Below, in pieces: positions 1-64,000 of a DNA stretch of 64,000 nt (positions within the stretch are counted from its first letter, which is position 1; the number at the start of each line of letters is the position of its first letter). Below the pieces are notes generated by a model. The model did no database searches. It was not told the DNA's origin and saw nothing but the letters and a program-made list of their open reading frames with translations. Both the position numbers and the translations under genes were made by a program. Source of the stretch: Propionimicrobium lymphophilum DSM 4903 (GTDB taxonomy: Bacteria > Actinomycetota > Actinomycetes > Propionibacteriales > Propionibacteriaceae); the NCBI RefSeq assembly GCF_000423485.1, contig NZ_AUIB01000001.1, forward strand, positions 496,001 to 560,000. Reading direction: 5' to 3'.

Positions 1-2487
1 CTGGTCATCGAGGAAAATAGGCATTCCGTCCGTCTCGTCGACGAGCATTGCCGCAGCGAGCTTGACCAGTATCAGGAGCTGTTCTTTTGCTCCGCTGGAT
101 AACTGATCGAAATCTATGGTCACCCCATCCAGCACCCTCGCCTCGACGGTTAGGTCATCCGCGAGCCTGACTGCGAAGGTATCGTCGCGATAGATAGTTC
201 TGCCCAGTTGATCGATTTTATCTGTGAACGGCTTTCTGTACTTTTCCTGGGCCTGTGCCTGATGCCTGGAAAGTGTGTCGTAGAGCAGCAGGGCAGCATT
301 TGCTTTAACTTCGATTCTCTCGTAAGCCTCTGTTGCTATTTGTTGGGCAGTTAGGGCCTCATCAAGTTCCTCCTGCCTGACGTCTGCGGAAAGCGCGCTT
401 AGCGCGCTGGATAGTTTTATGGCTTCCGTCTGCCAAGATGCGAGAGTTTTGTCGGCGTTTTCAGCCTTGTTCTCAAGTTCCTTCAGGCGCTGTTCGTGTC
501 CCTCGGCGTCTAGAGCAACCAGCTTCTGTTCGACCTCTGCCAGTGATGCCGTTCGCTTGTCGAGTTCCACCTGGGCTTCCGATACTGCCTTTTCAAGCGT
601 TTCATCGTCGTTTTCTTCACGATCTTTTGCGAGCTGTGCTAACAACTGCTCATAACTTTTTTCGAGCTTTTCAACTTCCCAGCTCAGCCTGCTCTCCTCA
701 GTCACTTCGTCGCCGAACGACGCCCTTAGCTGTTCTAACTTCACCAGGTGCTCTTCTCTGGTAGCGGCAGCCTTCTTCTGCTCATCCCGCGCGTCGTTGA
801 GGTCGTTTAGAGCCGAATCCAAGCTCTCTGGAAGTGTGTCGGCGTTTTCTGAAATCTCGGCAGCGGTGTCGACGGATTTAACGGCTTTTCTTAGGTCCTC
901 GATGCTTCGTCCGTTAAGCAGCAGAGCAAGACGCTGATTGACCATGTCGCGCTCGCGTTCGTAGTCGCTCAGCTTATGTGCCATCTCCTTCGCTTCTTCA
1001 ACGGATTCGCACCCAGCCTCGTGTAAAGCCTGCGCAAGCTTTTCGGATGCATTTTGCTCCGCCCTGCGAAAATCAGAGACTGCTGGCGCGCTGAGCTCGA
1101 AGCGCCAGGTATCTGGAACCTCGAGGGTCATGTCCGAGGTGACGTTTTCGCTAAATCCGTCTTCAACGTCGACCTTCTCGCCGTTTATCAGCAGTTCTCG
1201 CTGGGCAGTGAGCGCCTTCACGCTAATTCGCGCTGAGCTTGCCACTAGCTTCGCCCTCGCCGAATCGAGCTCTCGCTGGAAAGAATCGATGTTGGCTAGA
1301 ACCCTTCTCGAATTAGACGCGTTTAGCTTTCCAGAGTTCAGCAGATAATCCAGCTCTGTAAGTCGTTCGTCTTGCACCTCGACCTGTGAAAGTAACGACT
1401 CGTCTACAAGCGCCTTCTTTCTTGCTTCGAGAGAAGCAACGGCTAGCTGAGCCTGTTCGAGGCGATCGTTGGCTTTCCTGGATTTCTCGGAGAGTTCCTT
1501 AAACAGGGCTTCTGCGTCTGCAAGGTCGTTTCGGTAGGCAGAAATCTTAGGAGTCAGTTCCGCAAGATTAGATTGTGCCTCCCCCAGTTCTGCCTCGGTT
1601 TTTTTTACATCCGAGATTCTTTTGTTTCGTGCTTCCAGGTTGTTCTTGGCCATGGTCAGGACAAGCTCGGCGCTATTTTTCTCCCTACTAGCCTTATCAA
1701 GCTCGTCTTTGGCTGACTTGATCTCGGCATCGGCCTTCTTAATCTCTTCGAGCTCCCGATTTACCATGGCGGATAGCTCGTTGTATCTGAAGATATTCGT
1801 CCTCGCCTGATTCAGGCGTGTCTCTTTGCCGTCGATTACTCGTACCGCAGCCTTCGCCGCATCGACTCGGGAATCTGCCTTCTGAAGAGTATCTTTCGCC
1901 GCGCTCAAATCACCCCTAGGTCTTCCAGCAGCGGTGAAGTACGCGTCCCTATGAGCCTTGGCTTTCGCCACCAAACTCTGGTCTGAGCTGTCTACCGCTC
2001 CGGAGGCCTTCTGCAAGGCTTGGGTTAAGGTCTGGGACGCGGAGAACGGCCGCTGCGCGAAGGGGTCATTCGAAAAGCTGTTTAGGGCCTCGAAAAGGGC
2101 CTCATCCGAGCCGCCGACAAGACCATCGAGCTCGTTTTCGGCGTCTCCACCCGTCAGCGAATGACCAGCCTTCGGCCCTGCCAGGTAGCGCAGAGTGGTT
2201 TTTCCACGAGAACCAGCAAAGACCTTGGAAACCTCAATCCGATCCTCGCCTAGCGTGAACTCGACGCTAATCTCGGGGTCGGCGTCGCGGAGCTTCGGCT
2301 TCATGTTTTTCACTTCGGCTTTGTTCGACGTGCTCTTCGTCTTCATCGCCAGATCGAATGCCTGGACCATGGTGGTCTTGCCGATCTCGTTTTTACCCGA
2401 GATGACCGTTACCCGGTCTTCGGCGAATTCGATTTCGCGTTCTTCGACGGCCTTCACATTTTTTAGCTTCAGATTGTGCAGCCTCAT
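1..2487 (-). CDS. SbcC/YhaN-like AAA family ATPase (C-terminus cut by window edge)
   Basis: Large coiled-coil ATPase of the SMC/Rad50 type that should work with the adjacent SbcD-like nuclease in DNA end processing and repair. Translating the minus strand from the ATG at 2487 gives a start MRLHNLKLKNVKAVEE and a Walker A motif SGKNEIGKTT near residue 30. A long Glu/Lys/Ala-rich coiled-coil region follows, with a short beta-rich stretch in the middle (LLINGEKVDVEDG). The ABC signature LSSGAKEQL and Walker B strand MPIFLDD lie at the window edge, so only a few tens of residues are probably missing. The start overlaps the nuclease stop by ATGA, so the two are translationally coupled. I saw no CxxC zinc hook in the central part I translated, which favours the YhaN-like actinobacterial type over classical SbcC. 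Many open frames on the opposite strand here are shadows. Confidence 0.85.
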   Translation of the reverse strand, partial: MRLHNLKLKNVKAVEEREIEFAEDRVTVISGKNEIGKTTMVQAFDLAMKTKSTSNKAEVKNMKPKLRDADPEISVEFTLGEDRIEVSKVFAGSRGKTTLRYLAGPKAGHSLTGGDAENELDGLVGGSDEALFEALNSFSNDPFAQRPFSASQTLTQALQKASGAVDSSDQSLVAKAKAHRDAYFTAAGRPRGDLSAAKDTLQKADSRVDAAKAAVRVIDGKETRLNQARTNIFRYNELSAMVNRELEEIKKADAEIKSAKDELDKASREKNSAELVLTMAKNNLEARNKRISDVKKTEAELGEAQSNLAELTPKISAYRNDLADAEALFKELSEKSRKANDRLEQAQLAVASLEARKKALVDESLLSQVEVQDERLTELDYLLNSGKLNASNSRRVLANIDSFQRELDSARAKLVASSARISVKALTAQRELLINGEKVDVEDGFSENVTSDMTLEVPDTWRFELSAPAVSDFRRAEQNASEKLAQALHEAGCESVEEAKEMAHKLSDYERERDMVNQRLALLLNGRSIEDLRKAVKSVDTAAEISENADTLPESLDSALNDLNDARDEQKKAAATREEHLVKLEQLRASFGDEVTEESRLSWEVEKLEKSYEQLLAQLAKDREENDDETLEKAVSEAQVELDKRTASLAEVEQKLVALDAEGHEQRLKELENKAENADKTLASWQTEAIKLSSALSALSADVRQEELDEALTAQQIATEAYERIEVKANAALLLYDTLSRHQAQAQEKYRKPFTDKIDQLGRTIYRDDTFAVRLADDLTVEARVLDGVTIDFDQLSSGAKEQLLILVKLAAAMLVDETDGMPIFLDDQ

Positions 2488-3638
2488 AGCGCGTCCTCAT
2501 TCATGATCTTGTGCAACAGCATGAGAGCTTCCGCGGCCACGGCATCGTCCTCGCGGTTCTCGGTTAATTCGTCGACCGCGCGGCGAAGGTAACCGTCTTG
2601 TGGAAGCTCAGAAAAGTCGTCCTCGTCGGGTAGCACTTGAAGATTCATGTGCCGATCCCAATACTCCAGCGCAGTAAATCGAGCTTCGTGACGCTCCAAT
2701 ACGTGGTCGAGTTCTAGCTTTGCCGAAGTGGAGAGCGCGCCGGTTAAAACCAACTTGATGATGGTCGTATTAGCGTTCTCGATATCGGTTAGTTTTCTAT
2801 CGAGTGCTTGGACGTCTTGCTCGTTGGTGAGGTCGAAATCAGCGCGCATGAATCGCCACTTTCCGACCCGCTCGGAAGTGACGTTTAACTCTTTGGGGCT
2901 TACGTCAACGATTAGCACTGAACCAGGGTCGGTAGCCGAACTGCCGTTCTGCGCTTCACGGTAATCGGTAACCTCGTGGGCTCCCGAATAATGAATCGCG
3001 CCCGAATCGTCTGCTGGCCAGCGGATATGGCGATCTCCAAGGGCGACGTAGTGAATGACGCCAGCGCTAATCGCCTTGTCGAGAGGCCTGGGATCGATCG
3101 CGTCGATGGAGAGCTGATTTGGCTCCAGCTCCTGCAGCATCCCGTGACCGAGGACTATGCGAACTGTGCCATCGGCCGGCAAATCTTCTAGAAGTTTTTT
3201 TAACGGCCCGTTGACAGGATCAAAATCGGGAGTTTTCGACGTCCAAGGCGCCGCCAAAATCTCTACGCCTTCACGCACGATGTGCCTGCCAGGGGTGCGA
3301 AGAACGGTTACATTGTCTGGCTCGGCTTCAACGTAAGCGGGGGAGTCGTAGATGGAAGAGCTGCCCAGCACATCGTGGTTGCCGGGCAGAAGATAGACAG
3401 GCAGACCGACTTCGCGCATAGCGTCTAAGGACTGGACAATGTCTCTTTGCGGCAGCCTATTGGTCTCGAACACATCGCCCGCAACTACTATGAATTCTGC
3501 TCCGGCTCGCCTAGCCACCTCGCCGATCGTTCTGATGGTGTTCACTCTGTCTCCGGTGAACTGGCCTTGGGCTTCTGGCTGCAAAAAATGCCGCTTCATG
3601 CCCAGCTGCCAGTCTGAAGTGTGTACAAACTTGACCAT
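2484..3638 (-). CDS. SbcD-like metallophosphoesterase (DNA repair exonuclease)
   Basis: Calcineurin-like phosphoesterase that pairs with the downstream ATPase as a Mre11/SbcD-type nuclease. The 384-residue protein starts MVKFVHTSDWQLGMK and carries the family motifs in order: DxH-like DWQLG near residue 8, GDVFETN around 55, the GNHD motif (LLPGNHDVLGSS) around 90, and GHG at about 165. The frame is open further upstream to 3779, but the ATG at 3638 is preceded by a good ribosome site (AGGAAGGG), and the family begins at the beta strand KFVHTSDW, so I chose it. The remaining third is the variable capping domain, rich in acidic residues. It is first in a two-gene operon. The 247 bases up to the LCP gene hold nothing I recognise. 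Confidence 0.9.
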   Translation of the reverse strand: MVKFVHTSDWQLGMKRHFLQPEAQGQFTGDRVNTIRTIGEVARRAGAEFIVVAGDVFETNRLPQRDIVQSLDAMREVGLPVYLLPGNHDVLGSSSIYDSPAYVEAEPDNVTVLRTPGRHIVREGVEILAAPWTSKTPDFDPVNGPLKKLLEDLPADGTVRIVLGHGMLQELEPNQLSIDAIDPRPLDKAISAGVIHYVALGDRHIRWPADDSGAIHYSGAHEVTDYREAQNGSSATDPGSVLIVDVSPKELNVTSERVGKWRFMRADFDLTNEQDVQALDRKLTDIENANTTIIKLVLTGALSTSAKLELDHVLERHEARFTALEYWDRHMNLQVLPDEDDFSELPQDGYLRRAVDELTENREDDAVAAEALMLLHKIMNEDAL

Positions 3639-3885
3639 CTCGCCCTTCCTGAATCGTTGAAAACAGTATTGCAGGCGCCACTGACAAAAAATGATGATTC
3701 TCTTGCGGCAGGAAAAAGCGATATGAAAGAACGCGATAGCGAAGCGCTCTGCCAGGTTAAAAAACGCGACAGAAGTCAACGACTTGCCTAACCATTGAGA
3801 ACCTTACGCAACACACGTATGGCCCGCAGTCAAAATCGTCATGGCTTACTGCAAAGGTGCAGCGTAAATCGCCAGATATTAAGAC

Positions 3886-5091
3886 TTAATCTTTGGGCTT
3901 AAAACGCTCAAGATCAGACGTGTCGCCCTGATTAATCTTCTCAAAGAGCTCGGAAGCCAAAACGTTGTCCCAAATGACCACCGACGCGCCTTCGGGACTC
4001 CAACCCGCTGCATCCGAGATGGGAACGGGGAATGAATTGCCGTCTTTCGCCGAACCGAGCACGCCCAATGCGCCCGCAGCCATCTGCGGGACGGAAGTTT
4101 CGTCGCCCTTAGTCAAGGTCTTGCCGATTGCGCTATTCAACTGCCAGTACCGGATTGGATCGATGAGGGTCCTAGGCGAGGCGATCTTCTTGCCCAGCTT
4201 GCCGATGATTTCTCGTTGACGCTCTGCGCGCCCAATATCGCCGCGGGGATCCGAATAACGCATCCGGACATATCCGAGGGCTTCTTGGCCGTTCAACGTC
4301 TGGCAGCCTGCGGGGAGGTCAATATTCGCCCTCTCGTCCTGCATCGCTTCATCCAAGCAAACGTCGACACCATTAACCGCGTCGATCATTGCGGAGAAAC
4401 CACCGAATCCGATCTCCAGGTAACCATCTATCCCTACGCCCGTCGCGTTCTCGACGGTCTGGATCAGAAGTTCTGGACCGCCGTAGGCGTAGGCTGCATT
4501 CAACTTGTCAAACCCGTAGCCTGGAATTTCAACATACGAGTCCCTCGGCAAACTGACCATCACAGAATCGCCGAAGGGTGGACGGTAGAGCAGAATAATG
4601 GTGTCTGCGCGGCTACCTTCTGCGTTTCCTGTTCCTAACCGTACTTTGTCTTCTTCGCTCAGGTGTTCGCGGCTATCAGTTCCCGCGAGCAGGAACGTGG
4701 TGCCCGGGTGCGAACCAGCCGTGGACTTTGGCTGATCCACCGAATCCATCCCAGCGACGGTCAGCACCGGAACACCAATCAAGTAAAGCACCCATGCGAT
4801 TAGCAAAATCAGGATGACCTTCAAGAAATTTTTCGCCGAATTTTTCCGAGGCCTCGGCCTGCGCTGTTTCTTTATTGAGTCTCGCCTTGGGGCGGTGACA
4901 CGCCTTGGCGCGGGGACCGGCTCTTGGACGCGGCTCGGTGCAGGCTCGACTTCCGGAGCGTTTTGCCTGATTTCGCCTGGGGCCATTTTGGGAATTGGCT
5001 GCGCATGCTCATTGCCGGGAGCGGATCCCTCAGAGCTTCGGCCATAGAGCCAATCGAGATCTGCTTGGCGCTTGTCGTGATTATCAGGCAT
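3886..5091 (-). CDS. LytR-CpsA-Psr (LCP) family cell wall glycopolymer ligase
   Basis: LCP enzymes move undecaprenyl-linked glycopolymers onto peptidoglycan at the outer face of the membrane. The protein has a cytoplasmic, proline- and basic-rich N-terminus of about 90 residues, one membrane segment (LILLIAWVLYLIGVPVLTV), then the LCP domain. Visible family motifs are TFLLAGTDSRE, RADTIILLY, SLPRDSYV and the arginine-rich YVRMRYSDPRGDIGRAERQR, which binds the polyprenyl phosphate. The frame also allows a TTG start at 5112, seven codons upstream. I prefer the ATG at 5091 (MPDNHDKRQADLDWLYG), although neither has a strong ribosome site. It is divergent from the mannose-1-phosphate guanylyltransferase gene, with about 100 bases between them. 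That is the same pairing seen near whiB2 in mycobacteria, and it fits assembly of a mannose-containing wall polymer. Confidence 0.9.
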   Translation of the reverse strand: MPDNHDKRQADLDWLYGRSSEGSAPGNEHAQPIPKMAPGEIRQNAPEVEPAPSRVQEPVPAPRRVTAPRRDSIKKQRRPRPRKNSAKNFLKVILILLIAWVLYLIGVPVLTVAGMDSVDQPKSTAGSHPGTTFLLAGTDSREHLSEEDKVRLGTGNAEGSRADTIILLYRPPFGDSVMVSLPRDSYVEIPGYGFDKLNAAYAYGGPELLIQTVENATGVGIDGYLEIGFGGFSAMIDAVNGVDVCLDEAMQDERANIDLPAGCQTLNGQEALGYVRMRYSDPRGDIGRAERQREIIGKLGKKIASPRTLIDPIRYWQLNSAIGKTLTKGDETSVPQMAAGALGVLGSAKDGNSFPVPISDAAGWSPEGASVVIWDNVLASELFEKINQGDTSDLERFKPKD

Positions 5092-5191
5092 AAGCAAAGG
5101 GTACCGGTTCAATGATCAGAGCACCTATCGTCAACACGCATTTACCGGTTTGTGATTAGTGCTTTGCCCCCGATGAGTTACCCTATTGTCC

Positions 5192-6259
5192 ATGCGTTAC
5201 GCGGTAATCATGGCAGGCGGATCTGGCACCAGGCTTTGGCCGTTATCAAGAAAAGGCGAGCCGAAGCAGCTGCTAAAGCTATTCTCAGGCAAGAGCCTGC
5301 TGCAGTTGGCATTCGAGCGGGCTAGGGCTCTGCTTCCTGCCGACAGGATCTTGGTGTGCACGGGCGCTGCCTACTCGCATGTCGTCAAAGAACAATTGCC
5401 CGAACTAAGCGATGAGAATCTCTTGGGAGAGCCAGAAGGCAGAGACTCGCTAAACGCTGTCGCCTGGCCCGCTGCCGTATTGACGCGTAGGGATCCCGAA
5501 GCCGTGATCGCCACGCTTACCGCAGACCAATTGATTAGTCCCATCGATGCGTTCGTCTCAGCGCTTGAGGACGGCTATCGCGCAGCCGAAGAGCTAGGGG
5601 CATTAGTGACCTTCGGAGTCGTTCCGACCAATCCGCACACAGGATACGGGTATCTGCAGCGCGGCAAGGAACTAGATGGGTTTGAACTCGCCAGCGAAGT
5701 AACCGAATTCAAAGAGAAGCCGGACGAGCAGACCGCCATAGAATACCTGGAGTCAGGGCAGTACTGGTGGAACGCGGGGATGTTCGTGTGGCAAGGGAAG
5801 ATGTTGCTAGAGCAGCTGGAAAAGCTGCAGCCGGCCACCTTCGAGCAAGTCAGCGAATTAGCTCAGCACCCGGAAAAACTTTCGGAAATCTACCCGAAGC
5901 TGTTCAAGACGTCGGTTGACTACGCGATCATGGAGCCCGTCTCCAACGGATTGGGGACAACGAGCGTGGTTGCCGTCGGCCTGCCTATTGAGTGGCTCGA
6001 CGTGGGTAGCTACGAAAGCCTCTACGAGGCGCTTGAGGCGCAAGGGCCTAACAGGGGATTCGGGGCTCAAGCTTCCGTCGATTCGCAGGGAAATCTGTTG
6101 ATCAACACCACAGACGGGGTGATCGGAGTCGCGGGGCTGAAAAACACCGCTGTCGTGCGCACGGACGAGATCACCTTGGTGGCCCCGCTAGCGGCTTCCC
6201 AGCAGATAAAGGCCATTGTAGAAGAGGTATCGGCAACCTGCGGAAAGAAATTCGCTTAG
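5192..6259 (+). CDS. manC: Mannose-1-phosphate guanylyltransferase
   Basis: Makes GDP-mannose from mannose-1-phosphate and GTP in the cytoplasm, the donor for mannosylated envelope polymers. The N-terminus MRYAVIMAGGSGTRLWPLS carries the nucleotidyltransferase signature GGSGTRLWP, followed by the substrate-site motif FKEKP (TEFKEKPD, near residue 175) and WNAGMFVW. At 355 residues it is the single-domain form without the isomerase half of bifunctional ManC/AlgA, as in mycobacterial ManB. I start it at the ATG at 5192. A TTG two codons earlier is also open, and no strong ribosome site decides between them. It lies head-to-head with the LCP gene and is followed, after about 130 bases, by whiB2. 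In some mycobacterial nomenclature this enzyme is called ManB. Confidence 0.92.
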   Translation: MRYAVIMAGGSGTRLWPLSRKGEPKQLLKLFSGKSLLQLAFERARALLPADRILVCTGAAYSHVVKEQLPELSDENLLGEPEGRDSLNAVAWPAAVLTRRDPEAVIATLTADQLISPIDAFVSALEDGYRAAEELGALVTFGVVPTNPHTGYGYLQRGKELDGFELASEVTEFKEKPDEQTAIEYLESGQYWWNAGMFVWQGKMLLEQLEKLQPATFEQVSELAQHPEKLSEIYPKLFKTSVDYAIMEPVSNGLGTTSVVAVGLPIEWLDVGSYESLYEALEAQGPNRGFGAQASVDSQGNLLINTTDGVIGVAGLKNTAVVRTDEITLVAPLAASQQIKAIVEEVSATCGKKFA

Positions 6260-6325
6260 CTTCACGCGTGCGGCCGTGACAACTGTTTGCGCAAACCTTG
6301 AAAGATTTATCCTCTTTTGTCAAAC

Positions 6326-6356
6326 TTGACTCGCTGGTAATTACAACAGTGTAATT
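6326..6356 (+). promoter_or_regulatory. Predicted whiB2 promoter with a palindrome over the -10
   Basis: A -35-like TTGACT (6326-6331) and a -10-like TGTAAT (6350-6355) are separated by 18 bases and sit 35 bases before the GTG start of the WhiB gene. A perfect 7-4-7 inverted repeat, AATTACA-ACAG-TGTAATT (6339-6356), overlaps the -10 hexamer and could be an operator. The promoter is inferred from sequence only. Confidence 0.5.
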
Positions 6357-6390
6357 TAACTTGTAGGTTCGAATCAGAAGGGGAGAAGTC

Positions 6391-6651
6391 GTGCTGCAGG
6401 TTTCATCGATGGCTGAAGATCCAGCAGATGGAGTTTTGGCTTGGCAGGAACGTGCACTGTGCGCCCAAACTGATCCGGAAGCATTTTTTCCTGAAAAGGG
6501 TGGCTCAACGCGCGAGGCCAAGAAGGTCTGCCAGTCGTGCCAGGTTCGTCAAGAATGCCTGGAATACGCGTTATCTAATGACGAGCGCTTTGGTATCTGG
6601 GGCGGGCTGTCGGAACGCGAGCGACGCAAGCTCAAAAAGCGAGCTGTCTAG
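6391..6651 (+). CDS. whiB2: WhiB-family iron-sulfur transcription factor, WhiB2/WhmD type
   Basis: Small actinobacterial regulator that binds a [4Fe-4S] cluster and partners with the sigma factor. The WhiB2 branch controls septation and cell division (WhiB in Streptomyces, WhmD in mycobacteria). The 86-residue protein shows the four cluster cysteines Cys24, Cys47, Cys50 and Cys56 (CQSC in the middle), then GIWGGLSERERRKL, the G(I/V)WGG turn and basic tail typical of the family. The sequence from WQERALCAQTDPEAFFPEKG onwards is nearly identical to WhiB2, from memory. The GTG start is supported by an AGAAGGGGAG ribosome site about 6 bases upstream. Synteny with the GDP-mannose gene and the DUF3499/phosphomannomutase genes matches the mycobacterial whiB2 region. 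Confidence 0.93.
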   Translation: MLQVSSMAEDPADGVLAWQERALCAQTDPEAFFPEKGGSTREAKKVCQSCQVRQECLEYALSNDERFGIWGGLSERERRKLKKRAV

Positions 6652-6705
6652 CCAAAACGTGGCATAGAACCCTCTTTGGGGCCATATAAGACTAGGCTCG
6701 GATAG

Positions 6706-9700
6706 GTGTTAGCGAAAGATTCAAGCAAGCTGTGGTCCTGGGTGGAGGAAGCCCCAGACAACCGTCAGGAAGTAACAGAGGATATCCTATCCGCAGCCGG
6801 CAGGGTCGTTGCGGTGCTTGTCGCGCACAACGGTGAGGCGTGGCTGCCAAGAACGCTTGCCCACCTCGAACGTCTAGAAGTTCATCCCGGAATGTTGATT
6901 GGCGTTGACGCCGATTCCTCCGACGAATCCCGACTGATGCTAGAGACCACCGGAATCTTCGACCTGGTGGTAGACGGAAACCAAAACCTGGGCTTCGGTG
7001 AAAACATCAAGTCTGGGCTTTCGGCGGCTGGGATAGACGAGAAGCTGGCTAGAGCAGAATTCGACTGGGTTTGGCTGCTTCACGATGATCTGGCAGTGGG
7101 TAGGACTTCCCTCACGCATCTCGTCGCCGAGGCTATTGGCGACGAAAGACCAGACGTTCTGATCCCTAAGCTGCTGATGCCAAGAAGGCGCAACCACCCC
7201 GACAAGATCGCATCGTTGGGCGAATCAATTGCTGCCGACGGAACGCGAGCACCCGTTGTTGAACCAGGGGAGTTAGACCAGGGGCAGCTTGAACCCGTAT
7301 CGGTTCTGGGCGGATGCTCAGCCGGCATGATGATTTCGTTGAAGGCATGGCAGAAGCTCGATGGGTTCAGCCCAGATCTGCCACTTTTCAGAGACGGCGT
7401 CGAATTCGGTATGCGCGCCAATCGGGCAAAAATGAAGGTACTCACCTGCCCGGACGCTTCGATGCGTCACATTAATGCAACCCGAAACGGCCTGCGAAAC
7501 ACCAAACTAACCAATGACCCTAAGGCTTTCGATATCGCCATCGGGATGATGGTTGCCGCAGGACATTCCCAAAACGTGTCTAAGGCAAGCAAAAAACTCA
7601 CTTCCATAGTGCGGTTGAATTGGTTGGGGCATCTGTTCAGCAAATCTGCAGATAGCAGAAACGCGCTCAAGGCCGCAATTACGAAGTTCAACACCGAGAA
7701 GCCATCTGTGCAGCGGATCTCAGAGGCCGCAGAAAAAAGCGGCGACTTCGCGAACATCGACAAGGCGCTTTTCCCCGCACGATTTTGGGAAATGCGGCAG
7801 GCGCTCGATCTGCTGGCGGGCAAGGTTGCGGATAAAACCGCGGCCAGGTCTTTGCGTCCCGAACCGGAGGCTAGAGGCGGTCTTCGTACGCTAGCCTCGC
7901 CAGGAATGATTACTGCTGCATTTTTGCTGGTGATCACGATCATCGCATCCCGCTTTTTACTGTCATTCGGAAAGCTAACGGCTCCTCTTCTGTTGCAGAG
8001 CCCCGACTCGCTGGGCGTCGCTTGGCGCAACTGGACGCACTCGGTGCCGGGCCTTTTCGGGGCTAATCCACCCTGGCTGGGGCTGATGGCTTTTGGGTCC
8101 ACGCTGACCTTCGGCCAACCAGAGTGGTTCGCCACCGTATTGGTGCTGGGCGGCTGCCTAATCGCTGGCGCGTGCGGCTATTTCTTCCTGCGCCATCTGA
8201 CGAAGAGCAGATGGCAGGCTGCGGTGCTCGCCTCGCTATGGGGGCTGGCGCTGCCGTTGAGCGGGGCGACGGGTGCGGGCAGCCTAGATGCAATTGCCGC
8301 GGCGATATTACTTCCGCTGATAGCCAATGTCTGCCGTGTATGGCTTGTCAACGACAAGGCAGGCCCGCAGATGTGGCGGCGTCCCGCCCATTTTGCGCTT
8401 CTATCGACAATCTTGATCAGTTTCGTGCCGCTTACTTGGTTGGTGTTGGCACTAGTCGCGTTCCTGATCGGCAAGCGCACAAAGAACTGGAAGGCGGCGT
8501 TGATTGCGGCCTTGGGCCCGATCGTCGTGCTCCTGCCTTGGCTGCCTAGACTGTTCTCGGATCCCGGTAGGCTGCTTACCGGTTCAGAACCATCCGCTGT
8601 TTGGTCGTCTTCGGCGCCTAATCCGCTCGGCCTCCTCGCAGGTCGCGGAGAGTTTGCATCTGCGCCAATTGCGATCAATGTTTTGGTTATCGCCGTTTTC
8701 TGGGTGCTAGCTCTCGTGGCTGTCTACCGTCTTCGCAGCCGCCTCGTTCTTTACCTCGCGGGCTCGGCAGTAGCATTCCTCGCGGTGGCAATTTTACTTT
8801 CGCGGTTGGTAGTCACGGTCAATTACGTACCTGCTAGGCCTATCAGCTTCGTTTGGCTGTTCTGTTACCTAGGCGTCTTGTTGATGCTAGCTGCTCTCGG
8901 TACTGATCCGATAGACATCAGGATGAGCAGGGCGGAACTGCTGCACAAACCTAACTTCTGGCTTGCCGCAGCAGCTGTTTTCGGCGTTCTTCTCGGTTCC
9001 TTCTGGTGGGCAATTGCCGGAAGCGGACCGAATCTCAATCGGGGCAATCAGCAAGTGCCCAGCTACGTTCAAGACACTCTGCGTTCGGAGCGTCATACCC
9101 GGGCTTTATTAGTAGAGGCGGATGGATCTGTCGCTAAGTACTGGCTAGTCGACGAGAACGGGCCGACCTGGGGAAGCGGGGAGAAGCCGGCAATAGGTTC
9201 TCGAGCCGCCAATAATCAGCTTTCCGACCTGGCGAAACAAATCGCCCAGGGAATGCCGAGTGATGACGTCTACGAGCAGCTGACCGGCCTCGCGATCAGC
9301 CACATCTGGGTTAGGGGCGTGAGCGAGGAGGCCATCCAGGAATTCTCGAGTTCTGCCTCGTTAACGCCCATCGACGTTGACGATAACACGACGGTCTTTT
9401 CGATGCCGAGCAACGTCTCCCGAATGATGTTCAAGGACGGCAAGGTCCTATTGAGCGAGCCTAAGGACTCGCAGTGGTCGGCTAAAGCCGTCGGCACCAG
9501 ACTCACAGCTTCAGATGCAGGGGATTGGCGACAGGCCTGGGAGCTCTCCGAAAAGAAGAACGTGGAGATCTCTGCCTCGCCGAGCCTCTTCTCGATGGCC
9601 ACGCAGATCCTCGGTTTGCTTGCCTTGGGCATCCTGGGTGCGCCTGCAGCGAAAGAGGAAAAGCTGCCCAGAAGAGCTACTGAAACCGCTAAACAAAGCG

Positions 9701-9720
9701 CAAGGAGGAGGGCAGAATGA
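6706..9720 (+). CDS. Large membrane protein with N-terminal family 2 glycosyltransferase domain
   Basis: A 1004-residue protein with a cytoplasmic GT2 domain (residues about 30-270) followed by a C-terminal half with some ten or more membrane segments. The GT-A features are VVAVLVAHNGEAWLPRTL, GVDADSSDES, the acidic WVWLLHDDL (DxD-like) and GGCSAGMMISLKAWQKLDGF. The membrane part begins near residue 395 (MITAAFLLVITIIASRFLL) and ends with a short basic tail. Such proteins sit next to whiB and DUF5719 genes in many actinobacteria and probably add a sugar to a lipid-linked or wall polymer; the substrate is unknown. GTG start; a TATAAG hexamer about 16 bases upstream suggests a nearly leaderless message. 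The stop overlaps the next gene by ATGA. Confidence 0.85.
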   Translation: MLAKDSSKLWSWVEEAPDNRQEVTEDILSAAGRVVAVLVAHNGEAWLPRTLAHLERLEVHPGMLIGVDADSSDESRLMLETTGIFDLVVDGNQNLGFGENIKSGLSAAGIDEKLARAEFDWVWLLHDDLAVGRTSLTHLVAEAIGDERPDVLIPKLLMPRRRNHPDKIASLGESIAADGTRAPVVEPGELDQGQLEPVSVLGGCSAGMMISLKAWQKLDGFSPDLPLFRDGVEFGMRANRAKMKVLTCPDASMRHINATRNGLRNTKLTNDPKAFDIAIGMMVAAGHSQNVSKASKKLTSIVRLNWLGHLFSKSADSRNALKAAITKFNTEKPSVQRISEAAEKSGDFANIDKALFPARFWEMRQALDLLAGKVADKTAARSLRPEPEARGGLRTLASPGMITAAFLLVITIIASRFLLSFGKLTAPLLLQSPDSLGVAWRNWTHSVPGLFGANPPWLGLMAFGSTLTFGQPEWFATVLVLGGCLIAGACGYFFLRHLTKSRWQAAVLASLWGLALPLSGATGAGSLDAIAAAILLPLIANVCRVWLVNDKAGPQMWRRPAHFALLSTILISFVPLTWLVLALVAFLIGKRTKNWKAALIAALGPIVVLLPWLPRLFSDPGRLLTGSEPSAVWSSSAPNPLGLLAGRGEFASAPIAINVLVIAVFWVLALVAVYRLRSRLVLYLAGSAVAFLAVAILLSRLVVTVNYVPARPISFVWLFCYLGVLLMLAALGTDPIDIRMSRAELLHKPNFWLAAAAVFGVLLGSFWWAIAGSGPNLNRGNQQVPSYVQDTLRSERHTRALLVEADGSVAKYWLVDENGPTWGSGEKPAIGSRAANNQLSDLAKQIAQGMPSDDVYEQLTGLAISHIWVRGVSEEAIQEFSSSASLTPIDVDDNTTVFSMPSNVSRMMFKDGKVLLSEPKDSQWSAKAVGTRLTASDAGDWRQAWELSEKKNVEISASPSLFSMATQILGLLALGILGAPAAKEEKLPRRATETAKQSARRRAE

Positions 9721-11261
9721 GACGTGCAATGTCTGATGACCAGCCGTACGAAGAGTCTAAGCCGACTCGCGCTGCTAGGGGAATTTCTGATCCTGAGGAG
9801 GACGTTAAGCCCCAGCCTGAGGACCTCTCCAAGGACGAGGGCGACGAATTCGCCGACGAGCTAGAGATCACCATGGTCCGGCGAATGGCGCTCAACCTCG
9901 ATGGCCCCGTGCCGATTGCCAAGGCGCCAAGCTTCAACGAGACAGATGATGAGCCGGCTGAAGCAAAGAAGCCACGGTCTAGGCGGATCGGTCTAGACAA
10001 AAAATGGCTAGGCGTTTGCGTTGGGATTCCTGCAGGTGCTCTAGTGCTGAGCCTGATCTTCTCGTTTGCAGGTGCGTTCCAGGCGAAGGCTCCTGTCCAG
10101 GTGGCCGCAGCCTCGTCGATATCTCGTGCCTGCACTCCCATCGCGGGTGTTCAGAGCAAACTTCACGCATGGGCGAGCCAAGGAGGCATCGAGCTGCGTG
10201 AGCTGGCAGCCGACGAGGCGACCCTCGTCGAAAGCCCATACCAGGGCGACATTTCTAAGCCCGTTAGAATGAGCGCAGAGGACAAGAGCGCCAACTCTAT
10301 CGGCGGCATTTTTGGTGGCAAGGACGGCCACAGCTATTGGGCCCAGTGCGTGACGCCCAATACCGATTCCGTCACTATCGCTCCTGGCGCAGAGGGTTCG
10401 ACGCTTGTCATGTACAACCCTGATAATGAACCTGTCGATGTAGACGTCACGATTTCCACTTCCAGCGGTCAGGCGGATGTGCCCGAATTGCGTGGCCTTC
10501 AGATCGGCGGTAATTCGACGCAACTGGTCAAGCTGGCGAACTATGCAACTGATAAAGACCAGATTGGCGTGCGAGTTCGCACGATAACCGGCCGTCTGGG
10601 AGTTTCTATCACGACCAAGACCGAAAACGGCATGAGCGCCAGCTCCGCGATGAGACTCAGCAAGCAGATCGTAATTCCTGCGGCTCCGGCTGGCGCGAAG
10701 TCCGCGAGACTGATCGTCACGAATCCGGACACCACCAGGAAGGAGCTGCATGTCGAAGTGCTGGGGCCAGAAGGCTCAACGGTAGTCGAGGAAAAACTAG
10801 TCGCTGAGGCCCAGCGCACGCAGGGTTTCGACCTGAAAAAGTATCTCGATAATGCCTCTGCGATTGTTGTCTCCAGCGATTTCGAGATAGCCGCAACCTT
10901 GATTAGCTCTACTGATTCAGACGATGCGGTCAGTTTGGGCACGGACGAATTCTCCGCCAACGAGTTGGCTGCAGTCGTCGCAGGCAACGGTAATTTGTCT
11001 CTGACTAACCTTGGCGATGAGGACACCCAGGCCGAGATCAGCTGGGACGGGGGAGATCCCGAGCAGATAGCCATCAAGGCCAGGTCCACGGTGTCTTTGG
11101 CGGTGCCGAGCGAAAAGAAAACCGTGCGGGTTAAGGCAGATCAGCCGATTGTCGGCGCAATATCCCTGACTGACTCTGGGCAATCGGTTGCTAACCTCTC
11201 TGTGCTTCCGAAGCAGAAGAATATGGCTATCGTCCCCAATCCGAGGATTGGCATCGGCTAA
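9717..11261 (+). CDS. DUF5719 family membrane-anchored extracellular protein
   Basis: Actinobacterial protein of unknown function that accompanies the upstream membrane glycosyltransferase. The 514 residues divide into an acidic, Pro/Glu-rich cytoplasmic head (1-95), one membrane segment around residues 100-120 (GVCVGIPAGALVLSLIFSF), and a long extracytoplasmic part of beta-rich repeats. It ends with NLSVLPKQKNMAIVPNPRIG, as is usual for the family. The ATG overlaps the glycosyltransferase stop and has a strong AAGGAGGAGGG ribosome site, so the pair is co-translated. It probably helps the glycosyltransferase outside the membrane, but that rests only on conserved linkage. The stop overlaps the convergent zincin-like gene by 4 bases. 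Confidence 0.8.
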   Translation: MRRAMSDDQPYEESKPTRAARGISDPEEDVKPQPEDLSKDEGDEFADELEITMVRRMALNLDGPVPIAKAPSFNETDDEPAEAKKPRSRRIGLDKKWLGVCVGIPAGALVLSLIFSFAGAFQAKAPVQVAAASSISRACTPIAGVQSKLHAWASQGGIELRELAADEATLVESPYQGDISKPVRMSAEDKSANSIGGIFGGKDGHSYWAQCVTPNTDSVTIAPGAEGSTLVMYNPDNEPVDVDVTISTSSGQADVPELRGLQIGGNSTQLVKLANYATDKDQIGVRVRTITGRLGVSITTKTENGMSASSAMRLSKQIVIPAAPAGAKSARLIVTNPDTTRKELHVEVLGPEGSTVVEEKLVAEAQRTQGFDLKKYLDNASAIVVSSDFEIAATLISSTDSDDAVSLGTDEFSANELAAVVAGNGNLSLTNLGDEDTQAEISWDGGDPEQIAIKARSTVSLAVPSEKKTVRVKADQPIVGAISLTDSGQSVANLSVLPKQKNMAIVPNPRIGIG

Positions 11262-11689
11262 AGGTCTGGGTCGAGCTCGTGCATCGGGCGGTTTGTCAAT
11301 GCCGATATTTGCTCGACGAGAGTGTCGTGCGTCAGTTCTTTGAGATCTTCTCTGTCTGCCGCACGGTTTTCTAATGGTCTGCGAAAGACGATGACCTTGG
11401 AAACTCCCCCATCTGTGGGCGACATGGCAGCAGCGAGCGGAACGGAATCTAGGGAGTCTGCGCTGAGCCCTAGCGCCGACACCGGAACGTCGTCAACGCC
11501 CACGTCGATGCCGAATAGCGCCTCCGGGCAGTTGCGCTGAATGGTTTCGACCGATTCCTGCACGCATTCTATGAAGTACTCGGCATCGGTCGGCCTTCTA
11601 GGAATTTTCACTGCGCGACCGGTGATGCTGTTCGGCAACGACATCGGCCCTCGAATGCCCCTACCGTGTCGATCCCTGTGCTGATACAT
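11258..11689 (-). CDS. Zincin-like metallopeptidase family protein, probably lacking the zinc motif
   Basis: 143-residue cytoplasmic protein of the DUF1025-related 'metallopeptidase family' encoded near whiB2 in actinobacteria. The start MYQHRDRHGRGIRGP is a recognisable family N-terminus, so I keep the full frame; a later ATG at 11644 would cut it off. The body reads AEYFIECVQESVETI, FGIDVGVDDVP, SKVIVFRRPLE and a C-terminal helix LTHDTLVEQISALTN. Where related proteins have HExxH, this helix has HDTLVEQ, so I see no intact zinc ligand set and doubt proteolytic activity. No ribosome site is visible before the ATG, suggesting a leaderless message. It is convergent with the DUF5719 gene and divergent from the DUF3499 gene. 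Confidence 0.75.
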   Translation of the reverse strand: MYQHRDRHGRGIRGPMSLPNSITGRAVKIPRRPTDAEYFIECVQESVETIQRNCPEALFGIDVGVDDVPVSALGLSADSLDSVPLAAAMSPTDGGVSKVIVFRRPLENRAADREDLKELTHDTLVEQISALTNRPMHELDPDL

Positions 11690-11773
11690 GTAAATCAGAA
11701 TAGCCGCTAAATGCGGATCAGCCGGCCAGGCTATTCGCGATTAGCCTCGTGTCGGCCTAATCTTCAGTGTGTG

Positions 11774-12190
11774 ATGAAGCGACACTGCTGTAGATCTGCC
11801 TGCGACCAACCCGCCGTCGCCACCCTGACTTACGTTTATGCGGACTCCATGGCAGTGCTCGGCCCCCTTGCGAGCGAAGCCGAACCAGGCTGCTACGACT
11901 TGTGCGCCGAACACTCTAAGAATCTTTCCGCCCCGAGAGGCTGGCAGGTGTTGCGGCTGACGGAGCCAGGATATCCCGCTCCGGAACCGGACGAGGACGA
12001 CCTGATGGCACTTGCCAATGCGGTTCGTGAAGTCGGATTTTCGGACTTCCCCGAGGGTGCTTCGCAGTCCCATCCCTATGGAACTGATGAGCATCAGACG
12101 AGTGACAAAGGGGAAGTGGTGGAACTCGCAAGGCGCGGCCACTTGAGGATGATTGCGGACGCCAGCAAAATTACCGATAGGCTTGGATGA
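11774..12190 (+). CDS. DUF3499 family protein
   Basis: Actinobacteria-specific protein of unknown function, 138 residues, found beside whiB2 and phosphomannomutase genes. The N-terminus MKRHCCRSACDQPAVATLTY and the following VYADSMAVLGPLASEAEPG and YDLCAEHSKNLSAPRGW are the family's conserved block. Paired cysteines and histidines (CCxxxC, CAEH) suggest a small metal-binding knuckle. The frame is open from 11711, but family starts and the upstream stretch favour the ATG at 11774. No clear ribosome site precedes it. The TGA overlaps the next start by ATGA, so it is translationally coupled to the HAD enzyme. Confidence 0.85.
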   Translation: MKRHCCRSACDQPAVATLTYVYADSMAVLGPLASEAEPGCYDLCAEHSKNLSAPRGWQVLRLTEPGYPAPEPDEDDLMALANAVREVGFSDFPEGASQSHPYGTDEHQTSDKGEVVELARRGHLRMIADASKITDRLG

Positions 12191-12990
12191 TGACCTCTTT
12201 GCTACCTGACCAGTTGGATGTCGAGAAGCTCAAGATCGTCGGTTTCGACCTCGACGACACGTTGGCGGCATCTAAGTCGCCGCTCTCCGAAAAGATGGGT
12301 AGAACCCTTGCCGATCTGCTCGAGTGCGTTCCGGTTCAAATTATTTCTGGTGGGCGTTTCGAGCAATTCGATGCTCAGGTTCTAGCGAACCTGCCAAAGG
12401 ACGCCGAGCTGGAAAATCTGCACTTGATGCCCACCTGCGGCACCCGTTATCTGCGCTTCGTCGATGGCCAGTGGAAGGAGATCTACTTCCACGCTCTTAG
12501 CCAGCAGGAAAAAGACGCCGCGATCGGAGCGCTAGAGGAAGAAGCCAAGAGGCTGAACCTGTGGGAGCCTGACGGCGTCGTAAACGGTGACCGAATCGAA
12601 GATCGCGGCTCGCAGATAACCTTCTCAGCGCTGGGCCAGCGCGCTTCGGTGGCGGACAAGCAGGCATGGGATCCAAGCGGTGAAAAGCGCGAGAGTCTTC
12701 GCGACGCCGTCGCTAAACGAATCCCGGAGCTCGAGGTCCGTGCAGGCGGATCCACTTCGATAGACATCACCAGAAAGGGCATCGATAAGGCATACGGTAT
12801 GCGCGCCCTCAGCGAGCAGACTGGTATCGAGTTATCAGAGATGCTGTTTATCGGCGACAGGCTGGTGCCTGGCGGCAACGATTATCCGGTCTACGAAATC
12901 GGGGTTCCCTGCCACCAAGTGAGCGGGCCCGAAGAAACACTGACTTATCTCGGCCAACTCATCGAGCTGTTACGCAAGAAGCGAGGCTAA
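12187..12990 (+). CDS. HAD-IIB hydrolase, phosphomannomutase-like
   Basis: Haloacid dehalogenase superfamily enzyme resembling the eukaryotic-type phosphomannomutase that interconverts mannose-6-phosphate and mannose-1-phosphate. HAD motif I is GFDLDDTLAASKSPL (nucleophile and acid Asp pair near residue 22). It is followed by PVQIISGGRFEQF, DRGSQITFSALGQRA, the substrate-cap strand GGSTSIDITRKGIDKAYG and motif IV FIGDRLVPGGNDYPV. At 267 residues it matches the family length. Placement near the mannose-1-phosphate guanylyltransferase supports a role in GDP-mannose supply; a plain sugar phosphatase is the alternative. It is coupled to the upstream DUF3499 gene by a 4-base overlap and followed at once by the Trm112-like gene. 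Confidence 0.85.
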   Translation: MMTSLLPDQLDVEKLKIVGFDLDDTLAASKSPLSEKMGRTLADLLECVPVQIISGGRFEQFDAQVLANLPKDAELENLHLMPTCGTRYLRFVDGQWKEIYFHALSQQEKDAAIGALEEEAKRLNLWEPDGVVNGDRIEDRGSQITFSALGQRASVADKQAWDPSGEKRESLRDAVAKRIPELEVRAGGSTSIDITRKGIDKAYGMRALSEQTGIELSEMLFIGDRLVPGGNDYPVYEIGVPCHQVSGPEETLTYLGQLIELLRKKRG

Positions 12991-12992
12991 AA

Positions 12993-13181
12993 ATGGAAGA
13001 AATCACACTTTCCAGCGAATTTATGGACGTCGCCGCCTGCCCGAAATGCCACAGCGGTTTGGCGATCGATTACGACAATTCTGAACTGGTTTGTATCAAC
13101 GACGATTGCGGTCTGTGCTACCCGATTAAAAACCAGATTCCGGTCTTGCTCGTAGAAGAAGCACGAAAAAAGAACGACTAA
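12993..13181 (+). CDS. Trm112/UPF0434-like zinc ribbon protein
   Basis: 62-residue protein with one zinc ribbon: CPKC near residue 16 and CINDDCGLCYPIKNQIPVLL at the C-terminal half, the Trm112 pattern. Trm112 proteins stabilise methyltransferases in eukaryotes and archaea; the bacterial role is less clear. It begins 2 bases after the HAD gene, so it is in the same transcript and closes this operon. The A/T-rich AAAAATATATTTTT just after the stop could serve as a weak terminator, but the stem is poor. Confidence 0.85.
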   Translation: MEEITLSSEFMDVAACPKCHSGLAIDYDNSELVCINDDCGLCYPIKNQIPVLLVEEARKKND

Positions 13182-13386
13182 AAATATATTTTTGCCGTGG
13201 TATGGCGCCGATTTTCGACGTCCTGCCGCGACAAGTTAATTCTTTCTTACAGAAACTGAAATAATCGTTAATCTCGATTAGAGGATCTGTTATTTTTTAT
13301 TTCCTAGTCTCTCCTTGGTCGATCAAGTAACGGACCGGTTGCGTTGGCATAAGCCAACGGCAACTACACGGAGAGGTAGATAATAA

Positions 13387-13633
13387 ATGTCTGTAATTAG
13401 GAAAGTGGCCAGCGCCGGCGCAGTCGGTGCAATCGCGGCCACCAGTATTTTCTTTTCCATTCGATCAATCGGGATGGCTCCATCAACTATGTGACCGACT
13501 CTGCTGCATCCGGCACCGCCTGGTCGACTGGCGCCAAGACTTTTAACGGCGGGCTCGGCGTCGACATTTTGGGTAACCCAGTCGAGAACCTGATCGAGAA
13601 GGCCAAAAACGCCGGATAGCGTACCGGCCGAAA
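13387..13633 (+). pseudogene. Remnant of a secreted PhoA-type alkaline phosphatase
   Basis: A decayed gene. From the ATG at 13387, with a GGAGAGG ribosome site, an intact signal-peptide-like start is read ([20 protein letters not shown]). The next frame (+2) then carries the PhoA active-site region from about 13467: [19 protein letters not shown], then [10 protein letters not shown]. This is the block around the catalytic serine (D-S-A) of alkaline phosphatase. Most of the sequence between the signal peptide and this block is missing and the frame is shifted. The AKNAG that follows runs into TAG where related enzymes have AGYRTG, a Tyr-to-stop change; CGT ACC GGC (RTG) still follows. All downstream phosphatase sequence is gone. 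An imperfect hairpin (13338-13364) lies just upstream. Confidence 0.8.
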
Positions 13634-13908
13634 CAATCTGCAGCGAGTGAGATGACGACGGTTATAATTACCCAAATTCCGAGGACAATGCGTGCACCCT
13701 TGAACGGGGTGTTGGAGGTCGGGTCGGTAACGCCTAGACCGATAGCGGCGCCGAGGAAACCGAACATGATCAGGAACACGATGGAAACTACAACACCTGT
13801 GAAGATTGCTTCCCAAGAAGTCTTGGCGAGCCTGCCTTCTTCGTCAATGCAGGAAAGTGGTTTTCCGGGACGAAAAGTTCGTACTAGTGGCCGACGCGCT
13901 AGAGGCAA
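13634..13908 (-). pseudogene. Remnant of a small membrane protein
   Basis: On the minus strand, two well-formed membrane segments can be read: SWEAIFTGVVVSIVFLIMFG followed by FLGAAIGLGVTDPTSNTPFK, then ARIVLGIWVIITVVISLAA. This resembles the N-terminal part of 'SWGAI(F/L)AG' bacterial membrane proteins of unknown function. After SLAA the frame runs straight into the antisense of the phosphatase remnant, so the rest of the protein is lost. The open frame starts only at a TTG (13908) with no ribosome site, and an unrelated short frame ends upstream of it. I therefore call a broken gene and not a 121-residue protein. The breakpoint with the phosphatase remnant is at about 13630-13640. Confidence 0.6.
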
Positions 13909-14161
13909 CTACAGTACGCCGCTCAGTAATTTTTTGATTTCTTCCTTATGAAAATAAATAAGTTCTTAGCCGCTAAATAAATTACTGGCTACGTTAAATA
14001 CAATTTAGGGACGTGCGAATTTATTTCGCCTTTATAAATTCATTATAAAATCCAGCTTTATTAGGCAATACATTTTTGCGGTAGACAGAAATAATTCTCC
14101 AGAGTCCTCGCCACGAGAACTCTGGAGAATTATAAATTCGTTATTTTTATGGCTTTTGAAT
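13909..14161. other. AT-rich intergenic region with hemL terminator
   Basis: 253 bases, clearly richer in A and T than the flanking genes. I see no convincing gene; on the minus strand a short tail ending KEEIKKLLSGVL can be read near 13950-13912, possibly debris of another lost gene. The only clear element is the hairpin at 14093-14131. Confidence 0.5.
14093..14131 (-). terminator. Hairpin terminator after the heme operon
   Basis: Perfect 13-base stem AATTCTCCAGAGT/ACTCTGGAGAATT with a 13-base loop, about 30 bases beyond the hemL stop. On the minus strand it is followed by a modest T-rich stretch (TTATTT). Confidence 0.75.
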
Positions 14162-15463
14162 TTATTCGCCCTGTTGAGCTGCCGCAATCGCGGCTTGTTT
14201 GATTGCGGCCTCGATAATTTCCAGCTCGGTATCACCGTGGCTGGAAGAGACAAACCAGGCTTCAAAGGCGCTAGGAGCCATCCAAACCCCATTGTTAAGC
14301 AGGGTGTGGAAGAACTTAGCGAATGCCTTAGTGTCCTGAGCTCGCGACTCGTCGTAGTTGGTGACCGGACCGTTGGTGAAGAACACGCTGAACAGGTTGG
14401 AAGCGCGGTTGATGATGTGCGGAACACCTGCAGCCGACAGTTCATCGTCGAGGGTCCTAGTGATCTGCGCCGAGATCTTACCCATGTGCGAGTAGCACTC
14501 GTCGTCCAGCAGTTCCAGGGTCTTGAGGCCCGCGGTAGCTGCTACGGGGTTACCGGACAGTGTGCCGGCCTGATAGACCGGACCTGCGGGGGACAGCTGG
14601 TCCATGATCTGCGCGGGGCCAGCCACCGCAGCTAGCGGGAATCCACCGCCGATGACCTTTCCGAAAGTGAACAGATCGGGCTCCCAGCCCTCGACTGCGC
14701 CTTCCAGACCCCACCAACCGTTCGGGGATACTCGGAAGCCGGTGAGAACTTCGTCGAATACGAACAAAGCGCCGTACTCGGTGCACAGGCCGCGCAGGCC
14801 TCGGTTGAAACCGGTCATGGGGGTGATCACGCCCATATTCGCGGGGACAGCCTCTGTGATCACCGCAGCCACCTCGTTTTCGGCGAGGGCCTTTTCAACC
14901 TGAGCTAGGTCGCCGTAATCGACGACGATGGTGTCTGCCGCCGTGCCCTTGGTGACTCCGGGGGAGTCCGGGCTGCCCAAAGTCGTGGCGCCAGAACCTG
15001 CAGCGACGAGCAGCGAGTCGGAGTGGCCGTGGTAGCAGCCCGCGAACTTGATGATCTTCTCGCGTCCTGTTGCGGCACGCGCCAGTCGCACTGCCGTCAT
15101 CACGGCCTCCGTGCCGCTGGAAGTAAAGCGGACTCGCTCCACAGGAGAGACCCTCTTCTTAATCGCCTCTGCCAGCAGCAACTCCGGTTCGCTAGGCGCC
15201 CCGAACGAGGTGCACTTGCAGACGATCTCGCGAACGGCATCGACTATCTGCGGGTGTGAGTGGCCGAGGATCGCAGGGCCCCATGTGCTGACGAGGTCGA
15301 CGTACTTGTTTCCGTCAACGTCGGTTATGTAAGGACCATGCGCCTCCGCAGCGAAGCGCGGGGTTCCGCCGACGGCACCGTATGCGCGTACCGGACTGGA
15401 AACTCCGCCCGGCATGGCCTCCAATGCGCGAGCGAAAAGACTTTCACTAGTGCTGATATCCAT
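14162..15463 (-). CDS. hemL: Glutamate-1-semialdehyde 2,1-aminomutase
   Basis: PLP enzyme turning glutamate-1-semialdehyde into 5-aminolevulinate, the second step of C5-pathway heme synthesis. The 433-residue protein begins [20 protein letters not shown] and shows GGVSSPVRA, CYHGHSDSLLVAAGSG, FDEVLTGFR and the PLP-lysine segment FTFGKVIGGGFPLAA. The ATG at 15463 overlaps the hemB stop as TAATG and has a perfect AAGGAGG ribosome site, so the further-upstream start of the open frame (15481) is not used. It is the last gene of the operon, followed by a hairpin terminator. Its placement far from hemA, with which it shares the pathway's first two steps, is a feature of this cluster's order. Confidence 0.95.
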   Translation of the reverse strand: MDISTSESLFARALEAMPGGVSSPVRAYGAVGGTPRFAAEAHGPYITDVDGNKYVDLVSTWGPAILGHSHPQIVDAVREIVCKCTSFGAPSEPELLLAEAIKKRVSPVERVRFTSSGTEAVMTAVRLARAATGREKIIKFAGCYHGHSDSLLVAAGSGATTLGSPDSPGVTKGTAADTIVVDYGDLAQVEKALAENEVAAVITEAVPANMGVITPMTGFNRGLRGLCTEYGALFVFDEVLTGFRVSPNGWWGLEGAVEGWEPDLFTFGKVIGGGFPLAAVAGPAQIMDQLSPAGPVYQAGTLSGNPVAATAGLKTLELLDDECYSHMGKISAQITRTLDDELSAAGVPHIINRASNLFSVFFTNGPVTNYDESRAQDTKAFAKFFHTLLNNGVWMAPSAFEAWFVSSSHGDTELEIIEAAIKQAAIAAAQQGE

Positions 15464-16461
15464 TAAGCCTCCTTGAGCCAACCTGCAACTTCGGTTGCCC
15501 AGTAGTTAGCGATGATTCCGGCGCCAGCGCGCTTTACGCTGGTGAGTGCCTCGAGGATCACTCGCTTGCGGTCGAACGCGCCAGAAGCGGCAGCTCCTTC
15601 AATCATCGCGTATTCACCAGACACGACGTAAGCGGAAACCGGCACATCGACCAGCTGGCGAGCCGCCGCGACGATGTCGAGGTAGGCAAGCGCAGGTTTT
15701 ACCATCACGATATCCGCGCCCTCTTCGACGTCGAGCGTGATTTCCCTCAAAGCCTCGCGGGAGTTTGCGGGATCCTGCTGGTAGGCCTTGCGGTCGCCCT
15801 TCAAACTCGACTGCACGGCCTCGCGGAATGGGCCGAAGAACGCAGAAGCATACTTGGCCGCATACGCGAGCAAACCGGTACGACGGTAGCCGTCTTGGTC
15901 CAGAGCCGCGCGCAACGCACCGATCTGGCCGTCCATCATTCCGGAGGCGCCGAGGAAGTCGGAACCTGCGGCTGCAAGCGCCAGACCCATTTTCGCGTAC
16001 TGCTTCAGAGTTTCGTCGTTATCGACGTTTCCATCCTCGCCCAGCAGCCCACAGTGTCCGTGGTCGGTGAACTCGTCGAGGCACAGATCCGCTATGACCA
16101 CCATCTCTGGGCAGGCCTCTTTTGCCAGCCGAACCGCCTGGGCGAGAACGCCCTCGGGATCTACCGCACCGGAACCGACGGCGTCCTTCTTCAACGGAAC
16201 GCCGAAAGGCATGATGGCGCCGACGCCGGCTTCGTATGCCTCGCAGACCGCCTCTTTGTAGGAATTTTCCGAGTGCTGGAAGATGCCGGGAAGGGAGGAG
16301 ATCTCTTTCGGATCTTTGGCTCCCTCAACCAGGAAGATTGGTAGAACCATCTCCGCCGGGGCAAGTCGGGTCTCGGCTACAAGGTTGCGTACTTGTGCAG
16401 TGGTGCGCAACCTGCGCGGACGAATCGTCGGATGAAAACGAGGATCAGAAAAATCTGTCAT
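15463..16461 (-). CDS. hemB: Porphobilinogen synthase (ALA dehydratase)
   Basis: Condenses two 5-aminolevulinate molecules to porphobilinogen. The 332-residue sequence starts [19 protein letters not shown] and contains [17 protein letters not shown] (metal-site region with Asp and Cys), [15 protein letters not shown], and the two Schiff-base lysines in [13 protein letters not shown] and [14 protein letters not shown]. The DLCLDE...HGHCG form, with few cysteines, points to the Mg-dependent branch over the Zn-dependent one. Its ATG overlaps the cpfC stop by 4 bases and its stop overlaps hemL by 1 base. Confidence 0.95.
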
Positions 16462-17483
16462 AACGTAACTCCATTGATTGTTTTTCTATTTTCAGACGCA
16501 TGCCTCGGGTTATGTGAGGGGCAGCATTCGGTACTACAAAACTCTCCGGGCTCCGGAAGGCGAAGATCTTGGCTCAAGTATTTTGCTAGCAGATCCGCCA
16601 AAGAATTGACGAAACTTGGGTGAACTCCAACCGTTGGAACCCTGGTGAAACACATGCCGAGTTCGGCAGCTGTGCTCTTGGCCTCGTTGTCTAGGTCCCA
16701 GATGACCTCCATGTGGTCGGACAGGAAACCGATCGGGTCAACGATGACCTCCTTGACGCCTTCCGCATGTTTGTCACGCAACGCATCGCAAATGTCTGGT
16801 TCCAGCCACGGCGTGTGCGGTGAACCGCTGCGGGACTGGTAGACCAATTCCCACGATAGCGGGCTGCAGGCTAGCAGTTCGGAAGTTCTGGTAGCGATCT
16901 GATCGGCCAGCTCAAGGTGCTGGCGAACGTAGACTTCCGAACCTGCAGTCGGTATTGAATGAGTGGTGAATAGCAAGCAGGGCTGGGATGGCTCCATTTT
17001 TTCTTCCAGCACCTCAGCGAGGAGCCGGGCGTTGGCTTCAACCAGACCATCAATACCGATGTATGGGGGCATCTTAACGGCGCTAATTTCCATGCCCTCG
17101 AGTGCGGCTGCCACATTCTCCATGTATTGCCTGCAAGACGAATAAGAAGCGAATGGGGTCGTCGGGACCGCCAGAACCAGCTTCTTTCCTTCAGACTCCA
17201 GGGTGCCGAGAGTCTCGTTGATGCGATCCTTGCCGTTTCGATTGCCCAACACCACGGGCAGGTCGTGGCCACGTGCGCTGAGCGCCTCGGAGAGCGCCTT
17301 AGCCAGGCGGCGGTTCTGCTCGTTTAAGGGGCTGAAGCCGTCAAAGTGCTCATAGTGCAGAGCAACCTCTTCAAGCCTGCTTTCGGGGATGCCTACGCCA
17401 GCGGCGACCTGAGACAAAAACGGCCTAACTTCTGCCATCGACTCAGGTCCGCCGAAAGCGAGCAGCATTATCGCGTCAATCAT
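16458..17483 (-). CDS. cpfC: Coproporphyrin III ferrochelatase
   Basis: Inserts Fe2+ into coproporphyrin III in the coproporphyrin-dependent heme pathway (older name HemH). The start [20 protein letters not shown] gives the family motif LLAFGGPE. Later come [11 protein letters not shown], the catalytic-His region [16 protein letters not shown] and [17 protein letters not shown] with the second His/Glu pair. The C-terminus ([16 protein letters not shown]) holds a cluster of three cysteines. With an internal cysteine these could ligate a [2Fe-2S] cluster, as in other actinobacterial ferrochelatases. It overlaps hemB by ATGA and follows chdC by 33 bases, the largest gap in the downstream half of the operon. 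Confidence 0.92.
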
Positions 17484-17516
17484 CTATTCACCTAGATAGA
17501 AGGTTAGCGCTAGGGC

Positions 17517-18209
17517 CTAAATCAGCACGTTCACGATTTCGGAAACCTTTACTCGGTGACCGAAGTGGAACGGGTATTCGTTACGAACGTGCAGGCGTGC
17601 TTCGGAATCGCGCATCTGTCGCATGAGGTCCACAATCTGCCAAGGATGATCGGCCTCGAGAGACACCACCCACTCGTAGTCGCCGAAGCCGAAAGCGGCC
17701 AGCGTGGAGGAAAGGATCTGCGGGTTTGCGCGACCGATATTGCCGTGTTCTAGGAGCATCTTCCGACGCTCGGACGGATCTATCACATACCAGTCGTAGC
17801 TGCGCACGAACGGGTAAACGCATACCCACTCGCCTTCCGGCTTGCCTGCCAAAAACGCGGGCACGTTGCCCTTGTTGAATTCAGCAGGACGGTGCATTCC
17901 AAATGCCGACCAGGTCATCTCCACCTCGTGGTTGCCCAGGCCACCATTGAGCGCGATCTTGATATCTCGCAACGCGTCCTGGACTCCGTCGAAGGAGGGA
18001 CCGTGCGCCCAAATCATCAGCTGCGCATTTGGCTGGCTGCCGGACACGTCGTACCAGCCACGAATCTTAAGATCCGGGTGCTTAGCCAGTGTCTCTTCAA
18101 CGAGAGCGGTGTTGTCTTCCGGCATTCCAGAAGTGCGGTTGAATACCGCCCAGCAGGTGTAGTCGATCATTTCGTTTATCTCGCGGGCGGAAAGGTGTTT
18201 CTGTGTCAT
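17517..18209 (-). CDS. chdC: Coproheme decarboxylase (HemQ)
   Basis: Hydrogen-peroxide-dependent enzyme that decarboxylates coproheme twice to give heme b, the final step of the coproporphyrin branch. The 230-residue protein belongs to the chlorite dismutase-like family. I assign the catalytic tyrosine to Tyr132 (WVCVYPFVRSYDWY) and the proximal heme histidine to His155 (LLEHGNIGRANP), by spacing with the Corynebacterium enzyme. MTWSAFGMHRPAEFNKG and the C-terminal EYPFHFGHRV are further family blocks. Its ATG overlaps the cgoX stop by 4 bases, as expected for consecutive pathway steps. This gene, with CgoX-type oxidase and CpfC-type chelatase, commits the organism to the coproporphyrin route. 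Confidence 0.93.
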   Translation of the reverse strand: MTQKHLSAREINEMIDYTCWAVFNRTSGMPEDNTALVEETLAKHPDLKIRGWYDVSGSQPNAQLMIWAHGPSFDGVQDALRDIKIALNGGLGNHEVEMTWSAFGMHRPAEFNKGNVPAFLAGKPEGEWVCVYPFVRSYDWYVIDPSERRKMLLEHGNIGRANPQILSSTLAAFGFGDYEWVVSLEADHPWQIVDLMRQMRDSEARLHVRNEYPFHFGHRVKVSEIVNVLI

Positions 18210-19609
18210 ATCTGTTCCTTTGTGTTGCTAAGGATTTCCCTTGTTTTTTCTCTTGCGTCCTTTACGCAGTCGGGTAGTCCGACGCCGTTTAGCGCGGAAC
18301 CCGGCACGCGCCAGGGGGTCGGTTCAAGCTGTTCGGTCACTTTGGCGACGACGTCTAGGTGACCTGTGACGTACTTCGGCATGACGGAATTCCAGCGGCT
18401 GGTCCAGACTCGTTCTGGTGCCGCCACCGCTCCAACTGCTTTCTCGAAGTATTCGCGAACCGCAGCAACCAACTTTTCTGTAGGGGCATGTGCGATTTCG
18501 CCGACGCGATCGGGCACGAATGCTCTAACCAAGATTTTGCCGTCTGGGCAGCGTCCGGCGAATTTAGCCGAGCTGATGGTGATGCCGGAGGAGGGGGCTC
18601 CCGCGTCGGCTTCCAGCCAGCCGTGGTTGTCTAGCGGCTTCGCGAAGGCGTCTTGAGAGTAAGCCATGGTAACCACAGATGTCGATGCCAACGGGATGTT
18701 ACCCAATAGCTTTGCGGCTTCGGGAAACTCGCCGGAAAGCAGCTTGCTAGTGCTGCCAGCGCCGCCTGCGAAAACCACGGCATCGAAATCTAGCTGCATC
18801 GGAATTCCGCTGCGTTTGATGACGGTAAGGCGGCTGCCGGAATCGCTCAGATTGGCAGAGGTAACTGTCGTGTCTTCGTAAAGTTCAGCGCCCCTGTCCC
18901 TCAATTGACGAACGAGTTCGTGAATTACTTGTTCCAGGCCGCCCTCGAGCGAGCGGAACACCGAACCAGACTTGGGCTTTGCGCCTTTTTCCGCACGTCG
19001 CTTCTGTCTGCCGCTAGCAAGCGCCGCCAGCATCAGGGAGCGGTGCTCCTTTTCGTTTTTACGCAGGCTGGGCAAAACCGCGTCGAGCGACAATTCGTCG
19101 ACGCTGGAGCCGTATATTCCGCCGATGAACGGATTCGCGAACTTCATCGCCACTCCAGCGCCCAGTCTGCGGCGGATGAAAGAGCCGATAGAAACGTCCT
19201 CATCCGGCAAGATTCGCGGCAAAAACAGGTCGAGGCCTGCGCGGAGCTTGTCGAAAATCGACAAAATCCCAGTGGTCGCAAATGGCAATATTTTGGTGGG
19301 CAGCACGCCCGTCATCCCCTTTGGAATGGGGTTCATGCGTCCGCGAGAATGAATCATCACCTTGCGCGTGCCTAAAGTTTCGATAACCTGGTCGCTGATG
19401 CCAAGATCTTCGACCAGCTCAAGTAGCCACGGGCGGTAGGCGACGAAGGAATCCGGGCCCTCCTCGATGACGTATCCGTCTTCAATGATCGTGCGGATTT
19501 TGCCGCCGAAACGCTCGGATTCGAAGACGGTGACTTGAGCGCCCTGTCTGACGCCTTCCCAAGCCGCTGCAAGTCCGGTTAGGCCGCCACCGATAACGGC
19601 TAACTTCAC
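18206..19609 (-). CDS. cgoX: Coproporphyrinogen III oxidase, FAD-dependent (HemY type)
   Basis: FAD enzyme that oxidises coproporphyrinogen III to coproporphyrin III, historically annotated as protoporphyrinogen oxidase HemY. The 467-residue protein opens with the dinucleotide-binding motif VIGGGLTGLAAAW and ends the FAD region with GGKIRTIIEDGYVIEEGPDS. Further landmarks are MKFANPFIGGIYGSSVDELS, SLEGGLEQVIHEL and the C-terminal GVGLPDCVKDAREKT, which closes the FAD site. The start is GTG, sharing GTGA with the stop of the hemD/E fusion. The neighbours chdC and cpfC make the coproporphyrin assignment likely. Confidence 0.92.
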   Translation of the reverse strand: MKLAVIGGGLTGLAAAWEGVRQGAQVTVFESERFGGKIRTIIEDGYVIEEGPDSFVAYRPWLLELVEDLGISDQVIETLGTRKVMIHSRGRMNPIPKGMTGVLPTKILPFATTGILSIFDKLRAGLDLFLPRILPDEDVSIGSFIRRRLGAGVAMKFANPFIGGIYGSSVDELSLDAVLPSLRKNEKEHRSLMLAALASGRQKRRAEKGAKPKSGSVFRSLEGGLEQVIHELVRQLRDRGAELYEDTTVTSANLSDSGSRLTVIKRSGIPMQLDFDAVVFAGGAGSTSKLLSGEFPEAAKLLGNIPLASTSVVTMAYSQDAFAKPLDNHGWLEADAGAPSSGITISSAKFAGRCPDGKILVRAFVPDRVGEIAHAPTEKLVAAVREYFEKAVGAVAAPERVWTSRWNSVMPKYVTGHLDVVAKVTEQLEPTPWRVPGSALNGVGLPDCVKDAREKTREILSNTKEQI

Positions 19610-21450
19610 GATTGCCTCCCATGGATGAACTCGACCAGACGAGTCAATACGCGAGGATCAGTGTCTTTGTCTACGCCGTGGCCGAGGTTTACGACGTGGC
19701 CAGGTGCTCGTTTGCCGCGCTCGATAACGTCGGCTGCCTCTGCGGAAAGCTGCGGCCAGGAACCAGCCAGGAGAACAGGGTTGATGTTTCCTTGTAGGGG
19801 GACCGAGTTGTCGAACAGCTTGCTTGCCTCGTCTAGGCCGATGTCGTGTGAGACTCCGACGACATCTGCGCCTGCCTCGTACATATCGACTAGCAAGTCG
19901 CGAGTCTGAGTGCCAAAGTGTACGCGTGGAAGCCCTAGGTCTGCCACGCCCTTGAGAACCTGAGCCGAATGTGGCTTGGAGAATTCCCGGTATTCGTGTG
20001 GGGCAAGACGGCCGGCCCAAGAATCGAAAAGCTGTAATGCGCTGGCGCCGGCCTTGGCCTGTTCCCGGAGGAAAGTTACCGTGCAGCGGGCGACCCAATC
20101 GAGAAGCCTGTGCCAGGTTTCGGGGTCCTCACTCATCATTTTCCTGGTCAACGGCAAATTCCTTGAGGGCTTTCCCTCGATCAGGTAGCTAGCCACGGTG
20201 AAAGGGGCCCCGGCAAAACCGATTAGGGGAGTGGTGTTCAGCTCGCTGACTGCGATTTGGGCTGCACGTGATACTGGCTCGACCTGTTCTGGGGTCAATT
20301 CTTTGAGGGCAGCTACGTCTTCTGCGCTCCTAATGGGAGTGTCGCAAACCGGCCCGACGCCTGGTTCGATGTGCACGGGCAACCCGGCTAGGCGCGCCGG
20401 AACTACAATGTCTGAGAAGAGGATCGCCGCGTCCAACCCATGACGGCGAACCGGCTGCAGCGTGATCTCTGCTGCTAGCTCTGGATCAAGGCAAGACTCG
20501 AGCATGTCTGTGCCCTCGCGTAGCGCGCGATACTCGGGCAATGAGCGCCCGGCTTGCCGCATGAACCAAACTGCGGGTCTAGCGGTTCGGTTGCCGCGGT
20601 AATTACGGATCAGCGCCGATTCACTGGTCAGGCCAGTAAGCATCGGATGGTATGCAGGCAATTGGTCGGAGTCCGAAATCCCTTTGAATTCGAATGCAGG
20701 CTTCTTGAGTTCAGCAGCAATCGTCTTGGCCACGCTCGTTGCATTGCCGAGCTCTACGTCTACGACGTCAAGGCCAGCCTCCTTCGCCGCAGCCTGGGTG
20801 GTCGGGCCTACCGCGAACGCCTTGATTTTTGTTGCTCCAGCGCCGGTCAACTTGCACAGCGCTTCGACGGCGCTGGGGGAGCGCAACAGCACGCTAGAAA
20901 TGTTTCCGCAGCGAACTGCACCGGCGCTGATCGGTTCTCCGGCGATGACGCTCGTCTCATAGACGGGAGCCTTATCGACCTGCCAGCCTGCCGACTCCAA
21001 TACCTCGCCTAGTTCCTTCCGGGCGATGGCGCTTTGCGGAATCAACGCGCGAGCGGTCTCGTTTTCGGCGATCATCATCTCTGCGAGTGCGGTGCCATCT
21101 CTGTTACCGATTACATCGGCATTCAATCCGCTTGCGCTTCGCTGTCCTACCGCGGCTACCTTCAGACCTCGGACGCGTGCGGAATCTAGGACATCGTACA
21201 GCTTCTGGCCGACGATTTGGGCCCAATTAGGCATTGTCCGTGGGCTAGTGATGGCGAGCCAGTCGCCTTCACCGGCGGTCTTCAATGTTTCGAATAGCCG
21301 ACGTGCTGGGGCATCGTCTTCGCTGGGGTGAATTACGAGATACGGATCGACGAGGACGCTGAGGCCAGCGTTTTTGAGCGCTGCAGCGTCATTTTGATTG
21401 TGGTCCGGGCGAATCAGAAGAACGGGTTTGATCAGGCCACTAGTAGTCAT
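19606..21450 (-). CDS. HemD-HemE fusion: uroporphyrinogen-III synthase / uroporphyrinogen decarboxylase
   Basis: One 614-residue open frame carries two successive pathway enzymes. Residues 1 to about 255 are HemD-like (weakly conserved family): VLLIRPDHNQNDAAALKNAG, GDWLAITSPRT, KVAAVGQRSA, LLRSPSAVEALCKL and FAVGPTTQAAAKEAGL. From about residue 270 it is HemE: RPAVWFMRQAGRSLPEYRAL, LFSDIVVPARLAGLPV, GFAGAPFTVASYLIEG, LFDSWAGRLAPHEY, VGVSHDIGL and VPLQGNINPVLL. The RQAGR arginine and the Asp/Tyr of the decarboxylase site are present. The junction is a short linker near LKKPAFEFKGISDSDQ with no stop or start-like site. I use the ATG at 21450, with AAAGGA upstream; the open frame back to 21540 would overlap hemC. 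Fusing these two domains would pass the unstable tetrapyrrole directly between sites. Confidence 0.93.
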   Translation of the reverse strand: MTTSGLIKPVLLIRPDHNQNDAAALKNAGLSVLVDPYLVIHPSEDDAPARRLFETLKTAGEGDWLAITSPRTMPNWAQIVGQKLYDVLDSARVRGLKVAAVGQRSASGLNADVIGNRDGTALAEMMIAENETARALIPQSAIARKELGEVLESAGWQVDKAPVYETSVIAGEPISAGAVRCGNISSVLLRSPSAVEALCKLTGAGATKIKAFAVGPTTQAAAKEAGLDVVDVELGNATSVAKTIAAELKKPAFEFKGISDSDQLPAYHPMLTGLTSESALIRNYRGNRTARPAVWFMRQAGRSLPEYRALREGTDMLESCLDPELAAEITLQPVRRHGLDAAILFSDIVVPARLAGLPVHIEPGVGPVCDTPIRSAEDVAALKELTPEQVEPVSRAAQIAVSELNTTPLIGFAGAPFTVASYLIEGKPSRNLPLTRKMMSEDPETWHRLLDWVARCTVTFLREQAKAGASALQLFDSWAGRLAPHEYREFSKPHSAQVLKGVADLGLPRVHFGTQTRDLLVDMYEAGADVVGVSHDIGLDEASKLFDNSVPLQGNINPVLLAGSWPQLSAEAADVIERGKRAPGHVVNLGHGVDKDTDPRVLTRLVEFIHGRQS

Positions 21451-21464
21451 AATTTTTCCTTTGC

Positions 21465-22400
21465 TCAGGAATTTGGCTGGGCTTGCGCAAGAAGCTCTGC
21501 GGCAGTTTTGAGCCCAAGCTCGCGCGCCTTCTCGCACCACAGCGACTTCTGCGTCTCATCGATTTCTTCTGGTTCACCGGGCAGCTCGATGCTGTGCTCG
21601 GCCCTGGCAAAGTCGACCCCGCGCCAATTCGCCAGGTCAGCGCGAAGCGTCAACGTGTTTCCATCGAGTTGAGCATGCGCTCCGACGGCAGTGGTGCACG
21701 CCGCGTCTACGCCAGTAAGAATCGCGCGCTCTGCGCTCACAACTACTCGGCTCTCCAAGTGGTCTAATTTGCCTATACCGTGCACGAGATCCTCGTTGTC
21801 GCCACGACACTCGACCGCGAGAGCGCCCTGGGCCGGAGCGGGTAGTAGAACATCGAGAGAGATCCGAGTCATGTTCTCATCCAGCAGGCCAAGCCTCTGC
21901 AGCCCCGCTTCTGCTAAAACGACAGCGTCCAACTCGCCGTTTCTAGCCTTCTTCAGCCTGGTATCGACGTTTCCGCGAATCGGGAAAATCTGCAGGTCTG
22001 GGCGTGCTTGCAAGAGCGCGGCTTGCCGCCTGGGGGAAGACGTGCCGACCTTTGCGTTCTTCGGTAGATCAGCCAGCTCGAGGCCGTCTCGGGTGACCAA
22101 CACGTCACGCTCTGATGCTCGCTTCGGAACGGCTGCGGTGATGAGCGGTTGGGGGATCGCCGAAGGTAGATCCTTGAAGGAGTGGACAGCCATGTCAACG
22201 CTGCCGTCGATTACCGCCTCTTGCAGCCTGGCGACGAAAGCACCGGGACGCTTGAAGGCGTTCAGGGCGACCTTTTGGTTGTCGCCCTCGGAACGGATAA
22301 TCGTTAGCTCGACGTCGAACCCGAGCTCGCCTAGTGCGTCCGCGATGGTCTGGGACTGTGAAGTGGCTAACTGGCTTCCTCTTGTGCCGAGCTTGATCAA
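21465..22400 (-). CDS. hemC: Hydroxymethylbilane synthase (porphobilinogen deaminase)
   Basis: Polymerises four porphobilinogens to hydroxymethylbilane. The 311-residue protein starts MIKLGTRGSQLATSQSQTIAD. It contains VHSFKDLPSAIPQPL, VGTSSPRRQAALLQARPDLQ, IRGNVDTRLKKA, DAVVLAEAGLQRLGL, and the dipyrromethane-cofactor cysteine in GVDAACTTAVGAHA (usual form G-x-C-x-x-P/T). All catalytic Arg and Asp positions I can recognise are in place. The ATG overlaps the hemA stop by 4 bases, and the stop is 14 bases before the HemD/E fusion. Confidence 0.95.
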   Translation of the reverse strand: MIKLGTRGSQLATSQSQTIADALGELGFDVELTIIRSEGDNQKVALNAFKRPGAFVARLQEAVIDGSVDMAVHSFKDLPSAIPQPLITAAVPKRASERDVLVTRDGLELADLPKNAKVGTSSPRRQAALLQARPDLQIFPIRGNVDTRLKKARNGELDAVVLAEAGLQRLGLLDENMTRISLDVLLPAPAQGALAVECRGDNEDLVHGIGKLDHLESRVVVSAERAILTGVDAACTTAVGAHAQLDGNTLTLRADLANWRGVDFARAEHSIELPGEPEEIDETQKSLWCEKARELGLKTAAELLAQAQPNS

Positions 22401-23644
22401 TTATTTACCTCAACTTCGATACCAAAAATGGTCTGCAACGCATTTGTGAAGGAATCCAAATCGCCCTTCTTAGCGAGCTTATTGGCCCTAACGGAAGGCG
22501 CGTGCAGCAATGCGTTGCTTACGCGATGAAGCGAACGCGCGACTGCCTCTGCGGTTTCGGGAGAGTAGTGGTGCTCGGCCTTCTCAATTTCTTTATCGAT
22601 AATTTCGGAAACGTATCTGCGGATCGCTGTTACTGCGGGATCGGCCCTGCGGCCACCCTCAACATGGGCATATGTTTCCACGCCTTGCTGAACTATCCTT
22701 TCGGCCTCTTGAGTGGCCTTGGCCTGCTCCGGTGGAACGTTTTCCGCGATCGTTGACAGGGTAATTACGGCCACGTGAGCTAACTCAGCAACAGCCGGAT
22801 CCACGTCTCCTGGAAGAGCTAGATCGACAATCGGCAGCACTTCGTAGCGGTCTACGCCGGCCTTCTCTAGTAACTCGACACTGATGCGATTCCCGACTCG
22901 TCCGGAGCAACAAACGATTATCTCGGCGTTAGCCAAAGCGACCAGGAATTCTTCTTCGCTGGCTCCGATTGCCTCGACCCTCGGATGCGTTTTTGCGAAG
23001 GATTCCGCGCGACCGCTTGCCGATGCGACTTTGATGTCGCCCGCGCCACGCTGGGTAAGTTCGGAGACAACGACTCCCGCGTAGTCTCCGGTGCCGAGCA
23101 CTAAAACGTCGCGGCCACGAATTCCGCCATGCTGCTCGTCTACAAGGTCGAGCCCGACGCTGGCCAGAGACTTTCCTGCAGAGCCAAGCTCGGTGTTGTT
23201 CTTGACCGCTTTGGATGTTGTCAGTGCGGCCTGGAAAAGTCTGTTCAATTTCGCGTTGGCCACTTTGGAGTACTCGGTAAGTGCACGCCTTACCTGGCCG
23301 GCAACCTCGCGTTCTCCGACGACTACCGCGTCCAGACCGCTTGCGACCTCGAAGAGGTGTTGCACTGCTAGCTCGCCAACTCGCATCTCCAACTCGTAGG
23401 CAACCTGGCGCATGCTTTCGTCTACTATTTCGGCCACACATTCCTTAACCGTCTCGACGCCGGAATGGAATTTTTTTGCGTCCACGTAGAGCTCGAAGCG
23501 GTTGCATGTGGCTAATAAAATTGCGCCGTCTATTACATCGCTGGCGTTTAGCGACGCCAGCAATTGATCCTTACGCTCACTTAACTTGGCGAGATTGGCA
23601 TTGCTCGTGTTGCGATGCGTCACACCTACTTGAATGATTGGCAC
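22397..23644 (-). CDS. hemA: Glutamyl-tRNA reductase
   Basis: First committed enzyme of C5 heme synthesis; reduces glutamyl-tRNA to glutamate-1-semialdehyde with NADPH. The 415-residue protein begins MPIIQVGVTHRNTSNANLAK and shows the catalytic cysteine in ILLATCNRFELYV. GLDAVVVGEREVAGQVRRAL follows, with the NADPH-binding VLVLGTGDYAGVVV and the C-terminal dimerisation helices. One variation is the glycine motif GTGDYAG instead of GAGxMG. GTG start with AAGG 9 bases upstream. It is the first gene of the eight-gene heme operon. Its 75-base leader holds two palindromes listed separately. Confidence 0.93.
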   Translation of the reverse strand: MPIIQVGVTHRNTSNANLAKLSERKDQLLASLNASDVIDGAILLATCNRFELYVDAKKFHSGVETVKECVAEIVDESMRQVAYELEMRVGELAVQHLFEVASGLDAVVVGEREVAGQVRRALTEYSKVANAKLNRLFQAALTTSKAVKNNTELGSAGKSLASVGLDLVDEQHGGIRGRDVLVLGTGDYAGVVVSELTQRGAGDIKVASASGRAESFAKTHPRVEAIGASEEEFLVALANAEIIVCCSGRVGNRISVELLEKAGVDRYEVLPIVDLALPGDVDPAVAELAHVAVITLSTIAENVPPEQAKATQEAERIVQQGVETYAHVEGGRRADPAVTAIRRYVSEIIDKEIEKAEHHYSPETAEAVARSLHRVSNALLHAPSVRANKLAKKGDLDSFTNALQTIFGIEVEVNN

Positions 23645-23669
23645 TCAATTACCTTAGACAATTAACTGC

Positions 23670-23686
23670 TGAGACAGGATGTCTCA
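23670..23686. promoter_or_regulatory. Palindrome in the hemA leader
   Basis: TGAGACAGGATGTCTCA: perfect 7-3-7 inverted repeat, 26 bases upstream of the hemA start codon, in a position where a repressor or activator would control the heme operon. I do not recognise the protein that would bind it. Confidence 0.5.
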
Positions 23687-23697
23687 AATTACTTAAA

Positions 23698-23715
23698 TTG
23701 GTTAGGGCTAACTAA
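23698..23715. promoter_or_regulatory. DtxR/IdeR-like inverted repeat upstream of hemA
   Basis: TTGGTTAG-GG-CTAACTAA is an 8-2-8 near-palindrome that resembles the DtxR/IdeR iron box (TTAGGTTAG-S-CTAACCTAA). It differs in having two central bases instead of one and one changed base per arm. It could link heme synthesis to iron supply, but the spacing is atypical. Confidence 0.35.
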
Positions 23716-23719
23716 GCCT

Positions 23720-23971
23720 CTAATCGTTCTGATCGCCAGGGTTCATCTGCTGCCAGATCTCCTTGCAGGCAGGGCAAACCGGGAACCCCTCAGGATTTTT
23801 AGTTGGCACCCACACCTTGCCGCACAGCGCGATGACCGGAGTGCCGTTTACGATGGCCTCCATGAGTTTGTTTTTCGGCACGTAGTGGCTGAACCGTTCG
23901 GCGTCGCCATCCTCTAGAGATTGCGTCTGTCGATCTAGAACTGTTTGTGATCCGGGTGCCATCGAAGTCAT
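23720..23971 (-). CDS. DUF3039 family protein
   Basis: 83-residue actinobacterial protein of unknown function. The diagnostic block is DAERFSHYVPKNKLMEA, followed by GTPVIALCGKVWVPTKNPEG and FPVCPACKEIWQQM. The single Cys in ALCGKVWVP and the CPAC pair form the likely metal site of the family. An alternative ATG lies three codons in (MAPGSQ). It lies upstream of hemA in the same direction, 75 bases away, and is divergent from the MFS transporter gene with only about 40 bases between their starts. Confidence 0.85.
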   Translation of the reverse strand: MTSMAPGSQTVLDRQTQSLEDGDAERFSHYVPKNKLMEAIVNGTPVIALCGKVWVPTKNPEGFPVCPACKEIWQQMNPGDQND

Positions 23972-24013
23972 GTATCTAGTGTTACATGAGGTTCAACTGG
24001 CATACTGTCGCTC

Positions 24014-25384
24014 GTGAAACCGCCCTTGAACCGTCTCGAGCAGACTTTGTTTGCAGTCGCCGTCTCGATAGCTTGTCTGGCTAGCGCTTTTGAGGCCTAC
24101 GGCACGCTCACGGCCATGCCCGTGGCGGCCGAGCAGTTCGGCAGTATCGAGTCCTACGCCTGGACCATGACATCGATGATTTCGGCGCAACTTGTTGCCA
24201 TCGTCGTAGCCGGTCGCATCTCGGACAAGATTGGATCAATTCGTCCGTTGGCGGTTGGAGTGGTTCTTTTTGTCATCGGTTTGTTCACTGCAGGATTAGC
24301 CCCGACGATGGCGACACTGATTCTCGCCCGAGTCTTGCAAGGTCTCGGTTCGGGGGCAATGAACCTGACGGTTATGGTTGCAATCGCATCAGCGTACAAA
24401 GGCAAGGCTCGCGCCGACATGATGGGGCTGCTTTCGTTCTGTTGGCTTTTGCCGGCGTTCGTAGGCCCGCCGATAGCGGCCTGGATTACCGAAACTTTCA
24501 GCTGGCACTGGGTGTTCTTAGGCGTAATCGGATTCGTGCTTCCTGCGATCGCTTTAGGTCTCAAGCCCGCCGTGAAACTCGATTCGCCGCCCAAGACGAA
24601 GACGCTGACGAGCCCAATACCGATCGGTTTTGCACTGCTAGCGACGTTGGGAGTCTGCTCGCTGCAGCTGGCCGGCACCAAAGAGATCGGTGAGACTATC
24701 GGTTCGCTTTCTGCCCTGATTGGTGTGGGCGGCTTCGTGGTGTTGATGATCGCCCTTCCCAAGCTAATGCCTGCTGGGTTCCGGCGGCTGAAGCCCGGCT
24801 TGCCCTCGATAGTTGCAACCCGAATTCTGACATGCGGTGCTCTTTTCGCTTCTGAAAACTTCCTAGTACTGCTGCTGACAATTCGATATGAGATGAGCCT
24901 TACGCAGGCAGGAATTTTGTTGTCTATCGGCAGCTTAGGCTGGACAGTCGGTGCCTTCGCGCAGGGCAGAGATTGGATTTCTCTTCGAAAAGATCAGCTG
25001 ATCAAGCTCGGAACCGTGCTGATGGTTATAAGCACTGCAGGTATCGCATTTTCAGCGTGGGCAGGTTTCGGCTTGTGGGTGATCTCCGGTTGCTATGTGG
25101 TCTCTGGTTTGGGGGCAGGGCTGATGTCGTCTGTCTCGAGTGTTCTCAACATGCAACTTAGCGAGGAAGGAGAGCTGGGCAGAAACACCTCATCAATCCA
25201 GCTCGCAGACACAATAGGTAACGCAGTTTTCACTGGAATGGCAGGTACCATCTTTGCGGCTCTGCACTTAATCAGCCCCCCGGCAGTGGTCTTTGCCGCA
25301 ATCTATGCGTCACTTTGCGTAGTTTCTGTGCTCGCCGCTTGCGTCAGCTCAAGAATTGGAAAGATCGAAACCATAGGTGGATAA
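24014..25384 (+). CDS. MFS transporter, drug exporter type
   Basis: 456-residue polytopic membrane protein of the major facilitator superfamily with about 14 predicted membrane segments, as in the DHA2 drug:proton antiporters. It starts MKPPLNRLEQTLFAVAVSIA. The loop between helices 2 and 3 reads AGRISDKIGSIRPL, the family's G-x-x-D-x-x-G-R/K signature region. ARVLQGLGSGAMNLTVMVAI matches motif C-like glycine-rich helices. GTG start with no clear ribosome site, probably leaderless. The substrate cannot be told from sequence. Confidence 0.85.
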   Translation: MKPPLNRLEQTLFAVAVSIACLASAFEAYGTLTAMPVAAEQFGSIESYAWTMTSMISAQLVAIVVAGRISDKIGSIRPLAVGVVLFVIGLFTAGLAPTMATLILARVLQGLGSGAMNLTVMVAIASAYKGKARADMMGLLSFCWLLPAFVGPPIAAWITETFSWHWVFLGVIGFVLPAIALGLKPAVKLDSPPKTKTLTSPIPIGFALLATLGVCSLQLAGTKEIGETIGSLSALIGVGGFVVLMIALPKLMPAGFRRLKPGLPSIVATRILTCGALFASENFLVLLLTIRYEMSLTQAGILLSIGSLGWTVGAFAQGRDWISLRKDQLIKLGTVLMVISTAGIAFSAWAGFGLWVISGCYVVSGLGAGLMSSVSSVLNMQLSEEGELGRNTSSIQLADTIGNAVFTGMAGTIFAALHLISPPAVVFAAIYASLCVVSVLAACVSSRIGKIETIGG

Positions 25385-25422
25385 CTGAATCTGGGCGTTG
25401 TCTGGCATGGCATTCTTGAGGT

Positions 25423-26118
25423 ATGAGCGAAAACCAAAATCCTCCGATGGGCTGGTACCCGGACCCCGCGGGCAGTACCCAAGAACGTTACTGGGATGGC
25501 AATAGCTGGACGAACAATCTTCGGCCTACTTACGTTTCTCAGCAGAATCAGCCTCAAACGGGCTACGGCTACACCTCATATCCACAGGTTGCCGCGAGTG
25601 GCGGGCCGACCACTGCTGATGGAGTACCTTTGGCAGGCTGGTGGTCCAGGGTGGGCGCATCCATCATCGATGGCTTCATCCTTGGCTTTGCGCTAAACAT
25701 TTTGCTGATCCCGTTTTCTATGGGCATGGGGCCAGGGTTTACAAGGTGGCTAGAGGACGTCGATACGTCCCTCAACACGCCGAGCCCGCTTGACCCCCAG
25801 TACGGAATAGCAGGCCCCTTCGTCGCCATGACTCTGGTCAGCGTTCTGCTCTCCTTTGCCTATGGCTTCTTGATGCTTCGGTTCAAGGGCGCAACCCTCG
25901 GCCAGATGGCGTTGGGAATTGGCGTAGTCCCCACGGATAACGGGCGTGCTACCGGGGGCTTGACCTGGGGCAAAGCCGCCTTGCGGCAATGCACTTACTT
26001 GATAATCGGGCAAATCCCGATCGTTGGGTTGGTGAGCTATCTGATGCCGCTTTGGACGCAGAAGCGTCAGACCTTCCACGATATGATCGCCCAGACCCAG
26101 ATGGTTCGCACCCGATAG
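25423..26118 (+). CDS. DUF2510-RDD domain membrane protein
   Basis: 231 residues: an N-terminal DUF2510 motif (PPMGWYPDPAGSTQERYWDG, SWTNNLRP), a Gln/Tyr-rich linker, then an RDD domain beginning AGWWSRVGASIIDGFILGFA. The RDD part has three membrane segments and the usual charged motif near the third (QTFHDMIAQTQMV). RDD proteins are found in many actinobacterial envelopes; their function is poorly defined, with ion transport and protein-complex roles proposed. It starts 38 bases after the MFS gene, so it may share that transcript. Confidence 0.85.
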   Translation: MSENQNPPMGWYPDPAGSTQERYWDGNSWTNNLRPTYVSQQNQPQTGYGYTSYPQVAASGGPTTADGVPLAGWWSRVGASIIDGFILGFALNILLIPFSMGMGPGFTRWLEDVDTSLNTPSPLDPQYGIAGPFVAMTLVSVLLSFAYGFLMLRFKGATLGQMALGIGVVPTDNGRATGGLTWGKAALRQCTYLIIGQIPIVGLVSYLMPLWTQKRQTFHDMIAQTQMVRTR

Positions 26119-26237
26119 GCAGCCGAACTTCTCTGAGTCGAACACCTTTTAGAAGCCGTAGGCGAAACCAAGTTTCTCCGATATGCTTTTGCCATGCTCC
26201 TCGCAGAGCAGCAAGCTACTAGAGATTGGCTCGGCTA

Positions 26238-28382
26238 ATGGCAGTTGAAGGTTCGCTGAAGCGCCTCGCGGACGCGATGAGAGTCGCGACCGAGTTCTGG
26301 GATTGGAAAGGCAACCACGTCAGCGTGGATGCGGACGTCATCGTGGACGTGCTCGCGGCGATGGACATCGACGCGAGCACCGAGGAATCCGCTCAGAAGG
26401 CTTTGGAAGAGGTTCAGCTCAGGCCCTGGCGTCAGACGCTGCCTCCGGTAATAGTCGCCCGCCAGGGCAAGGCGAAGAAGTTCGAGGCTCACCTGTCGCA
26501 CGGTCACGATGCGCAACTCAGGATTTTTCTAGAGCAAGGTGGCGAGCGTGGCGTTCAGCAGGTGGATAACTTTGCTGAGCCAAGGGACATAGACGGCGTG
26601 CTGACCGGGGAGGCGTCCTACGAGATCCCTGGCGATCTGCCTCTCGGCTATCACAAAATTGTGCTTGTCTCCGACGACCGCGAGGCCCAAGCCACTTTGA
26701 TCGTCACTCCCGATTACTTGCACCTTCCAGAGCAGATGGGGGAGGGACGCGTCTGGGGATTTGCTGCACAGCTGTATTCGGTGCGTTCTCACGATTCCTG
26801 GGGCATCGGCGACTTGGCCGACTTGGCCGACCTCGCCACTTGGTCTGCTACCCAGTTGGGCACTGACTATGTGCTAGTTAACCCGCTGCACGCGGCGCAG
26901 GCGATCCCTCCGATGGACGCCTCGCCCTACTTGCCCAGCAGCCGGCTTTTCCTCAACCCGATGTACATCCGTCCCGAAATGGTTACGGAGTACACGCTTC
27001 TTGACGAGTCCGAGCGAGATCAGATCGACATGCTTCGCGGCGAGTTGGCGGAGGCCTTGATCGGCGTCGACCTCATCGAGCGCGATCTGTCTTGGCAGAC
27101 GAAACGCCGGGCGCTAAGCGTCATTTATCGCGCGGGACGCCGACCAGCCAGGCAAATGGCATTCGATAAGTTCCGCGAGCAGCAGGGAAAGAGACTGCGA
27201 GATTTCGCCACCTGGTGCGTGCTTTGCCGCGCATACGGAAACGACTGGCGGGCCTGGCCCCTTGAATTTCAGAGCCCTGATTCTCCGCAGGTGGATAAGT
27301 TCAGTCAGGAAAACGCGGACAAGATCGAATTCCAGGAGTGGATGCAGTGGATTGCCGCCGATCAACTGAGCAACGCCCAGCAGGGCGCGGTCGATTCGGG
27401 GATGAGCCTTGGTGTCGTCACCGATCTTGCCGTAGGAGTCTCGGCAGCCAGCGCTGATACCTGGATGATGAGTGATATCTACGCTCTAGACATCTCCGTG
27501 GGCGCGCCGCCTGATAACTACAACCAGCTTGGTCAGGATTGGGGGCAGCCTCCTTGGCGCCCGGACAAGCTGGCGGAGACTGCGTACGAGCCGTTCCGCA
27601 AAATGGTCCGTACCGCTCTGGGGCACTCGGGCGGAGTCCGGATCGATCACATCATCGGCATGTTCCGGCTTTGGTGGATTCCGCGCGGGGATAACGCTTC
27701 TCGCGGCACCTATGTCGGATACGACCACGAGGCAATGATCGGCATCATTGCGCTTGAGGCGCAGCGTGCCGGCGGAATCGTCGTCGGCGAGGACCTCGGT
27801 ACTGTCGAGCCTTGGGTGCGCGGATATCTGGAGAGTCGTGGCATTCTTGGCACCAGCGTTTTGTGGTTTGAAAATGGCCCCGATGGAATGCCTAAGGCGC
27901 CGGAAGAGTGGCGAGAAACCTGTATGGGTTCGGTAACCACTCACGATCTCGCGCCGACTGCGGGCTATTTGAGCAAGGCTCACGTCAAGCTTCGGCACGA
28001 ACTAGACCTGCTCACTGAGTCATATGAGCACGAAAGCGAGCTTGCCGATTTGGAGATCGGGCGCTGGCACGAAAATCTCGTCAATCGTGGATTGTTGTCT
28101 TGGGACAGCAACGATCCGGACGAGAATTTCATGTTGGCCATGCACCGGTTCTTGACTAAGACGCCGTCTAGAGTGCTTAATGTGGCGCTGGTCGACGCGG
28201 TTGGCGACAAACGTATTCAGAACCAACCGGGCACTTGGTGGCAATATCCGAATTGGCGGATTCCGCTTTCCGGCCCCGATGGCAAGGCCCTTTTGCTTGA
28301 GGACGTTTACAGCATGAAACGCCCGATGCGTATTGGTGCGGTGATGAACGGATGGAGTAAGGTCCCAGAGCCTTGGGGCTAA
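26238..28382 (+). CDS. malQ: 4-alpha-glucanotransferase (amylomaltase)
   Basis: GH77 enzyme that transfers alpha-1,4-glucan segments between maltodextrins in the cytoplasm. At about 714 residues it is the long actinobacterial form with an N-terminal beta-sandwich extension of about 160 residues (WDWKGNHVSVDADVIVDVL). Catalytic motifs follow: WGIGDLADLADLATW, SPYLPSSRLFLNPMYI, DLAVGVSAASADTW, GVRIDHIIGMFRLWWIP with the nucleophile Asp, GIVVGEDLGTVEP with the acid/base Glu, and SVTTHDLAPTAGY with the third carboxylate. I use the ATG at 26238; the TTG at 26226 is also open, and neither has a clear ribosome site. It ends at a shared bidirectional terminator with pncB. Confidence 0.93.
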   Translation: MAVEGSLKRLADAMRVATEFWDWKGNHVSVDADVIVDVLAAMDIDASTEESAQKALEEVQLRPWRQTLPPVIVARQGKAKKFEAHLSHGHDAQLRIFLEQGGERGVQQVDNFAEPRDIDGVLTGEASYEIPGDLPLGYHKIVLVSDDREAQATLIVTPDYLHLPEQMGEGRVWGFAAQLYSVRSHDSWGIGDLADLADLATWSATQLGTDYVLVNPLHAAQAIPPMDASPYLPSSRLFLNPMYIRPEMVTEYTLLDESERDQIDMLRGELAEALIGVDLIERDLSWQTKRRALSVIYRAGRRPARQMAFDKFREQQGKRLRDFATWCVLCRAYGNDWRAWPLEFQSPDSPQVDKFSQENADKIEFQEWMQWIAADQLSNAQQGAVDSGMSLGVVTDLAVGVSAASADTWMMSDIYALDISVGAPPDNYNQLGQDWGQPPWRPDKLAETAYEPFRKMVRTALGHSGGVRIDHIIGMFRLWWIPRGDNASRGTYVGYDHEAMIGIIALEAQRAGGIVVGEDLGTVEPWVRGYLESRGILGTSVLWFENGPDGMPKAPEEWRETCMGSVTTHDLAPTAGYLSKAHVKLRHELDLLTESYEHESELADLEIGRWHENLVNRGLLSWDSNDPDENFMLAMHRFLTKTPSRVLNVALVDAVGDKRIQNQPGTWWQYPNWRIPLSGPDGKALLLEDVYSMKRPMRIGAVMNGWSKVPEPWG

Positions 28383-28390
28383 AAAGCTAA

Positions 28391-28420
28391 AAAATAGCGC
28401 GGGTCAACCCGCGCTATTTT
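28391..28420. terminator. Bidirectional terminator between malQ and pncB
   Basis: AAAATAGCGCGGGT-CA-ACCCGCGCTATTTT: a perfect 14-base stem flanked by A and T runs, centred between the convergent malQ and pncB stops. Confidence 0.9.
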
Positions 28421-28425
28421 TTTAT

Positions 28426-29781
28426 TTACAGGTTATCGGGCTGCTTACCCGCCAGGTAGGGGTTATCCCTGACCTGGCGGTCCTCATCGATGATGACGGT
28501 CGGGATGGCCTGTTCCGCGCGGCTAATCTTCCATGCCTTTTCAGGAAGCTCGGCCCTGGCCTTTTCGTGGCGCTTGCGTGCCAGCGAAAGAGGCTCTTTG
28601 CCGACGATCTCCCCGCCGCGAACCAGATCGACGGTCAGGTTTCTGTCGTTGCAGTCTGCCCTTGGTGCCACCGTGACCCCGATGACCTCGGCCTCTGCAC
28701 GACCGTTTTCGTCAATCTGACGGACTGCGTACTTTCGCCCACCGATGGTGTTCTTGTTCTTGGACTTCTTGTGCACTGGCTTTTGAGGGCCGTCAGGATC
28801 AGCCGAGCTGGCCCTAGCGACCAGCTTGTAGACCATTCCGCAAGTTGGGTGCCCGGAGCCGGTTACCACCGATGTGCCGACCCCGAAGCCGTCTACGGGA
28901 GCGCCTCGCAGCGCCGCGATTTGGTACTCGTCCAAATCGTTCGTGACGATGATTCTGGTATCGGTCGCGCCGAGCGAATCTAGCAGCTTGCGCACTCGCT
29001 TAACTTCCGTGTGCAGGTCGCCCGAATCGATCCGGATGCCGCCCAATTTGCCGTTGGTAAGTTTTACTGCGGTCTTGATCGCCTCGTCCACGTCATAGGT
29101 GTCCACTAGCAGTGTGGTGTGAGCGCCCATGGTCTCCAACTGTGCCTTGAAGGCCTCTTCTTCGTCGTCGAAAAGGAGCGTGAAGGAATGTGCTGCTGTT
29201 CCGCTCACCGGAATGTCCCAACTACGGCCAGCCTCTAGGTCGGAGCTCGATCCGAAACCGGCGACCCAGGCCGCGCGTCCTGCCGCAACGGCTGCCCATT
29301 CGTGGGTGCGGCGGCCGCCCATTTCGATGATAGGACGGCCCTCGGCCGCCAGTGTCATGCGGGATGCTGCCGAGGCGACTGCTGAGTCGAAGTTGTAGAT
29401 AGAAAGCAGCAAAGTCTCCAAAATCACGCACTCGGCGAAGCCACCTTCAACGGTGACCACGGGGGAACCACTGAAGAAGAGCTCTCCCTCTGGGTAGCCT
29501 GTGATGTCGCCGCTGAACTTGAAGTTGGCCAGCCAGTCGGCAGTTTCGTCATCGACGATCGACTTCTCGCGCAGGAACTTTATTTCTTCCGGGCCAAACC
29601 TGAACTTCTCTAGCGCCTCGAGAGCGCGACCAACTCCTGCCACAACGCCGTAGCTACGTCCGGATGGGAGCCTGCGGGGGAATAACTCGAAGGTGCAACG
29701 CAGATCCGCCATACCGGCCTTCATAGCTGCGTTGATCATGGTCAGCTCGTACATGTCTGTCAGCAGTGCTGTTGATGCCAT
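28426..29781 (-). CDS. pncB: Nicotinate phosphoribosyltransferase
   Basis: Converts nicotinate and PRPP to nicotinate mononucleotide in NAD salvage. The 451-residue protein begins MASTALLTDMYELTMINAAM and shows FELFPRRLPSGRSYGVVAG, SSDLEAGRSWDIPVSGTAAH, and IEMGGRRTHEWAAVAAGRAA, whose His is the phosphorylated residue of the ATP-coupled mechanism. IRIDSGDLHTEVKRVR and GFGVGTSVV complete the phosphoribosyl-binding sites. The frame is open to 29820, but the ATG at 29781 gives the family N-terminus. It lies head-to-head with clpS, separated by about 80 bases. Confidence 0.93.
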   Translation of the reverse strand: MASTALLTDMYELTMINAAMKAGMADLRCTFELFPRRLPSGRSYGVVAGVGRALEALEKFRFGPEEIKFLREKSIVDDETADWLANFKFSGDITGYPEGELFFSGSPVVTVEGGFAECVILETLLLSIYNFDSAVASAASRMTLAAEGRPIIEMGGRRTHEWAAVAAGRAAWVAGFGSSSDLEAGRSWDIPVSGTAAHSFTLLFDDEEEAFKAQLETMGAHTTLLVDTYDVDEAIKTAVKLTNGKLGGIRIDSGDLHTEVKRVRKLLDSLGATDTRIIVTNDLDEYQIAALRGAPVDGFGVGTSVVTGSGHPTCGMVYKLVARASSADPDGPQKPVHKKSKNKNTIGGRKYAVRQIDENGRAEAEVIGVTVAPRADCNDRNLTVDLVRGGEIVGKEPLSLARKRHEKARAELPEKAWKISRAEQAIPTVIIDEDRQVRDNPYLAGKQPDNL

Positions 29782-29860
29782 GAATGCGATTTTACTTGCG
29801 AACTGGCGGCTTTTAGCCAAGGCGAGTCCAGATTTTGACCAGGGCTATAAGAATAGAGGT

Positions 29861-30163
29861 ATGACTAACGAGCAGTTATCAATCGGCGCGACGTCGGTGC
29901 GCCCGAATGCCGAGTCGACTCTGCTCGCCGATAAACCTTGGGTGACCGTGGTCTGGGACGACCCGATAAACCTCATGAGTTACGTGGCTCACGTTTTCAG
30001 CACCTACTTCGGCTACGACCATGCGAAGGCCGAGACATTGATGATGCAGGTTCACATGGAGGGCAAGGCGGCAGTCAGCAGCGGCGTCCGCGAAGCCATG
30101 GAACGCGACGTGCAAGCGATGCACCAATACGGCCTTTGGGCAACATTGGATCGGGGTGCTTGA
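29861..30163 (+). CDS. clpS: ATP-dependent Clp protease adaptor
   Basis: ClpS delivers N-degron substrates to ClpC/ClpA-ClpP. The 100-residue protein (MTNEQLSIGATSVRPNAEST) has the core PWVTVVWDDPINLMSYVAHV with the substrate-pocket DDP motif, TYFGYDHAKAETLMMQVH with the hydrophobic pocket, and EGKAAVSSGVREAMERDV. The start is the ATG at 29861; the open frame upstream is not part of the protein. A TATAAG hexamer at 29846-29851 lies just before the ATG, which implies a leaderless message. The stop TGA overlaps the next ATG as TGATG. Confidence 0.93.
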   Translation: MTNEQLSIGATSVRPNAESTLLADKPWVTVVWDDPINLMSYVAHVFSTYFGYDHAKAETLMMQVHMEGKAAVSSGVREAMERDVQAMHQYGLWATLDRGA

Positions 30164-30801
30164 TGCACGCATTCGAACGGGTGGGCGAGGCGACGGTTTG
30201 CCGCTTCGAGCCGGCAGAAATAGAGATTCTGCGAAGCCTGCTGTGCCAGCTCTTGGGGTTAATCACCGACGATTCCTGCTTCCTGCAGCCAGGTCAGCAA
30301 TTAGGTGATTGTTGCTGCGATGCTGGCTCTAATAACTCCTGCTGCGAAGGCGAAGACGCAATCCTCGCAGAGTTAGATCGGCAATTCACCTCGAGCATGC
30401 AGCTCAACGATCCGACGTATTTTGCCCATGCGGATCCGGTGATAAAGCGGCTTTTTCCACCCGCCTACCTCGACGATGAGGAGGCCAATTTTGATTTCCA
30501 GCGCTTCAGCGCGCCTAGCATTTTTGAAGACAAGGTGGCGGGGCTACGCGCGATGCTCTCCGACCTGGCCGATAACTGCTCCGATGATGGGGTCTGCTCG
30601 GTGCCGGGCGAGCACCTCGGATATTGGTTGAAGACCCTGACCAGCCTGCGCCTAGCTTTGGCAGTGCGGCTGGGCATCAGCACCAGCACGGACGCAGAGG
30701 CTCTTGCGGAAATCGGTCAAGATGATCCGCGATCTTTCGCCTATTCTATTTATGAATGGTTGGGGTTCGTCCAGGAATCCCTGCTAGCGGTTTGTGAATA
30801 G
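30163..30801 (+). CDS. DUF2017 family protein with a cysteine-rich insert
   Basis: 212-residue protein that follows clpS in many actinobacteria and is of unknown function. MHAFERVGEATVCRFEPAEI and EIEILRSLLCQLLGL are the family N-terminus. DPTYFAHADPVIKRLFPPAY and DDEEANFDFQRF are conserved, as is the C-terminal NCSDDGVCSVPGEHLGYWL followed by RLALAVRLGI. Unusually, residues 50-61 are CCCDAGSNNSCC, five cysteines in a stretch where the family is normally acidic and variable. The start is fixed by TGATG overlap with clpS. Conserved pairing with clpS suggests a link to regulated proteolysis. Confidence 0.88.
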   Translation: MHAFERVGEATVCRFEPAEIEILRSLLCQLLGLITDDSCFLQPGQQLGDCCCDAGSNNSCCEGEDAILAELDRQFTSSMQLNDPTYFAHADPVIKRLFPPAYLDDEEANFDFQRFSAPSIFEDKVAGLRAMLSDLADNCSDDGVCSVPGEHLGYWLKTLTSLRLALAVRLGISTSTDAEALAEIGQDDPRSFAYSIYEWLGFVQESLLAVCE

Positions 30802-30806
30802 GAACT

Positions 30807-31652
30807 ATGTCCAGCGAGCTTTCAACAGGTCTTCTCCCGGCGGTCGGAAAGATAGATTCCCGGCTGCCAATCGGTATTTTCGATTCTGGGTTCGGCGGGT
30901 TGACCGTCTCAAGAGCAGTCACCGATCTGTTGCCGCATGAGGACATCATCTATCTCGGGGACACGGCTCGAGCGCCGTACGGGCCCCGAACAATCGCGGA
31001 GGTGCGGAAGTTTGCCCTCGAGGGCCTCGATTGGTTGATGGATCAAGGCGTTAAGGCGCTGGTCGTGGCATGCAACTCCGCGTCTTCTGCCGCGCTCAGG
31101 GACATCCGCGAGCGTTATAGCGTCCCAGTTGTCGACGTAATCATTCCCGCTGCCAGAAGGGCGGCAAAAATCACCAGGAATGGGCGCGTTGGAGTCATAT
31201 CGACTACCGCGACCGACAAATCCGGGGCCTATTTCGATGCACTAGCAGCGTCCAACGTCAGGCTATACTCCAAGCCTTGCCCGCGTTTCGTGGAATTCGT
31301 CGAAGAAGGCATTACCAGCGGCGATGAGGTATTGGAGGTCACTCGCGAGTACCTGCAGCCGCTGAAGGAAAAGAATGTCGATACGCTTATCCTGGGCTGC
31401 ACTCACTATCCACTGCTTTCTGGAGCGATCAGCTATGTGATGGGCGAAGAGGTCGCGCTGGTCTCAAGCTCTGACGAGTGCGCTCGCTCGGCTTTCGCAA
31501 TATTGACCAAGCTTGAGGGATTGCGCGATGCAGAACCCGATAGGAGCGCAGAGCATCGTTTCTTCACTACGGGGGACCCAAGCAAATTCGCCGGTTTGGG
31601 ATCGCGACTAGTCGGCGACTTTGTGAGTCGAGTTGAGAAGGCCGAACTTTAG
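30807..31652 (+). CDS. murI: Glutamate racemase
   Basis: Supplies D-glutamate for peptidoglycan. The 281-residue protein has an N-terminal tail of about 20 residues before LPIGIFDSGFGGLTVSRAV, then IIYLGDTARAPYGPRT. The two catalytic cysteines are visible in VVACNSASSAAL and LILGCTHYPLL. The ATG has AGGA about 5 bases upstream and starts 5 bases after the DUF2017 gene. It is followed by rph and rdgB, the order found in many actinobacteria. Confidence 0.95.
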   Translation: MSSELSTGLLPAVGKIDSRLPIGIFDSGFGGLTVSRAVTDLLPHEDIIYLGDTARAPYGPRTIAEVRKFALEGLDWLMDQGVKALVVACNSASSAALRDIRERYSVPVVDVIIPAARRAAKITRNGRVGVISTTATDKSGAYFDALAASNVRLYSKPCPRFVEFVEEGITSGDEVLEVTREYLQPLKEKNVDTLILGCTHYPLLSGAISYVMGEEVALVSSSDECARSAFAILTKLEGLRDAEPDRSAEHRFFTTGDPSKFAGLGSRLVGDFVSRVEKAEL

Positions 31653-31691
31653 GCCTCGAAAATTCCTTTTCGCGAAGGCTACTCTAGAAGG

Positions 31692-32411
31692 GTGGATAAG
31701 CGAGAAGATGGTCGCGCGTTTGATGAACTGCGCAAAGTGAAATTTACCCGTAACTGGCTGGACCATGCAGAGGGTTCTGTGCTGGTGGAATTTGGTGCAA
31801 CTCGAGTGCTAGTCGCTGCATCTGTTGAGGCCGGGGTGCCGCGCTGGAGGAAGGGTAGCAGCTTGGGCTGGGTAACCAGCGAGTACGAAATGCTGCCAAG
31901 GGCAACAAACACCCGTAACTCCCGCGAGTCTCGCAAAGGCAAGATCGGTGGTCGCACCCACGAGATCAGTCGCCTAATCGGCCGCTCGTTGCGCGCCGTG
32001 ATCGACTACAAAGCTCTAGGCGAGAACACCATAACTATTGATGCCGACGTGTTGCAGGCAGATGGTGGCACCAGGACGGCATCCATTACAGGCGCTTACA
32101 TCGCTTTGCACGATGCGGTTGAGTGGATGCGCGAGCGCAAGATGCTTGCTGGTGATCCACTAACGGGATCTGTCTCCGCGATCTCCGTCGGGATCGTAGA
32201 CGGCACCCCGATGTTGGACCTCGCATATGTTGAGGATTCCGTGGCGGACGTCGACATGAACATCGTTTGCACTGACGATGGTAGGTTCGTGGAGATCCAG
32301 GGAACCGCGGAAGCCGACCCCTTCGACCGCGAACAGCTAAATGAACTGCTCGCACTGGGCGAGAAGGGCTGCAGCGAGCTTTCCGTCATGCAGCGTGAGG
32401 TGCTTTCGTGA
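31692..32411 (+). CDS. rph: Ribonuclease PH
   Basis: Phosphorolytic 3'-5' exoribonuclease that trims tRNA 3' ends. The 239-residue protein has [20 protein letters not shown], the phosphate-site region [20 protein letters not shown] and [20 protein letters not shown], then [19 protein letters not shown] and [10 protein letters not shown]-like blocks. GTG start; a TACTCT hexamer lies about 12 bases before it, again hinting at a leaderless transcript. Its stop overlaps the rdgB start as GTGA. Confidence 0.95.
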
Positions 32412-33040
32412 CAAGCAAGGTTTTGCTGGCTACTCACAACGACAAGAAGCTCGTCGAGCTGCGTAGAATCGTCGAGGAAGCCGGCCTGGACATCGAAATC
32501 GTTAGCCTGCACGACGTCCCGGAGTACCCTGAACCCGCAGAGACCGAGTGGACTTTCGAGGGCAATGCGCTCATAAAGGCTGCGGAGGGGGCCCGCAGAA
32601 CCGGACTACCGAGCATCGCCGACGATTCCGGGCTGTGCGTGGATGCCTTGGGTGGAATGCCCGGTGTGCGCTCTAGCAGGTGGGCTGGGCCCGGGCACAA
32701 CGACCAGGCGAATCTGGATTTGGTGCTGGCCCAGATCGACGACGTCGAGGCTGAGAAGAGGACTGCCCAGTTCGTCTCTGTAGTAGCAATTGTCATGCCC
32801 GATGGCCGCAAGAAAACCGTGCGAGGAGAAATGCCAGGTAGGCTAACTTTTGAAGAACTCGGGGAGAACGGATTCGGCTACGATCCCATCTTCATCGCGG
32901 ACGAGCAGGAAGGCAACCTGACCACCGCTCAGATGTCCAGCAAGGACAAGGACGCAATAAGCCACAGGGGCAAGGCTCTTCGCCAGATTCTTCCGGTCTT
33001 GGCGCAGATGCTCGGGCTGGACCAAAAACCGAAGGCCTGA
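32408..33040 (+). CDS. rdgB: XTP/dITP diphosphatase (non-canonical purine NTP pyrophosphatase)
   Basis: HAM1-family house-cleaning enzyme that hydrolyses ITP, dITP and XTP to monophosphates and keeps them out of nucleic acids. The start [20 protein letters not shown] carries the SxNxxK-like TxNxKK motif. [32 protein letters not shown] and [15 protein letters not shown] contain the catalytic Asp and the base-recognition residues. At 210 residues it matches the family. GTG start overlapping rph by 4 bases. Confidence 0.94.
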
Positions 33041-33059
33041 GCCCAGAAAAGGAGAACCG

Positions 33060-33872
33060 ATGAAGCAGTATCTTGATCTGTTGCGCCACGTCATGGATAA
33101 CGGCGTGGTAAAAACCGACCGCACAGGCACAGGAACGAAGAGCGTTTTCGGCTATCAAATGCGTTTCGATCTTTCCGATGGCTTTCCGCTGTTGACCACC
33201 AAGAAGGTCTTCACTAGGGGAGTCTTCGGTGAACTCATCTGGTTCCTGCACGGCGACACGAACATTAAATGGTTGCACGATCACAACATCCACATCTGGG
33301 ATGAGTGGGCAGACGAGAATGGCGATCTGGGCCACGTCTATGGATACCAGTGGAGATCCTGGCCCACACCTAGCGGCGAACACATTGATCAGATCGCCAA
33401 GGTGATCGATTCGATCAAGAACAATCCAGACTCGAGGCGCCACATAGTTTCAGCGTGGAACGTCGCCGAAGTGGAGGACATGGCGCTTCCGCCGTGCCAC
33501 ACGCTCTTCCAGTTCTACGTGGCTCCCGGCCAAGACGGTCAGAAGGGCAAGCTGAGCTGCCAGCTTTATCAGCGCTCCGCGGATCTTTTCCTCGGCGTGC
33601 CGTTCAACATCGCCAGCTACGCGCTACTCACTCACATGGTCGCTCAGGTCTGCAATCTCGAGGTGGGAGACTTCGTCCACACTTTCGGCGACGCCCATAT
33701 CTATCTGAACCACTTCGATCAGGTCCGCGAGCAGCTTTCCAGGCAGCCGAGAAGCCTACCGAGCCTTTGGCTGAATCCTGACGTGAAGGCGATCGATGCC
33801 TTCGAGCTCGAGGACATCAAGGTTGAAAACTACGATCCGCACCCGCCCATCAAGGCGCCGATCGCGGTATAA
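33060..33872 (+). CDS. thyA: Thymidylate synthase
   Basis: Methylates dUMP to dTMP with methylenetetrahydrofolate. The 270-residue protein begins [20 protein letters not shown] and has [20 protein letters not shown]. The catalytic cysteine is at residue 146 ([12 protein letters not shown]), the same number as in E. coli, with [20 protein letters not shown] and [10 protein letters not shown] following. A strong AAAAGGAG ribosome site precedes the ATG. It is followed closely by an oxidoreductase gene and then folA. Confidence 0.96.
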
Positions 33873-33883
33873 AAGGAAAAATT

Positions 33884-34852
33884 ATGCTCGCTGCTTTCGC
33901 ACACACCGTAAACAATGACGATCCGATCTCCGCGCTGACCGTTGGACAGCGCCCCGAACCAGAAGCGAAACTGGGCTGGTCGAAGGTTAAGGTCAAGGCG
34001 GCCTCCGTCAACCATCACGACCTGTTCTCTCTTCGCGGGATAGGCCTCAGCGAAAAACAATGTCCGATGATTCTGGGCACCGACGCCGCGGGGGTGGACG
34101 AAGACGGTAGTGAGGTCATCGTTCACGGTCTGATCGCTTCAGAAGGGTGGAGAGGCGACGAGACGCTAGATCCACGTCGCACGCTGCTTTCCGAGAAGTA
34201 CGATGGCGGGCTCGCAGAATACATATCTGTGCCGAAGCAGAACCTCGTCGCAAAGCCAGAGGGCATGTCTTGGGAAGTTGCAGCTAGCGTCGGCACAGCG
34301 TACCTGACCGCCTACGCGATGCTTTTCGGTAAGGCCAATCTGGTGCCTGGCCAGTTGGTTGTCGTCCAGGGTGCAGGCGGTGGAGTCGCTACCGCTACCA
34401 TCCAATTGGCAAGCGCCGCAGGGCTTCGCGTTTGGGCGATCAGCCGCAGCGAAAAAAAGCGTGCCAGGGCGATAGATCTGGGCGCCGAAGAAGCTTTCGA
34501 GCCAGGCGCGAGGCTCCCCGAGAAAGCCGACGTCGTCATAGACAACGTGGGAGCAGCTACTTGGTCTCACTCGGTGAATATATTGCGTCCGGGAGGACAG
34601 ATCATCGTCTGTGGGGCCACTACTGGAGATGCTCCCGAGCGGGCTGAGCTGACGAAAATTTTCTTCCGTCAGCTTCAGGTGATCGGTTCCACTTTCGGCA
34701 CCAAGGAACAGTTGGAAGACATGCTGAAGTTCATGGCTGCGAAGGGCATCGAGCCTGTTATCGACAGCACCTTCCCGCTCGAGCAAGCTGACAAGGCTTT
34801 GGAGAAGCTAGCAAGCGGAGACTTCTACGGAAAGATCGTGGTCAAGCCGTGA
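33884..34852 (+). CDS. Zinc-type MDR superfamily oxidoreductase (quinone reductase-like)
   Basis: 322-residue medium-chain dehydrogenase/reductase. The N-terminal GroES-like part has KVKVKAASVNHHDLFSLRG and CPMILGTDAAGVDEDGS. The NADP-binding Rossmann fold is VVVQGAGGGVATATIQLASA, and the nucleotide-binding end reads KADVVIDNVGAATW. The structural-zinc lobe with four cysteines is not present, which points to the quinone reductase/acryloyl-type branch and not classical alcohol dehydrogenases. Its placement between thyA and folA, with a GTGA overlap into folA, makes it part of that operon. Its substrate is unknown, and I see no chemical link to folate metabolism. Confidence 0.85.
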   Translation: MLAAFAHTVNNDDPISALTVGQRPEPEAKLGWSKVKVKAASVNHHDLFSLRGIGLSEKQCPMILGTDAAGVDEDGSEVIVHGLIASEGWRGDETLDPRRTLLSEKYDGGLAEYISVPKQNLVAKPEGMSWEVAASVGTAYLTAYAMLFGKANLVPGQLVVVQGAGGGVATATIQLASAAGLRVWAISRSEKKRARAIDLGAEEAFEPGARLPEKADVVIDNVGAATWSHSVNILRPGGQIIVCGATTGDAPERAELTKIFFRQLQVIGSTFGTKEQLEDMLKFMAAKGIEPVIDSTFPLEQADKALEKLASGDFYGKIVVKP

Positions 34853-35337
34853 AACTGATAGCAATAGCTATCGTCGCTGCAAACGGAGTGATTGGCGACG
34901 GAGTCGATCAACCATTCAAGTTCTCCGAGGATTTCGCCAGATTCAAGCGCGTCACCATGGGGCACCCGCTGATCATGGGACGCAAAACATTTGATTCGAT
35001 GGGTTTGCTGCCTGGGCGCTTCAGCATAGTAATTACTAGAACTCCTGAGAAACTAGACTTTCCCCTAGACAAAAAAGGAACGCCAAGGGCAATTGCGGTT
35101 TCCAGCCTGGAAGAGGCCATTGGAGAGGCTAGCAAACGCGCAGATGTCGCTTACGTCCTAGGCGGGGGACAGATTTATCGGGCTGCTATGGATTACCTAG
35201 ACGAAATCGACCTGACAGAGGTGCCTAAAGACGCAGAGGGCACCGTAACTTTCCCCGAGCTCGGCGTACAATGGCAGGAAGTCTCCAGAGAACCCAGAAG
35301 CGAATTCGATTTCGTAACATATAGACGTGCGCTCTGA
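34849..35337 (+). CDS. folA: Dihydrofolate reductase
   Basis: Regenerates tetrahydrofolate from the dihydrofolate made by ThyA. The 162-residue protein starts MKLIAIAIVAANGVIGDG, where VAANGVIG is the family's substrate loop, with FSEDFARFKRVTMGHPLIMG and GRKTFDSMGLLPGR. The active-site acid is Asp of GVDQPFKF-like spacing, and VAYVLGGGQIYRAAM is the C-terminal nucleotide site. GTG start overlapping the oxidoreductase stop; dinB starts 11 bases before its end. Confidence 0.93.
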   Translation: MKLIAIAIVAANGVIGDGVDQPFKFSEDFARFKRVTMGHPLIMGRKTFDSMGLLPGRFSIVITRTPEKLDFPLDKKGTPRAIAVSSLEEAIGEASKRADVAYVLGGGQIYRAAMDYLDEIDLTEVPKDAEGTVTFPELGVQWQEVSREPRSEFDFVTYRRAL

Positions 35338-36661
35338 GGCATCGATCCTTCACCTCGACATGGACGCGTTTTTCGCGGCTGTGGAGCAGCGGGATAAGCC
35401 CTCGCTTAGAGGCGAAGCGGTTATCGTCGGCGGTGTCGGTACGAGGGGTGTGGTAGCGACTGCTAGCTACGAAGCGCGCAAGCTAGGTGTACATTCGGCG
35501 ATGTCTGCATCGGAGGCAAGAAGGCTTGCCCCGGATGCGGTTTTTCTCGCTGGACGCAGACAGGCTTATAAACAGTCCAGTCGAATCGTGATGGATCTAC
35601 TCAGAGAGCTTTCTCCGATCATCGAGCCCCTCAGCATCGACGAGGCTTTCGTAGATCTAGCCGCGGGAGGAATAGATTGCCGAAATCCTCAGGATCTAGA
35701 ACTGCTTGCCAGGAGGCTGCGCGCCCAGCTATTTATCCGCACTGAGGGATTAACCGCTTCGGTCGGGATCGGCACCAGCAAGCTGATGGCAAAATTGGGC
35801 AGCGAGGCTGCCAAGCCGAACGGCTACAAGGTCTGGCCGGTGGGAACCGAAATTGATGTTCTCTCGGAGATGAAAGTGCAGGCGATTCCCGGCGTCGGTC
35901 CCGCCACAACCATCAAACTGAATCGGTTGGGTATTGAGACCGTTGAGGATCTGCAGAAGGCATCCGAAAAAGAGCTCGTACGCGCTTTGGGAGAAGCCGC
36001 TGGACACAGCTTGAAGCAGCTAGCTTTCGGTAGGGATGATCGCCCGGTCGTTTCGGTTAGGGCCGCGAAGTCGATCTCGACGGAAGACACCTTCGAGGTC
36101 GACGTAACCGATAGAGCAGAACTAGACGGATTCGTTGATCGCGATGCTGCGGATGTTTCCAAGAGGCTGCTCAAAGCGGGACTTTTCGCAAAAACAATTA
36201 CGCTGAAAGCTCGCCTCGCGGACTTCACCACTTACACGCGTTCAAGAACCATCGCCGGAGCCACCGATAACTGCGAGCGGATCGCGCTGATCGCTAAGGG
36301 GCTTTTGGATGGCATAGAGATAGAGCAGGGGATTCGGCTCCTGGGCATCGGCGTTTCCAATTTTACCGAGGCTGCTCAAGAGGAGCTTTTCTGGATCGAG
36401 GAAAGCGAGCCGGCAGAACACACTTTCGTTTCCGAGGGCAGGCTCAGAAGATTCAGCACGGATGGTTGGCGAATCGGCACAGAAATAGAGCACGAAGAAT
36501 TCGGTCGGGGATGGATTCTGGCCACCAGCCGAAAGTCGATCGGGGTTCGGTTCGAGACCCGAAGGACCGGCCCCGGAAGAGTCCGGACAATCTTGAAGGA
36601 TGACCCGTTGATGACTCGTCCCGCGATTTTGCCCATGCGCTGGCAAAGGGACGAAGATTAG
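35327..36661 (+). CDS. dinB: DNA polymerase IV (Y family)
   Basis: Translesion DNA polymerase. The 444-residue sequence opens with ILHLDMDAFFAAVEQRDKPS (first catalytic Asp), followed by GVVATASYEARKLGVHSAM and PLSIDEAFVDL (second catalytic Asp-Glu). Later come SVGIGTSKLMAKLGSEAAKP, the helix-hairpin-helix IPGVGPATTIKLNRLGI and the little-finger domain. A C-terminal extension of about 90 residues past the catalytic core (RLRRFSTDGWRIGTEIEHEE and RGWILATSRKSIGVRFETR) resembles a small DNA- or clamp-interacting module seen in actinobacterial DinB proteins. GTG start overlapping folA by 11 bases; convergent with the esterase gene, their stop codons overlapping. Confidence 0.93.
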   Translation: MRSEASILHLDMDAFFAAVEQRDKPSLRGEAVIVGGVGTRGVVATASYEARKLGVHSAMSASEARRLAPDAVFLAGRRQAYKQSSRIVMDLLRELSPIIEPLSIDEAFVDLAAGGIDCRNPQDLELLARRLRAQLFIRTEGLTASVGIGTSKLMAKLGSEAAKPNGYKVWPVGTEIDVLSEMKVQAIPGVGPATTIKLNRLGIETVEDLQKASEKELVRALGEAAGHSLKQLAFGRDDRPVVSVRAAKSISTEDTFEVDVTDRAELDGFVDRDAADVSKRLLKAGLFAKTITLKARLADFTTYTRSRTIAGATDNCERIALIAKGLLDGIEIEQGIRLLGIGVSNFTEAAQEELFWIEESEPAEHTFVSEGRLRRFSTDGWRIGTEIEHEEFGRGWILATSRKSIGVRFETRRTGPGRVRTILKDDPLMTRPAILPMRWQRDED

Positions 36662-37545
36662 GAATATTTGGCGATGAACTTTGCGATGTCTTTATTAAGC
36701 TCGTCCCAAACCGGCCCTGGCTCTCCGAGAGAGCCGCGGAATGTGCCCTCATACATGTGAAACTCTACTTTCGCCCCGACGTCAACCATGTCCATTGCGA
36801 ACCGGACGCCCTCGTCGCTCAGCGGGTCTACGGGGTTGACGACGAAAAACGACGGTGGCAATTCGATGTTGTCAAGGTCTTCGATGGGTGGGAAGACCTT
36901 TTCCGGATCGGCGTCGTCCAAGTAAGCCTGCCACGCATGGAACGCAGCCTGCCTTGTCCACACCGGACCGTCTTTGTCTGTCAGCATTGATTCTGCATTC
37001 AGCGACGGATCGACGAATGGTTCCAGGCAGATGAACCCCGAGATGGGTTCGCCGCCATCCCTCAGATGCTTTATGAGGCCGCCCCAGAAGATTCTGGCTC
37101 CCGCAGTGTCGCCGAAGCCGAAGATAGGGCTGCCTTTTTGAGCTTCCAACGCCCACTTGATCGTGGCTGAACAGTCGTCCCTGCCATAGGGATAAGGATT
37201 TTCTGGTGCCCTGCGATATTCGAGGGAGATGATATGGCAGTTTTGTTCTAACGCTAATCGTGCAATTCTGTCGTCGTCTTGCTGAACAAGGCCAGAAACG
37301 TATCCTCTGCCGTGCGGGGCGATGATTAGCGGGGCGTCTGCTGGTATCCCGATTGGAGTCAAAATTTTGAGGACAAGATTGTGGTCAGCAGCTTTGATGC
37401 TGAGGTTTTGCACCGCTATCTTAGGGCAAAATCCTTCGGAGTTCATGCGCATTTCACCCGCCTCTCGGAGGCTGGTTACGTCCCAGGTTGTTCGTTCTGG
37501 AATATCCGCCGAATCAACTAGATAGTGTTGCAGATAACCACTCAT
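36658..37545 (-). CDS. Alpha/beta hydrolase, HSL-esterase-like, catalytic residues changed
   Basis: 295-residue alpha/beta hydrolase fold protein of the hormone-sensitive-lipase type. The oxyanion motif appears as HGRG (residues 78-81) in place of HGGG, and YRRAPENPYP matches the family's Y-R-L-A-P-E-x-x-F-P. The nucleophile elbow is FGFGDTAGARI, with Thr147 where the family has Ser in GDSAG. The acid region NPVDPLSDEG is intact. The expected histidine region reads MYEGTFRGSL, with Arg270 where the histidine (HGF) should be. It is probably a non-catalytic relative, perhaps a binding or scaffold protein. A strong GAGGAGG ribosome site fixes the start, so it is expressed as a normal gene. Confidence 0.75.
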   Translation of the reverse strand: MSGYLQHYLVDSADIPERTTWDVTSLREAGEMRMNSEGFCPKIAVQNLSIKAADHNLVLKILTPIGIPADAPLIIAPHGRGYVSGLVQQDDDRIARLALEQNCHIISLEYRRAPENPYPYGRDDCSATIKWALEAQKGSPIFGFGDTAGARIFWGGLIKHLRDGGEPISGFICLEPFVDPSLNAESMLTDKDGPVWTRQAAFHAWQAYLDDADPEKVFPPIEDLDNIELPPSFFVVNPVDPLSDEGVRFAMDMVDVGAKVEFHMYEGTFRGSLGEPGPVWDELNKDIAKFIAKYS

Positions 37546-37562
37546 TTCACCTCCTCAACTTT

Positions 37563-38078
37563 TCAGTTATGAAAATAATTATCTCGGCCAAGTTGAGCGA
37601 ATTTTGCATTAGTTGCGCTTGCCAAATCTTTAGGGTCTAGGACTAGAGAAAAACCTCTTTTGCCTCCGGAGCAATATACTTTTTCTAGGCTTTCTACCGA
37701 AGCGTCGATGAGGGTCGGTAATTTAGCTCTTTGCCCTAGTGGGGAGATGCCTCCGGTTACATATCCGCTAGATCTTTCGGCGTCTTTCGGATTAGCCATT
37801 TCGGCCTTTTTGACGCCGAAATTTTTAGCGACAGATTTTAGGTCCAACATGCCGGCAACGGGAACTACTGCGACTGCTAATTTCTGCTTGCCGTTTGGGT
37901 TTAGATCTACGATCAGGGTTTTTAATACTGATCTTGGGTCTAACCCCAACTTCTTGCATGTCTCTTCGCCGTAGTGAGTTTGGTCGCTGTCGTGCTCGTA
38001 GCTGAGGATGTCGAACTTTATGCCTGCTTTTTCAAGCGCGATTGTTGCCGGCGTTCCTTTGGAATTTTTCTTCGACAT
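37563..38078 (-). CDS. ybaK: Cys-tRNA(Pro)/Cys-tRNA(Cys) deacylase
   Basis: YbaK-type trans-editing deacylase that hydrolyses Cys mis-attached to tRNA-Pro. The 171-residue protein begins MSKKNSKGTPATIALEKAGI. Key family blocks are KTLIVDLNPNGKQKLAVAVV, the catalytic-Lys region KSVAKNFGVKKAEMANPKDA, SSGYVTGGISPLGQRAK and KVYCSGGKRGFSLVLDPKDL. It is 17 bases from the esterase gene and in the same direction; the gap to nagA upstream is about 40 bases. Its bases are more A/T-rich than neighbouring genes such as folA. Confidence 0.92.
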   Translation of the reverse strand: MSKKNSKGTPATIALEKAGIKFDILSYEHDSDQTHYGEETCKKLGLDPRSVLKTLIVDLNPNGKQKLAVAVVPVAGMLDLKSVAKNFGVKKAEMANPKDAERSSGYVTGGISPLGQRAKLPTLIDASVESLEKVYCSGGKRGFSLVLDPKDLASATNAKFAQLGRDNYFHN

Positions 38079-38117
38079 ACCTCAAATATATCCCGGGGGC
38101 GAAATACACTTTGCTGA

Positions 38118-39263
38118 TTACCTGACCAACTGGCTATCTCTAAACACGTGTAAAATATTGCGCTCGTCGTCGAGAATTAGAAAGTTCGGAGAAGAACTAA
38201 TCGAAAAATCAAATGTGACCCCAATATCGTTTTGAATTCCACACGCATTGGCTGGAACTGAAACGCACGCCCTGATTAATCTCGAAAAATCAATTTCGGA
38301 TAATCCTCGGAATTGATCCGCAATGGTACTTGCGCCGCCTGCAAGGGTTTCGGTTCTGGTGAGGTAGCATCCGCCATCCCTCAGTTCGACGGGTAATCCA
38401 CCAAGTAGATGTTCTCCCTGCTCGCTTCCGGTTACTGCGGCCGAGTCTGTGACCAGATAAGCGTTATCGACGTATTCCAACACGTCACCAACTAAATCTA
38501 AGTCGACGTGGACGCCGTCTCCGATAATTTCCAGCCAGCTGTAGCCAAGCTTTGCCGCTCGAATGAATTCGCGTACCGGCCCCGGGGCTCTGTGCGTCAA
38601 CGGGGGCATCGCGTTGAAAAGATGCGTCACGGTCTGGAGGATCTTTGAATCGGCTAAATCGGAAATTTGCGTCAACGCGGCCCTGGTGGCAGCTCCCGTG
38701 TCGTTCGTGTGCCCCCAGGATGGGCGTGCGCCGTACTTTATGAGCAACCTTGCGGCATCAGCGGCTCCGGGAAGTTCCGGAGCTAGAGTCATGGTTTTGA
38801 TCCAGCCCTTCGCCTCCTGAAGCCAAATTCGCAGTTCTGTGAGGTCTGGATTCCGCAGTGCGTGAGGATTTTGAGCACCGCATTTTTCCGGATTCACATA
38901 TGGGCCCTCTAGGTGGATTCCGGCCAGCTCTCCGCTTTCGCAGAAGGGCAGTAAGGCCTGAATTTGAGGCATCGGGTCTGGCAAAGAAACGAGCGAGGCA
39001 ATGAGCGCGGTTGTCCCGTTAAGGCGGTGTACCCGAATAGCAGCCGCAATTTGGTCTGGCTCGTAGTTGTCTGAAAAAGAAAAACCTGCGCCGCCATGGC
39101 AATGAGTGTCTACAAAACCTGGCACGATGTATCGGCCGCTGTAGTCGGATTGGGCAGCAGAAATTTTGGCCTGGGAAATGCAAACTATGCGGCCGTTTTC
39201 TAAGTGGAGTCCTCGGCCGACGATATTTCCTTCACCGTCGTAAACCTCGCCGGAACAAATCAT
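38118..39263 (-). CDS. nagA: N-acetylglucosamine-6-phosphate deacetylase
   Basis: Removes acetate from GlcNAc-6-phosphate; with NagB (40.5 kb) it feeds amino sugars into glycolysis or wall synthesis. The 381-residue amidohydrolase has the metal motif GRYIVPGFVDTHCHGGAGFS, LAGIHLEGPYVNPEKCGAQN with the catalytic Glu, and SWGHTNDTGAATRAAL. VTHLFNAMPPLTHRAPG and the catalytic Asp in YLVTDSAAVTG complete the site. The last 30 residues (ICGIQNDIGVTF-like end, DDERNILHVF) are normal for the family. AAGG precedes the ATG. Minus strand, directly after tRNA-Leu. Confidence 0.93.
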   Translation of the reverse strand: MICSGEVYDGEGNIVGRGLHLENGRIVCISQAKISAAQSDYSGRYIVPGFVDTHCHGGAGFSFSDNYEPDQIAAAIRVHRLNGTTALIASLVSLPDPMPQIQALLPFCESGELAGIHLEGPYVNPEKCGAQNPHALRNPDLTELRIWLQEAKGWIKTMTLAPELPGAADAARLLIKYGARPSWGHTNDTGAATRAALTQISDLADSKILQTVTHLFNAMPPLTHRAPGPVREFIRAAKLGYSWLEIIGDGVHVDLDLVGDVLEYVDNAYLVTDSAAVTGSEQGEHLLGGLPVELRDGGCYLTRTETLAGGASTIADQFRGLSEIDFSRLIRACVSVPANACGIQNDIGVTFDFSISSSPNFLILDDERNILHVFRDSQLVR

Positions 39264-39295
39264 GAGTGATCCTTGAATGAAGGAACCTTCAGGGG

Positions 39296-39377
39296 TACCG
39301 GAGAAGGGACTCGAACCCTCACGCTTTTAAGCACAGGAACCTAAATCCTGCGTGTCTACCAATTCCACCACTCCGGT
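39296..39377 (-). tRNA. tRNA-Leu (anticodon TAG)
   Basis: Folds from the minus strand with acceptor ACCGGAG/CTCCGGT, D arm TGGTGGAATTGGTAGACAC, anticodon stem CAGGA/TCCTG enclosing TTTAGGT (anticodon TAG, reading CTA), a class II variable arm, and T loop GGTTCGAGTCC. Discriminator A; CCA is not encoded. The tRNA reads toward nagA. Confidence 0.95.
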
Positions 39378-39390
39378 GCGTTTGACTAGC

Positions 39391-39882
39391 TTAGGGCAAA
39401 TTTAGCTTCAAACCCAAAGCTGCGCCAATTCTTGATACGTGGCCTTTGGCGCGCACGTTTCTTTGTACCTCAACGATCGTTCCAACGCCTTTATCGTCAA
39501 CTTCTACGACGAACGTGCTGCGAATAACGCCAGTCACCTCTTTGCCGTAGATCTTCCGGACACCCCATGCGCCGTAGGCTTTGATCGTTTCCTTTTCGGG
39601 ATCGGCGAGAAGCGTGACGTCCAGGTTGTCTCTAGTGATGAAGCGGGTCAGCTTGTCTTTGGTGTCCGGGGAAATCCCGATGACGTCCACACCTGCCCCG
39701 TCGAATTGGCTCTTTGCATTGCTGAAATCGACCGCCTCGACCGTGCATCCCGGCGTCATGGCAGCGGGGTAGAAATAGACGATAACCTTGCGGCTTTTGT
39801 AGTCGGATAGCTTGATGATGTTCCCGTCGTGGGCTTCAAGCGAAAACTGTGGGGCGGTGTCGCCAACTTTGAGGTCAGTCAT
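39391..39882 (-). CDS. bcp: Thioredoxin-dependent thiol peroxidase (Bcp/PrxQ family)
   Basis: Reduces peroxides through a reactive cysteine. The 163-residue protein begins MTDLKVGDTAPQFSLEAHDG and carries the peroxidatic Cys46 in YFYPAAMTPGCTVEAVDF. The resolving cysteine usually found five residues later (TPGCTxEAC) is replaced by Val51, so this is a 1-Cys variant that would be recycled by an external thiol. DVIGISPDTKDKLTRF and GVIRSTFVVEVDDKG match the family. The downstream tRNA-Leu is 13 bases from its stop. Confidence 0.93.
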   Translation of the reverse strand: MTDLKVGDTAPQFSLEAHDGNIIKLSDYKSRKVIVYFYPAAMTPGCTVEAVDFSNAKSQFDGAGVDVIGISPDTKDKLTRFITRDNLDVTLLADPEKETIKAYGAWGVRKIYGKEVTGVIRSTFVVEVDDKGVGTIVEVQRNVRAKGHVSRIGAALGLKLNLP

Positions 39883-39964
39883 GCCAGATAGTTTAGCTAG
39901 TTACGGGTAGGCTTAAAAAGCAATTAAGCTAGACGTCGTCCCGATAGATACTTGGAGGAAGATC

Positions 39965-40285
39965 GTGGCTGATGACAACACCGAACAGATCCGCGCGAGG
40001 ATCGCTGCGACCAGAGCAAACCTGATGGGTGGAATTGAGGATCTTGCTTCTCAGGTAAATCCGCAGGCTGTCAAAGAAAACGTCAAAGAGTCGGTAAAGC
40101 AGTCCGCAGAAGATTCCAAGATTGCGGCTAAGAAAACCGTTAGTGATGCTGCGAGCGGAGTCAAGGATTTCTTTGTGGACGATCTGGGCGTTAAGTGGAA
40201 CAACGTCGGTACTGTCCTGCTATCTGCCGGTGGTTTGGCTGCTGGTCTGGGCGCTTTGTCGGCAGTTTCACGCCTGTGGAAGTAG
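39965..40285 (+). CDS. DUF3618 family protein
   Basis: 106-residue actinobacterial protein of unknown function. It starts MADDNTEQIRARIAATRANL; I-R-x-x-I-A-x-T-R-x-x-L is the DUF3618 signature. A Lys/Glu/Ala-rich amphipathic stretch (about residues 35-75) follows, then a C-terminal membrane or lipid-contacting segment (GTVLLSAGGLAAGLGALS). Likely membrane-associated. GTG start with a TTGGAGGAA ribosome site. A small stem-loop after the stop (40298-40318) lacks a T run. Confidence 0.85.
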   Translation: MADDNTEQIRARIAATRANLMGGIEDLASQVNPQAVKENVKESVKQSAEDSKIAAKKTVSDAASGVKDFFVDDLGVKWNNVGTVLLSAGGLAAGLGALSAVSRLWK

Positions 40286-40312
40286 CTGAGCAACCGTTGC
40301 AAAACCCTCGAT

Positions 40313-40341
40313 TTTGCATCTGAAAAAAGGCACGCTATAGT
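40313..40341 (+). promoter_or_regulatory. Predicted tRNA-Lys promoter
   Basis: -35-like TTTGCA (40313-40318) and -10 TATAGT (40336-40341) with a 17-base spacer, about 13 bases before the tRNA. Sequence inference only. Confidence 0.45.
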
Positions 40342-40353
40342 TACTTCCCGCGC

Positions 40354-40426
40354 GCACCGCTAGCTCAACTGGCAGAGCAATTGACTCTTAATCAATGGGT
40401 TCTGGGTTCGAGTCCCAGGCGGTGTA
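40354..40426 (+). tRNA. tRNA-Lys (anticodon CTT)
   Basis: Cloverleaf with acceptor GCACCGC/GCGGTGT (one G-T pair at the end), D arm AGCTCAACTGGCAGAGC, anticodon loop CTCTTAA (anticodon CTT), T loop GGTTCGAGTCC and discriminator A. CCA is not encoded. A terminator follows at once. Confidence 0.95.
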
Positions 40427-40435
40427 CGATGTGAG

Positions 40436-40466
40436 ACCCCGGTAGCAAAAACTGCCGGGGTTTTTT
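40436..40466 (+). terminator. Rho-independent terminator of tRNA-Lys
   Basis: ACCCCGGTAG/CTGCCGGGGT stem (10 pairs, one G-T) with loop CAAAAA and six T residues directly after it. Confidence 0.9.
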
Positions 40467-40495
40467 GATTTAATGATTGAAAAAAGGGGAAACCG

Positions 40496-41281
40496 GTGAG
40501 AGTAGGGATTTTCAAGACCGCAGATGAGGCTTCAAAAGAAGGCGCGAACATAATTGTCGATTTCTTTAGCCGCAAGCCCGCGTCAACTCTTGGTCTTGCG
40601 ACGGGCTCGACTCCGTTGAAGCTCTACGCCCACTTGCGCGATGCGCACGCTAGGGGAGAGTTCTCGCTGCACAATTCCCTGGCCTTTGCTCTCGACGAAT
40701 ACGTCGGCATGGATCTCGATCACCCGCAGCTGTATCGCAACGTTTTGAAGCAGGAACTTGTTGGCGACGACAAGACTGGCCTTACCAACGAAAACCTGCA
40801 CACCCCTAACGTTTCTCACCCAGACCCCGACGTGGCGGCCATCAACTTCGAGGCTGCAATTAAGGCTTCGGGAGGAGTCGATCTCCAGATTCTGGGCATC
40901 GGCGCCGACGGCCACATCGGTTTTAACGAACCTGGCGGTTCGTTAAACTCCCAGACGCACCACGAGGTTCTCGCGAGCCAGACCCTGGCCGATAATTCCC
41001 GGTTCTTCGAGTCCGATTCCGACCAGGTTCCGAAAACCTGCATCACGCAGGGCTTGAAAACGATCATGTCGGCCAAGAACCTGCTGCTATTGGCTTTTGG
41101 CGAGTCCAAGCGCGAGGCCGTTTCGCAGCTCGTAGAGGGCCCCGTCAGCGCCAAATGGCCTTCGACCGTCCTCCAGCTCCACCCGAGCGCCATCGTGCTC
41201 GTAGATGAGGCTGCAGCGGCCGATCTGGAGCTCGCGGAGCTTTACACCACTCGTTGGCAGATGCTCAAGCACATCGACTAG
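40496..41281 (+). CDS. nagB: Glucosamine-6-phosphate deaminase
   Basis: Converts glucosamine-6-phosphate to fructose-6-phosphate and ammonia, the step after NagA. The 261-residue protein begins MRVGIFKTADEASKEGANII with LGLATGSTPLKLYAHL (phosphate loop), FALDEYVGMD (catalytic Asp and active-site Glu), LQILGIGADGHIGFNEPG with the His of the ring-opening step, and SAKNLLLLAFGESK. GTG start with AAAAGGGG upstream. It is separate from nagA, with tRNAs, a peroxidase and a DUF3618 gene in between, so the two are not one operon here. Confidence 0.95.
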   Translation: MRVGIFKTADEASKEGANIIVDFFSRKPASTLGLATGSTPLKLYAHLRDAHARGEFSLHNSLAFALDEYVGMDLDHPQLYRNVLKQELVGDDKTGLTNENLHTPNVSHPDPDVAAINFEAAIKASGGVDLQILGIGADGHIGFNEPGGSLNSQTHHEVLASQTLADNSRFFESDSDQVPKTCITQGLKTIMSAKNLLLLAFGESKREAVSQLVEGPVSAKWPSTVLQLHPSAIVLVDEAAAADLELAELYTTRWQMLKHID

Positions 41282-41371
41282 TCGGTGCAACTTCCAGCTT
41301 CTAATTTTGTTCGTTCTCTTTCTAGAGCGACGATGAGATTGTCCAGTCGGTAACGTTCACTCGGAGATCAA

Positions 41372-42214
41372 ATGGGTGTGCTCGAAATCTATGGTTGGGT
41401 CGTCGCAATCATAGGTGCGGGGTTTAGTGCGCCTCAGCTGCTGAAGGTCGTGCGCGCTAAGAGCGTGGCGGGCCTCTCGCTGGTTGCCTGGCAGCTCGCT
41501 GTCGGTTGCTCTATAGCCTGGGTAACCCACGCGGTCCTTGCCGCATCGGCCAACATTGCGATCAATTCTTTGCTGATCGGTCTTTGCAATGCGGCAATCC
41601 TCTTCTTCATCAAGAGCAAGCGCAGCCTAGGCATTATGCGTGTGATGCTGGTTCCTCTAGCTTTGTCATCTATCCTCATCGCGGTAGACGTCTTGCTCGG
41701 GCCGCTTGCTTTCGGACTGGCGGTGATGATTCCGCAGTCGATCAGTCTGTCGGCGATGATTTACTCGATCGTCGCCGAGCACAGCCTTCGCGGCGTTTCG
41801 CCTGGGTATTTAATATTCGGCAGTCTGATCCAGGCAGCATGGCTCGGCTGGGCTGTCATGGCTCGCGATTCCGCAGTTACTTTTAGTTCGGGCAGCCAAC
41901 TCGCCCTCCTAGCCACGGCTTTGTCCTGCTATGTGGCGAGAATGTTCGGCTGGCAGCCCGATAGGTTCAAGATCGTCGTGGTTAGCGTCGCCAACACAGC
42001 CAGGATGGTTGCGGTCAAGATCGACGAGGCGACCGAGGCCATTACGGCAATAAACCCGGGCGAACGCACAATGAGCATGTTGGCAGTACATTCGCCAGAA
42101 GAGGGCGAAGAAGAGCCAGTCTCTAAGCCTGTGAAGCAGCGTCAACCGAAGTTCGTCGTCCACGCCCCAGAGGATTATTCCTCAGAGACGACGCAGATTC
42201 CCGCGATTCACTAG
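41372..42214 (+). CDS. PQ-loop repeat membrane protein with acidic tail
   Basis: 280-residue protein with about seven membrane segments and two PQ-loop units: GAGFSAPQLLKVVRAKSVAG (residues about 15-35) and AVMIPQSISLSAMIYSIVAE with SLRGVSPGYLIFG. PQ-loop and SWEET-type proteins move sugars or other small solutes. The last 75 residues are cytoplasmic and charged (SPEEGEEEPVSKP, QPKFVVHAPEDYSSET) and not part of the family core. The start is chosen at MGVLEIYGWVVAIIG. The stop overlaps the convergent gatD stop by 4 bases. Substrate unknown. Confidence 0.75.
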   Translation: MGVLEIYGWVVAIIGAGFSAPQLLKVVRAKSVAGLSLVAWQLAVGCSIAWVTHAVLAASANIAINSLLIGLCNAAILFFIKSKRSLGIMRVMLVPLALSSILIAVDVLLGPLAFGLAVMIPQSISLSAMIYSIVAEHSLRGVSPGYLIFGSLIQAAWLGWAVMARDSAVTFSSGSQLALLATALSCYVARMFGWQPDRFKIVVVSVANTARMVAVKIDEATEAITAINPGERTMSMLAVHSPEEGEEEPVSKPVKQRQPKFVVHAPEDYSSETTQIPAIH

Positions 42215-42954
42215 CGGGTCTGTTTGGCCCTGTCTTTAGTGGTCTTCACCACGTGAATTCTGCGCTCCCGAAGCATCTTGTGTTCCGCGGTTACAGGATG
42301 ATCCAGAGCCGGGAGTTCGTGGCCTAGAGCTTTCTCTAGCAGGTAGTCCGCAAATCGCGGGTTGCGTGGAAGGATCGGCCCATGCGGGTAGACGCCGATT
42401 ACTTGCCCTTGCTGTGCGCCATCGAATCCGTCGCCGTTACCAATGCCAATCTCGACTTTGGCGACGGGTTTGGCGTCTGAGCCGAGACTCGTGTAGCCAG
42501 CGTGGTTCTCGAAGCCAGTAATCAGGTGGGAAGCGCCATCGGGCGCCTGCCAGCTCGTCAGAATCTCTCCGACTGCCCGCTGCGGGCCCCTGCGGGTCTC
42601 CACGTCCAGCAAGCCCAGCCCTTTTTTGACTTCGTCGCGGCCTCCGACGGTATAAGTCTTTCCGCAAATCTGATAACCGGCGCAGACCGCAAAAAGGATG
42701 CCGCCAGCGTCTAGCGCGCGGAATATGCCACCATCTGCTTTAAGCTCTGCGACCGCAGCAGATTGTGCCCGATCCTCGCCGCCGCCAAGCAGATAAATCA
42801 ATCCGTCCGTGGGCACTTCCTGACCAGGTTCAACCACGACCAGCTCGGCGTCTATGCCTCTCCACTGCAGGCGCTTGGTCAGAACCTGCGCGTTACCTTG
42901 GTCGCCGTAAATGCCCAGCAGGGATTGGTAAACAACTACGATTTTGTGGCTCAT
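42211..42954 (-). CDS. gatD: Lipid II isoglutaminyl synthase, glutaminase subunit
   Basis: Class I glutamine amidotransferase that gives ammonia to MurT for amidating the D-glutamate of lipid II. Residues 1-200 hold the amidotransferase fold: IVVVYQSLLGIYGDQGNAQV and LIYLLGGGEDRAQ, then the nucleophile Cys in ILFAVCAGYQICG. The histidine partner is in VIGVYPHGPILPRNP. The ATG overlaps murT by ATGA, and the two always form one enzyme. Amidation of the stem peptide is needed for peptidoglycan crosslinking in many Gram-positive bacteria. Confidence 0.93.
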   Translation of the reverse strand: MSHKIVVVYQSLLGIYGDQGNAQVLTKRLQWRGIDAELVVVEPGQEVPTDGLIYLLGGGEDRAQSAAVAELKADGGIFRALDAGGILFAVCAGYQICGKTYTVGGRDEVKKGLGLLDVETRRGPQRAVGEILTSWQAPDGASHLITGFENHAGYTSLGSDAKPVAKVEIGIGNGDGFDGAQQGQVIGVYPHGPILPRNPRFADYLLEKALGHELPALDHPVTAEHKMLRERRIHVVKTTKDRAKQTR

Positions 42955-44237
42955 GAAACATCAACTCCGCCCAGGTGGCATAGCTGTAGGAAAGCAGAAT
43001 AGGTGGCTAACACGTCTACCGTGGTCTCGAACGGACCCTCTAGCGCATCTTTGGCTCCCGGAATGATTTCGTGGTCTATCTCGGCGTAGCTGAGACGCAC
43101 AGCCAGGTCTGCGCAGCGTGGGCCGGAGACTATCACGCGCTTTCCGCGTAGCGGCTCGAAATCTACGTCCCATAGCCAGCTGACGTCAGCGCCGTCCGCG
43201 ATCGCCGAATCGATGACCAAAATGACTGGATCGGATTTCATGATGAGCATGTTTTCCGCCCATGCCGCAGGGTTCTTCGCTAGGGCCAGCCTTGCCTTAG
43301 TGGTGTGGGTCTCGTAATCGAAGGCGCCGACTGAGAACCTACCGGCAGGAGAGACCACCTTGGTCATCTCATGGCTGGCATCTGCTAAATCGACGCCGAA
43401 TATGCTGCAGGATGCCAGCGCGCAGGCCGCGTTACCACGATTGAAACGGCCCGGAACCGAAAGATTTAGCTCAACGCTTCGACCATCTTTGAAAATCACG
43501 TTTTCGCCGTCGACAATAACGTCTGCCTCAGGCTGGCTGAGCCCGCATTCTGGGCAAGCCCAGCGGTTAGGTTTACCCTCGGCGACTTTCATGTACTCGA
43601 GAATCGAACCGCATTCGGGGCACAGCGTCGAGTCGGTCTCCCAGCTCAACCCCATATCAACCCAAACTTGTTTTGGTGCCGCCTTGGCAGACCAAACGAC
43701 TAGAGGGTCGTGGACGTTGGCGATAACTATGGGGGAGTCTTCTCCGAGTTCGATCAGCTTGTCGCGCCAGCGCTTACCGATCGAGTTGATCTCGTGGTGG
43801 CGGTCTAGCTGGTCGCGGCTGATGTTCAGCATCACGAGGGTTTCGACGTTCTTGGATTCCAGAACGTACGGCACCACCTGTTCGTCTACCTCCAAGACGG
43901 CGATCGGGGCTTTCGAGTTTTGCGAAAGCGCGGAGACGATTCCGTGTTTAAGGTTCGCGCCATCCGAGTTGGTCGCGACGTTTGGAAACTTCGCGCGCAT
44001 TGCTGCAGCAAGAAGGTGCGTCGTTGTCGTTTTGCCGTTGGTCCCAGTGACGACGGCAATACGCTTGTCTTTGAGTAGGTCGTCGAAAAGGTTCGGGGCG
44101 ATTTTGCTTAATACAGCGCCTCGGATACTCGCTCCTGTGCCTCTGCCGGTTGCCTTCGAAGCCCAGGCGGCCAGATCTCCGGCAGCGAAGGCAATTTTTC
44201 GACGTGCCTTGTTAAAGCAGTTTTGCAATGCACTCAC
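42951..44237 (-). CDS. murT: Lipid II isoglutaminyl synthase, Mur-ligase subunit
   Basis: ATP-dependent Mur ligase-like subunit paired with GatD. The 428-residue protein has the P-loop VTGTNGKTTTTHLLAAAM, the Mur-ligase middle domain, and a zinc ribbon insert unique to MurT: CPECGSILEY ... WACPECGLSQP. The C-terminal DUF1727 domain includes VILVIDSAIADGADVSWLWD and the signature aspartate region. GRFNRGNAACALASCSIFG matches the ligase fold. The ATG start gives MSALQNCFNKARRKIAFAAG. First gene of the pair; tRNA-His lies just upstream on the same strand. Confidence 0.93.
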   Translation of the reverse strand: MSALQNCFNKARRKIAFAAGDLAAWASKATGRGTGASIRGAVLSKIAPNLFDDLLKDKRIAVVTGTNGKTTTTHLLAAAMRAKFPNVATNSDGANLKHGIVSALSQNSKAPIAVLEVDEQVVPYVLESKNVETLVMLNISRDQLDRHHEINSIGKRWRDKLIELGEDSPIVIANVHDPLVVWSAKAAPKQVWVDMGLSWETDSTLCPECGSILEYMKVAEGKPNRWACPECGLSQPEADVIVDGENVIFKDGRSVELNLSVPGRFNRGNAACALASCSIFGVDLADASHEMTKVVSPAGRFSVGAFDYETHTTKARLALAKNPAAWAENMLIMKSDPVILVIDSAIADGADVSWLWDVDFEPLRGKRVIVSGPRCADLAVRLSYAEIDHEIIPGAKDALEGPFETTVDVLATYSAFLQLCHLGGVDVS

Positions 44238-44306
44238 CCGATAATTATCGCACGCCAGACCAGTAATTGATCAAACGTCAGAGGGGGGAAGCAGGAGAGA
44301 TATGCG

Positions 44307-44383
44307 TGGGGTGAGTGACGGGAATCGAACCCGCGACAACCTGGACCACAACCAGGTGCTCTACCAACTGAGCTACACCCACC
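44307..44383 (-). tRNA. tRNA-His (anticodon GTG)
   Basis: Minus strand: acceptor GTGGGTG/CACTCAC with an extra G at position -1 facing discriminator C, the tRNA-His identity element. D arm AGCTCAGTTGGTAGAGC, anticodon loop TTGTGGT (anticodon GTG) and T loop GGTTCGATTCC are present. CCA is encoded. Confidence 0.95.
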
Positions 44384-44496
44384 ATGTCCACACATCAGCG
44401 GCCATGGCGCCGATCGTTCAATACGTCTGGCGCATCAGGCAACTCGTATAGAGTAGCCCGGTTTTCCGTTTTTGAAAAATCGCCGCGAAGTATTTC

Positions 44497-45111
44497 TCAA
44501 AAACCGGTGATTTCGCCCTGGTGCTTAGCGGCGATTTCCCTAGCCGCCTCGGTGTTGGGGCCTTTGCCTTCGACGAAAACCGCGTCTCGGTAGTAGCGCA
44601 ATTCTTCAATGGATTCCTGGATATCCGCTAGGGCGCGGTGGTTACCATTCTTGGCAGGTGAGGCGTAGTAGGCCTTCGGGAACCAGCGCTTAGCCAGCTC
44701 TTTGATCGTGCTTACGTCAATGTTGCGGTAGTGCAAGTAGTCCTCAAGTTCGGGCATGTCGCGGGCCAGGAAGTTCCTGTCGTTGCCCACGGAATTACCC
44801 CCGAGTTGAGCCTTGCCGGCAGCCGGCACGAATTTTTTGATGTACTCGAGCGCCTGCTGTTCCGCCTCCTGCATGGTTAGGGTGGCGGTTTTCAGGTCTT
44901 CAAGGAGCCCGGATTTTACGTGCATATCGTGAACAAAGTCGTTCATCGAGTCGAGCTTTTCCTGATCGGTCTTGATGACCAGATCGATGCCTTTGTCGTC
45001 TAGAACGTTAAGTTGGCCATCTGTAACCAAGATCGCCACCTCAATTAAGGCGTCGTCTTTCAGGCTGAGGCCGGTCATTTCGCAATCGATCCAAACAATA
45101 TTTTCACTCAC
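44497..45111 (-). CDS. orn: Oligoribonuclease
   Basis: 3'-5' exoribonuclease that finishes degradation of 2-5-nucleotide RNA fragments and pGpG. The 204-residue protein has the DEDD exonuclease set: WIDCEMTGLSLKDDALIE (D and E), GGNSVGNDRNFLARDM (D), and NGNHRALADIQESIEELRYY (H and D). The start is a GTG at 45111 giving MSENIVWIDCEMTG; the longer open frame reads through tRNA-Arg and is not coding there. AGGGAT lies upstream. Confidence 0.93.
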   Translation of the reverse strand: MSENIVWIDCEMTGLSLKDDALIEVAILVTDGQLNVLDDKGIDLVIKTDQEKLDSMNDFVHDMHVKSGLLEDLKTATLTMQEAEQQALEYIKKFVPAAGKAQLGGNSVGNDRNFLARDMPELEDYLHYRNIDVSTIKELAKRWFPKAYYASPAKNGNHRALADIQESIEELRYYRDAVFVEGKGPNTEAAREIAAKHQGEITGF

Positions 45112-45201
45112 GATCCCTACACTACTCCCGAAAAAAGCGCACGCTGTGGTGGCCAGCGCTGGCAAAAAACTCTTCGGGCTATTACCATCGACTTGTTGCC
45201 T

Positions 45202-45277
45202 GGCCCGGTAGCTCAGAGGATAGAGCAGCAGCCTTCTAATCTGTCGCGCGTGGGTTCGACTCCCACCCGGGCCGCCA
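45202..45277 (+). tRNA. tRNA-Arg (anticodon TCT)
   Basis: Acceptor GGCCCGG/CCGGGCC, D arm AGCTCAGAGGATAGAGC, anticodon loop CTTCTAA (TCT), T loop GGTTCGACTCC, discriminator G and encoded CCA. Confidence 0.95.
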
Positions 45278-45315
45278 TTAATCTTTCTTTTCTCTCGCCC
45301 GCTAGTGTTGGAATT

Positions 45316-46842
45316 GTGACTGACGCAGAGATTTGGCGCCCATCTAAGAAGCCAAAGAAGACGGTTAGAACCATTGGAGCTGGTGCAGCTGAATCCGTCA
45401 TGTCCGCGTCGCGTGCAGGAGTGCTTGATCTGAGCCCCGCAGCGCAAGCTAGGCGAGTGCGAAACGGTTTGCCGCTTGCCGAAAAACCCGGTCTAAAACG
45501 TTGGCAGCGCATAGTCCGAAACCATTATTTGTGGTTTGTTATCGCGCTGAGCATTTTTTACTTCGTTTCGCTCTTCGTCACATACAGAAGCATGGGCTCG
45601 AACCTGATCTCTGAGATCTCTAGGGTGACGTCGGAGGCAGGCTCTCCCGTCGTGATCACCTGGTCGGGCATTAACGAGGCGCTGCTACTCGTTACCGGTA
45701 AAGCGGTGCCGACCGCAATTTGTTTCCTGGTTGCATTCATCCTGCTAGACCGAATCCGCCCGACCCCCTGGGCAATGAAATGGGTGGCGTTCGGTTGGGG
45801 AGCCAGCGTCTCCGTATCCATCTCCTCGATAGTCAACACATGGGCCGGCGCGCTGATGAATGCCCAGGGCCCAGTGGACCCCTCTCAGGGCGCTCGTGCC
45901 GCCATCTATTCGGCGCCGTTTGTCGAAGAGGCCGCGAAGCTGACGATCGTTTTTTGGCTAGCCATATTTCTGCGCAGGAGGCTAGTCGCGGTTCACCAAC
46001 TGGTGACGATGGCCGGGCTATCCGCGCTCGGTTTCGCCTTCGTGGAAAATATCGTTTACTACCTGCGTTCGTACATGTTCGCTGCCAACATCTCCGGCGA
46101 GGATCCGCTGAAAGAACTAAACACTCTTGTGTTGATGCGCGGCGTTGCGACTGCATTCGGTCACCCGCTTTTCACATCGATTGCCGCCTTGGGGTTTATG
46201 GTTGGACTGGTTAACAGATCCAAACTCGTGCGCTTTTTGGCGCCTGTCGCGGGCTACCTTGTTGCGGTGCTTGGGCACATGATGTTCAACGGTCTGATGT
46301 CGGTCGGGTTTTCCGCCAAGGTCGCGTCGATTTGCGGTTGGGTGGGCGTGCTCGCGTTAGTCATCTATCTTTGCACAAGGTACGTTCACCAGACCCGAAA
46401 CATCAGGAGCCGTCTCGAGGACTTCGTCAAGATGGGGTGGCTTAGCCAAAACGATCCTAGAGTCTACTCGAGCTTCTTCGGCAGAATGAAAATCTCCATC
46501 GTCGCCGTGCTGAGCGGGCCCAAAGTCTGCGCTGCGACTTGGCGGCTCATGCGCTCCATAACTGAACTTGCCTATTTGCGCGATGCGGAGACCAGGGGCC
46601 TGGTTGATGCCTGGTCGTTGGAGAGGCAGCGCGACCTTATTCTCACCGTCGAAAAATACCGTCCAAAGGCGATCACCGATTACCGCGCTCTGCCTTGGAT
46701 CCCCGAAAACATTCGGGGTTTTTTCCGTCGCCTGATTTCGCAAATCAAGGCTCGAATTGCCACGCTTTCGCCAAACAGGCAGGGCTCAAAAAAGATTCAG
46801 GAGTGGCGAACTCCCGATCCGAGTCAAAGAGTAGGTGTCTAA
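45316..46842 (+). CDS. PrsW family intramembrane protease-like protein
   Basis: 508-residue membrane protein of the PrsW/CAAX-protease-related family. After a basic N-terminus come about eight membrane segments, among them SAPFVEEAAKLTIVFWLAIF with the paired glutamates (E-E-x-x-K), ALGFAFVENIVYYLRS with the second motif, and FGHPLFTSIAALGFM and LGHMMFNGLMSVGF with the histidines of the metal site. The C-terminal 140 residues are cytoplasmic and charged. GTG start shortly after tRNA-Arg, apparently leaderless. PrsW proteins cleave anti-sigma factors in Bacillus; the actinobacterial substrate is not known. Confidence 0.8.
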   Translation: MTDAEIWRPSKKPKKTVRTIGAGAAESVMSASRAGVLDLSPAAQARRVRNGLPLAEKPGLKRWQRIVRNHYLWFVIALSIFYFVSLFVTYRSMGSNLISEISRVTSEAGSPVVITWSGINEALLLVTGKAVPTAICFLVAFILLDRIRPTPWAMKWVAFGWGASVSVSISSIVNTWAGALMNAQGPVDPSQGARAAIYSAPFVEEAAKLTIVFWLAIFLRRRLVAVHQLVTMAGLSALGFAFVENIVYYLRSYMFAANISGEDPLKELNTLVLMRGVATAFGHPLFTSIAALGFMVGLVNRSKLVRFLAPVAGYLVAVLGHMMFNGLMSVGFSAKVASICGWVGVLALVIYLCTRYVHQTRNIRSRLEDFVKMGWLSQNDPRVYSSFFGRMKISIVAVLSGPKVCAATWRLMRSITELAYLRDAETRGLVDAWSLERQRDLILTVEKYRPKAITDYRALPWIPENIRGFFRRLISQIKARIATLSPNRQGSKKIQEWRTPDPSQRVGV

Positions 46843-46916
46843 CTTTTAGACGCCTCGGTTTGCCCTGGCATAATTGAATACAAGACTTCTATTTACAGAC
46901 AAAGGAATCGTACGTA

Positions 46917-48605
<1,689 letters not shown>

Positions 48606-48878
48606 ATATTTTTCGGGCGCACGAGTTTCTCGGCTTCGACCTGAATTGGTCGTAGAGCTCAGATTTTCGTGCGCCCGTTTGTTTACTAATTTTCGTTCTT
48701 TTTGCTTAATTTATGTCTTGTATGCGAAGAACTCAAAAAGTGTGAGCCCGGTGGAAAATCTCTTTAGCTTTGCCTGCCCACAAGACATTTGGGCCTGATT
48801 TTTATTGTGTTAAAAATGATAGAAGCAGTTTATTGATTCGGGGTAAGGTTAAATTCGGATTTTTAAGTTAGGAATTAG
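48606..48878. other. Intergenic region between ettA and moaA
   Basis: About 270 bases, AT-rich in its second half. It holds the long hairpin at 48614-48677. I see no open frame and no molybdenum cofactor riboswitch that I could support, although this is where one would sit before moaA. Confidence 0.5.
48614..48677 (+). terminator. Long structured terminator after ettA
   Basis: Outer stem CGGGCGCACGA/TCGTGCGCCCG (11 perfect pairs) encloses a 42-base loop. The loop contains its own hairpin CGACC-TGAATT-GGTCG. A T-rich stretch (TTTGTTT) follows. The unusual two-level structure could also be a small structured RNA. Confidence 0.65.
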
Positions 48879-49913
48879 ATGACTGCAGTGGTCAACGCTC
48901 CGATGCGACTGGTCGATAGGTTTGGCCGTGTCGCTCGAGATCTGCGGGTCTCTGTGACCGATCGCTGCAATTTGCGCTGCGCCTACTGCATGCCTGCCGA
49001 GGGCGTTTCGTTTAGGCCCAAAAATGAAATTCTGACTTCTTCTGAATTAATTAGGTTAATTAAAATAGCCGTCGAAATTTTAGGTATAGAAAAGATTTGT
49101 TTTACCGGCGGCGAACCTTTATTGAGAAAAGATCTAGAAGAAATTATCGCAGAAGCGGCTAATCTGCGAAAAAAAGATGGTGAAAAGCTAGAGATCTCGA
49201 TGACCACTAACGGGTTAGGTTTGGCCCACCGAGCGAAGAAGCTCGCAGAGGCTGGTCTGCAACGGGTAAATATCTCGTTGGACGCCGCGAATTCTCACGA
49301 TTACAAGATACTGACTAGGCGAGATCGTTTTGCCGACGCTATAGCGGGTGCGCAAGCTGCTCACGACGCTGGCCTTAGCCCAATCAAACTGAATGCAGTT
49401 TTGCTCCCTGGTTTCAATGATCATCAGGCGCCGGATCTCGTCAAGCTCGCGTTGAAGAACGGTTACACGCTTCGATTCATCGAATTCATGCCGCTAGGCA
49501 CCGCGTGGGAACGTCAAAAGATGATCACGTGTGAGGATATATTGAGTAAACTTCGCGAAGAATTCACTTTGAAAATGCGTCCAGAATCAGAGCGTGGATC
49601 TTCGCCAGCGAAATATTGGGACGTTACCGCAGGCGACGAGCATCCGGCGGGGAAGATCGGCATCATCGCTTCGGTCAGCAGGCCGTTCTGCGGAGACTGC
49701 GATCGCACGAGGCTCACCGCGGACGGCCAAATTCGATCTTGTCTTTTTGCGCGAAGCGAGACCGATCTGCGTGGATTGCTCCGTAGCGGTGCTAGCGACG
49801 CAGATATAGCCGGTGCTTGGGCAGAAAATATGTGGAGCAAACAGCCTGGGCACGGAATTGACGATCCATCATTCTTGAAGCCAAAGCGAAACATGAGCGC
49901 CATCGGGGGATAG
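48879..49913 (+). CDS. moaA: GTP 3',8-cyclase (molybdenum cofactor step 1)
   Basis: Radical SAM enzyme that starts molybdopterin synthesis. The 344-residue protein has DRCNLRCAYCMPAEG with the CxxxCxxC SAM cluster, CFTGGEPLLRKDLEEI and SMTTNGLGL. The second [4Fe-4S] set near the C-terminus is FCGDCDRTRLTADGQIRSCLF. It ends SAIGG, the GG tail required by the enzyme. About 180 bases near the start (49020-49200) are strikingly A/T-rich in third positions compared with the rest (listed as a finding). moaD follows 11 bases later. Confidence 0.94.
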   Translation: MTAVVNAPMRLVDRFGRVARDLRVSVTDRCNLRCAYCMPAEGVSFRPKNEILTSSELIRLIKIAVEILGIEKICFTGGEPLLRKDLEEIIAEAANLRKKDGEKLEISMTTNGLGLAHRAKKLAEAGLQRVNISLDAANSHDYKILTRRDRFADAIAGAQAAHDAGLSPIKLNAVLLPGFNDHQAPDLVKLALKNGYTLRFIEFMPLGTAWERQKMITCEDILSKLREEFTLKMRPESERGSSPAKYWDVTAGDEHPAGKIGIIASVSRPFCGDCDRTRLTADGQIRSCLFARSETDLRGLLRSGASDADIAGAWAENMWSKQPGHGIDDPSFLKPKRNMSAIGG

Positions 49914-49924
49914 GAGACAATCGA

Positions 49925-50170
49925 ATGGAACTTAGCGTCAGCTATTTCGCCGCCGCGGCCGATTTCGCTGGGACGAGAAGCGAGGTTATCTCGATCCCCG
50001 ATAGCTGCTCCGTGGCTACCCTCAGGAATTTATTGGAAGAAGGTAAGCCTGAGCAGTTCGGCAAGCTGATTCGAGTCTGCGCTCTGATGCTAAACGGCCA
50101 ACAGCTGCACGATGGCGACGAGGTGTCAGGTGGATCGCTAGACGTCCTCCCACCCTTCGCCGGTGGCTAG
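49925..50170 (+). CDS. moaD: Molybdopterin synthase sulfur-carrier subunit
   Basis: 81-residue ubiquitin-like sulfur carrier whose C-terminal glycine forms a thiocarboxylate. MELSVSYFAAAADFAGTRSE has the small beta-grasp start. LMLNGQQLHDGDEVSG and the tail DVLPPFAGG end in the diagnostic Gly-Gly. It is followed by tandem copies of its own last codons (see repeat). MoaE, its partner, is the C-terminal half of the next gene on the other strand. Confidence 0.92.
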   Translation: MELSVSYFAAAADFAGTRSEVISIPDSCSVATLRNLLEEGKPEQFGKLIRVCALMLNGQQLHDGDEVSGGSLDVLPPFAGG

Positions 50171-50210
50171 GGCACGTCTTCGCCGGTGGCTAGGGCACGT
50201 CTTCGCCGGT
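50155..50210 (+). repeat. 23-base tandem repeat duplicating the end of moaD
   Basis: Two full copies and a 10-base partial copy of CTTCGCCGGTGGCTAGGGC followed by ACGT (unit 23 bases, starting at 50155, 50178 and 50201). Each full unit contains the FAGG-stop codons of moaD, so translation ends in the first copy. It fills the gap to the convergent mogA-moaE stop. Confidence 0.95.
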
Positions 50211-50211
50211 A

Positions 50212-51174
50212 CTACGCGCTGCCTTTCCACTCTGTCGAGCCGTCGCTGAAACTCTGCTTCTTCCAGACTGGTAGCTCCTGCTTCACACGCTCAACCAGCC
50301 TCTCCAGAAGAGAAAATGCCTCTTTGCGGTGCGCGGCAGAAACTGCGGCTGCGAAGGCCACGTCGCCGATTTTGAGTTTCCCTGTGCGATGAAAAACCGC
50401 GATTTTTATCGCTCCGCTTCCTGCTGCCAGCTCGTTGGCGATCTTGGAAACCACCTGAGTGGCGTTGGGGTGGGCTTCGTACTCGATACCATCGACGGAT
50501 TTTCCATCGTCGTGGTTTCGGACCCTGCCATCAAAAATCGCCGTGGCGCCTGCACGCTCGTCTCGTACGCTTCGCGCCAGGGCCTCGACGTCGATCTTAT
50601 TTTCGTCCACTGCGGCGCTGACCACCTCGGCGTCTGCGTGCTCAAGGTTAGCGGTGTTCTGAATTAATCTGGTGGCTAGTGCATGCGGATTATGGTCGCC
50701 GTCTAATAATTGATCTCCGATGTGCGCCAGAATCGGGCTCACCGCTTTAATGGCGTCGCGAACCCCGCCTGGTGAACCGGGTGCGTTTACCACGAATGCT
50801 CTTTTGCCAGCGTGCTCAACCACCCCAGCCAAGCCCCTCGAAAGTGCAGCGGTAGCGACCTTTGGATTGTTGCGAATAGCCGCCTCGACACCCTCAGCGC
50901 GCTTAGAGATGAGCGAAGCCGTTGCTTCTGGGGTGACGTCTCGGCTGGTTAAGCCCGTTCCGCCGCTGGTGAATACAAACTCGGCTCCCTCATCGATTGC
51001 TCGCAGAAGCGCAGATTGAATCGCGTTTATGTCGTCCTCGACGATCGTCACGGGGGCTACTTCTCCTGCCTGCGCAAGCAGCTTTGCAGCAAGCGGGCCG
51101 GATGCGTCCTCGCTGAGCCCCCGAGCGCAGCGGTCTGAGATGGTGATCACAGCTATCGAAACCATGAACGCCAT
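50212..51174 (-). CDS. MogA/MoaB-MoaE fusion: molybdopterin adenylyltransferase-like and molybdopterin synthase large subunit
   Basis: 320-residue protein with two molybdenum cofactor domains. Residues 1 to about 165 are MogA/MoaB-like: IAVITISDRCARGLSEDASG, EFVFTSGGTGLTSRDVTPEA with the conserved GGTG and Asp, and VVNAPGSPGGVRDAI. From about residue 185 it is MoaE: ARSVRDERAGATAIFDGRVR, GIEYEAHPNA, IAVFHRTGKLKIGDVAFAAA, SAAHRKEAF and the C-terminal VKKQSF-like lysine segment (PVWKKQSFSDGSTEW). It makes molybdopterin with MoaD and probably adenylylates it. Minus strand, opposite to moaD and divergent from moeA. A second in-frame ATG lies three codons after the first. Confidence 0.92.
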   Translation of the reverse strand: MAFMVSIAVITISDRCARGLSEDASGPLAAKLLAQAGEVAPVTIVEDDINAIQSALLRAIDEGAEFVFTSGGTGLTSRDVTPEATASLISKRAEGVEAAIRNNPKVATAALSRGLAGVVEHAGKRAFVVNAPGSPGGVRDAIKAVSPILAHIGDQLLDGDHNPHALATRLIQNTANLEHADAEVVSAAVDENKIDVEALARSVRDERAGATAIFDGRVRNHDDGKSVDGIEYEAHPNATQVVSKIANELAAGSGAIKIAVFHRTGKLKIGDVAFAAAVSAAHRKEAFSLLERLVERVKQELPVWKKQSFSDGSTEWKGSA

Positions 51175-51217
51175 ACTACGTTGCGGCTATCCTTAAACAC
51201 GACCCAAAGGAGTGCTT

Positions 51218-52429
51218 ATGAAGGATATAGAAAAACACTACGGCGACGTCCTCGCGTTGGGACAGGCGCTGCCTGCGGAGAAAGTGCCGGTTTTCGATGC
51301 GCTCGGTAGAATCCTCGCCGAAGACGTGAGCACTCGGTTTGCTGTTCCGCCTTTCACAAACTCCGCGATGGACGGTTTCGCCGTTCGGGCTAGCGACGTG
51401 GCTAACAGCTTGAGCCTGGAAGTGACGGGGGACATCCCCGCTGGGTCTACTGAAGTACCCGATCTGCCAGCGGGAACTGCCATGCGAATCATGACAGGTG
51501 CACCCATACCAAAGGGAGCCGACAGCGTCATACAAGTCGAGCACACCGAAAAATCAGACGAAAACATGCGTCACGAGGCGCCCTCTTTTGTGACCTTCAC
51601 TCAGACGGTTCGGCCTGGATCTAACGTCAGAAAGCGTGGTGAAGACGTGCCGGCGGGGCAACCGCTGATTCCGGCTGGTACACGTCTTGGTCCAGGCCAT
51701 CTTTCTGCGCTCGTCTCCGTCGGGTATGGAGAGGTTTCGGTCGTCAGGCGCCCGGTCATTGGCATCGTCACCACAGGAGAAGAACTTCGTAACGCAGGAG
51801 ATGATCTGGCGCCTGGTCAGATACCCGATTCAAACATCGTTTTACTGAACGCGCTAGTCACCCAGGCAGGTGGTATCGCTAAGCCGCTTGCCTACCACGG
51901 CGACGACCCGGAAGGCTTCGAAAAGCAGCTGCGTGTACTAATCGATCACGTCGATATGATCGTGACTGCCGGCGGGGTGTCGATGGGGGCTTTCGACGTG
52001 GTTAAAGAAAGCCTCGGAGAAATCGAATTTTGCAAAGTAAAAATGCAGCCAGGCAAGCCTCAGGGATTTGGAAAGCTGAAAGGCAAGCCAGTCATTTGTC
52101 TGCCGGGCAACCCGGTTAGCGTGCTCGTCTCCTGGTATCTTTTTGGCAAGCCACTGGTGGACAAGATCGAAGGGGTGACGCCCCGCCCGTTCACTGAACT
52201 ATTCGAACCCCGAACTGTTGGGGCAGGATGGGCGCGCAAGCCTGGCAGGGTGCAGCTGATGCCGATCATCGCTAAAGACGGTAAGGTGCTGCCCGCTAGC
52301 CACGGTGGGTCGAAGTCGCATTTCGTTGCGTCCACGTTCGGGGCAACCGGTATAGCGATGGTTCCAGCAGAAGTTGCTCAGATCAACGCAGGCGAAGAAA
52401 TACCTGTTCTGTGGTTCGGAGGAAATTAA
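51218..52429 (+). CDS. moeA: Molybdopterin molybdenumtransferase
   Basis: Inserts molybdate into molybdopterin-AMP. The 403-residue protein has PFTNSAMDGFAVRASDV, DIPAGSTEVPDLPAGTAMRI, IPKGADSVIQVEHTE, GHLSALVSVGYGEVSVVRRP and the MogA-like core VGIVTTGEELRNAGDDLAPG with MIVTAGGVSMGAFDVVKE. The FCKVKMQPGKPQGFGKLKG and CLPGNPVSVLVSWYLF motifs are intact. The ribosome site AAAGGAG favours the ATG at 51218 over the in-frame GTG at 51212. It shares TAATG with moaC. Confidence 0.94.
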   Translation: MKDIEKHYGDVLALGQALPAEKVPVFDALGRILAEDVSTRFAVPPFTNSAMDGFAVRASDVANSLSLEVTGDIPAGSTEVPDLPAGTAMRIMTGAPIPKGADSVIQVEHTEKSDENMRHEAPSFVTFTQTVRPGSNVRKRGEDVPAGQPLIPAGTRLGPGHLSALVSVGYGEVSVVRRPVIGIVTTGEELRNAGDDLAPGQIPDSNIVLLNALVTQAGGIAKPLAYHGDDPEGFEKQLRVLIDHVDMIVTAGGVSMGAFDVVKESLGEIEFCKVKMQPGKPQGFGKLKGKPVICLPGNPVSVLVSWYLFGKPLVDKIEGVTPRPFTELFEPRTVGAGWARKPGRVQLMPIIAKDGKVLPASHGGSKSHFVASTFGATGIAMVPAEVAQINAGEEIPVLWFGGN

Positions 52430-52899
52430 TGAGATTTACCCATTTGAACGATGCCGGTGACGCCAGGATGGTCGATGTCACCGCAAAGCAGCCCACCGTT
52501 AGGGAGGCCACGGCTGTCGCTTCTGTGACTTGTTCCCGGGAGGTCATGACTGCCTTGCGCGACGGCACCGTTCCCAAGGGTGACGTGCTTGCCGTAGCTC
52601 GCGTGGCAGGTATCGCCGCTACGAAAAAGGTTCCAGAGCTGCTGCCGCTAGCGCACGTCATAGGGATTCACGGTGCGCAGGTGGATCTAGAACTGCTCGA
52701 CGATCGAGTTTGGATTTCCGCCACCGTCCGAACTGCCGATCGAACTGGCGTTGAGATGGAGGCACTAACCGCGGTCGCGGTGGCGGCTCTAGCTGTGGTG
52801 GACATGGTTAAGGGCGTGGATCGCTCCGCAGCTATAACGGATTGCAAGATAACTCACAAATCCGGCGGCCGCTCTGGCGATTGGAGCCGTCCGGAATAA
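52429..52899 (+). CDS. moaC: Cyclic pyranopterin monophosphate synthase
   Basis: Rearranges the MoaA product to cyclic pyranopterin monophosphate. The 156-residue protein starts MRFTHLNDAGDARMVDVTAK. It has GDVLAVARVAGIAATKKVPE, the catalytic-Lys region KVPELLPLAHVIGIHGAQVD, VRTADRTGVEMEALTAVAVA and CKITHKSGGRSGDW with the active-site Lys, all typical. The start overlaps the moeA stop as TAATG, with GGAGGAAA upstream. Last gene of the plus-strand set. Confidence 0.94.
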   Translation: MRFTHLNDAGDARMVDVTAKQPTVREATAVASVTCSREVMTALRDGTVPKGDVLAVARVAGIAATKKVPELLPLAHVIGIHGAQVDLELLDDRVWISATVRTADRTGVEMEALTAVAVAALAVVDMVKGVDRSAAITDCKITHKSGGRSGDWSRPE

Positions 52900-52932
52900 A
52901 AAATCGAGGCTGGCAATTCCAGCCCCGATTTT
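52900..52932. terminator. Bidirectional terminator between moaC and the asparaginase gene
   Basis: AAAATCGAGGCTGG/CCAGCCCCGATTTT stem with one mismatch, a five-base loop and flanking A/T runs, between convergent stops. Confidence 0.85.
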
Positions 52933-53936
52933 TAGGAAAGTTCGCCACAGATTGGCTTTTCTAGCCACTGTCTAACCTGCTCGCTATTCATTCCTTGCGA
53001 GAGTAGGAAGATCAGCTTGGCGTAGGTCGCCTCGAGCGTCATATCGGCTGAACCAACACATCCCGCGCGGGCAAGCACTCGACCTGCCTCGTAGGTGCTC
53101 AAGGCCACGTCGGCTAGTTGGCACTGTGAAGAAATGACCACAGGCACACCTGAGGCAACCGTTTCGGCTAATACGTCGACGAAACCCGGCTCGACGGAGG
53201 GACAGTTGCCCATGCCGTACGCCCTAATGATGACCGCCTCCGGAGCGGGCGCCAACAGCGCGCGTAACCGCTGGGCGGTGATGCCAGGAACCAGGTCGAT
53301 CATCGCGACGTCGTGCTGACGGTACGGAGCTGGTTTACCCCAAGGTAGCGGCTGCGTATCGCGGCTTTGTGAGTGTGCCGCCCAACGCCAGGGTACGCCG
53401 GCGATAGCCAACGGATGCGCAAGGGGAGTCTCGAACCCATTGAAACCCCACGAGGAGGTTTTACTGCTTCGGTTACCCGCCAGCAGGTAGTCGCCGAAGT
53501 AAAGACAGACACCTTTGGTCTTAGGCGAGAACGCTGCGGTGATCGCGCCGATCACGTTCTTGCCCGCATCAGAGTCCGCGGCTATCAGCGGCAACTGGGA
53601 TCCGGTGAGAACAACTGGGGTGTCGTCCCCGGCGCGTGCGAAAGAAAGCGCCGCAGCCGTGTAGCTCATGGTGTCCGTGCCATGCAGGATCACGTAACTA
53701 TCAGCAGGATTTTCTTCGATCGTGTCGAGGATAGTTTGCCAGTCATGCGGAGTGGCACTCGAGGAGTCGATCAGGTGGTCCAGCGATTTAAGCCGGATTT
53801 TGGCCGTGATTTCTGAGCCTTCCATCAACCCGTTCAACCATTTCGACATTTCCTCGTCGCTAATGCCTGGAACTAGGCCTTTATCAGACGGCACCATTCC
53901 GATGGTGCCGCCGGTGTAGATCACCTGAATATCCAT
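52932..53936 (-). CDS. ansA: L-asparaginase, cytoplasmic type I
   Basis: Hydrolyses asparagine to aspartate and ammonia. The 334-residue protein begins MDIQVIYTGGTIGMVPSDKG with the first threonine motif (YTGGTIGM), and ILHGTDTMSYTAAALSF is the second (GTDT). The catalytic lysine and Ser/Thr neighbours lie between. No signal peptide is seen, so it is cytoplasmic. GCVGSADMTLEATYAKLIFL is the C-terminal helix of the family. The ATG follows GGAGTAAAAA at the end of a wrecked amino acid permease gene, so the asparaginase may have lost its original promoter and operon partner. Confidence 0.92.
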   Translation of the reverse strand: MDIQVIYTGGTIGMVPSDKGLVPGISDEEMSKWLNGLMEGSEITAKIRLKSLDHLIDSSSATPHDWQTILDTIEENPADSYVILHGTDTMSYTAAALSFARAGDDTPVVLTGSQLPLIAADSDAGKNVIGAITAAFSPKTKGVCLYFGDYLLAGNRSSKTSSWGFNGFETPLAHPLAIAGVPWRWAAHSQSRDTQPLPWGKPAPYRQHDVAMIDLVPGITAQRLRALLAPAPEAVIIRAYGMGNCPSVEPGFVDVLAETVASGVPVVISSQCQLADVALSTYEAGRVLARAGCVGSADMTLEATYAKLIFLLSQGMNSEQVRQWLEKPICGELS

Positions 53937-53942
53937 TTTTTA

Positions 53943-54297
53943 CTCCGCTTTCTCTTCTTCTACGTCCTCTTCGAAGATGGAGTCCATCAGATCCAGGGTC
54001 GCGCGATGCCGATGGCTGCGAGGCTTATAACTATCTCGAATGCCCCGGTGGGGTAGATGTAGTTGACCAGAACGCCGATAAGACCGAGGACGGGCGGTGC
54101 ACAGTCAGATTATCTAGAGCACGAAACATGGTAAGCGCGAATAATCCGCAAAGCGCGTAGGAGACTGCTAGCGCCGGACCACCTTGAGCTAGTCGTCCGC
54201 CAGCACCAAGGAAAAGCCCGTAGCGATGGAGCCGGCGCTGGCGATCATCTGGATGTGTCGGTTCCTTTGAGCATTGTTGTAGCCAACATCGGGCTTG
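53943..54297 (-). pseudogene. Remnant of an amino acid permease (APC family) upstream of asparaginase
   Basis: Minus-strand debris of one gene, in several frames. Near 54290-54230 there is [17 protein letters not shown], the permease N-terminus (usually KNRHIQLIALGGAIGTG). A one-base shift later comes [20 protein letters not shown] and [14 protein letters not shown], the first two helices. Then most of the protein is missing, and a late helix [20 protein letters not shown] (VISLAAIGI next) appears, followed by the C-terminal tail LMDSIFEEDVEEEKAE and stop. Two frame changes plus internal deletions make it non-functional. The tail ends 6 bases before the asparaginase ATG, the usual operon order for amino acid uptake and use. 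Confidence 0.8.
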
Positions 54298-54544
54298 TCC
54301 TGGTTGAGTACCTTCTATGAGCTAGACATACCTAACCTGCCTGTAAATCCATGTGGACTAATGAAGACGCGTTCAATAGAAGACCGCTGTTATCAATTTG
54401 CTAGCAAAACTATAATCTGTGAATTATCTGAGAGCGAGAAGAGGGGGATGAAATTTACCCTCTTGGAATCCTTTGAGAAAATTCGTTTTTGGGTGAGTTA
54501 TTCAGGTTCCTGACTTGGTCAAAGATTATCTGGCGCCAGAGATT
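54298..54544. other. Intergenic region, no recognisable feature
   Basis: About 250 bases, AT-rich, between the permease remnant and the pdxS terminator. One 72-codon open frame (54295-54513, plus strand) has no ribosome site and no family resemblance that I can see. Likely further debris of lost sequence. Confidence 0.5.
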
Positions 54545-54587
54545 AAAAATTCCCCTTTCAAACGATTCATCGCTCGAAAGGGGAATT
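54545..54587 (-). terminator. Terminator of pdxS
   Basis: Perfect 12-base stem AATTCCCCTTTC/GAAAGGGGAATT with a 16-base loop, followed on the minus strand by a run of five T residues. It is about 10 bases past the pdxS stop. Confidence 0.88.
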
Positions 54588-54596
54588 GAAGGAGGG

Positions 54597-55463
54597 CTAG
54601 CGGCCTTCCATGATCACCTTGATTTCGTCGGGGTTGATGCCAACCATGGCCTCGCCCAGATCCTTTGAAACCTCGGCGATCAGTTCGGAGTTGGTTGGGT
54701 TTTCTGCCGCTTTGACGATCGCTTCGGCGCGTTTCTTCGGGTTGCCGGAAGCGAAGATACCCGAACCAACGAAAACGCCCTCAGCTCCGAGCTGACGCAT
54801 CAACGCAGCGTCTGCAGGAGTAGCTACACCGCCTGCGGAGAAGTTAGGCACCGGGAGCTTTCCGTTGTCTCTAACGTAGCGAAGCAACTCCACGGGAACG
54901 GCCAACTCTTTGGCCTCGTTAAACAGAGCGTCTTCGCGTAGGGAGCCGATGCGGGCGATCTCCTCGTTGATGGTGCGCATGTGGCGAACAGCCTGAACCA
55001 CGTCGCCAGTTCCTGCTTCGCCTTTGGTGCGAATCATCGCAGCACCTTCAGCGATTCGGCGTAGGGCCTCGCCAAGGTTGCGGGCTCCACACACGAATGG
55101 GGTGGAGAAATTGGTCTTGTCGATGTGGTAGACGTCATCAGCGGGGGAGAGCACCTCAGACTCGTCGATGAAATCGATGCCGATTGCCTCGAGGATTTGA
55201 GCTTCTACGAAGTGGCCGATGCGGGCTTTAGCCATAACCGGAATGTCGACTGCCTTCTGAATCGTGGAGATCATGCCGGGGTCAGACATCCTCGAAACGC
55301 CGCCGGCCGCGCGAATGTCTGCGGGGATCCGCTCCAACGCCATGACTGCTTTAGCGCCTGCTCCCTGAGCAATTTCCGCCTGCTCGGGGGTGGTGACGTC
55401 CATGATGACGCCTCCACGGAATTGATATGAGGGGTTATTGGAAGGATCGAACCAGCGTGTCAC
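54597..55463 (-). CDS. pdxS: Pyridoxal 5'-phosphate synthase, synthase subunit
   Basis: PdxS joins ribose-5-phosphate, glyceraldehyde-3-phosphate and ammonia to form pyridoxal phosphate. The 288-residue protein has [40 protein letters not shown], the lysine motif [27 protein letters not shown], and [20 protein letters not shown] with the second lysine. GTG start with AAGGAG 5 bases upstream. The glutaminase partner PdxT is not beside it in this window, and a terminator follows directly, so here the gene is monocistronic. It is divergent from the PdxR-type regulator. Confidence 0.95.
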
Positions 55464-55483
55464 TTTTACTCCTTGAAAATTTG

Positions 55484-55497
55484 GGTTTGCACAAACC
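55484..55497. promoter_or_regulatory. Palindrome and CAGATT repeats in the pdxS-pdxR intergenic region
   Basis: GGTTTG-CA-CAAACC, a 6-2-6 inverted repeat just upstream of the pdxS ribosome site. Further toward pdxR the hexamer CAGATT occurs twice (55527-55532 and 55551-55556), 24 bases apart. MocR-type regulators bind direct repeats, so these are candidate PdxR sites. Confidence 0.4.
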
Positions 55498-55559
55498 GTA
55501 TCGCGAGTTAGCCTTATTGGTATGTCCAGATTTGGTAGTTCTTTTAAGGTCAGATTCTG

Positions 55560-56921
55560 ATGTTGACCTATCGACTATCACCAGAATCGGGCGCTCCTCT
55601 TTATGAGCAGCTCTATAACGCGATTCGAAGCGACATAGAAGAGGGAGGGCTTATCCCTGGCCAGAAATTACCCTCGAAGCGGTCGTTTGCAAAGAACTTG
55701 GGAGTCAGTGTGATCACTGTTGAGGGCGCATTGGAGCAGCTGATCGTTGAGGGCTATCTATTTTCGAAGCCTCGCTCCGGGTTTTTCGTTGCCAAAAACA
55801 TGCGAGCGCCCAAGAAGAAGCTTCCGGTTACGAAGGCCAAGGTGATGATGGAAAAGGAAAACTGGCGAATAGATCTGGCTAAGGGCGCTAACAGGCCAGA
55901 TCTGTTCCCGTTTTCCCGCTGGGCGAAGACCGTTCGCGAAGTAGTCTCTCATGAACCTGAACGCATCTTGCTGGGCAAGCTCCCGCCACAGGGCTTACCC
56001 AGGCTTAGGGAGGCAATAGCTGACTACCTTCGAGGGGGGCGGGGGATGAGCGTCTGCGGTGAGCAGATCATTATTGGTGCGGGCGCACAGTATCTTTATA
56101 CAACTCTCGTGCAGTTGCTCGGTCGTGATCTTGTATACGCCATCGAGAACCCTGGATATCCGAGGCTGAACAAGATTTATCGCGCCGACGGGGTGACTCC
56201 GAAGTTTCTGGAGCTGGATGCAGCGGGCGCTGCAGTGCCCAGCGCTGACGTTGACGTGATTCATGTCAGCCCGTCCCACCAATTTCCGACCGGAGTCGTG
56301 ATGCCGATTGGTCGTCGCCAGCAACTGCTGAATTGGGCAGGCACTGATAAATACATCATCGAGGATGACTACGACTGGGAATTCAGGTTCTCTGGTATGC
56401 CCATTCCGTCGCTGCAATCAATCGACGCGTTTGATCGCGTGATTTACCTGAATACGTTCACTCAATCGTTGGGTTCTGCAGTGCGAATCGCTTATGCCGT
56501 TCTCCCGGAAAGCCTAAGCATAAAATTTGCCGAAAAGCTCTCGTTTTTCTCCAATTCCGTTTCCGCACTAGACCAACTTGTTTTAGCCAAGTTCCTCGAG
56601 GACGGAAACTTCGAAAGGCACGTATCTCGGCTAAGGGTGGCGTATCGCTCGGTGCGAGACCTGCTGATAGATCAACTTGAGGAATTGGGGATTCCTGTGC
56701 TGAACACGAACTCCGGTCTGAGCTTCTTGGCCAAGTTTGAAAACCCCAAGATCGCCAAGATCCTGGCAAAGCAAGGGATCAGATTGCCCTCCTTGGCCTC
56801 GTATTCGCTGAGTGACGCACGGGGCCGAGGAAAGCACTGGTATTACCTGTCCTTCGCCTCGCTAACCAACCAATCGGCTCAGGAAGTGTTGGACGCGATT
56901 AAAGCCGCAATTAAGAGTTAG
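55560..56921 (+). CDS. pdxR: PdxR-type transcription regulator (MocR family: GntR DNA-binding plus aminotransferase-like domain)
   Basis: 453-residue regulator. The N-terminal winged helix is of GntR type: [60 protein letters not shown] and [11 protein letters not shown]. The rest is a fold-type I aminotransferase domain without a catalytic role: [79 protein letters not shown] and [14 protein letters not shown], with an expected PLP lysine near [17 protein letters not shown] (there the residue is not a lysine). Adjacent to and divergent from pdxS, the classic arrangement for PdxR, which activates PLP synthesis when PLP is short. Convergent with the next aminotransferase gene, overlapping by 11 bases. 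Confidence 0.9.
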
Positions 56922-58068
56922 CCTCGACAATCTCGTCTATAGCCATGACCAGCGTGTTTGAGGAATGTCGAAATACTTTCGGCTCTAGCAGTAGAGAAAG
57001 AGAAGCGAATCCGTCGATCAGCAGGTCGAAGAAGTAGCCGGGCTGGACTGTTATCTGATGCTTCTCGATCAACTCCAAGACTAAGTTCTCCTCATTTATG
57101 AACGAAGGGAAGCGTAAGAGGACGCTCCAGCCGCCCTCGGGAGACAATATGCTAATCGTACCCGTGCGGCTGAGCTCGACTATTTCCTTTAAGGTCTGGA
57201 GGTTTCGCCGGGTGCGCTGACCTATCCTTTTCTGCTGTGAGGGGATTTCTGCAAGAAGATTTGGCAATTGCGCAGTAATCAATTGGCTCATCGGCAGGTA
57301 AGAATCGGCTATTAAGTCCAAGCGTTCCAGCGCCTCGTCGGCTTGCTCTTTTGGCCCGCTGGTTTGCAGCCAGGCTAGCTTGGCGCCAGGCGCGCCCAAG
57401 TTTTTCGAGAGCCCATCTAGGGCGAAAGTAAGTACGGAATCCTCGCCGGCAAGCCTTTGCCCGCAACCGTTCAGCTCGTATTCGAAGAACACTTCGTCGG
57501 CGATCAGCGCGAGGTGGTATTTTCGGCAAATGCTGATTATCTTGGTTCGTTCGTCTTTGGCCAGGTAAGAGCCCGTCGGGTTGTTTGGGTTAATGACAAT
57601 AAGGGCCTTGAGTCTTTCTTGGTTTTCTGCAGCGAGCGTTTCTAACTGGGCCGTGTCGATCCACCATGACCCGTCCCAATGCATCGTGTAGTCAAGTACT
57701 TCCGCGCACTCCAGAGCGGCCAGGTTGCTAATGAGTGGGTATCCGGGCCTTGGCGCGAGAACCGCGTCTCCCGGGTCGCAAAGAAGCTTAATCAGCCAGC
57801 TGTAGGCCGCCGAAGTTGAACCCAGTAGATGAAGGCGGTTCGGGTCAACCTCACCGCGGTAGCGGTTCGATAAGAACTGCGCTAAAAGTTTTCTTGAGGC
57901 TAAGTCGCCCCTCGCCTCGGCGTGATAAAGACCTGGCGCGCTTTTTGAGCAGAAGCCATGCCGTGTGGGGTTTGAGTCACTTAGATTGACCAGAGTGCCT
58001 TGGTGGCTTTCGAGCGCAATGCTGATCGAATTTGGCTGAAGGTGAGGAGCGCGGGTAGAAAATCTCAC
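56911..58068 (-). CDS. PLP-dependent aminotransferase, class I/II
   Basis: Fold-type I aminotransferase of unknown substrate, 385 residues. It starts at a GTG giving VRFSTRAPHLQPNSISIALE; the longer open frame (to 58218) has no family N-terminus. Landmarks are LVNLSDSNPTRHGF, ARGDLASRKLLAQFLSNRYR, VINPNNPTGSYLA, IADEVFFEYELNG and FALDGLSKNLGAPGAKLAWL with the PLP lysine in SKN. It lies 3' to 3' with pdxR and close to PLP biosynthesis, but that may only reflect proximity. Its upstream neighbour is the metal-uptake locus in the opposite direction. Confidence 0.88.
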   Translation of the reverse strand: MRFSTRAPHLQPNSISIALESHQGTLVNLSDSNPTRHGFCSKSAPGLYHAEARGDLASRKLLAQFLSNRYRGEVDPNRLHLLGSTSAAYSWLIKLLCDPGDAVLAPRPGYPLISNLAALECAEVLDYTMHWDGSWWIDTAQLETLAAENQERLKALIVINPNNPTGSYLAKDERTKIISICRKYHLALIADEVFFEYELNGCGQRLAGEDSVLTFALDGLSKNLGAPGAKLAWLQTSGPKEQADEALERLDLIADSYLPMSQLITAQLPNLLAEIPSQQKRIGQRTRRNLQTLKEIVELSRTGTISILSPEGGWSVLLRFPSFINEENLVLELIEKHQITVQPGYFFDLLIDGFASLSLLLEPKVFRHSSNTLVMAIDEIVEANS

Positions 58069-58182
58069 AGTCCCAGAGTAACTGGTGGGTTCGCGCCGCT
58101 GTGTCGCAAGAAAAACTAAACAACTAGCTATATTGAGGGCCCGAGTATTCCGTGCCCTCAATTTGTTTTCTTGGGGTTTGCT

Positions 58183-58238
58183 TTGACATGACCGAGATGT
58201 ATGATTCTCATTAATCAATAATGAGAATCGTTATCATT
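58183..58238 (+). promoter_or_regulatory. Promoter region with three Fur/Zur-type half-sites before the metal-uptake operon
   Basis: A TTGACA hexamer (58183-58188) is followed by overlapping inverted repeats. GATTCTCATTA-ATCAA-TAATGAGAATC (58203-58229) is a perfect 11-5-11 repeat. AATGAGAA-TCG-TTATCATT (58220-58238) is an 8-3-8 repeat with one mismatch between arms. The middle half-site AATGAGAA is shared by both. Their T-rich/A-rich form with TCATT/AATGA arms resembles Fur-superfamily boxes (Zur or Fur). TATGAT at 58200-58205 is a possible -10. The GTG start is 14 bases after the last half-site. Confidence 0.6.
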
Positions 58239-58252
58239 TAGGAAGGCTGCTA

Positions 58253-61200
58253 GTGCTCAGCTTCAAGAAAACGGCATGCGCCGTGATAGCCGCTTGTGTG
58301 GCGATAGGTGCTGCTCCGTTAGCGCACGCACAATCAGATTTGCTCGTTGCAACTCAGGGTCACGTCGACGCGCCCAAGGTGTTTTGGGAAGGTTCGGCTA
58401 ACAATTTCACCCTGAAGACCAACTTCGGGCCAAACCCTGTTCCCATAGAACAATCGATTCTGTGGGTTGGGAAGGGCTATTCCTCGAAGGCACAACAGCA
58501 ATATTTTTACGAGATAACGAAGGGCGACGGTAGCAAGCTGGATTTCGCTGGTAACAAAGGAGATCTGCTTTATCTGGCTCCCCAAAACCCAAGCGCAAAC
58601 GCGCAAGACCCGATCTGGGCAGGTTTCGGGGCAGACACGGCAGTCCCGATTGAGAACTTCCGCGATCAAGCATTTACCCTCGACATGGTTGGATTCGACG
58701 GTCCTGGACGAATGGAAATGTTCCGCTATGGTCCAGGCTGGGATAAAGCAGAACGGATGCTTTCCAGTCACGATGTGGGGATGCGCTCTGCGTTCATGAA
58801 TGCTGGTTCGCACACTCACAACAACACGACATTCACCCGTCCTGGACGATACGAAATAATGTACAAAGCTACCGCCCGCGGCAATCACGGGTTGATCTCT
58901 TCGACACCGCAAAAACTAGTTTGGCAGGTTGGTGGGACGAAGCCGTCTCCAGAAGACCTAGGCGATGTAGCTGCCGCTTACAACGCTTCATCGGCCGACG
59001 AGTCGAGCGATTTCTTCCCGAAGTTCACGCTTTCCAAGAACGACAAATTGGAAAAAGATGGCGATGACAAGCTGACCAAGATGACTTTCACCACCTCTGA
59101 TGCTTCCGATCAGGGTACGGCTGTCTTCTACATTGATGGCTACTACCTAGCTGAGGTGCCCGTAGTGGACGGGTCAGCGGAGTGGACCGAGATGATCGGT
59201 TCTCAGACCTCCAACTTCCAGGTCGTCTACGTTCCGAAGTCGGGCGACAGCCCGCGCTGGGTTTCTGCGCCGGTCAGCTACACAACCGGGCAGGCAACTA
59301 CGTCCACTAATCAGCTAGGTGAATTTCCGCAGAAGAACAGCCAGGATCCTGCACCCGAATTTAACAATCCCGGCTTCTCAGACGGTTCTAAGGAAGTCAG
59401 CGTAAGCGCAAAGACTGAGAGCAACAAGTTTTCTAACATCACCGTGCAGCCGGCGGACGATCGCATGACGGTAAACGTCAAAGGTGGATACTTCAACAAG
59501 GCTGAGGACAAATACGTGGACTGCGATGTTGAATTTGTCTCCTCTCCAGGTCATAGAACCTATTTAGCGCCGTCTGATGGTTGCCAAAAACCGGAAACGA
59601 CGCTTCGGCTTAAGCTGATTCCACACCCCAGTGATTACCGATCCGGCGTAGATTTTGAGCAAGGGCAAGGCGGACAGGGCAGCCAGACTCTTAGCTTTGG
59701 CCCAAAAGATCAGTCCCAATTTGGTTCAAGCTCGAAGCCATCTGAGAACAATCCCGAAAGTAACGGCAATAGCGCTTCTGCTGAAGCAAATCAGCAATCT
59801 AATGGTTTAGATGCCAAGCAGGTCACGATTAATAACGGTCACTTAGATATTGGGCCGGTTCCTGGTGAATCTGGCTTGCAGATTGCTATCGGTGACGACT
59901 CTCGTCAATACGCGAACAAGACCGTGCTTCGCGCACCTGAGAGCGTCAACATCGAGCTCAACAGGCACGCAGTTCAGATTAAGGGGCCTGGCCAGAAGGG
60001 CGTATTTGCTTCTAAGTCTTACAACTTCTTAGGCGATAACGGCACAAGCTTGTGGGTTATTTCCGGGCAGCAGATAAACGGAGTTCCGTGGGTCGGTTTC
60101 TCGACCGAGCGTGTTGATCACTCCGAATACCCCAATGGTGTGAACCTTCGCATCTCCTCAATTTCTGCTCCTGAAGGCGGCAAATGGTGGGCCTTCACTA
60201 GTGACGTCTCTGACGATGTCCAGATGATTGCCTCGTCGGATAAGGCGGGCGAAATAATTGCCAAGAGCCCGACACATATGCACAACAACTGGGTATTCTC
60301 CAAGCCAGGCGAATACCTGATCGGTGTCGAGGCATTTGGCACGAACGCTTCCGGAGAGTTCAAAACCAAGCAGGCGAAAATAAAATTCACTGTTAATGGA
60401 AAGGACGATCAGCAGAGCGGCGACACTAACAGGGTAGTGGTTGGCGGAAGTAGCGATCGGTCAGCTTCTGGCTCGACTGACGGGTTGAACAAAGTCGGAC
60501 AGGCCGGTAGCGCAGCGCCCACAGGTGGCGGTAGTGCAGGCAGTTCGGCTGCGGGAGCGGCTAAAGAGGTATGTCTGCCTGTCGAGGGCGCTAGCAGCGC
60601 CGGATCCGTTGCCACTGAAGGTCACTTCGACCTCGGGGCGCGAATCGAAGACGGAAAGCTAGTCGCTTCGCTAAAGGATGATCGCAATCAGCCTGCGTCC
60701 TGGGTGGATCCTGCCTCCGTGGCATTCCAGCTCGGCGACCAGGCCAAGCTGAAGGCGCCAGATGCTTTGAGTTTCATCTCCAAAGCCGGTCAGGATGTCT
60801 GGATGATCCAGTCCAGTCAACAGGAAGGCGTGCCCTGGCTTGGCTTCAACACCATGCACGAGTCCATCGTCGAGCTGACAGAAGGCACGATCACCTGGAA
60901 GCTCGACTCCGTGGAGGGCCCGGGCAAGATGGCTGCGTTCACATCGGGCACTTTCGGTGGCGGTATCGGAGACAGGATTTTCGACAATGTAGGCGGGCCA
61001 ACTAGCTACACGGTGGCTAAGAACACCCACATGCACCCGAACTTCGCCTTTACCGAAGCCGGCGACTACAAGGTTTCGCTTACCGCAACTGCAAAGGGCA
61101 AGAATGGCGAGGAACTCAGCGCCAAGACCGTTCTGAACTTCAGCGCAGGTTCAGAAGCAAAAGTTCCCACAGTCCAGGGCTCAACAGCCAAAGACGGTAA

Positions 61201-61375
61201 ACCGCTAGTCTCCGAGGACGGCAAAAAACTGGGACGCACGCCCTCGGGCGAGGTCTGCGAGCTCGGAGCCGGAAACTTACCTTCGACGGGAGCGGCCGCC
61301 GGACAGGGTGCGGCTCTACTCGCAGCCCTCGTAATTGGTGCTTCGATTCTTGGCCGCCGCTACGTGAAGCCATGA
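58253..61375 (+). CDS. LPxTG-anchored surface protein with three actinobacterial surface-anchored repeats
   Basis: 1040-residue secreted wall protein. Residues 1-26 are a signal peptide ending AHA. Three copies of the 'choice-of-anchor M' actinobacterial surface repeat (TIGR03769 type) follow at about 35-227, 527-715 and 789-966. Each starts with GH(V/L/F)D and ends near a His-x-His motif: SHTHNNTTFTRPGRYE, THMHNNWVFSKPGEYL and THMHPNFAFTEAGDYK. The first copy is the most divergent. Between copies 1 and 2 there is a beta-rich domain (about 228-345) and a long Ser/Asn/Gly-rich linker. LPSTG (about 1009) with a hydrophobic segment and RRYVKP tail is a sortase signal. GTG start with AGGAAGG upstream. 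It heads an operon with the metal-binding lipoprotein and is probably the wall-facing metal-capturing component. Confidence 0.88.
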   Translation: MLSFKKTACAVIAACVAIGAAPLAHAQSDLLVATQGHVDAPKVFWEGSANNFTLKTNFGPNPVPIEQSILWVGKGYSSKAQQQYFYEITKGDGSKLDFAGNKGDLLYLAPQNPSANAQDPIWAGFGADTAVPIENFRDQAFTLDMVGFDGPGRMEMFRYGPGWDKAERMLSSHDVGMRSAFMNAGSHTHNNTTFTRPGRYEIMYKATARGNHGLISSTPQKLVWQVGGTKPSPEDLGDVAAAYNASSADESSDFFPKFTLSKNDKLEKDGDDKLTKMTFTTSDASDQGTAVFYIDGYYLAEVPVVDGSAEWTEMIGSQTSNFQVVYVPKSGDSPRWVSAPVSYTTGQATTSTNQLGEFPQKNSQDPAPEFNNPGFSDGSKEVSVSAKTESNKFSNITVQPADDRMTVNVKGGYFNKAEDKYVDCDVEFVSSPGHRTYLAPSDGCQKPETTLRLKLIPHPSDYRSGVDFEQGQGGQGSQTLSFGPKDQSQFGSSSKPSENNPESNGNSASAEANQQSNGLDAKQVTINNGHLDIGPVPGESGLQIAIGDDSRQYANKTVLRAPESVNIELNRHAVQIKGPGQKGVFASKSYNFLGDNGTSLWVISGQQINGVPWVGFSTERVDHSEYPNGVNLRISSISAPEGGKWWAFTSDVSDDVQMIASSDKAGEIIAKSPTHMHNNWVFSKPGEYLIGVEAFGTNASGEFKTKQAKIKFTVNGKDDQQSGDTNRVVVGGSSDRSASGSTDGLNKVGQAGSAAPTGGGSAGSSAAGAAKEVCLPVEGASSAGSVATEGHFDLGARIEDGKLVASLKDDRNQPASWVDPASVAFQLGDQAKLKAPDALSFISKAGQDVWMIQSSQQEGVPWLGFNTMHESIVELTEGTITWKLDSVEGPGKMAAFTSGTFGGGIGDRIFDNVGGPTSYTVAKNTHMHPNFAFTEAGDYKVSLTATAKGKNGEELSAKTVLNFSAGSEAKVPTVQGSTAKDGKPLVSEDGKKLGRTPSGEVCELGAGNLPSTGAAAGQGAALLAALVIGASILGRRYVKP

Positions 61376-62859
61376 CATTGAAGAAACTGCTGGTGGCGGT
61401 TCTCGCAATCCTCTTAACCGGTTGCGGGGCAGCCACCCCAACCAAGTCTCAGACGCCGTCAGTGGTTACCACCACTCCAATCCTCGCCGATCTGGTCAGG
61501 CAGGTGGGTGGCGACCGAGTTAGCGTGAAATCGATCGTGCCAGCCGGCGCTGATCCGCACACCTTTGAGCCGTCTCTGCGCACCAACAGAGATATCGCAT
61601 ATGCCGATGCGGCATTCTCAAACTACCTGATGCTGGAGCCACACTCCGTGATTAAGACGCTTGACTCGACACTGCCAGACGTGCCCAACATCTCCATTGC
61701 CGAGGAGTCCACGAAGTACGGGGCAGAGGTCATACCCCTGGTCGAATCCAGCCACCTGGACGCTTTGTGGCTCGGTCTGCGGTTGCGGGGCGATTCCAGC
61801 GATCGCTCTAGCGAGGCCCAGCTTCAGCTGGCTGGAGTCGAAGGTCCCGGGCAAATGTTTGGATACGTTACCGGCACCTTTGGAAAACCGGAAAGGTTCT
61901 TCGAATCTGGCGATGCTAACGGTGGACGTCCAGTTTTATTACCCGTTGGTGCGCACACCCACATGTCTTGGGCATTCACCAAGCCTGGAAAATATGTCGC
62001 AACGTTCGCTGTAAAAAAGGATGGCTCTGAAGTCGTTCGGCAGAACGTCACATTTGCAGTAGGCGTCCAGCCCGAAGCCGGACAAGTTATCGACATCGGT
62101 CACGTCGACGTCACTGCAGATCTGGAAAAATCTAGCATCTACCTGCTGGTCGACGAAGAGGGTGGCGGTGAAACCACTCAGCGCGAAATTGCCGCTGACG
62201 AGGCTGTGCTATCCGTGCCCTCCAAGACTCTCCAGGAAATTCCCGCAGGGGCAAGCTATAGGTTTTTGGGCTCACCCGGTGACCTTGTCTATCAGCTACC
62301 GCAGGCGGTGCTCGGCGCCCACGTCCACGGCGAGATCGATCCGCACATGTGGCTGAGCGTGCCCAACGTAAAGGCGTACATTCGCACGATCGCTGACACG
62401 CTTTGCCGGATCTCACCCAGCGATCAGGAATACTTCCGGGCCAACGAGCGCGAATATTTGGCAAGGCTCGATCGGTTAGACGAGTACGTGACAGAAAAAG
62501 TATCCGAGGTGCCCAAGGAAAACAGAAACCTGGTTACTACGCACGACGGCTACGCGTACCTAGCCAAGAGGTATGGGTTGAAGATCGCCGGATACGTGTC
62601 AGCAAACTCGTCGATCGAACCTAGCATGGCTGAGCGTCAACGCCTCACCCAGACTCTTTTCGACCTCAAAACCCCAGCGGTGTTTGTTGAGCCGTATGTC
62701 ATGAAATCCACCTCGGTGTTGCATCAAGTCGCTGAAGAGCAGGACATCAAAGTTTGCACCATTTATTCCGACACCCTCGACGATCGGGTGTCCACTTACG
62801 AAGATCTGATGCGTTTCAACGCAGACCAGATAAGCAGCTGTCTTTCCAAGGAAAAGTGA
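61372..62859 (+). CDS. Anchored-repeat ABC transporter substrate-binding lipoprotein with inserted rearranged repeat
   Basis: 495-residue cluster A-I (ZnuA/TroA-like) metal-binding protein. The lipobox LLTGCG gives lipid-anchored Cys18. The ligand positions I can place are His63 (ADPHTFEPS), His325 (EIDPHMWL), Glu416 (SSIEPSM) and Asp467 (YSDTLDD), a His-His-Glu-Asp set. Residues about 124-320 are an insert made of repeat sequence. It starts in the second half of the repeat (DALWLGLRLRG, GAHTHMSWAFTKPGKY) and then gives the first half (IDIGHVDVTADLEKSS, FLGSPGDLVYQLPQAVLG). The start overlaps the upstream stop by ATGA. This is the TIGR03772-type protein of anchored-repeat transporters. Confidence 0.9.
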   Translation: MTLKKLLVAVLAILLTGCGAATPTKSQTPSVVTTTPILADLVRQVGGDRVSVKSIVPAGADPHTFEPSLRTNRDIAYADAAFSNYLMLEPHSVIKTLDSTLPDVPNISIAEESTKYGAEVIPLVESSHLDALWLGLRLRGDSSDRSSEAQLQLAGVEGPGQMFGYVTGTFGKPERFFESGDANGGRPVLLPVGAHTHMSWAFTKPGKYVATFAVKKDGSEVVRQNVTFAVGVQPEAGQVIDIGHVDVTADLEKSSIYLLVDEEGGGETTQREIAADEAVLSVPSKTLQEIPAGASYRFLGSPGDLVYQLPQAVLGAHVHGEIDPHMWLSVPNVKAYIRTIADTLCRISPSDQEYFRANEREYLARLDRLDEYVTEKVSEVPKENRNLVTTHDGYAYLAKRYGLKIAGYVSANSSIEPSMAERQRLTQTLFDLKTPAVFVEPYVMKSTSVLHQVAEEQDIKVCTIYSDTLDDRVSTYEDLMRFNADQISSCLSKEK

Positions 62860-63719
62860 TGAAGAAAATATTTTTTGCAGCGTTATTAGCAATCTCTATG
62901 TCCATCGTGCCAGCTGCGGCCGATGAGGCAGATCCGCTTGATCAAACAGTTGTGAGCTCGGAGCAGGTGAGTGCTGAACATGCTGAGGTGAACGTAGGAC
63001 ATATTGATCTCGGCCCTAAGGTGGTAGACGGCGAGTGGAAGCTACTTGCCCGCGACGATAACTCAACCCCAGCCGTTTGGAGGGACCCGAATAATCTGGT
63101 CATGCGAGTCTCCGACGCGGCAAAGATGGAAGTTCCCGAAGGTCAAGAGTACGAATTCCTGCAGTTAGATAAGAATCGCGAGGCCTATGTGGTTCCACAG
63201 ACCCAAATCGCGTCTGTCATTTGGCTCGGTTGGAACACCCAAGATCCCGCTGTCGTCGAGCAGCTCGATCGTGGCGGCAAACTTCAGCTGCGTTCGGTGA
63301 GTGGCCCCGGCAACGTTTCGGTATTCCTGCAAAACGGTTTCGACGGCATCACCCAGCTATGGAATTCCAGCGAACTGCCGCAAGAGTTTTGGGTAGACGC
63401 AAACACTCACACGCACGCAAACTGGGTGTTCACAAAGCCGGGAAACTACAGACTCAATGTGGCATTTAACGCGAAACTTAAAGACGGCTCCGAAATCGAG
63501 GTTCCGGCATCGCTTACCTTCGCAGTTGGTGACGAAGCTAGCGGAGAGGTCGATTCCTCCCAGACCGTGGCTCCCAAAAACCAAGAATCACTCACGCAAG
63601 AGCAGTCTGAGGGTAATCCCGTAACTTTGTGGCTGATCATCTCGGCGTGCGCGGTAGTAGTCGTGGCGGCAACTGCATTCGTGGCAGCTAAGGCACGGAG
63701 GGCAAAGAATGCAGCCTGA
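62859..63719 (+). CDS. Membrane-tethered single-repeat protein of the anchored-repeat transporter locus
   Basis: 286-residue protein: signal peptide MKKIFFAALLAISMSIVPAA, one surface-anchored repeat (about 45-235) and a C-terminal membrane helix TLWLIISACAVVVVAATAFV with a basic tail (AAKARRAKNAA). The repeat runs from NVGHIDLGPKVVDGEWKLLA through VPQTQIASVIWLGWNTQDP to ANTHTHANWVFTKPGNYRL, with the same His-x-His motif. Unlike the first gene it has no LPxTG signal, so it would sit in the membrane between the wall protein and the lipoprotein. The ATG at 62859 overlaps the previous stop as TGATG; earlier in-frame starts are inside that gene. Confidence 0.88.
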   Translation: MKKIFFAALLAISMSIVPAAADEADPLDQTVVSSEQVSAEHAEVNVGHIDLGPKVVDGEWKLLARDDNSTPAVWRDPNNLVMRVSDAAKMEVPEGQEYEFLQLDKNREAYVVPQTQIASVIWLGWNTQDPAVVEQLDRGGKLQLRSVSGPGNVSVFLQNGFDGITQLWNSSELPQEFWVDANTHTHANWVFTKPGNYRLNVAFNAKLKDGSEIEVPASLTFAVGDEASGEVDSSQTVAPKNQESLTQEQSEGNPVTLWLIISACAVVVVAATAFVAAKARRAKNAA

Positions 63720-64000
63720 GATCTTAAGAGTCAAGAACGTTGATGTAGACCTGGCCAAGCGCAGGGTGCTCACCGATGCAAACTTGGTAGCTAACCAAGG
63801 GGAGATGGTCAGCGTGATCGGGGCGAACGGCGCGGGGAAAACAACACTGATCAGAGCGATACTTGGGTTGGTTCCGCACAGCGGGGAGATACTAATATCC
63901 GGCCAATTGCCTGCGAAAGCGTACAAAATGGTCGGTTACGTTCCGCAACGCCACGAATTTGCATGGGACTTTCCGATCTCTGTTTCCAATGCCGTGCTGA
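63709..64000 (+). CDS. ABC transporter ATP-binding subunit of the anchored-repeat transporter (partial)
   Basis: Runs off the window end. The first 97 codons begin MQPEILRVKNVDVDLAKRRV and contain the Walker A motif GANGAGKTTLIRAILG and the Q-loop region VGYVPQRHEFAWDFPISVSN, as in Mn/Zn ABC transporters (Q-x-x in PQR-H). The start ATG overlaps the membrane repeat gene by 11 bases and has GGAGGG upstream. A permease and perhaps another repeat protein are expected next but lie outside the window. Confidence 0.9.
   Translation, partial: MQPEILRVKNVDVDLAKRRVLTDANLVANQGEMVSVIGANGAGKTTLIRAILGLVPHSGEILISGQLPAKAYKMVGYVPQRHEFAWDFPISVSNAVL

What the first reader, a model, noticed from the sequence alone, without database searches (positions are those of the whole stretch)
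61372..62859. Surface repeat inserted into a metal-binding lipoprotein in circularly permuted order
In the separate repeat proteins the order is GH-D start, W-x-D-P, LG-x-G-D, WLG(F/W), V-x-GPG, then H-x-H-x-N and KPG-Y at the end. In the lipoprotein, residues about 124-320 give WLGLRL, VEGPG, AHTHMSWAFTKPGKY first and only then IDIGHVDVTADL and FLGSPGDLVYQLPQ. That is second half then first half, as a circularly permuted repeat would read. A permuted domain brings its ends together and could be placed in a loop of the metal-binding fold without stretching it. I know the family has an inserted repeat; I do not know the permutation to be described.
Basis: partly seen in the sequence, partly recalled or inferred. 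Interest (0 to 1): 0.7.

Follow-up and report, generated by a model that had tools for sequence, protein, structure and literature searches.

The report
Permuted zinc domain inside zinc-binding lipoprotein
A bacterial zinc-collecting lipoprotein carries, in the loop that guards its metal pocket, a whole copy of a zinc-binding surface domain whose two halves are in swapped order; a 2025 paper noted the reversed motif order in a relative, but I found no record that it is a circularly permuted domain.

Summary
The 495-aa lipoprotein (61372-62859 +) is the substrate-binding protein of the 'anchored repeat' ABC transporter (TIGR03772; ZnuA/TroA of Corynebacterium diphtheriae). Residues about 127-312 are one complete 'choice-of-anchor M' domain (NF038134) in circularly permuted order: aa 121-230 match profile positions 70-184, and aa 239-312 match 1-73. 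Rotating the insert raises its score in 83 of 83 relatives (mean 72 to 122 bits); normal-order repeats gain nothing. Separate AlphaFold2 models of insert and normal repeat show the same strands in rotated order (strand agreement 0.89, phi 0.78). The host fold is intact (Z 30 to AztC). The domain sits where zinc-binding proteins, including this genome's own paralogue, carry a His-rich loop. [quoted passage not shown] Both halves are monophyletic, so the permutation arose once. Peng et al. 2025 (PMC12445094) already reported that ZnuA has the HxD/HxH motif 'in the reverse orientation', without naming a permutation. Most likely role: a built-in zinc-capture or hand-over domain replacing the His-rich loop (inferred). 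A coordinate superposition could not be run here.

The parts
61372..62859 (+). Substrate-binding lipoprotein (ZnuA/TroA type, TIGR03772), 495 aa, lipobox LLTGC
   Evidence: TIGR03772 615.8 bits over 1-486/486; AlphaFold2 model pLDDT 85, host core Z 30.4 over 255 residues to AztC 6xpn
61732..62061 (+). Second half of the choice-of-anchor M domain, placed first (aa 121-230): WLGL, EGPG, HTHMSW, KPGKY
   Evidence: NF038134 positions 70-184, 72.1 bits
62062..62085 (+). Short linker (aa 231-238) joining the original C-terminus to the original N-terminus; optimum of the rotation scan
   Evidence: strands end at 230 and resume at 238 in the model
62086..62307 (+). First half of the domain, placed second (aa 239-312): GHVD, FLGSPG, YQLPQ
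   Evidence: NF038134 positions 1-73, 30.2 bits
61954..61962 (+). His195-x-His197 of the inserted domain (putative zinc ligands)
   Evidence: 83 of 83 relatives (biased, the scan pattern contained AHTH); equivalent to invariant H154/H156 of normal repeats
62101..62109 (+). His244-x-Asp246 of the inserted domain (putative zinc ligands)
   Evidence: 83 of 83 relatives; equivalent to invariant H19/D21 of normal repeats
62320..62346 (+). HVHGEIDPH: end of the host loop with H317, H319 and the host ligand H325
   Evidence: invariant in 83 relatives (partly biased by the scan pattern HVHG[ED][IL]DP); [quoted passage not shown]
58253..61375 (+). Surface protein with three normal-order repeats (58346-58930, 59828-60394, 60608-61141); TIGR03773
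   Evidence: model of the third repeat pLDDT 95
62859..63719 (+). Membrane-anchored protein with one normal-order repeat (62988-63527); ZnuE-like by position and content
   Evidence: NF038134 189 bits; C. diphtheriae order znuA-znuE-znuC-znuB
63709..64000 (+). ABC ATPase (TIGR03771), continues past the window, followed by permease (TIGR03770)
   Evidence: L124 310-1077 and 1071-1934
58221..58237 (+). Fur/Zur-type operator ATGAGAATCGTTATCAT just upstream of the operon
   Evidence: 0 mismatches, 0.04 matches expected in the window; only four places in the genome at one mismatch or fewer, control 0

Best explanation
The gene encodes the zinc-binding lipoprotein of an anchored-repeat ABC transporter. 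A complete choice-of-anchor M domain, circularly permuted by cutting it in the loop between its 7th and 8th strands (LPQ / WLG) and joining its original ends with a short linker, is inserted in the loop just before the host's second metal ligand. That loop is His-rich and flexible in other zinc-binding proteins. Shown by computation: the permutation, its completeness, its single origin, the insertion site, and the retention of HxD and HxH. Inferred: the domain forms its own three-His/Asp zinc site and, tethered by two flexible hinges over the cleft, captures zinc or receives it from the normal-order surface repeats encoded beside it, then hands it to the host site (H63, H325, H391, D467), as the His-rich loop does when AztC takes zinc from AztD.
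For: Permutation: profile hits in both directions; 83 of 83 relatives, 72 to 122 bits on rotation; no gain for 83 normal repeats; shuffles at most 3.7 bits; strand-for-strand match over 176 aligned residues, phi 0.78 against at most 0.24 for slid controls. Single origin: inserts form one clade in both half-domain trees, support 0.97 and 0.994. Insertion site: the genome's second zinc SBP has its His-rich loop at the same place; AztC's D-loop, residues 117-133 before ligand H138, is needed for transfer from AztD. Zinc: HxD and HxH are invariant in both kinds of domain; ZnuE/F/G of C. diphtheriae give zinc-dependent thermal shifts, and ZnuE and ZnuG need these His in growth assays; a Zur-type operator lies before the operon, and the C. 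diphtheriae operon is Zur-regulated.
Against: No coordinates, so no superposition and no measured His-His distances. His-to-Ala mutants of ZnuE still shifted with zinc, so zinc binding at this motif is not proven even in normal-order domains. Deleting znuA had only a modest growth effect in C. diphtheriae. Invariance of H195/H197 and H317/H319 is partly built in by the search patterns; that of H244/D246 is not.
Confidence: 0.62

Rival explanations
1. The permuted domain is real but works as a docking module: it binds the normal-order repeats of the ZnuE-like or surface protein, bringing the donor close to the cleft, and binds zinc only structurally or not at all.
For: The operon holds four normal-order copies around it; a single-repeat gene directly follows the SBP for 63 repeats in the 83 loci; ZnuE, not ZnuA, is critical for growth in C. 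diphtheriae.
Against: HxD and HxH are kept without exception although the rest of the insert is only 23% identical to the third repeat.
Confidence: 0.28
2. The two pieces are half-domains from two different repeats that pair with other parts of the protein rather than with each other.
For: Tandem repeat proteins next door could have supplied a segment running from one repeat into the next.
Against: Together the pieces supply each strand of one domain once; the linker is short (HxH to GHxD 46-82 aa, against 92 or more in tandem arrays); the host fold is complete without them.
Confidence: 0.04
3. No permutation: the reversed HxD/HxH motifs are a chance or convergent arrangement of short motifs.
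For: The motifs are short, and the published report treated it only as a reversed motif with a 45-aa spacer.
Against: Both halves align over their whole length, 72 and 30 bits, and shuffles give at most 3.7.
Confidence: 0.01

Closest known systems
C. diphtheriae ZnuA/TroA (DIP0438), znuAECB-znuFG cluster (PMC12445094, PMC6711530)
   Same: Same family name (anchored repeat ABC transporter SBP), reversed HxD/HxH motif with 45-aa spacer (46 here), neighbouring single-repeat and multi-repeat proteins, zinc/Zur regulation
   Different: The paper noted reversed motif order only; it does not mention insertion or permutation of a domain. Here the three-repeat gene lies upstream of znuA rather than downstream
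NF038134 choice-of-anchor M domain / TIGR03769 repeat
   Same: All strands and the HxD/HxH ligands
   Different: Order rotated, cut between strands 7 and 8, nested in another domain
AztC with its D-loop and AztD (PMC7463823); ZnuA and AdcA His-rich loops (PMC7858048)
   Same: Insertion at the same loop beside the metal cleft; in AztC a partner protein hands over zinc
   Different: A folded domain of about 190 residues instead of a disordered His-rich loop; the presumed partner is a homologue of the insert, not the beta-propeller AztD
Swaposin / plant-specific insert of aspartic proteinases (PMC3320104)
   Same: A circularly permuted copy of a tandem-repeat domain inserted into an unrelated host protein
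   Different: All-helical, plants, unrelated function
RG13, permuted beta-lactamase engineered into maltose-binding protein (PMC3375305)
   Same: Permuted domain inside a binding protein
   Different: Man-made; coupling between the domains has been engineered, while here it is unknown

Membership tests
TIGR03772 anchored repeat ABC transporter substrate-binding protein | Full-length match above the curated cut-off | tested here: met
   615.8 bits against 350.45, positions 1-486 of 486
TIGR03772 anchored repeat ABC transporter substrate-binding protein | Neighbouring TIGR03771 ATPase, TIGR03770 permease and repeat surface proteins | tested here: met
Cluster A-I metal substrate-binding proteins (PF01297) | Fold and metal ligands | tested here: met
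   PF01297 215 bits; Z 30.4, rmsd 1.8, 255 residues to AztC; H63, H325, H391, D467 invariant in 83
Choice-of-anchor M domain (NF038134) | All parts of the profile present | tested here: met
   70-184 and 1-73 of 184; 99.1 bits for the whole protein against a cut-off of 55
Choice-of-anchor M domain (NF038134) | Parts in profile order | tested here: not met
   Order rotated; hence a permuted variant, not a plain member
Circularly permuted domain | Same strands in rotated order, in sequence and predicted secondary structure | tested here: met
Circularly permuted domain | Three-dimensional superposition with permutation | not testable with these tools
   No model coordinates available; only strand order and confidence are returned
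HxD/HxH zinc-binding domains (ZnuE/F/G) | Zinc binding at this motif in the permuted domain | not testable with these tools
   Residues conserved; binding needs experiment

The most novel reading that the evidence does not exclude
A natural counterpart of engineered permuted-insert switches: the permuted domain senses or captures zinc at its own site and is mechanically coupled through its two hinges to opening or filling of the host cleft, so that homologous surface repeats, permuted insert and host site form a zinc relay from the wall to the permease.
Probability: 0.25. Interest if true: 0.7.

Novelty: new variant of a known kind. Interest (0 to 1): 0.5.

Why it matters
It explains a published oddity (the 'reverse orientation' HxD/HxH motif of ZnuA) as a whole-domain circular permutation, shows that it arose once and is spread through Actinomycetota, including Cutibacterium, and places a likely second zinc site at the mouth of the SBP metal cleft. 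That gives a direct test of how wall-anchored zinc binders feed an ABC transporter. It is also a clear natural case, like swaposin, of a permuted domain nested inside another protein.

Tried and rejected
No PDB relative of the repeat stood out: best Foldseek E 5e-3, best VIA Z 6.6, a level common for beta-sandwiches, so there was no solved template through which to compare the two models. Origin by lifting one period out of a tandem array: no intermediate, and no SBP with a normal-order or doubled insert, among 83 SBP ORFs, although the scan patterns favoured the permuted form; the linker is shorter than in any tandem array sampled; which repeat was the donor is not resolved (nearest class differs between half trees). 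Zur-like pattern with TGAAAAT arms was not clearly above chance; the ATGANAATNNTTNTCAT form was. Literature searches for the permutation found nothing in the open library; subscription papers are not covered.

Full report
What was checked. The 495-residue frame at 61372-62859 (+) exists as described, starts inside the stop of the upstream three-repeat gene and is followed with a one-base overlap by a one-repeat membrane protein. It is a full-length TIGR03772 protein, 615.8 bits, with neighbours TIGR03773, TIGR03771 and TIGR03770.

Sequence evidence for permutation. NF038134, the model of the whole surface repeat, matches the lipoprotein as profile 70-184 (aa 121-230, 72.1 bits) and then 1-73 (aa 239-312, 30.2 bits), while it matches the three repeats of the 1040-aa protein and the single repeat of the next protein full length in normal order. 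The lipoprotein model TIGR03772 matches the normal single-repeat protein in the opposite order, 227-307 then 104-222. One scan of genome contigs found 423 relatives and kept 80, all in Actinomycetota by their titles, from Cutibacterium, Lentzea and Streptomyces to Conexibacter and Solirubrobacter. With three further sequences (the window and two from whole genomes) that gives 83, and all have the second half in front of the host C-lobe, with the first half directly before it where it reached threshold. Rotating each insert in steps of three residues against a model of 137 normal repeats raised the score in 83 of 83, mean 72.2 to 122.5 bits; the window protein rises from 72.1 to 119.7 with the cut at about aa 234, in the linker. 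Normal repeats held out of the model gain 0.0 bits on average (at most 0.4) and shuffled inserts never pass 3.7 bits.

Structural evidence. AlphaFold2 models were made from family alignments, one of the whole lipoprotein (pLDDT 85, pTM 0.73) and one of the third repeat (pLDDT 95, pTM 0.89). On the profile alignment of 176 residues (23% identical) the strand states agree at 89%, phi 0.78, against a mean of -0.01 and maximum of 0.24 for slid controls; the strands of the repeat, in the order 1-7 then 8-15, map on strands at 238-309 and 133-230 of the lipoprotein, with only the short strand 4 poorly matched. The host core keeps the metal-SBP fold, Z 30.4, rmsd 1.8, 255 residues to AztC 6xpn. Both junctions, 121-128 and 313-322, have pLDDT under 50, which fits flexible hinges. 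The repeat itself has no convincing solved relative.

Where it is inserted. The aligned domain ends 13 residues before host ligand H325. The second zinc SBP of the same genome (L126 1360-2406, AdcA/AztC-like) has a long His-rich stretch ending HDHGKYDPHVW at the place where this protein has the domain and then HVHGEIDPHMW. AztC has its flexible D-loop, residues 117-133, before ligand H138; its three His are essential for taking zinc from AztD. AdcA's His-rich loop spans 120-136. So the domain stands in for the His-rich loop.

Conserved residues. In 75 varied normal repeats the only invariant columns are H19, D21, G92, H154, H156 and G165. The equivalents H244, D246, H195 and H197, from opposite halves, are invariant in 83 lipoproteins. 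The scan patterns favoured AHTH and HVHG, so only H244 and D246 are free of that bias. Permutation thus reversed the order of the two motifs but kept both, as expected if they meet in one site.

Origin. In trees of each half alone the inserts form one clade (0.97 and 0.994), so the permuted insert most simply arose once. The HxH to GHxD spacing is 46-82 residues in the inserts and at least 92 in tandem surface proteins. No intermediate was found. Permutation by duplication from a tandem array, as proposed for saposin and swaposin, is plausible but not shown.

Function. Peng, Lyman and Schmitt 2025 showed that ZnuE, ZnuF and ZnuG of C. [quoted passage not shown] They did not show conclusively that zinc binds this motif. 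Here a Fur/Zur-type operator lies at 58221-58237; the genome holds only four such places, one of them about 160 bases before the second zinc SBP match and one at the start of a CDF transporter gene. The best-supported role is a built-in zinc capture or hand-over domain; a docking role for homologous repeats is the main rival.

Verdict. The permutation is close to certain (about 0.97 in my judgement); the zinc hand-over mechanism is an inference at about 0.6. Novelty is moderate, because the family, the insertion and the reversed motif order were known, and natural permuted inserts have a precedent.

Noticed in passing
window 58221-58237; G000 C2:428153 and C2:301444 (L126, L125): Fur/Zur-type palindromes occur at only four places in the 2.04-Mb genome; three sit before this operon, before the second zinc SBP and at the start of a CDF/ZitB-like gene, suggesting a small zinc regulon.
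   Followed up: partly
L126 1360-2406: Second zinc SBP of the genome carries a very long His/Asp/Glu-rich loop in the place of the permuted domain, a natural within-genome comparison.
   Followed up: yes
L125 2019-2528: Frame overlapping the end of the CDF gene that reads, by eye, like the C-terminal remnant of a siderophore-type ABC ATPase (possible decayed gene).
   Followed up: no
L063, L071, L090, L092 and similar loci, large ORF upstream of the SBP: Surface proteins of up to about 2,400 aa with several weak C-half-only repeat matches beside full repeats, suggesting degenerate or half repeats.
   Followed up: no
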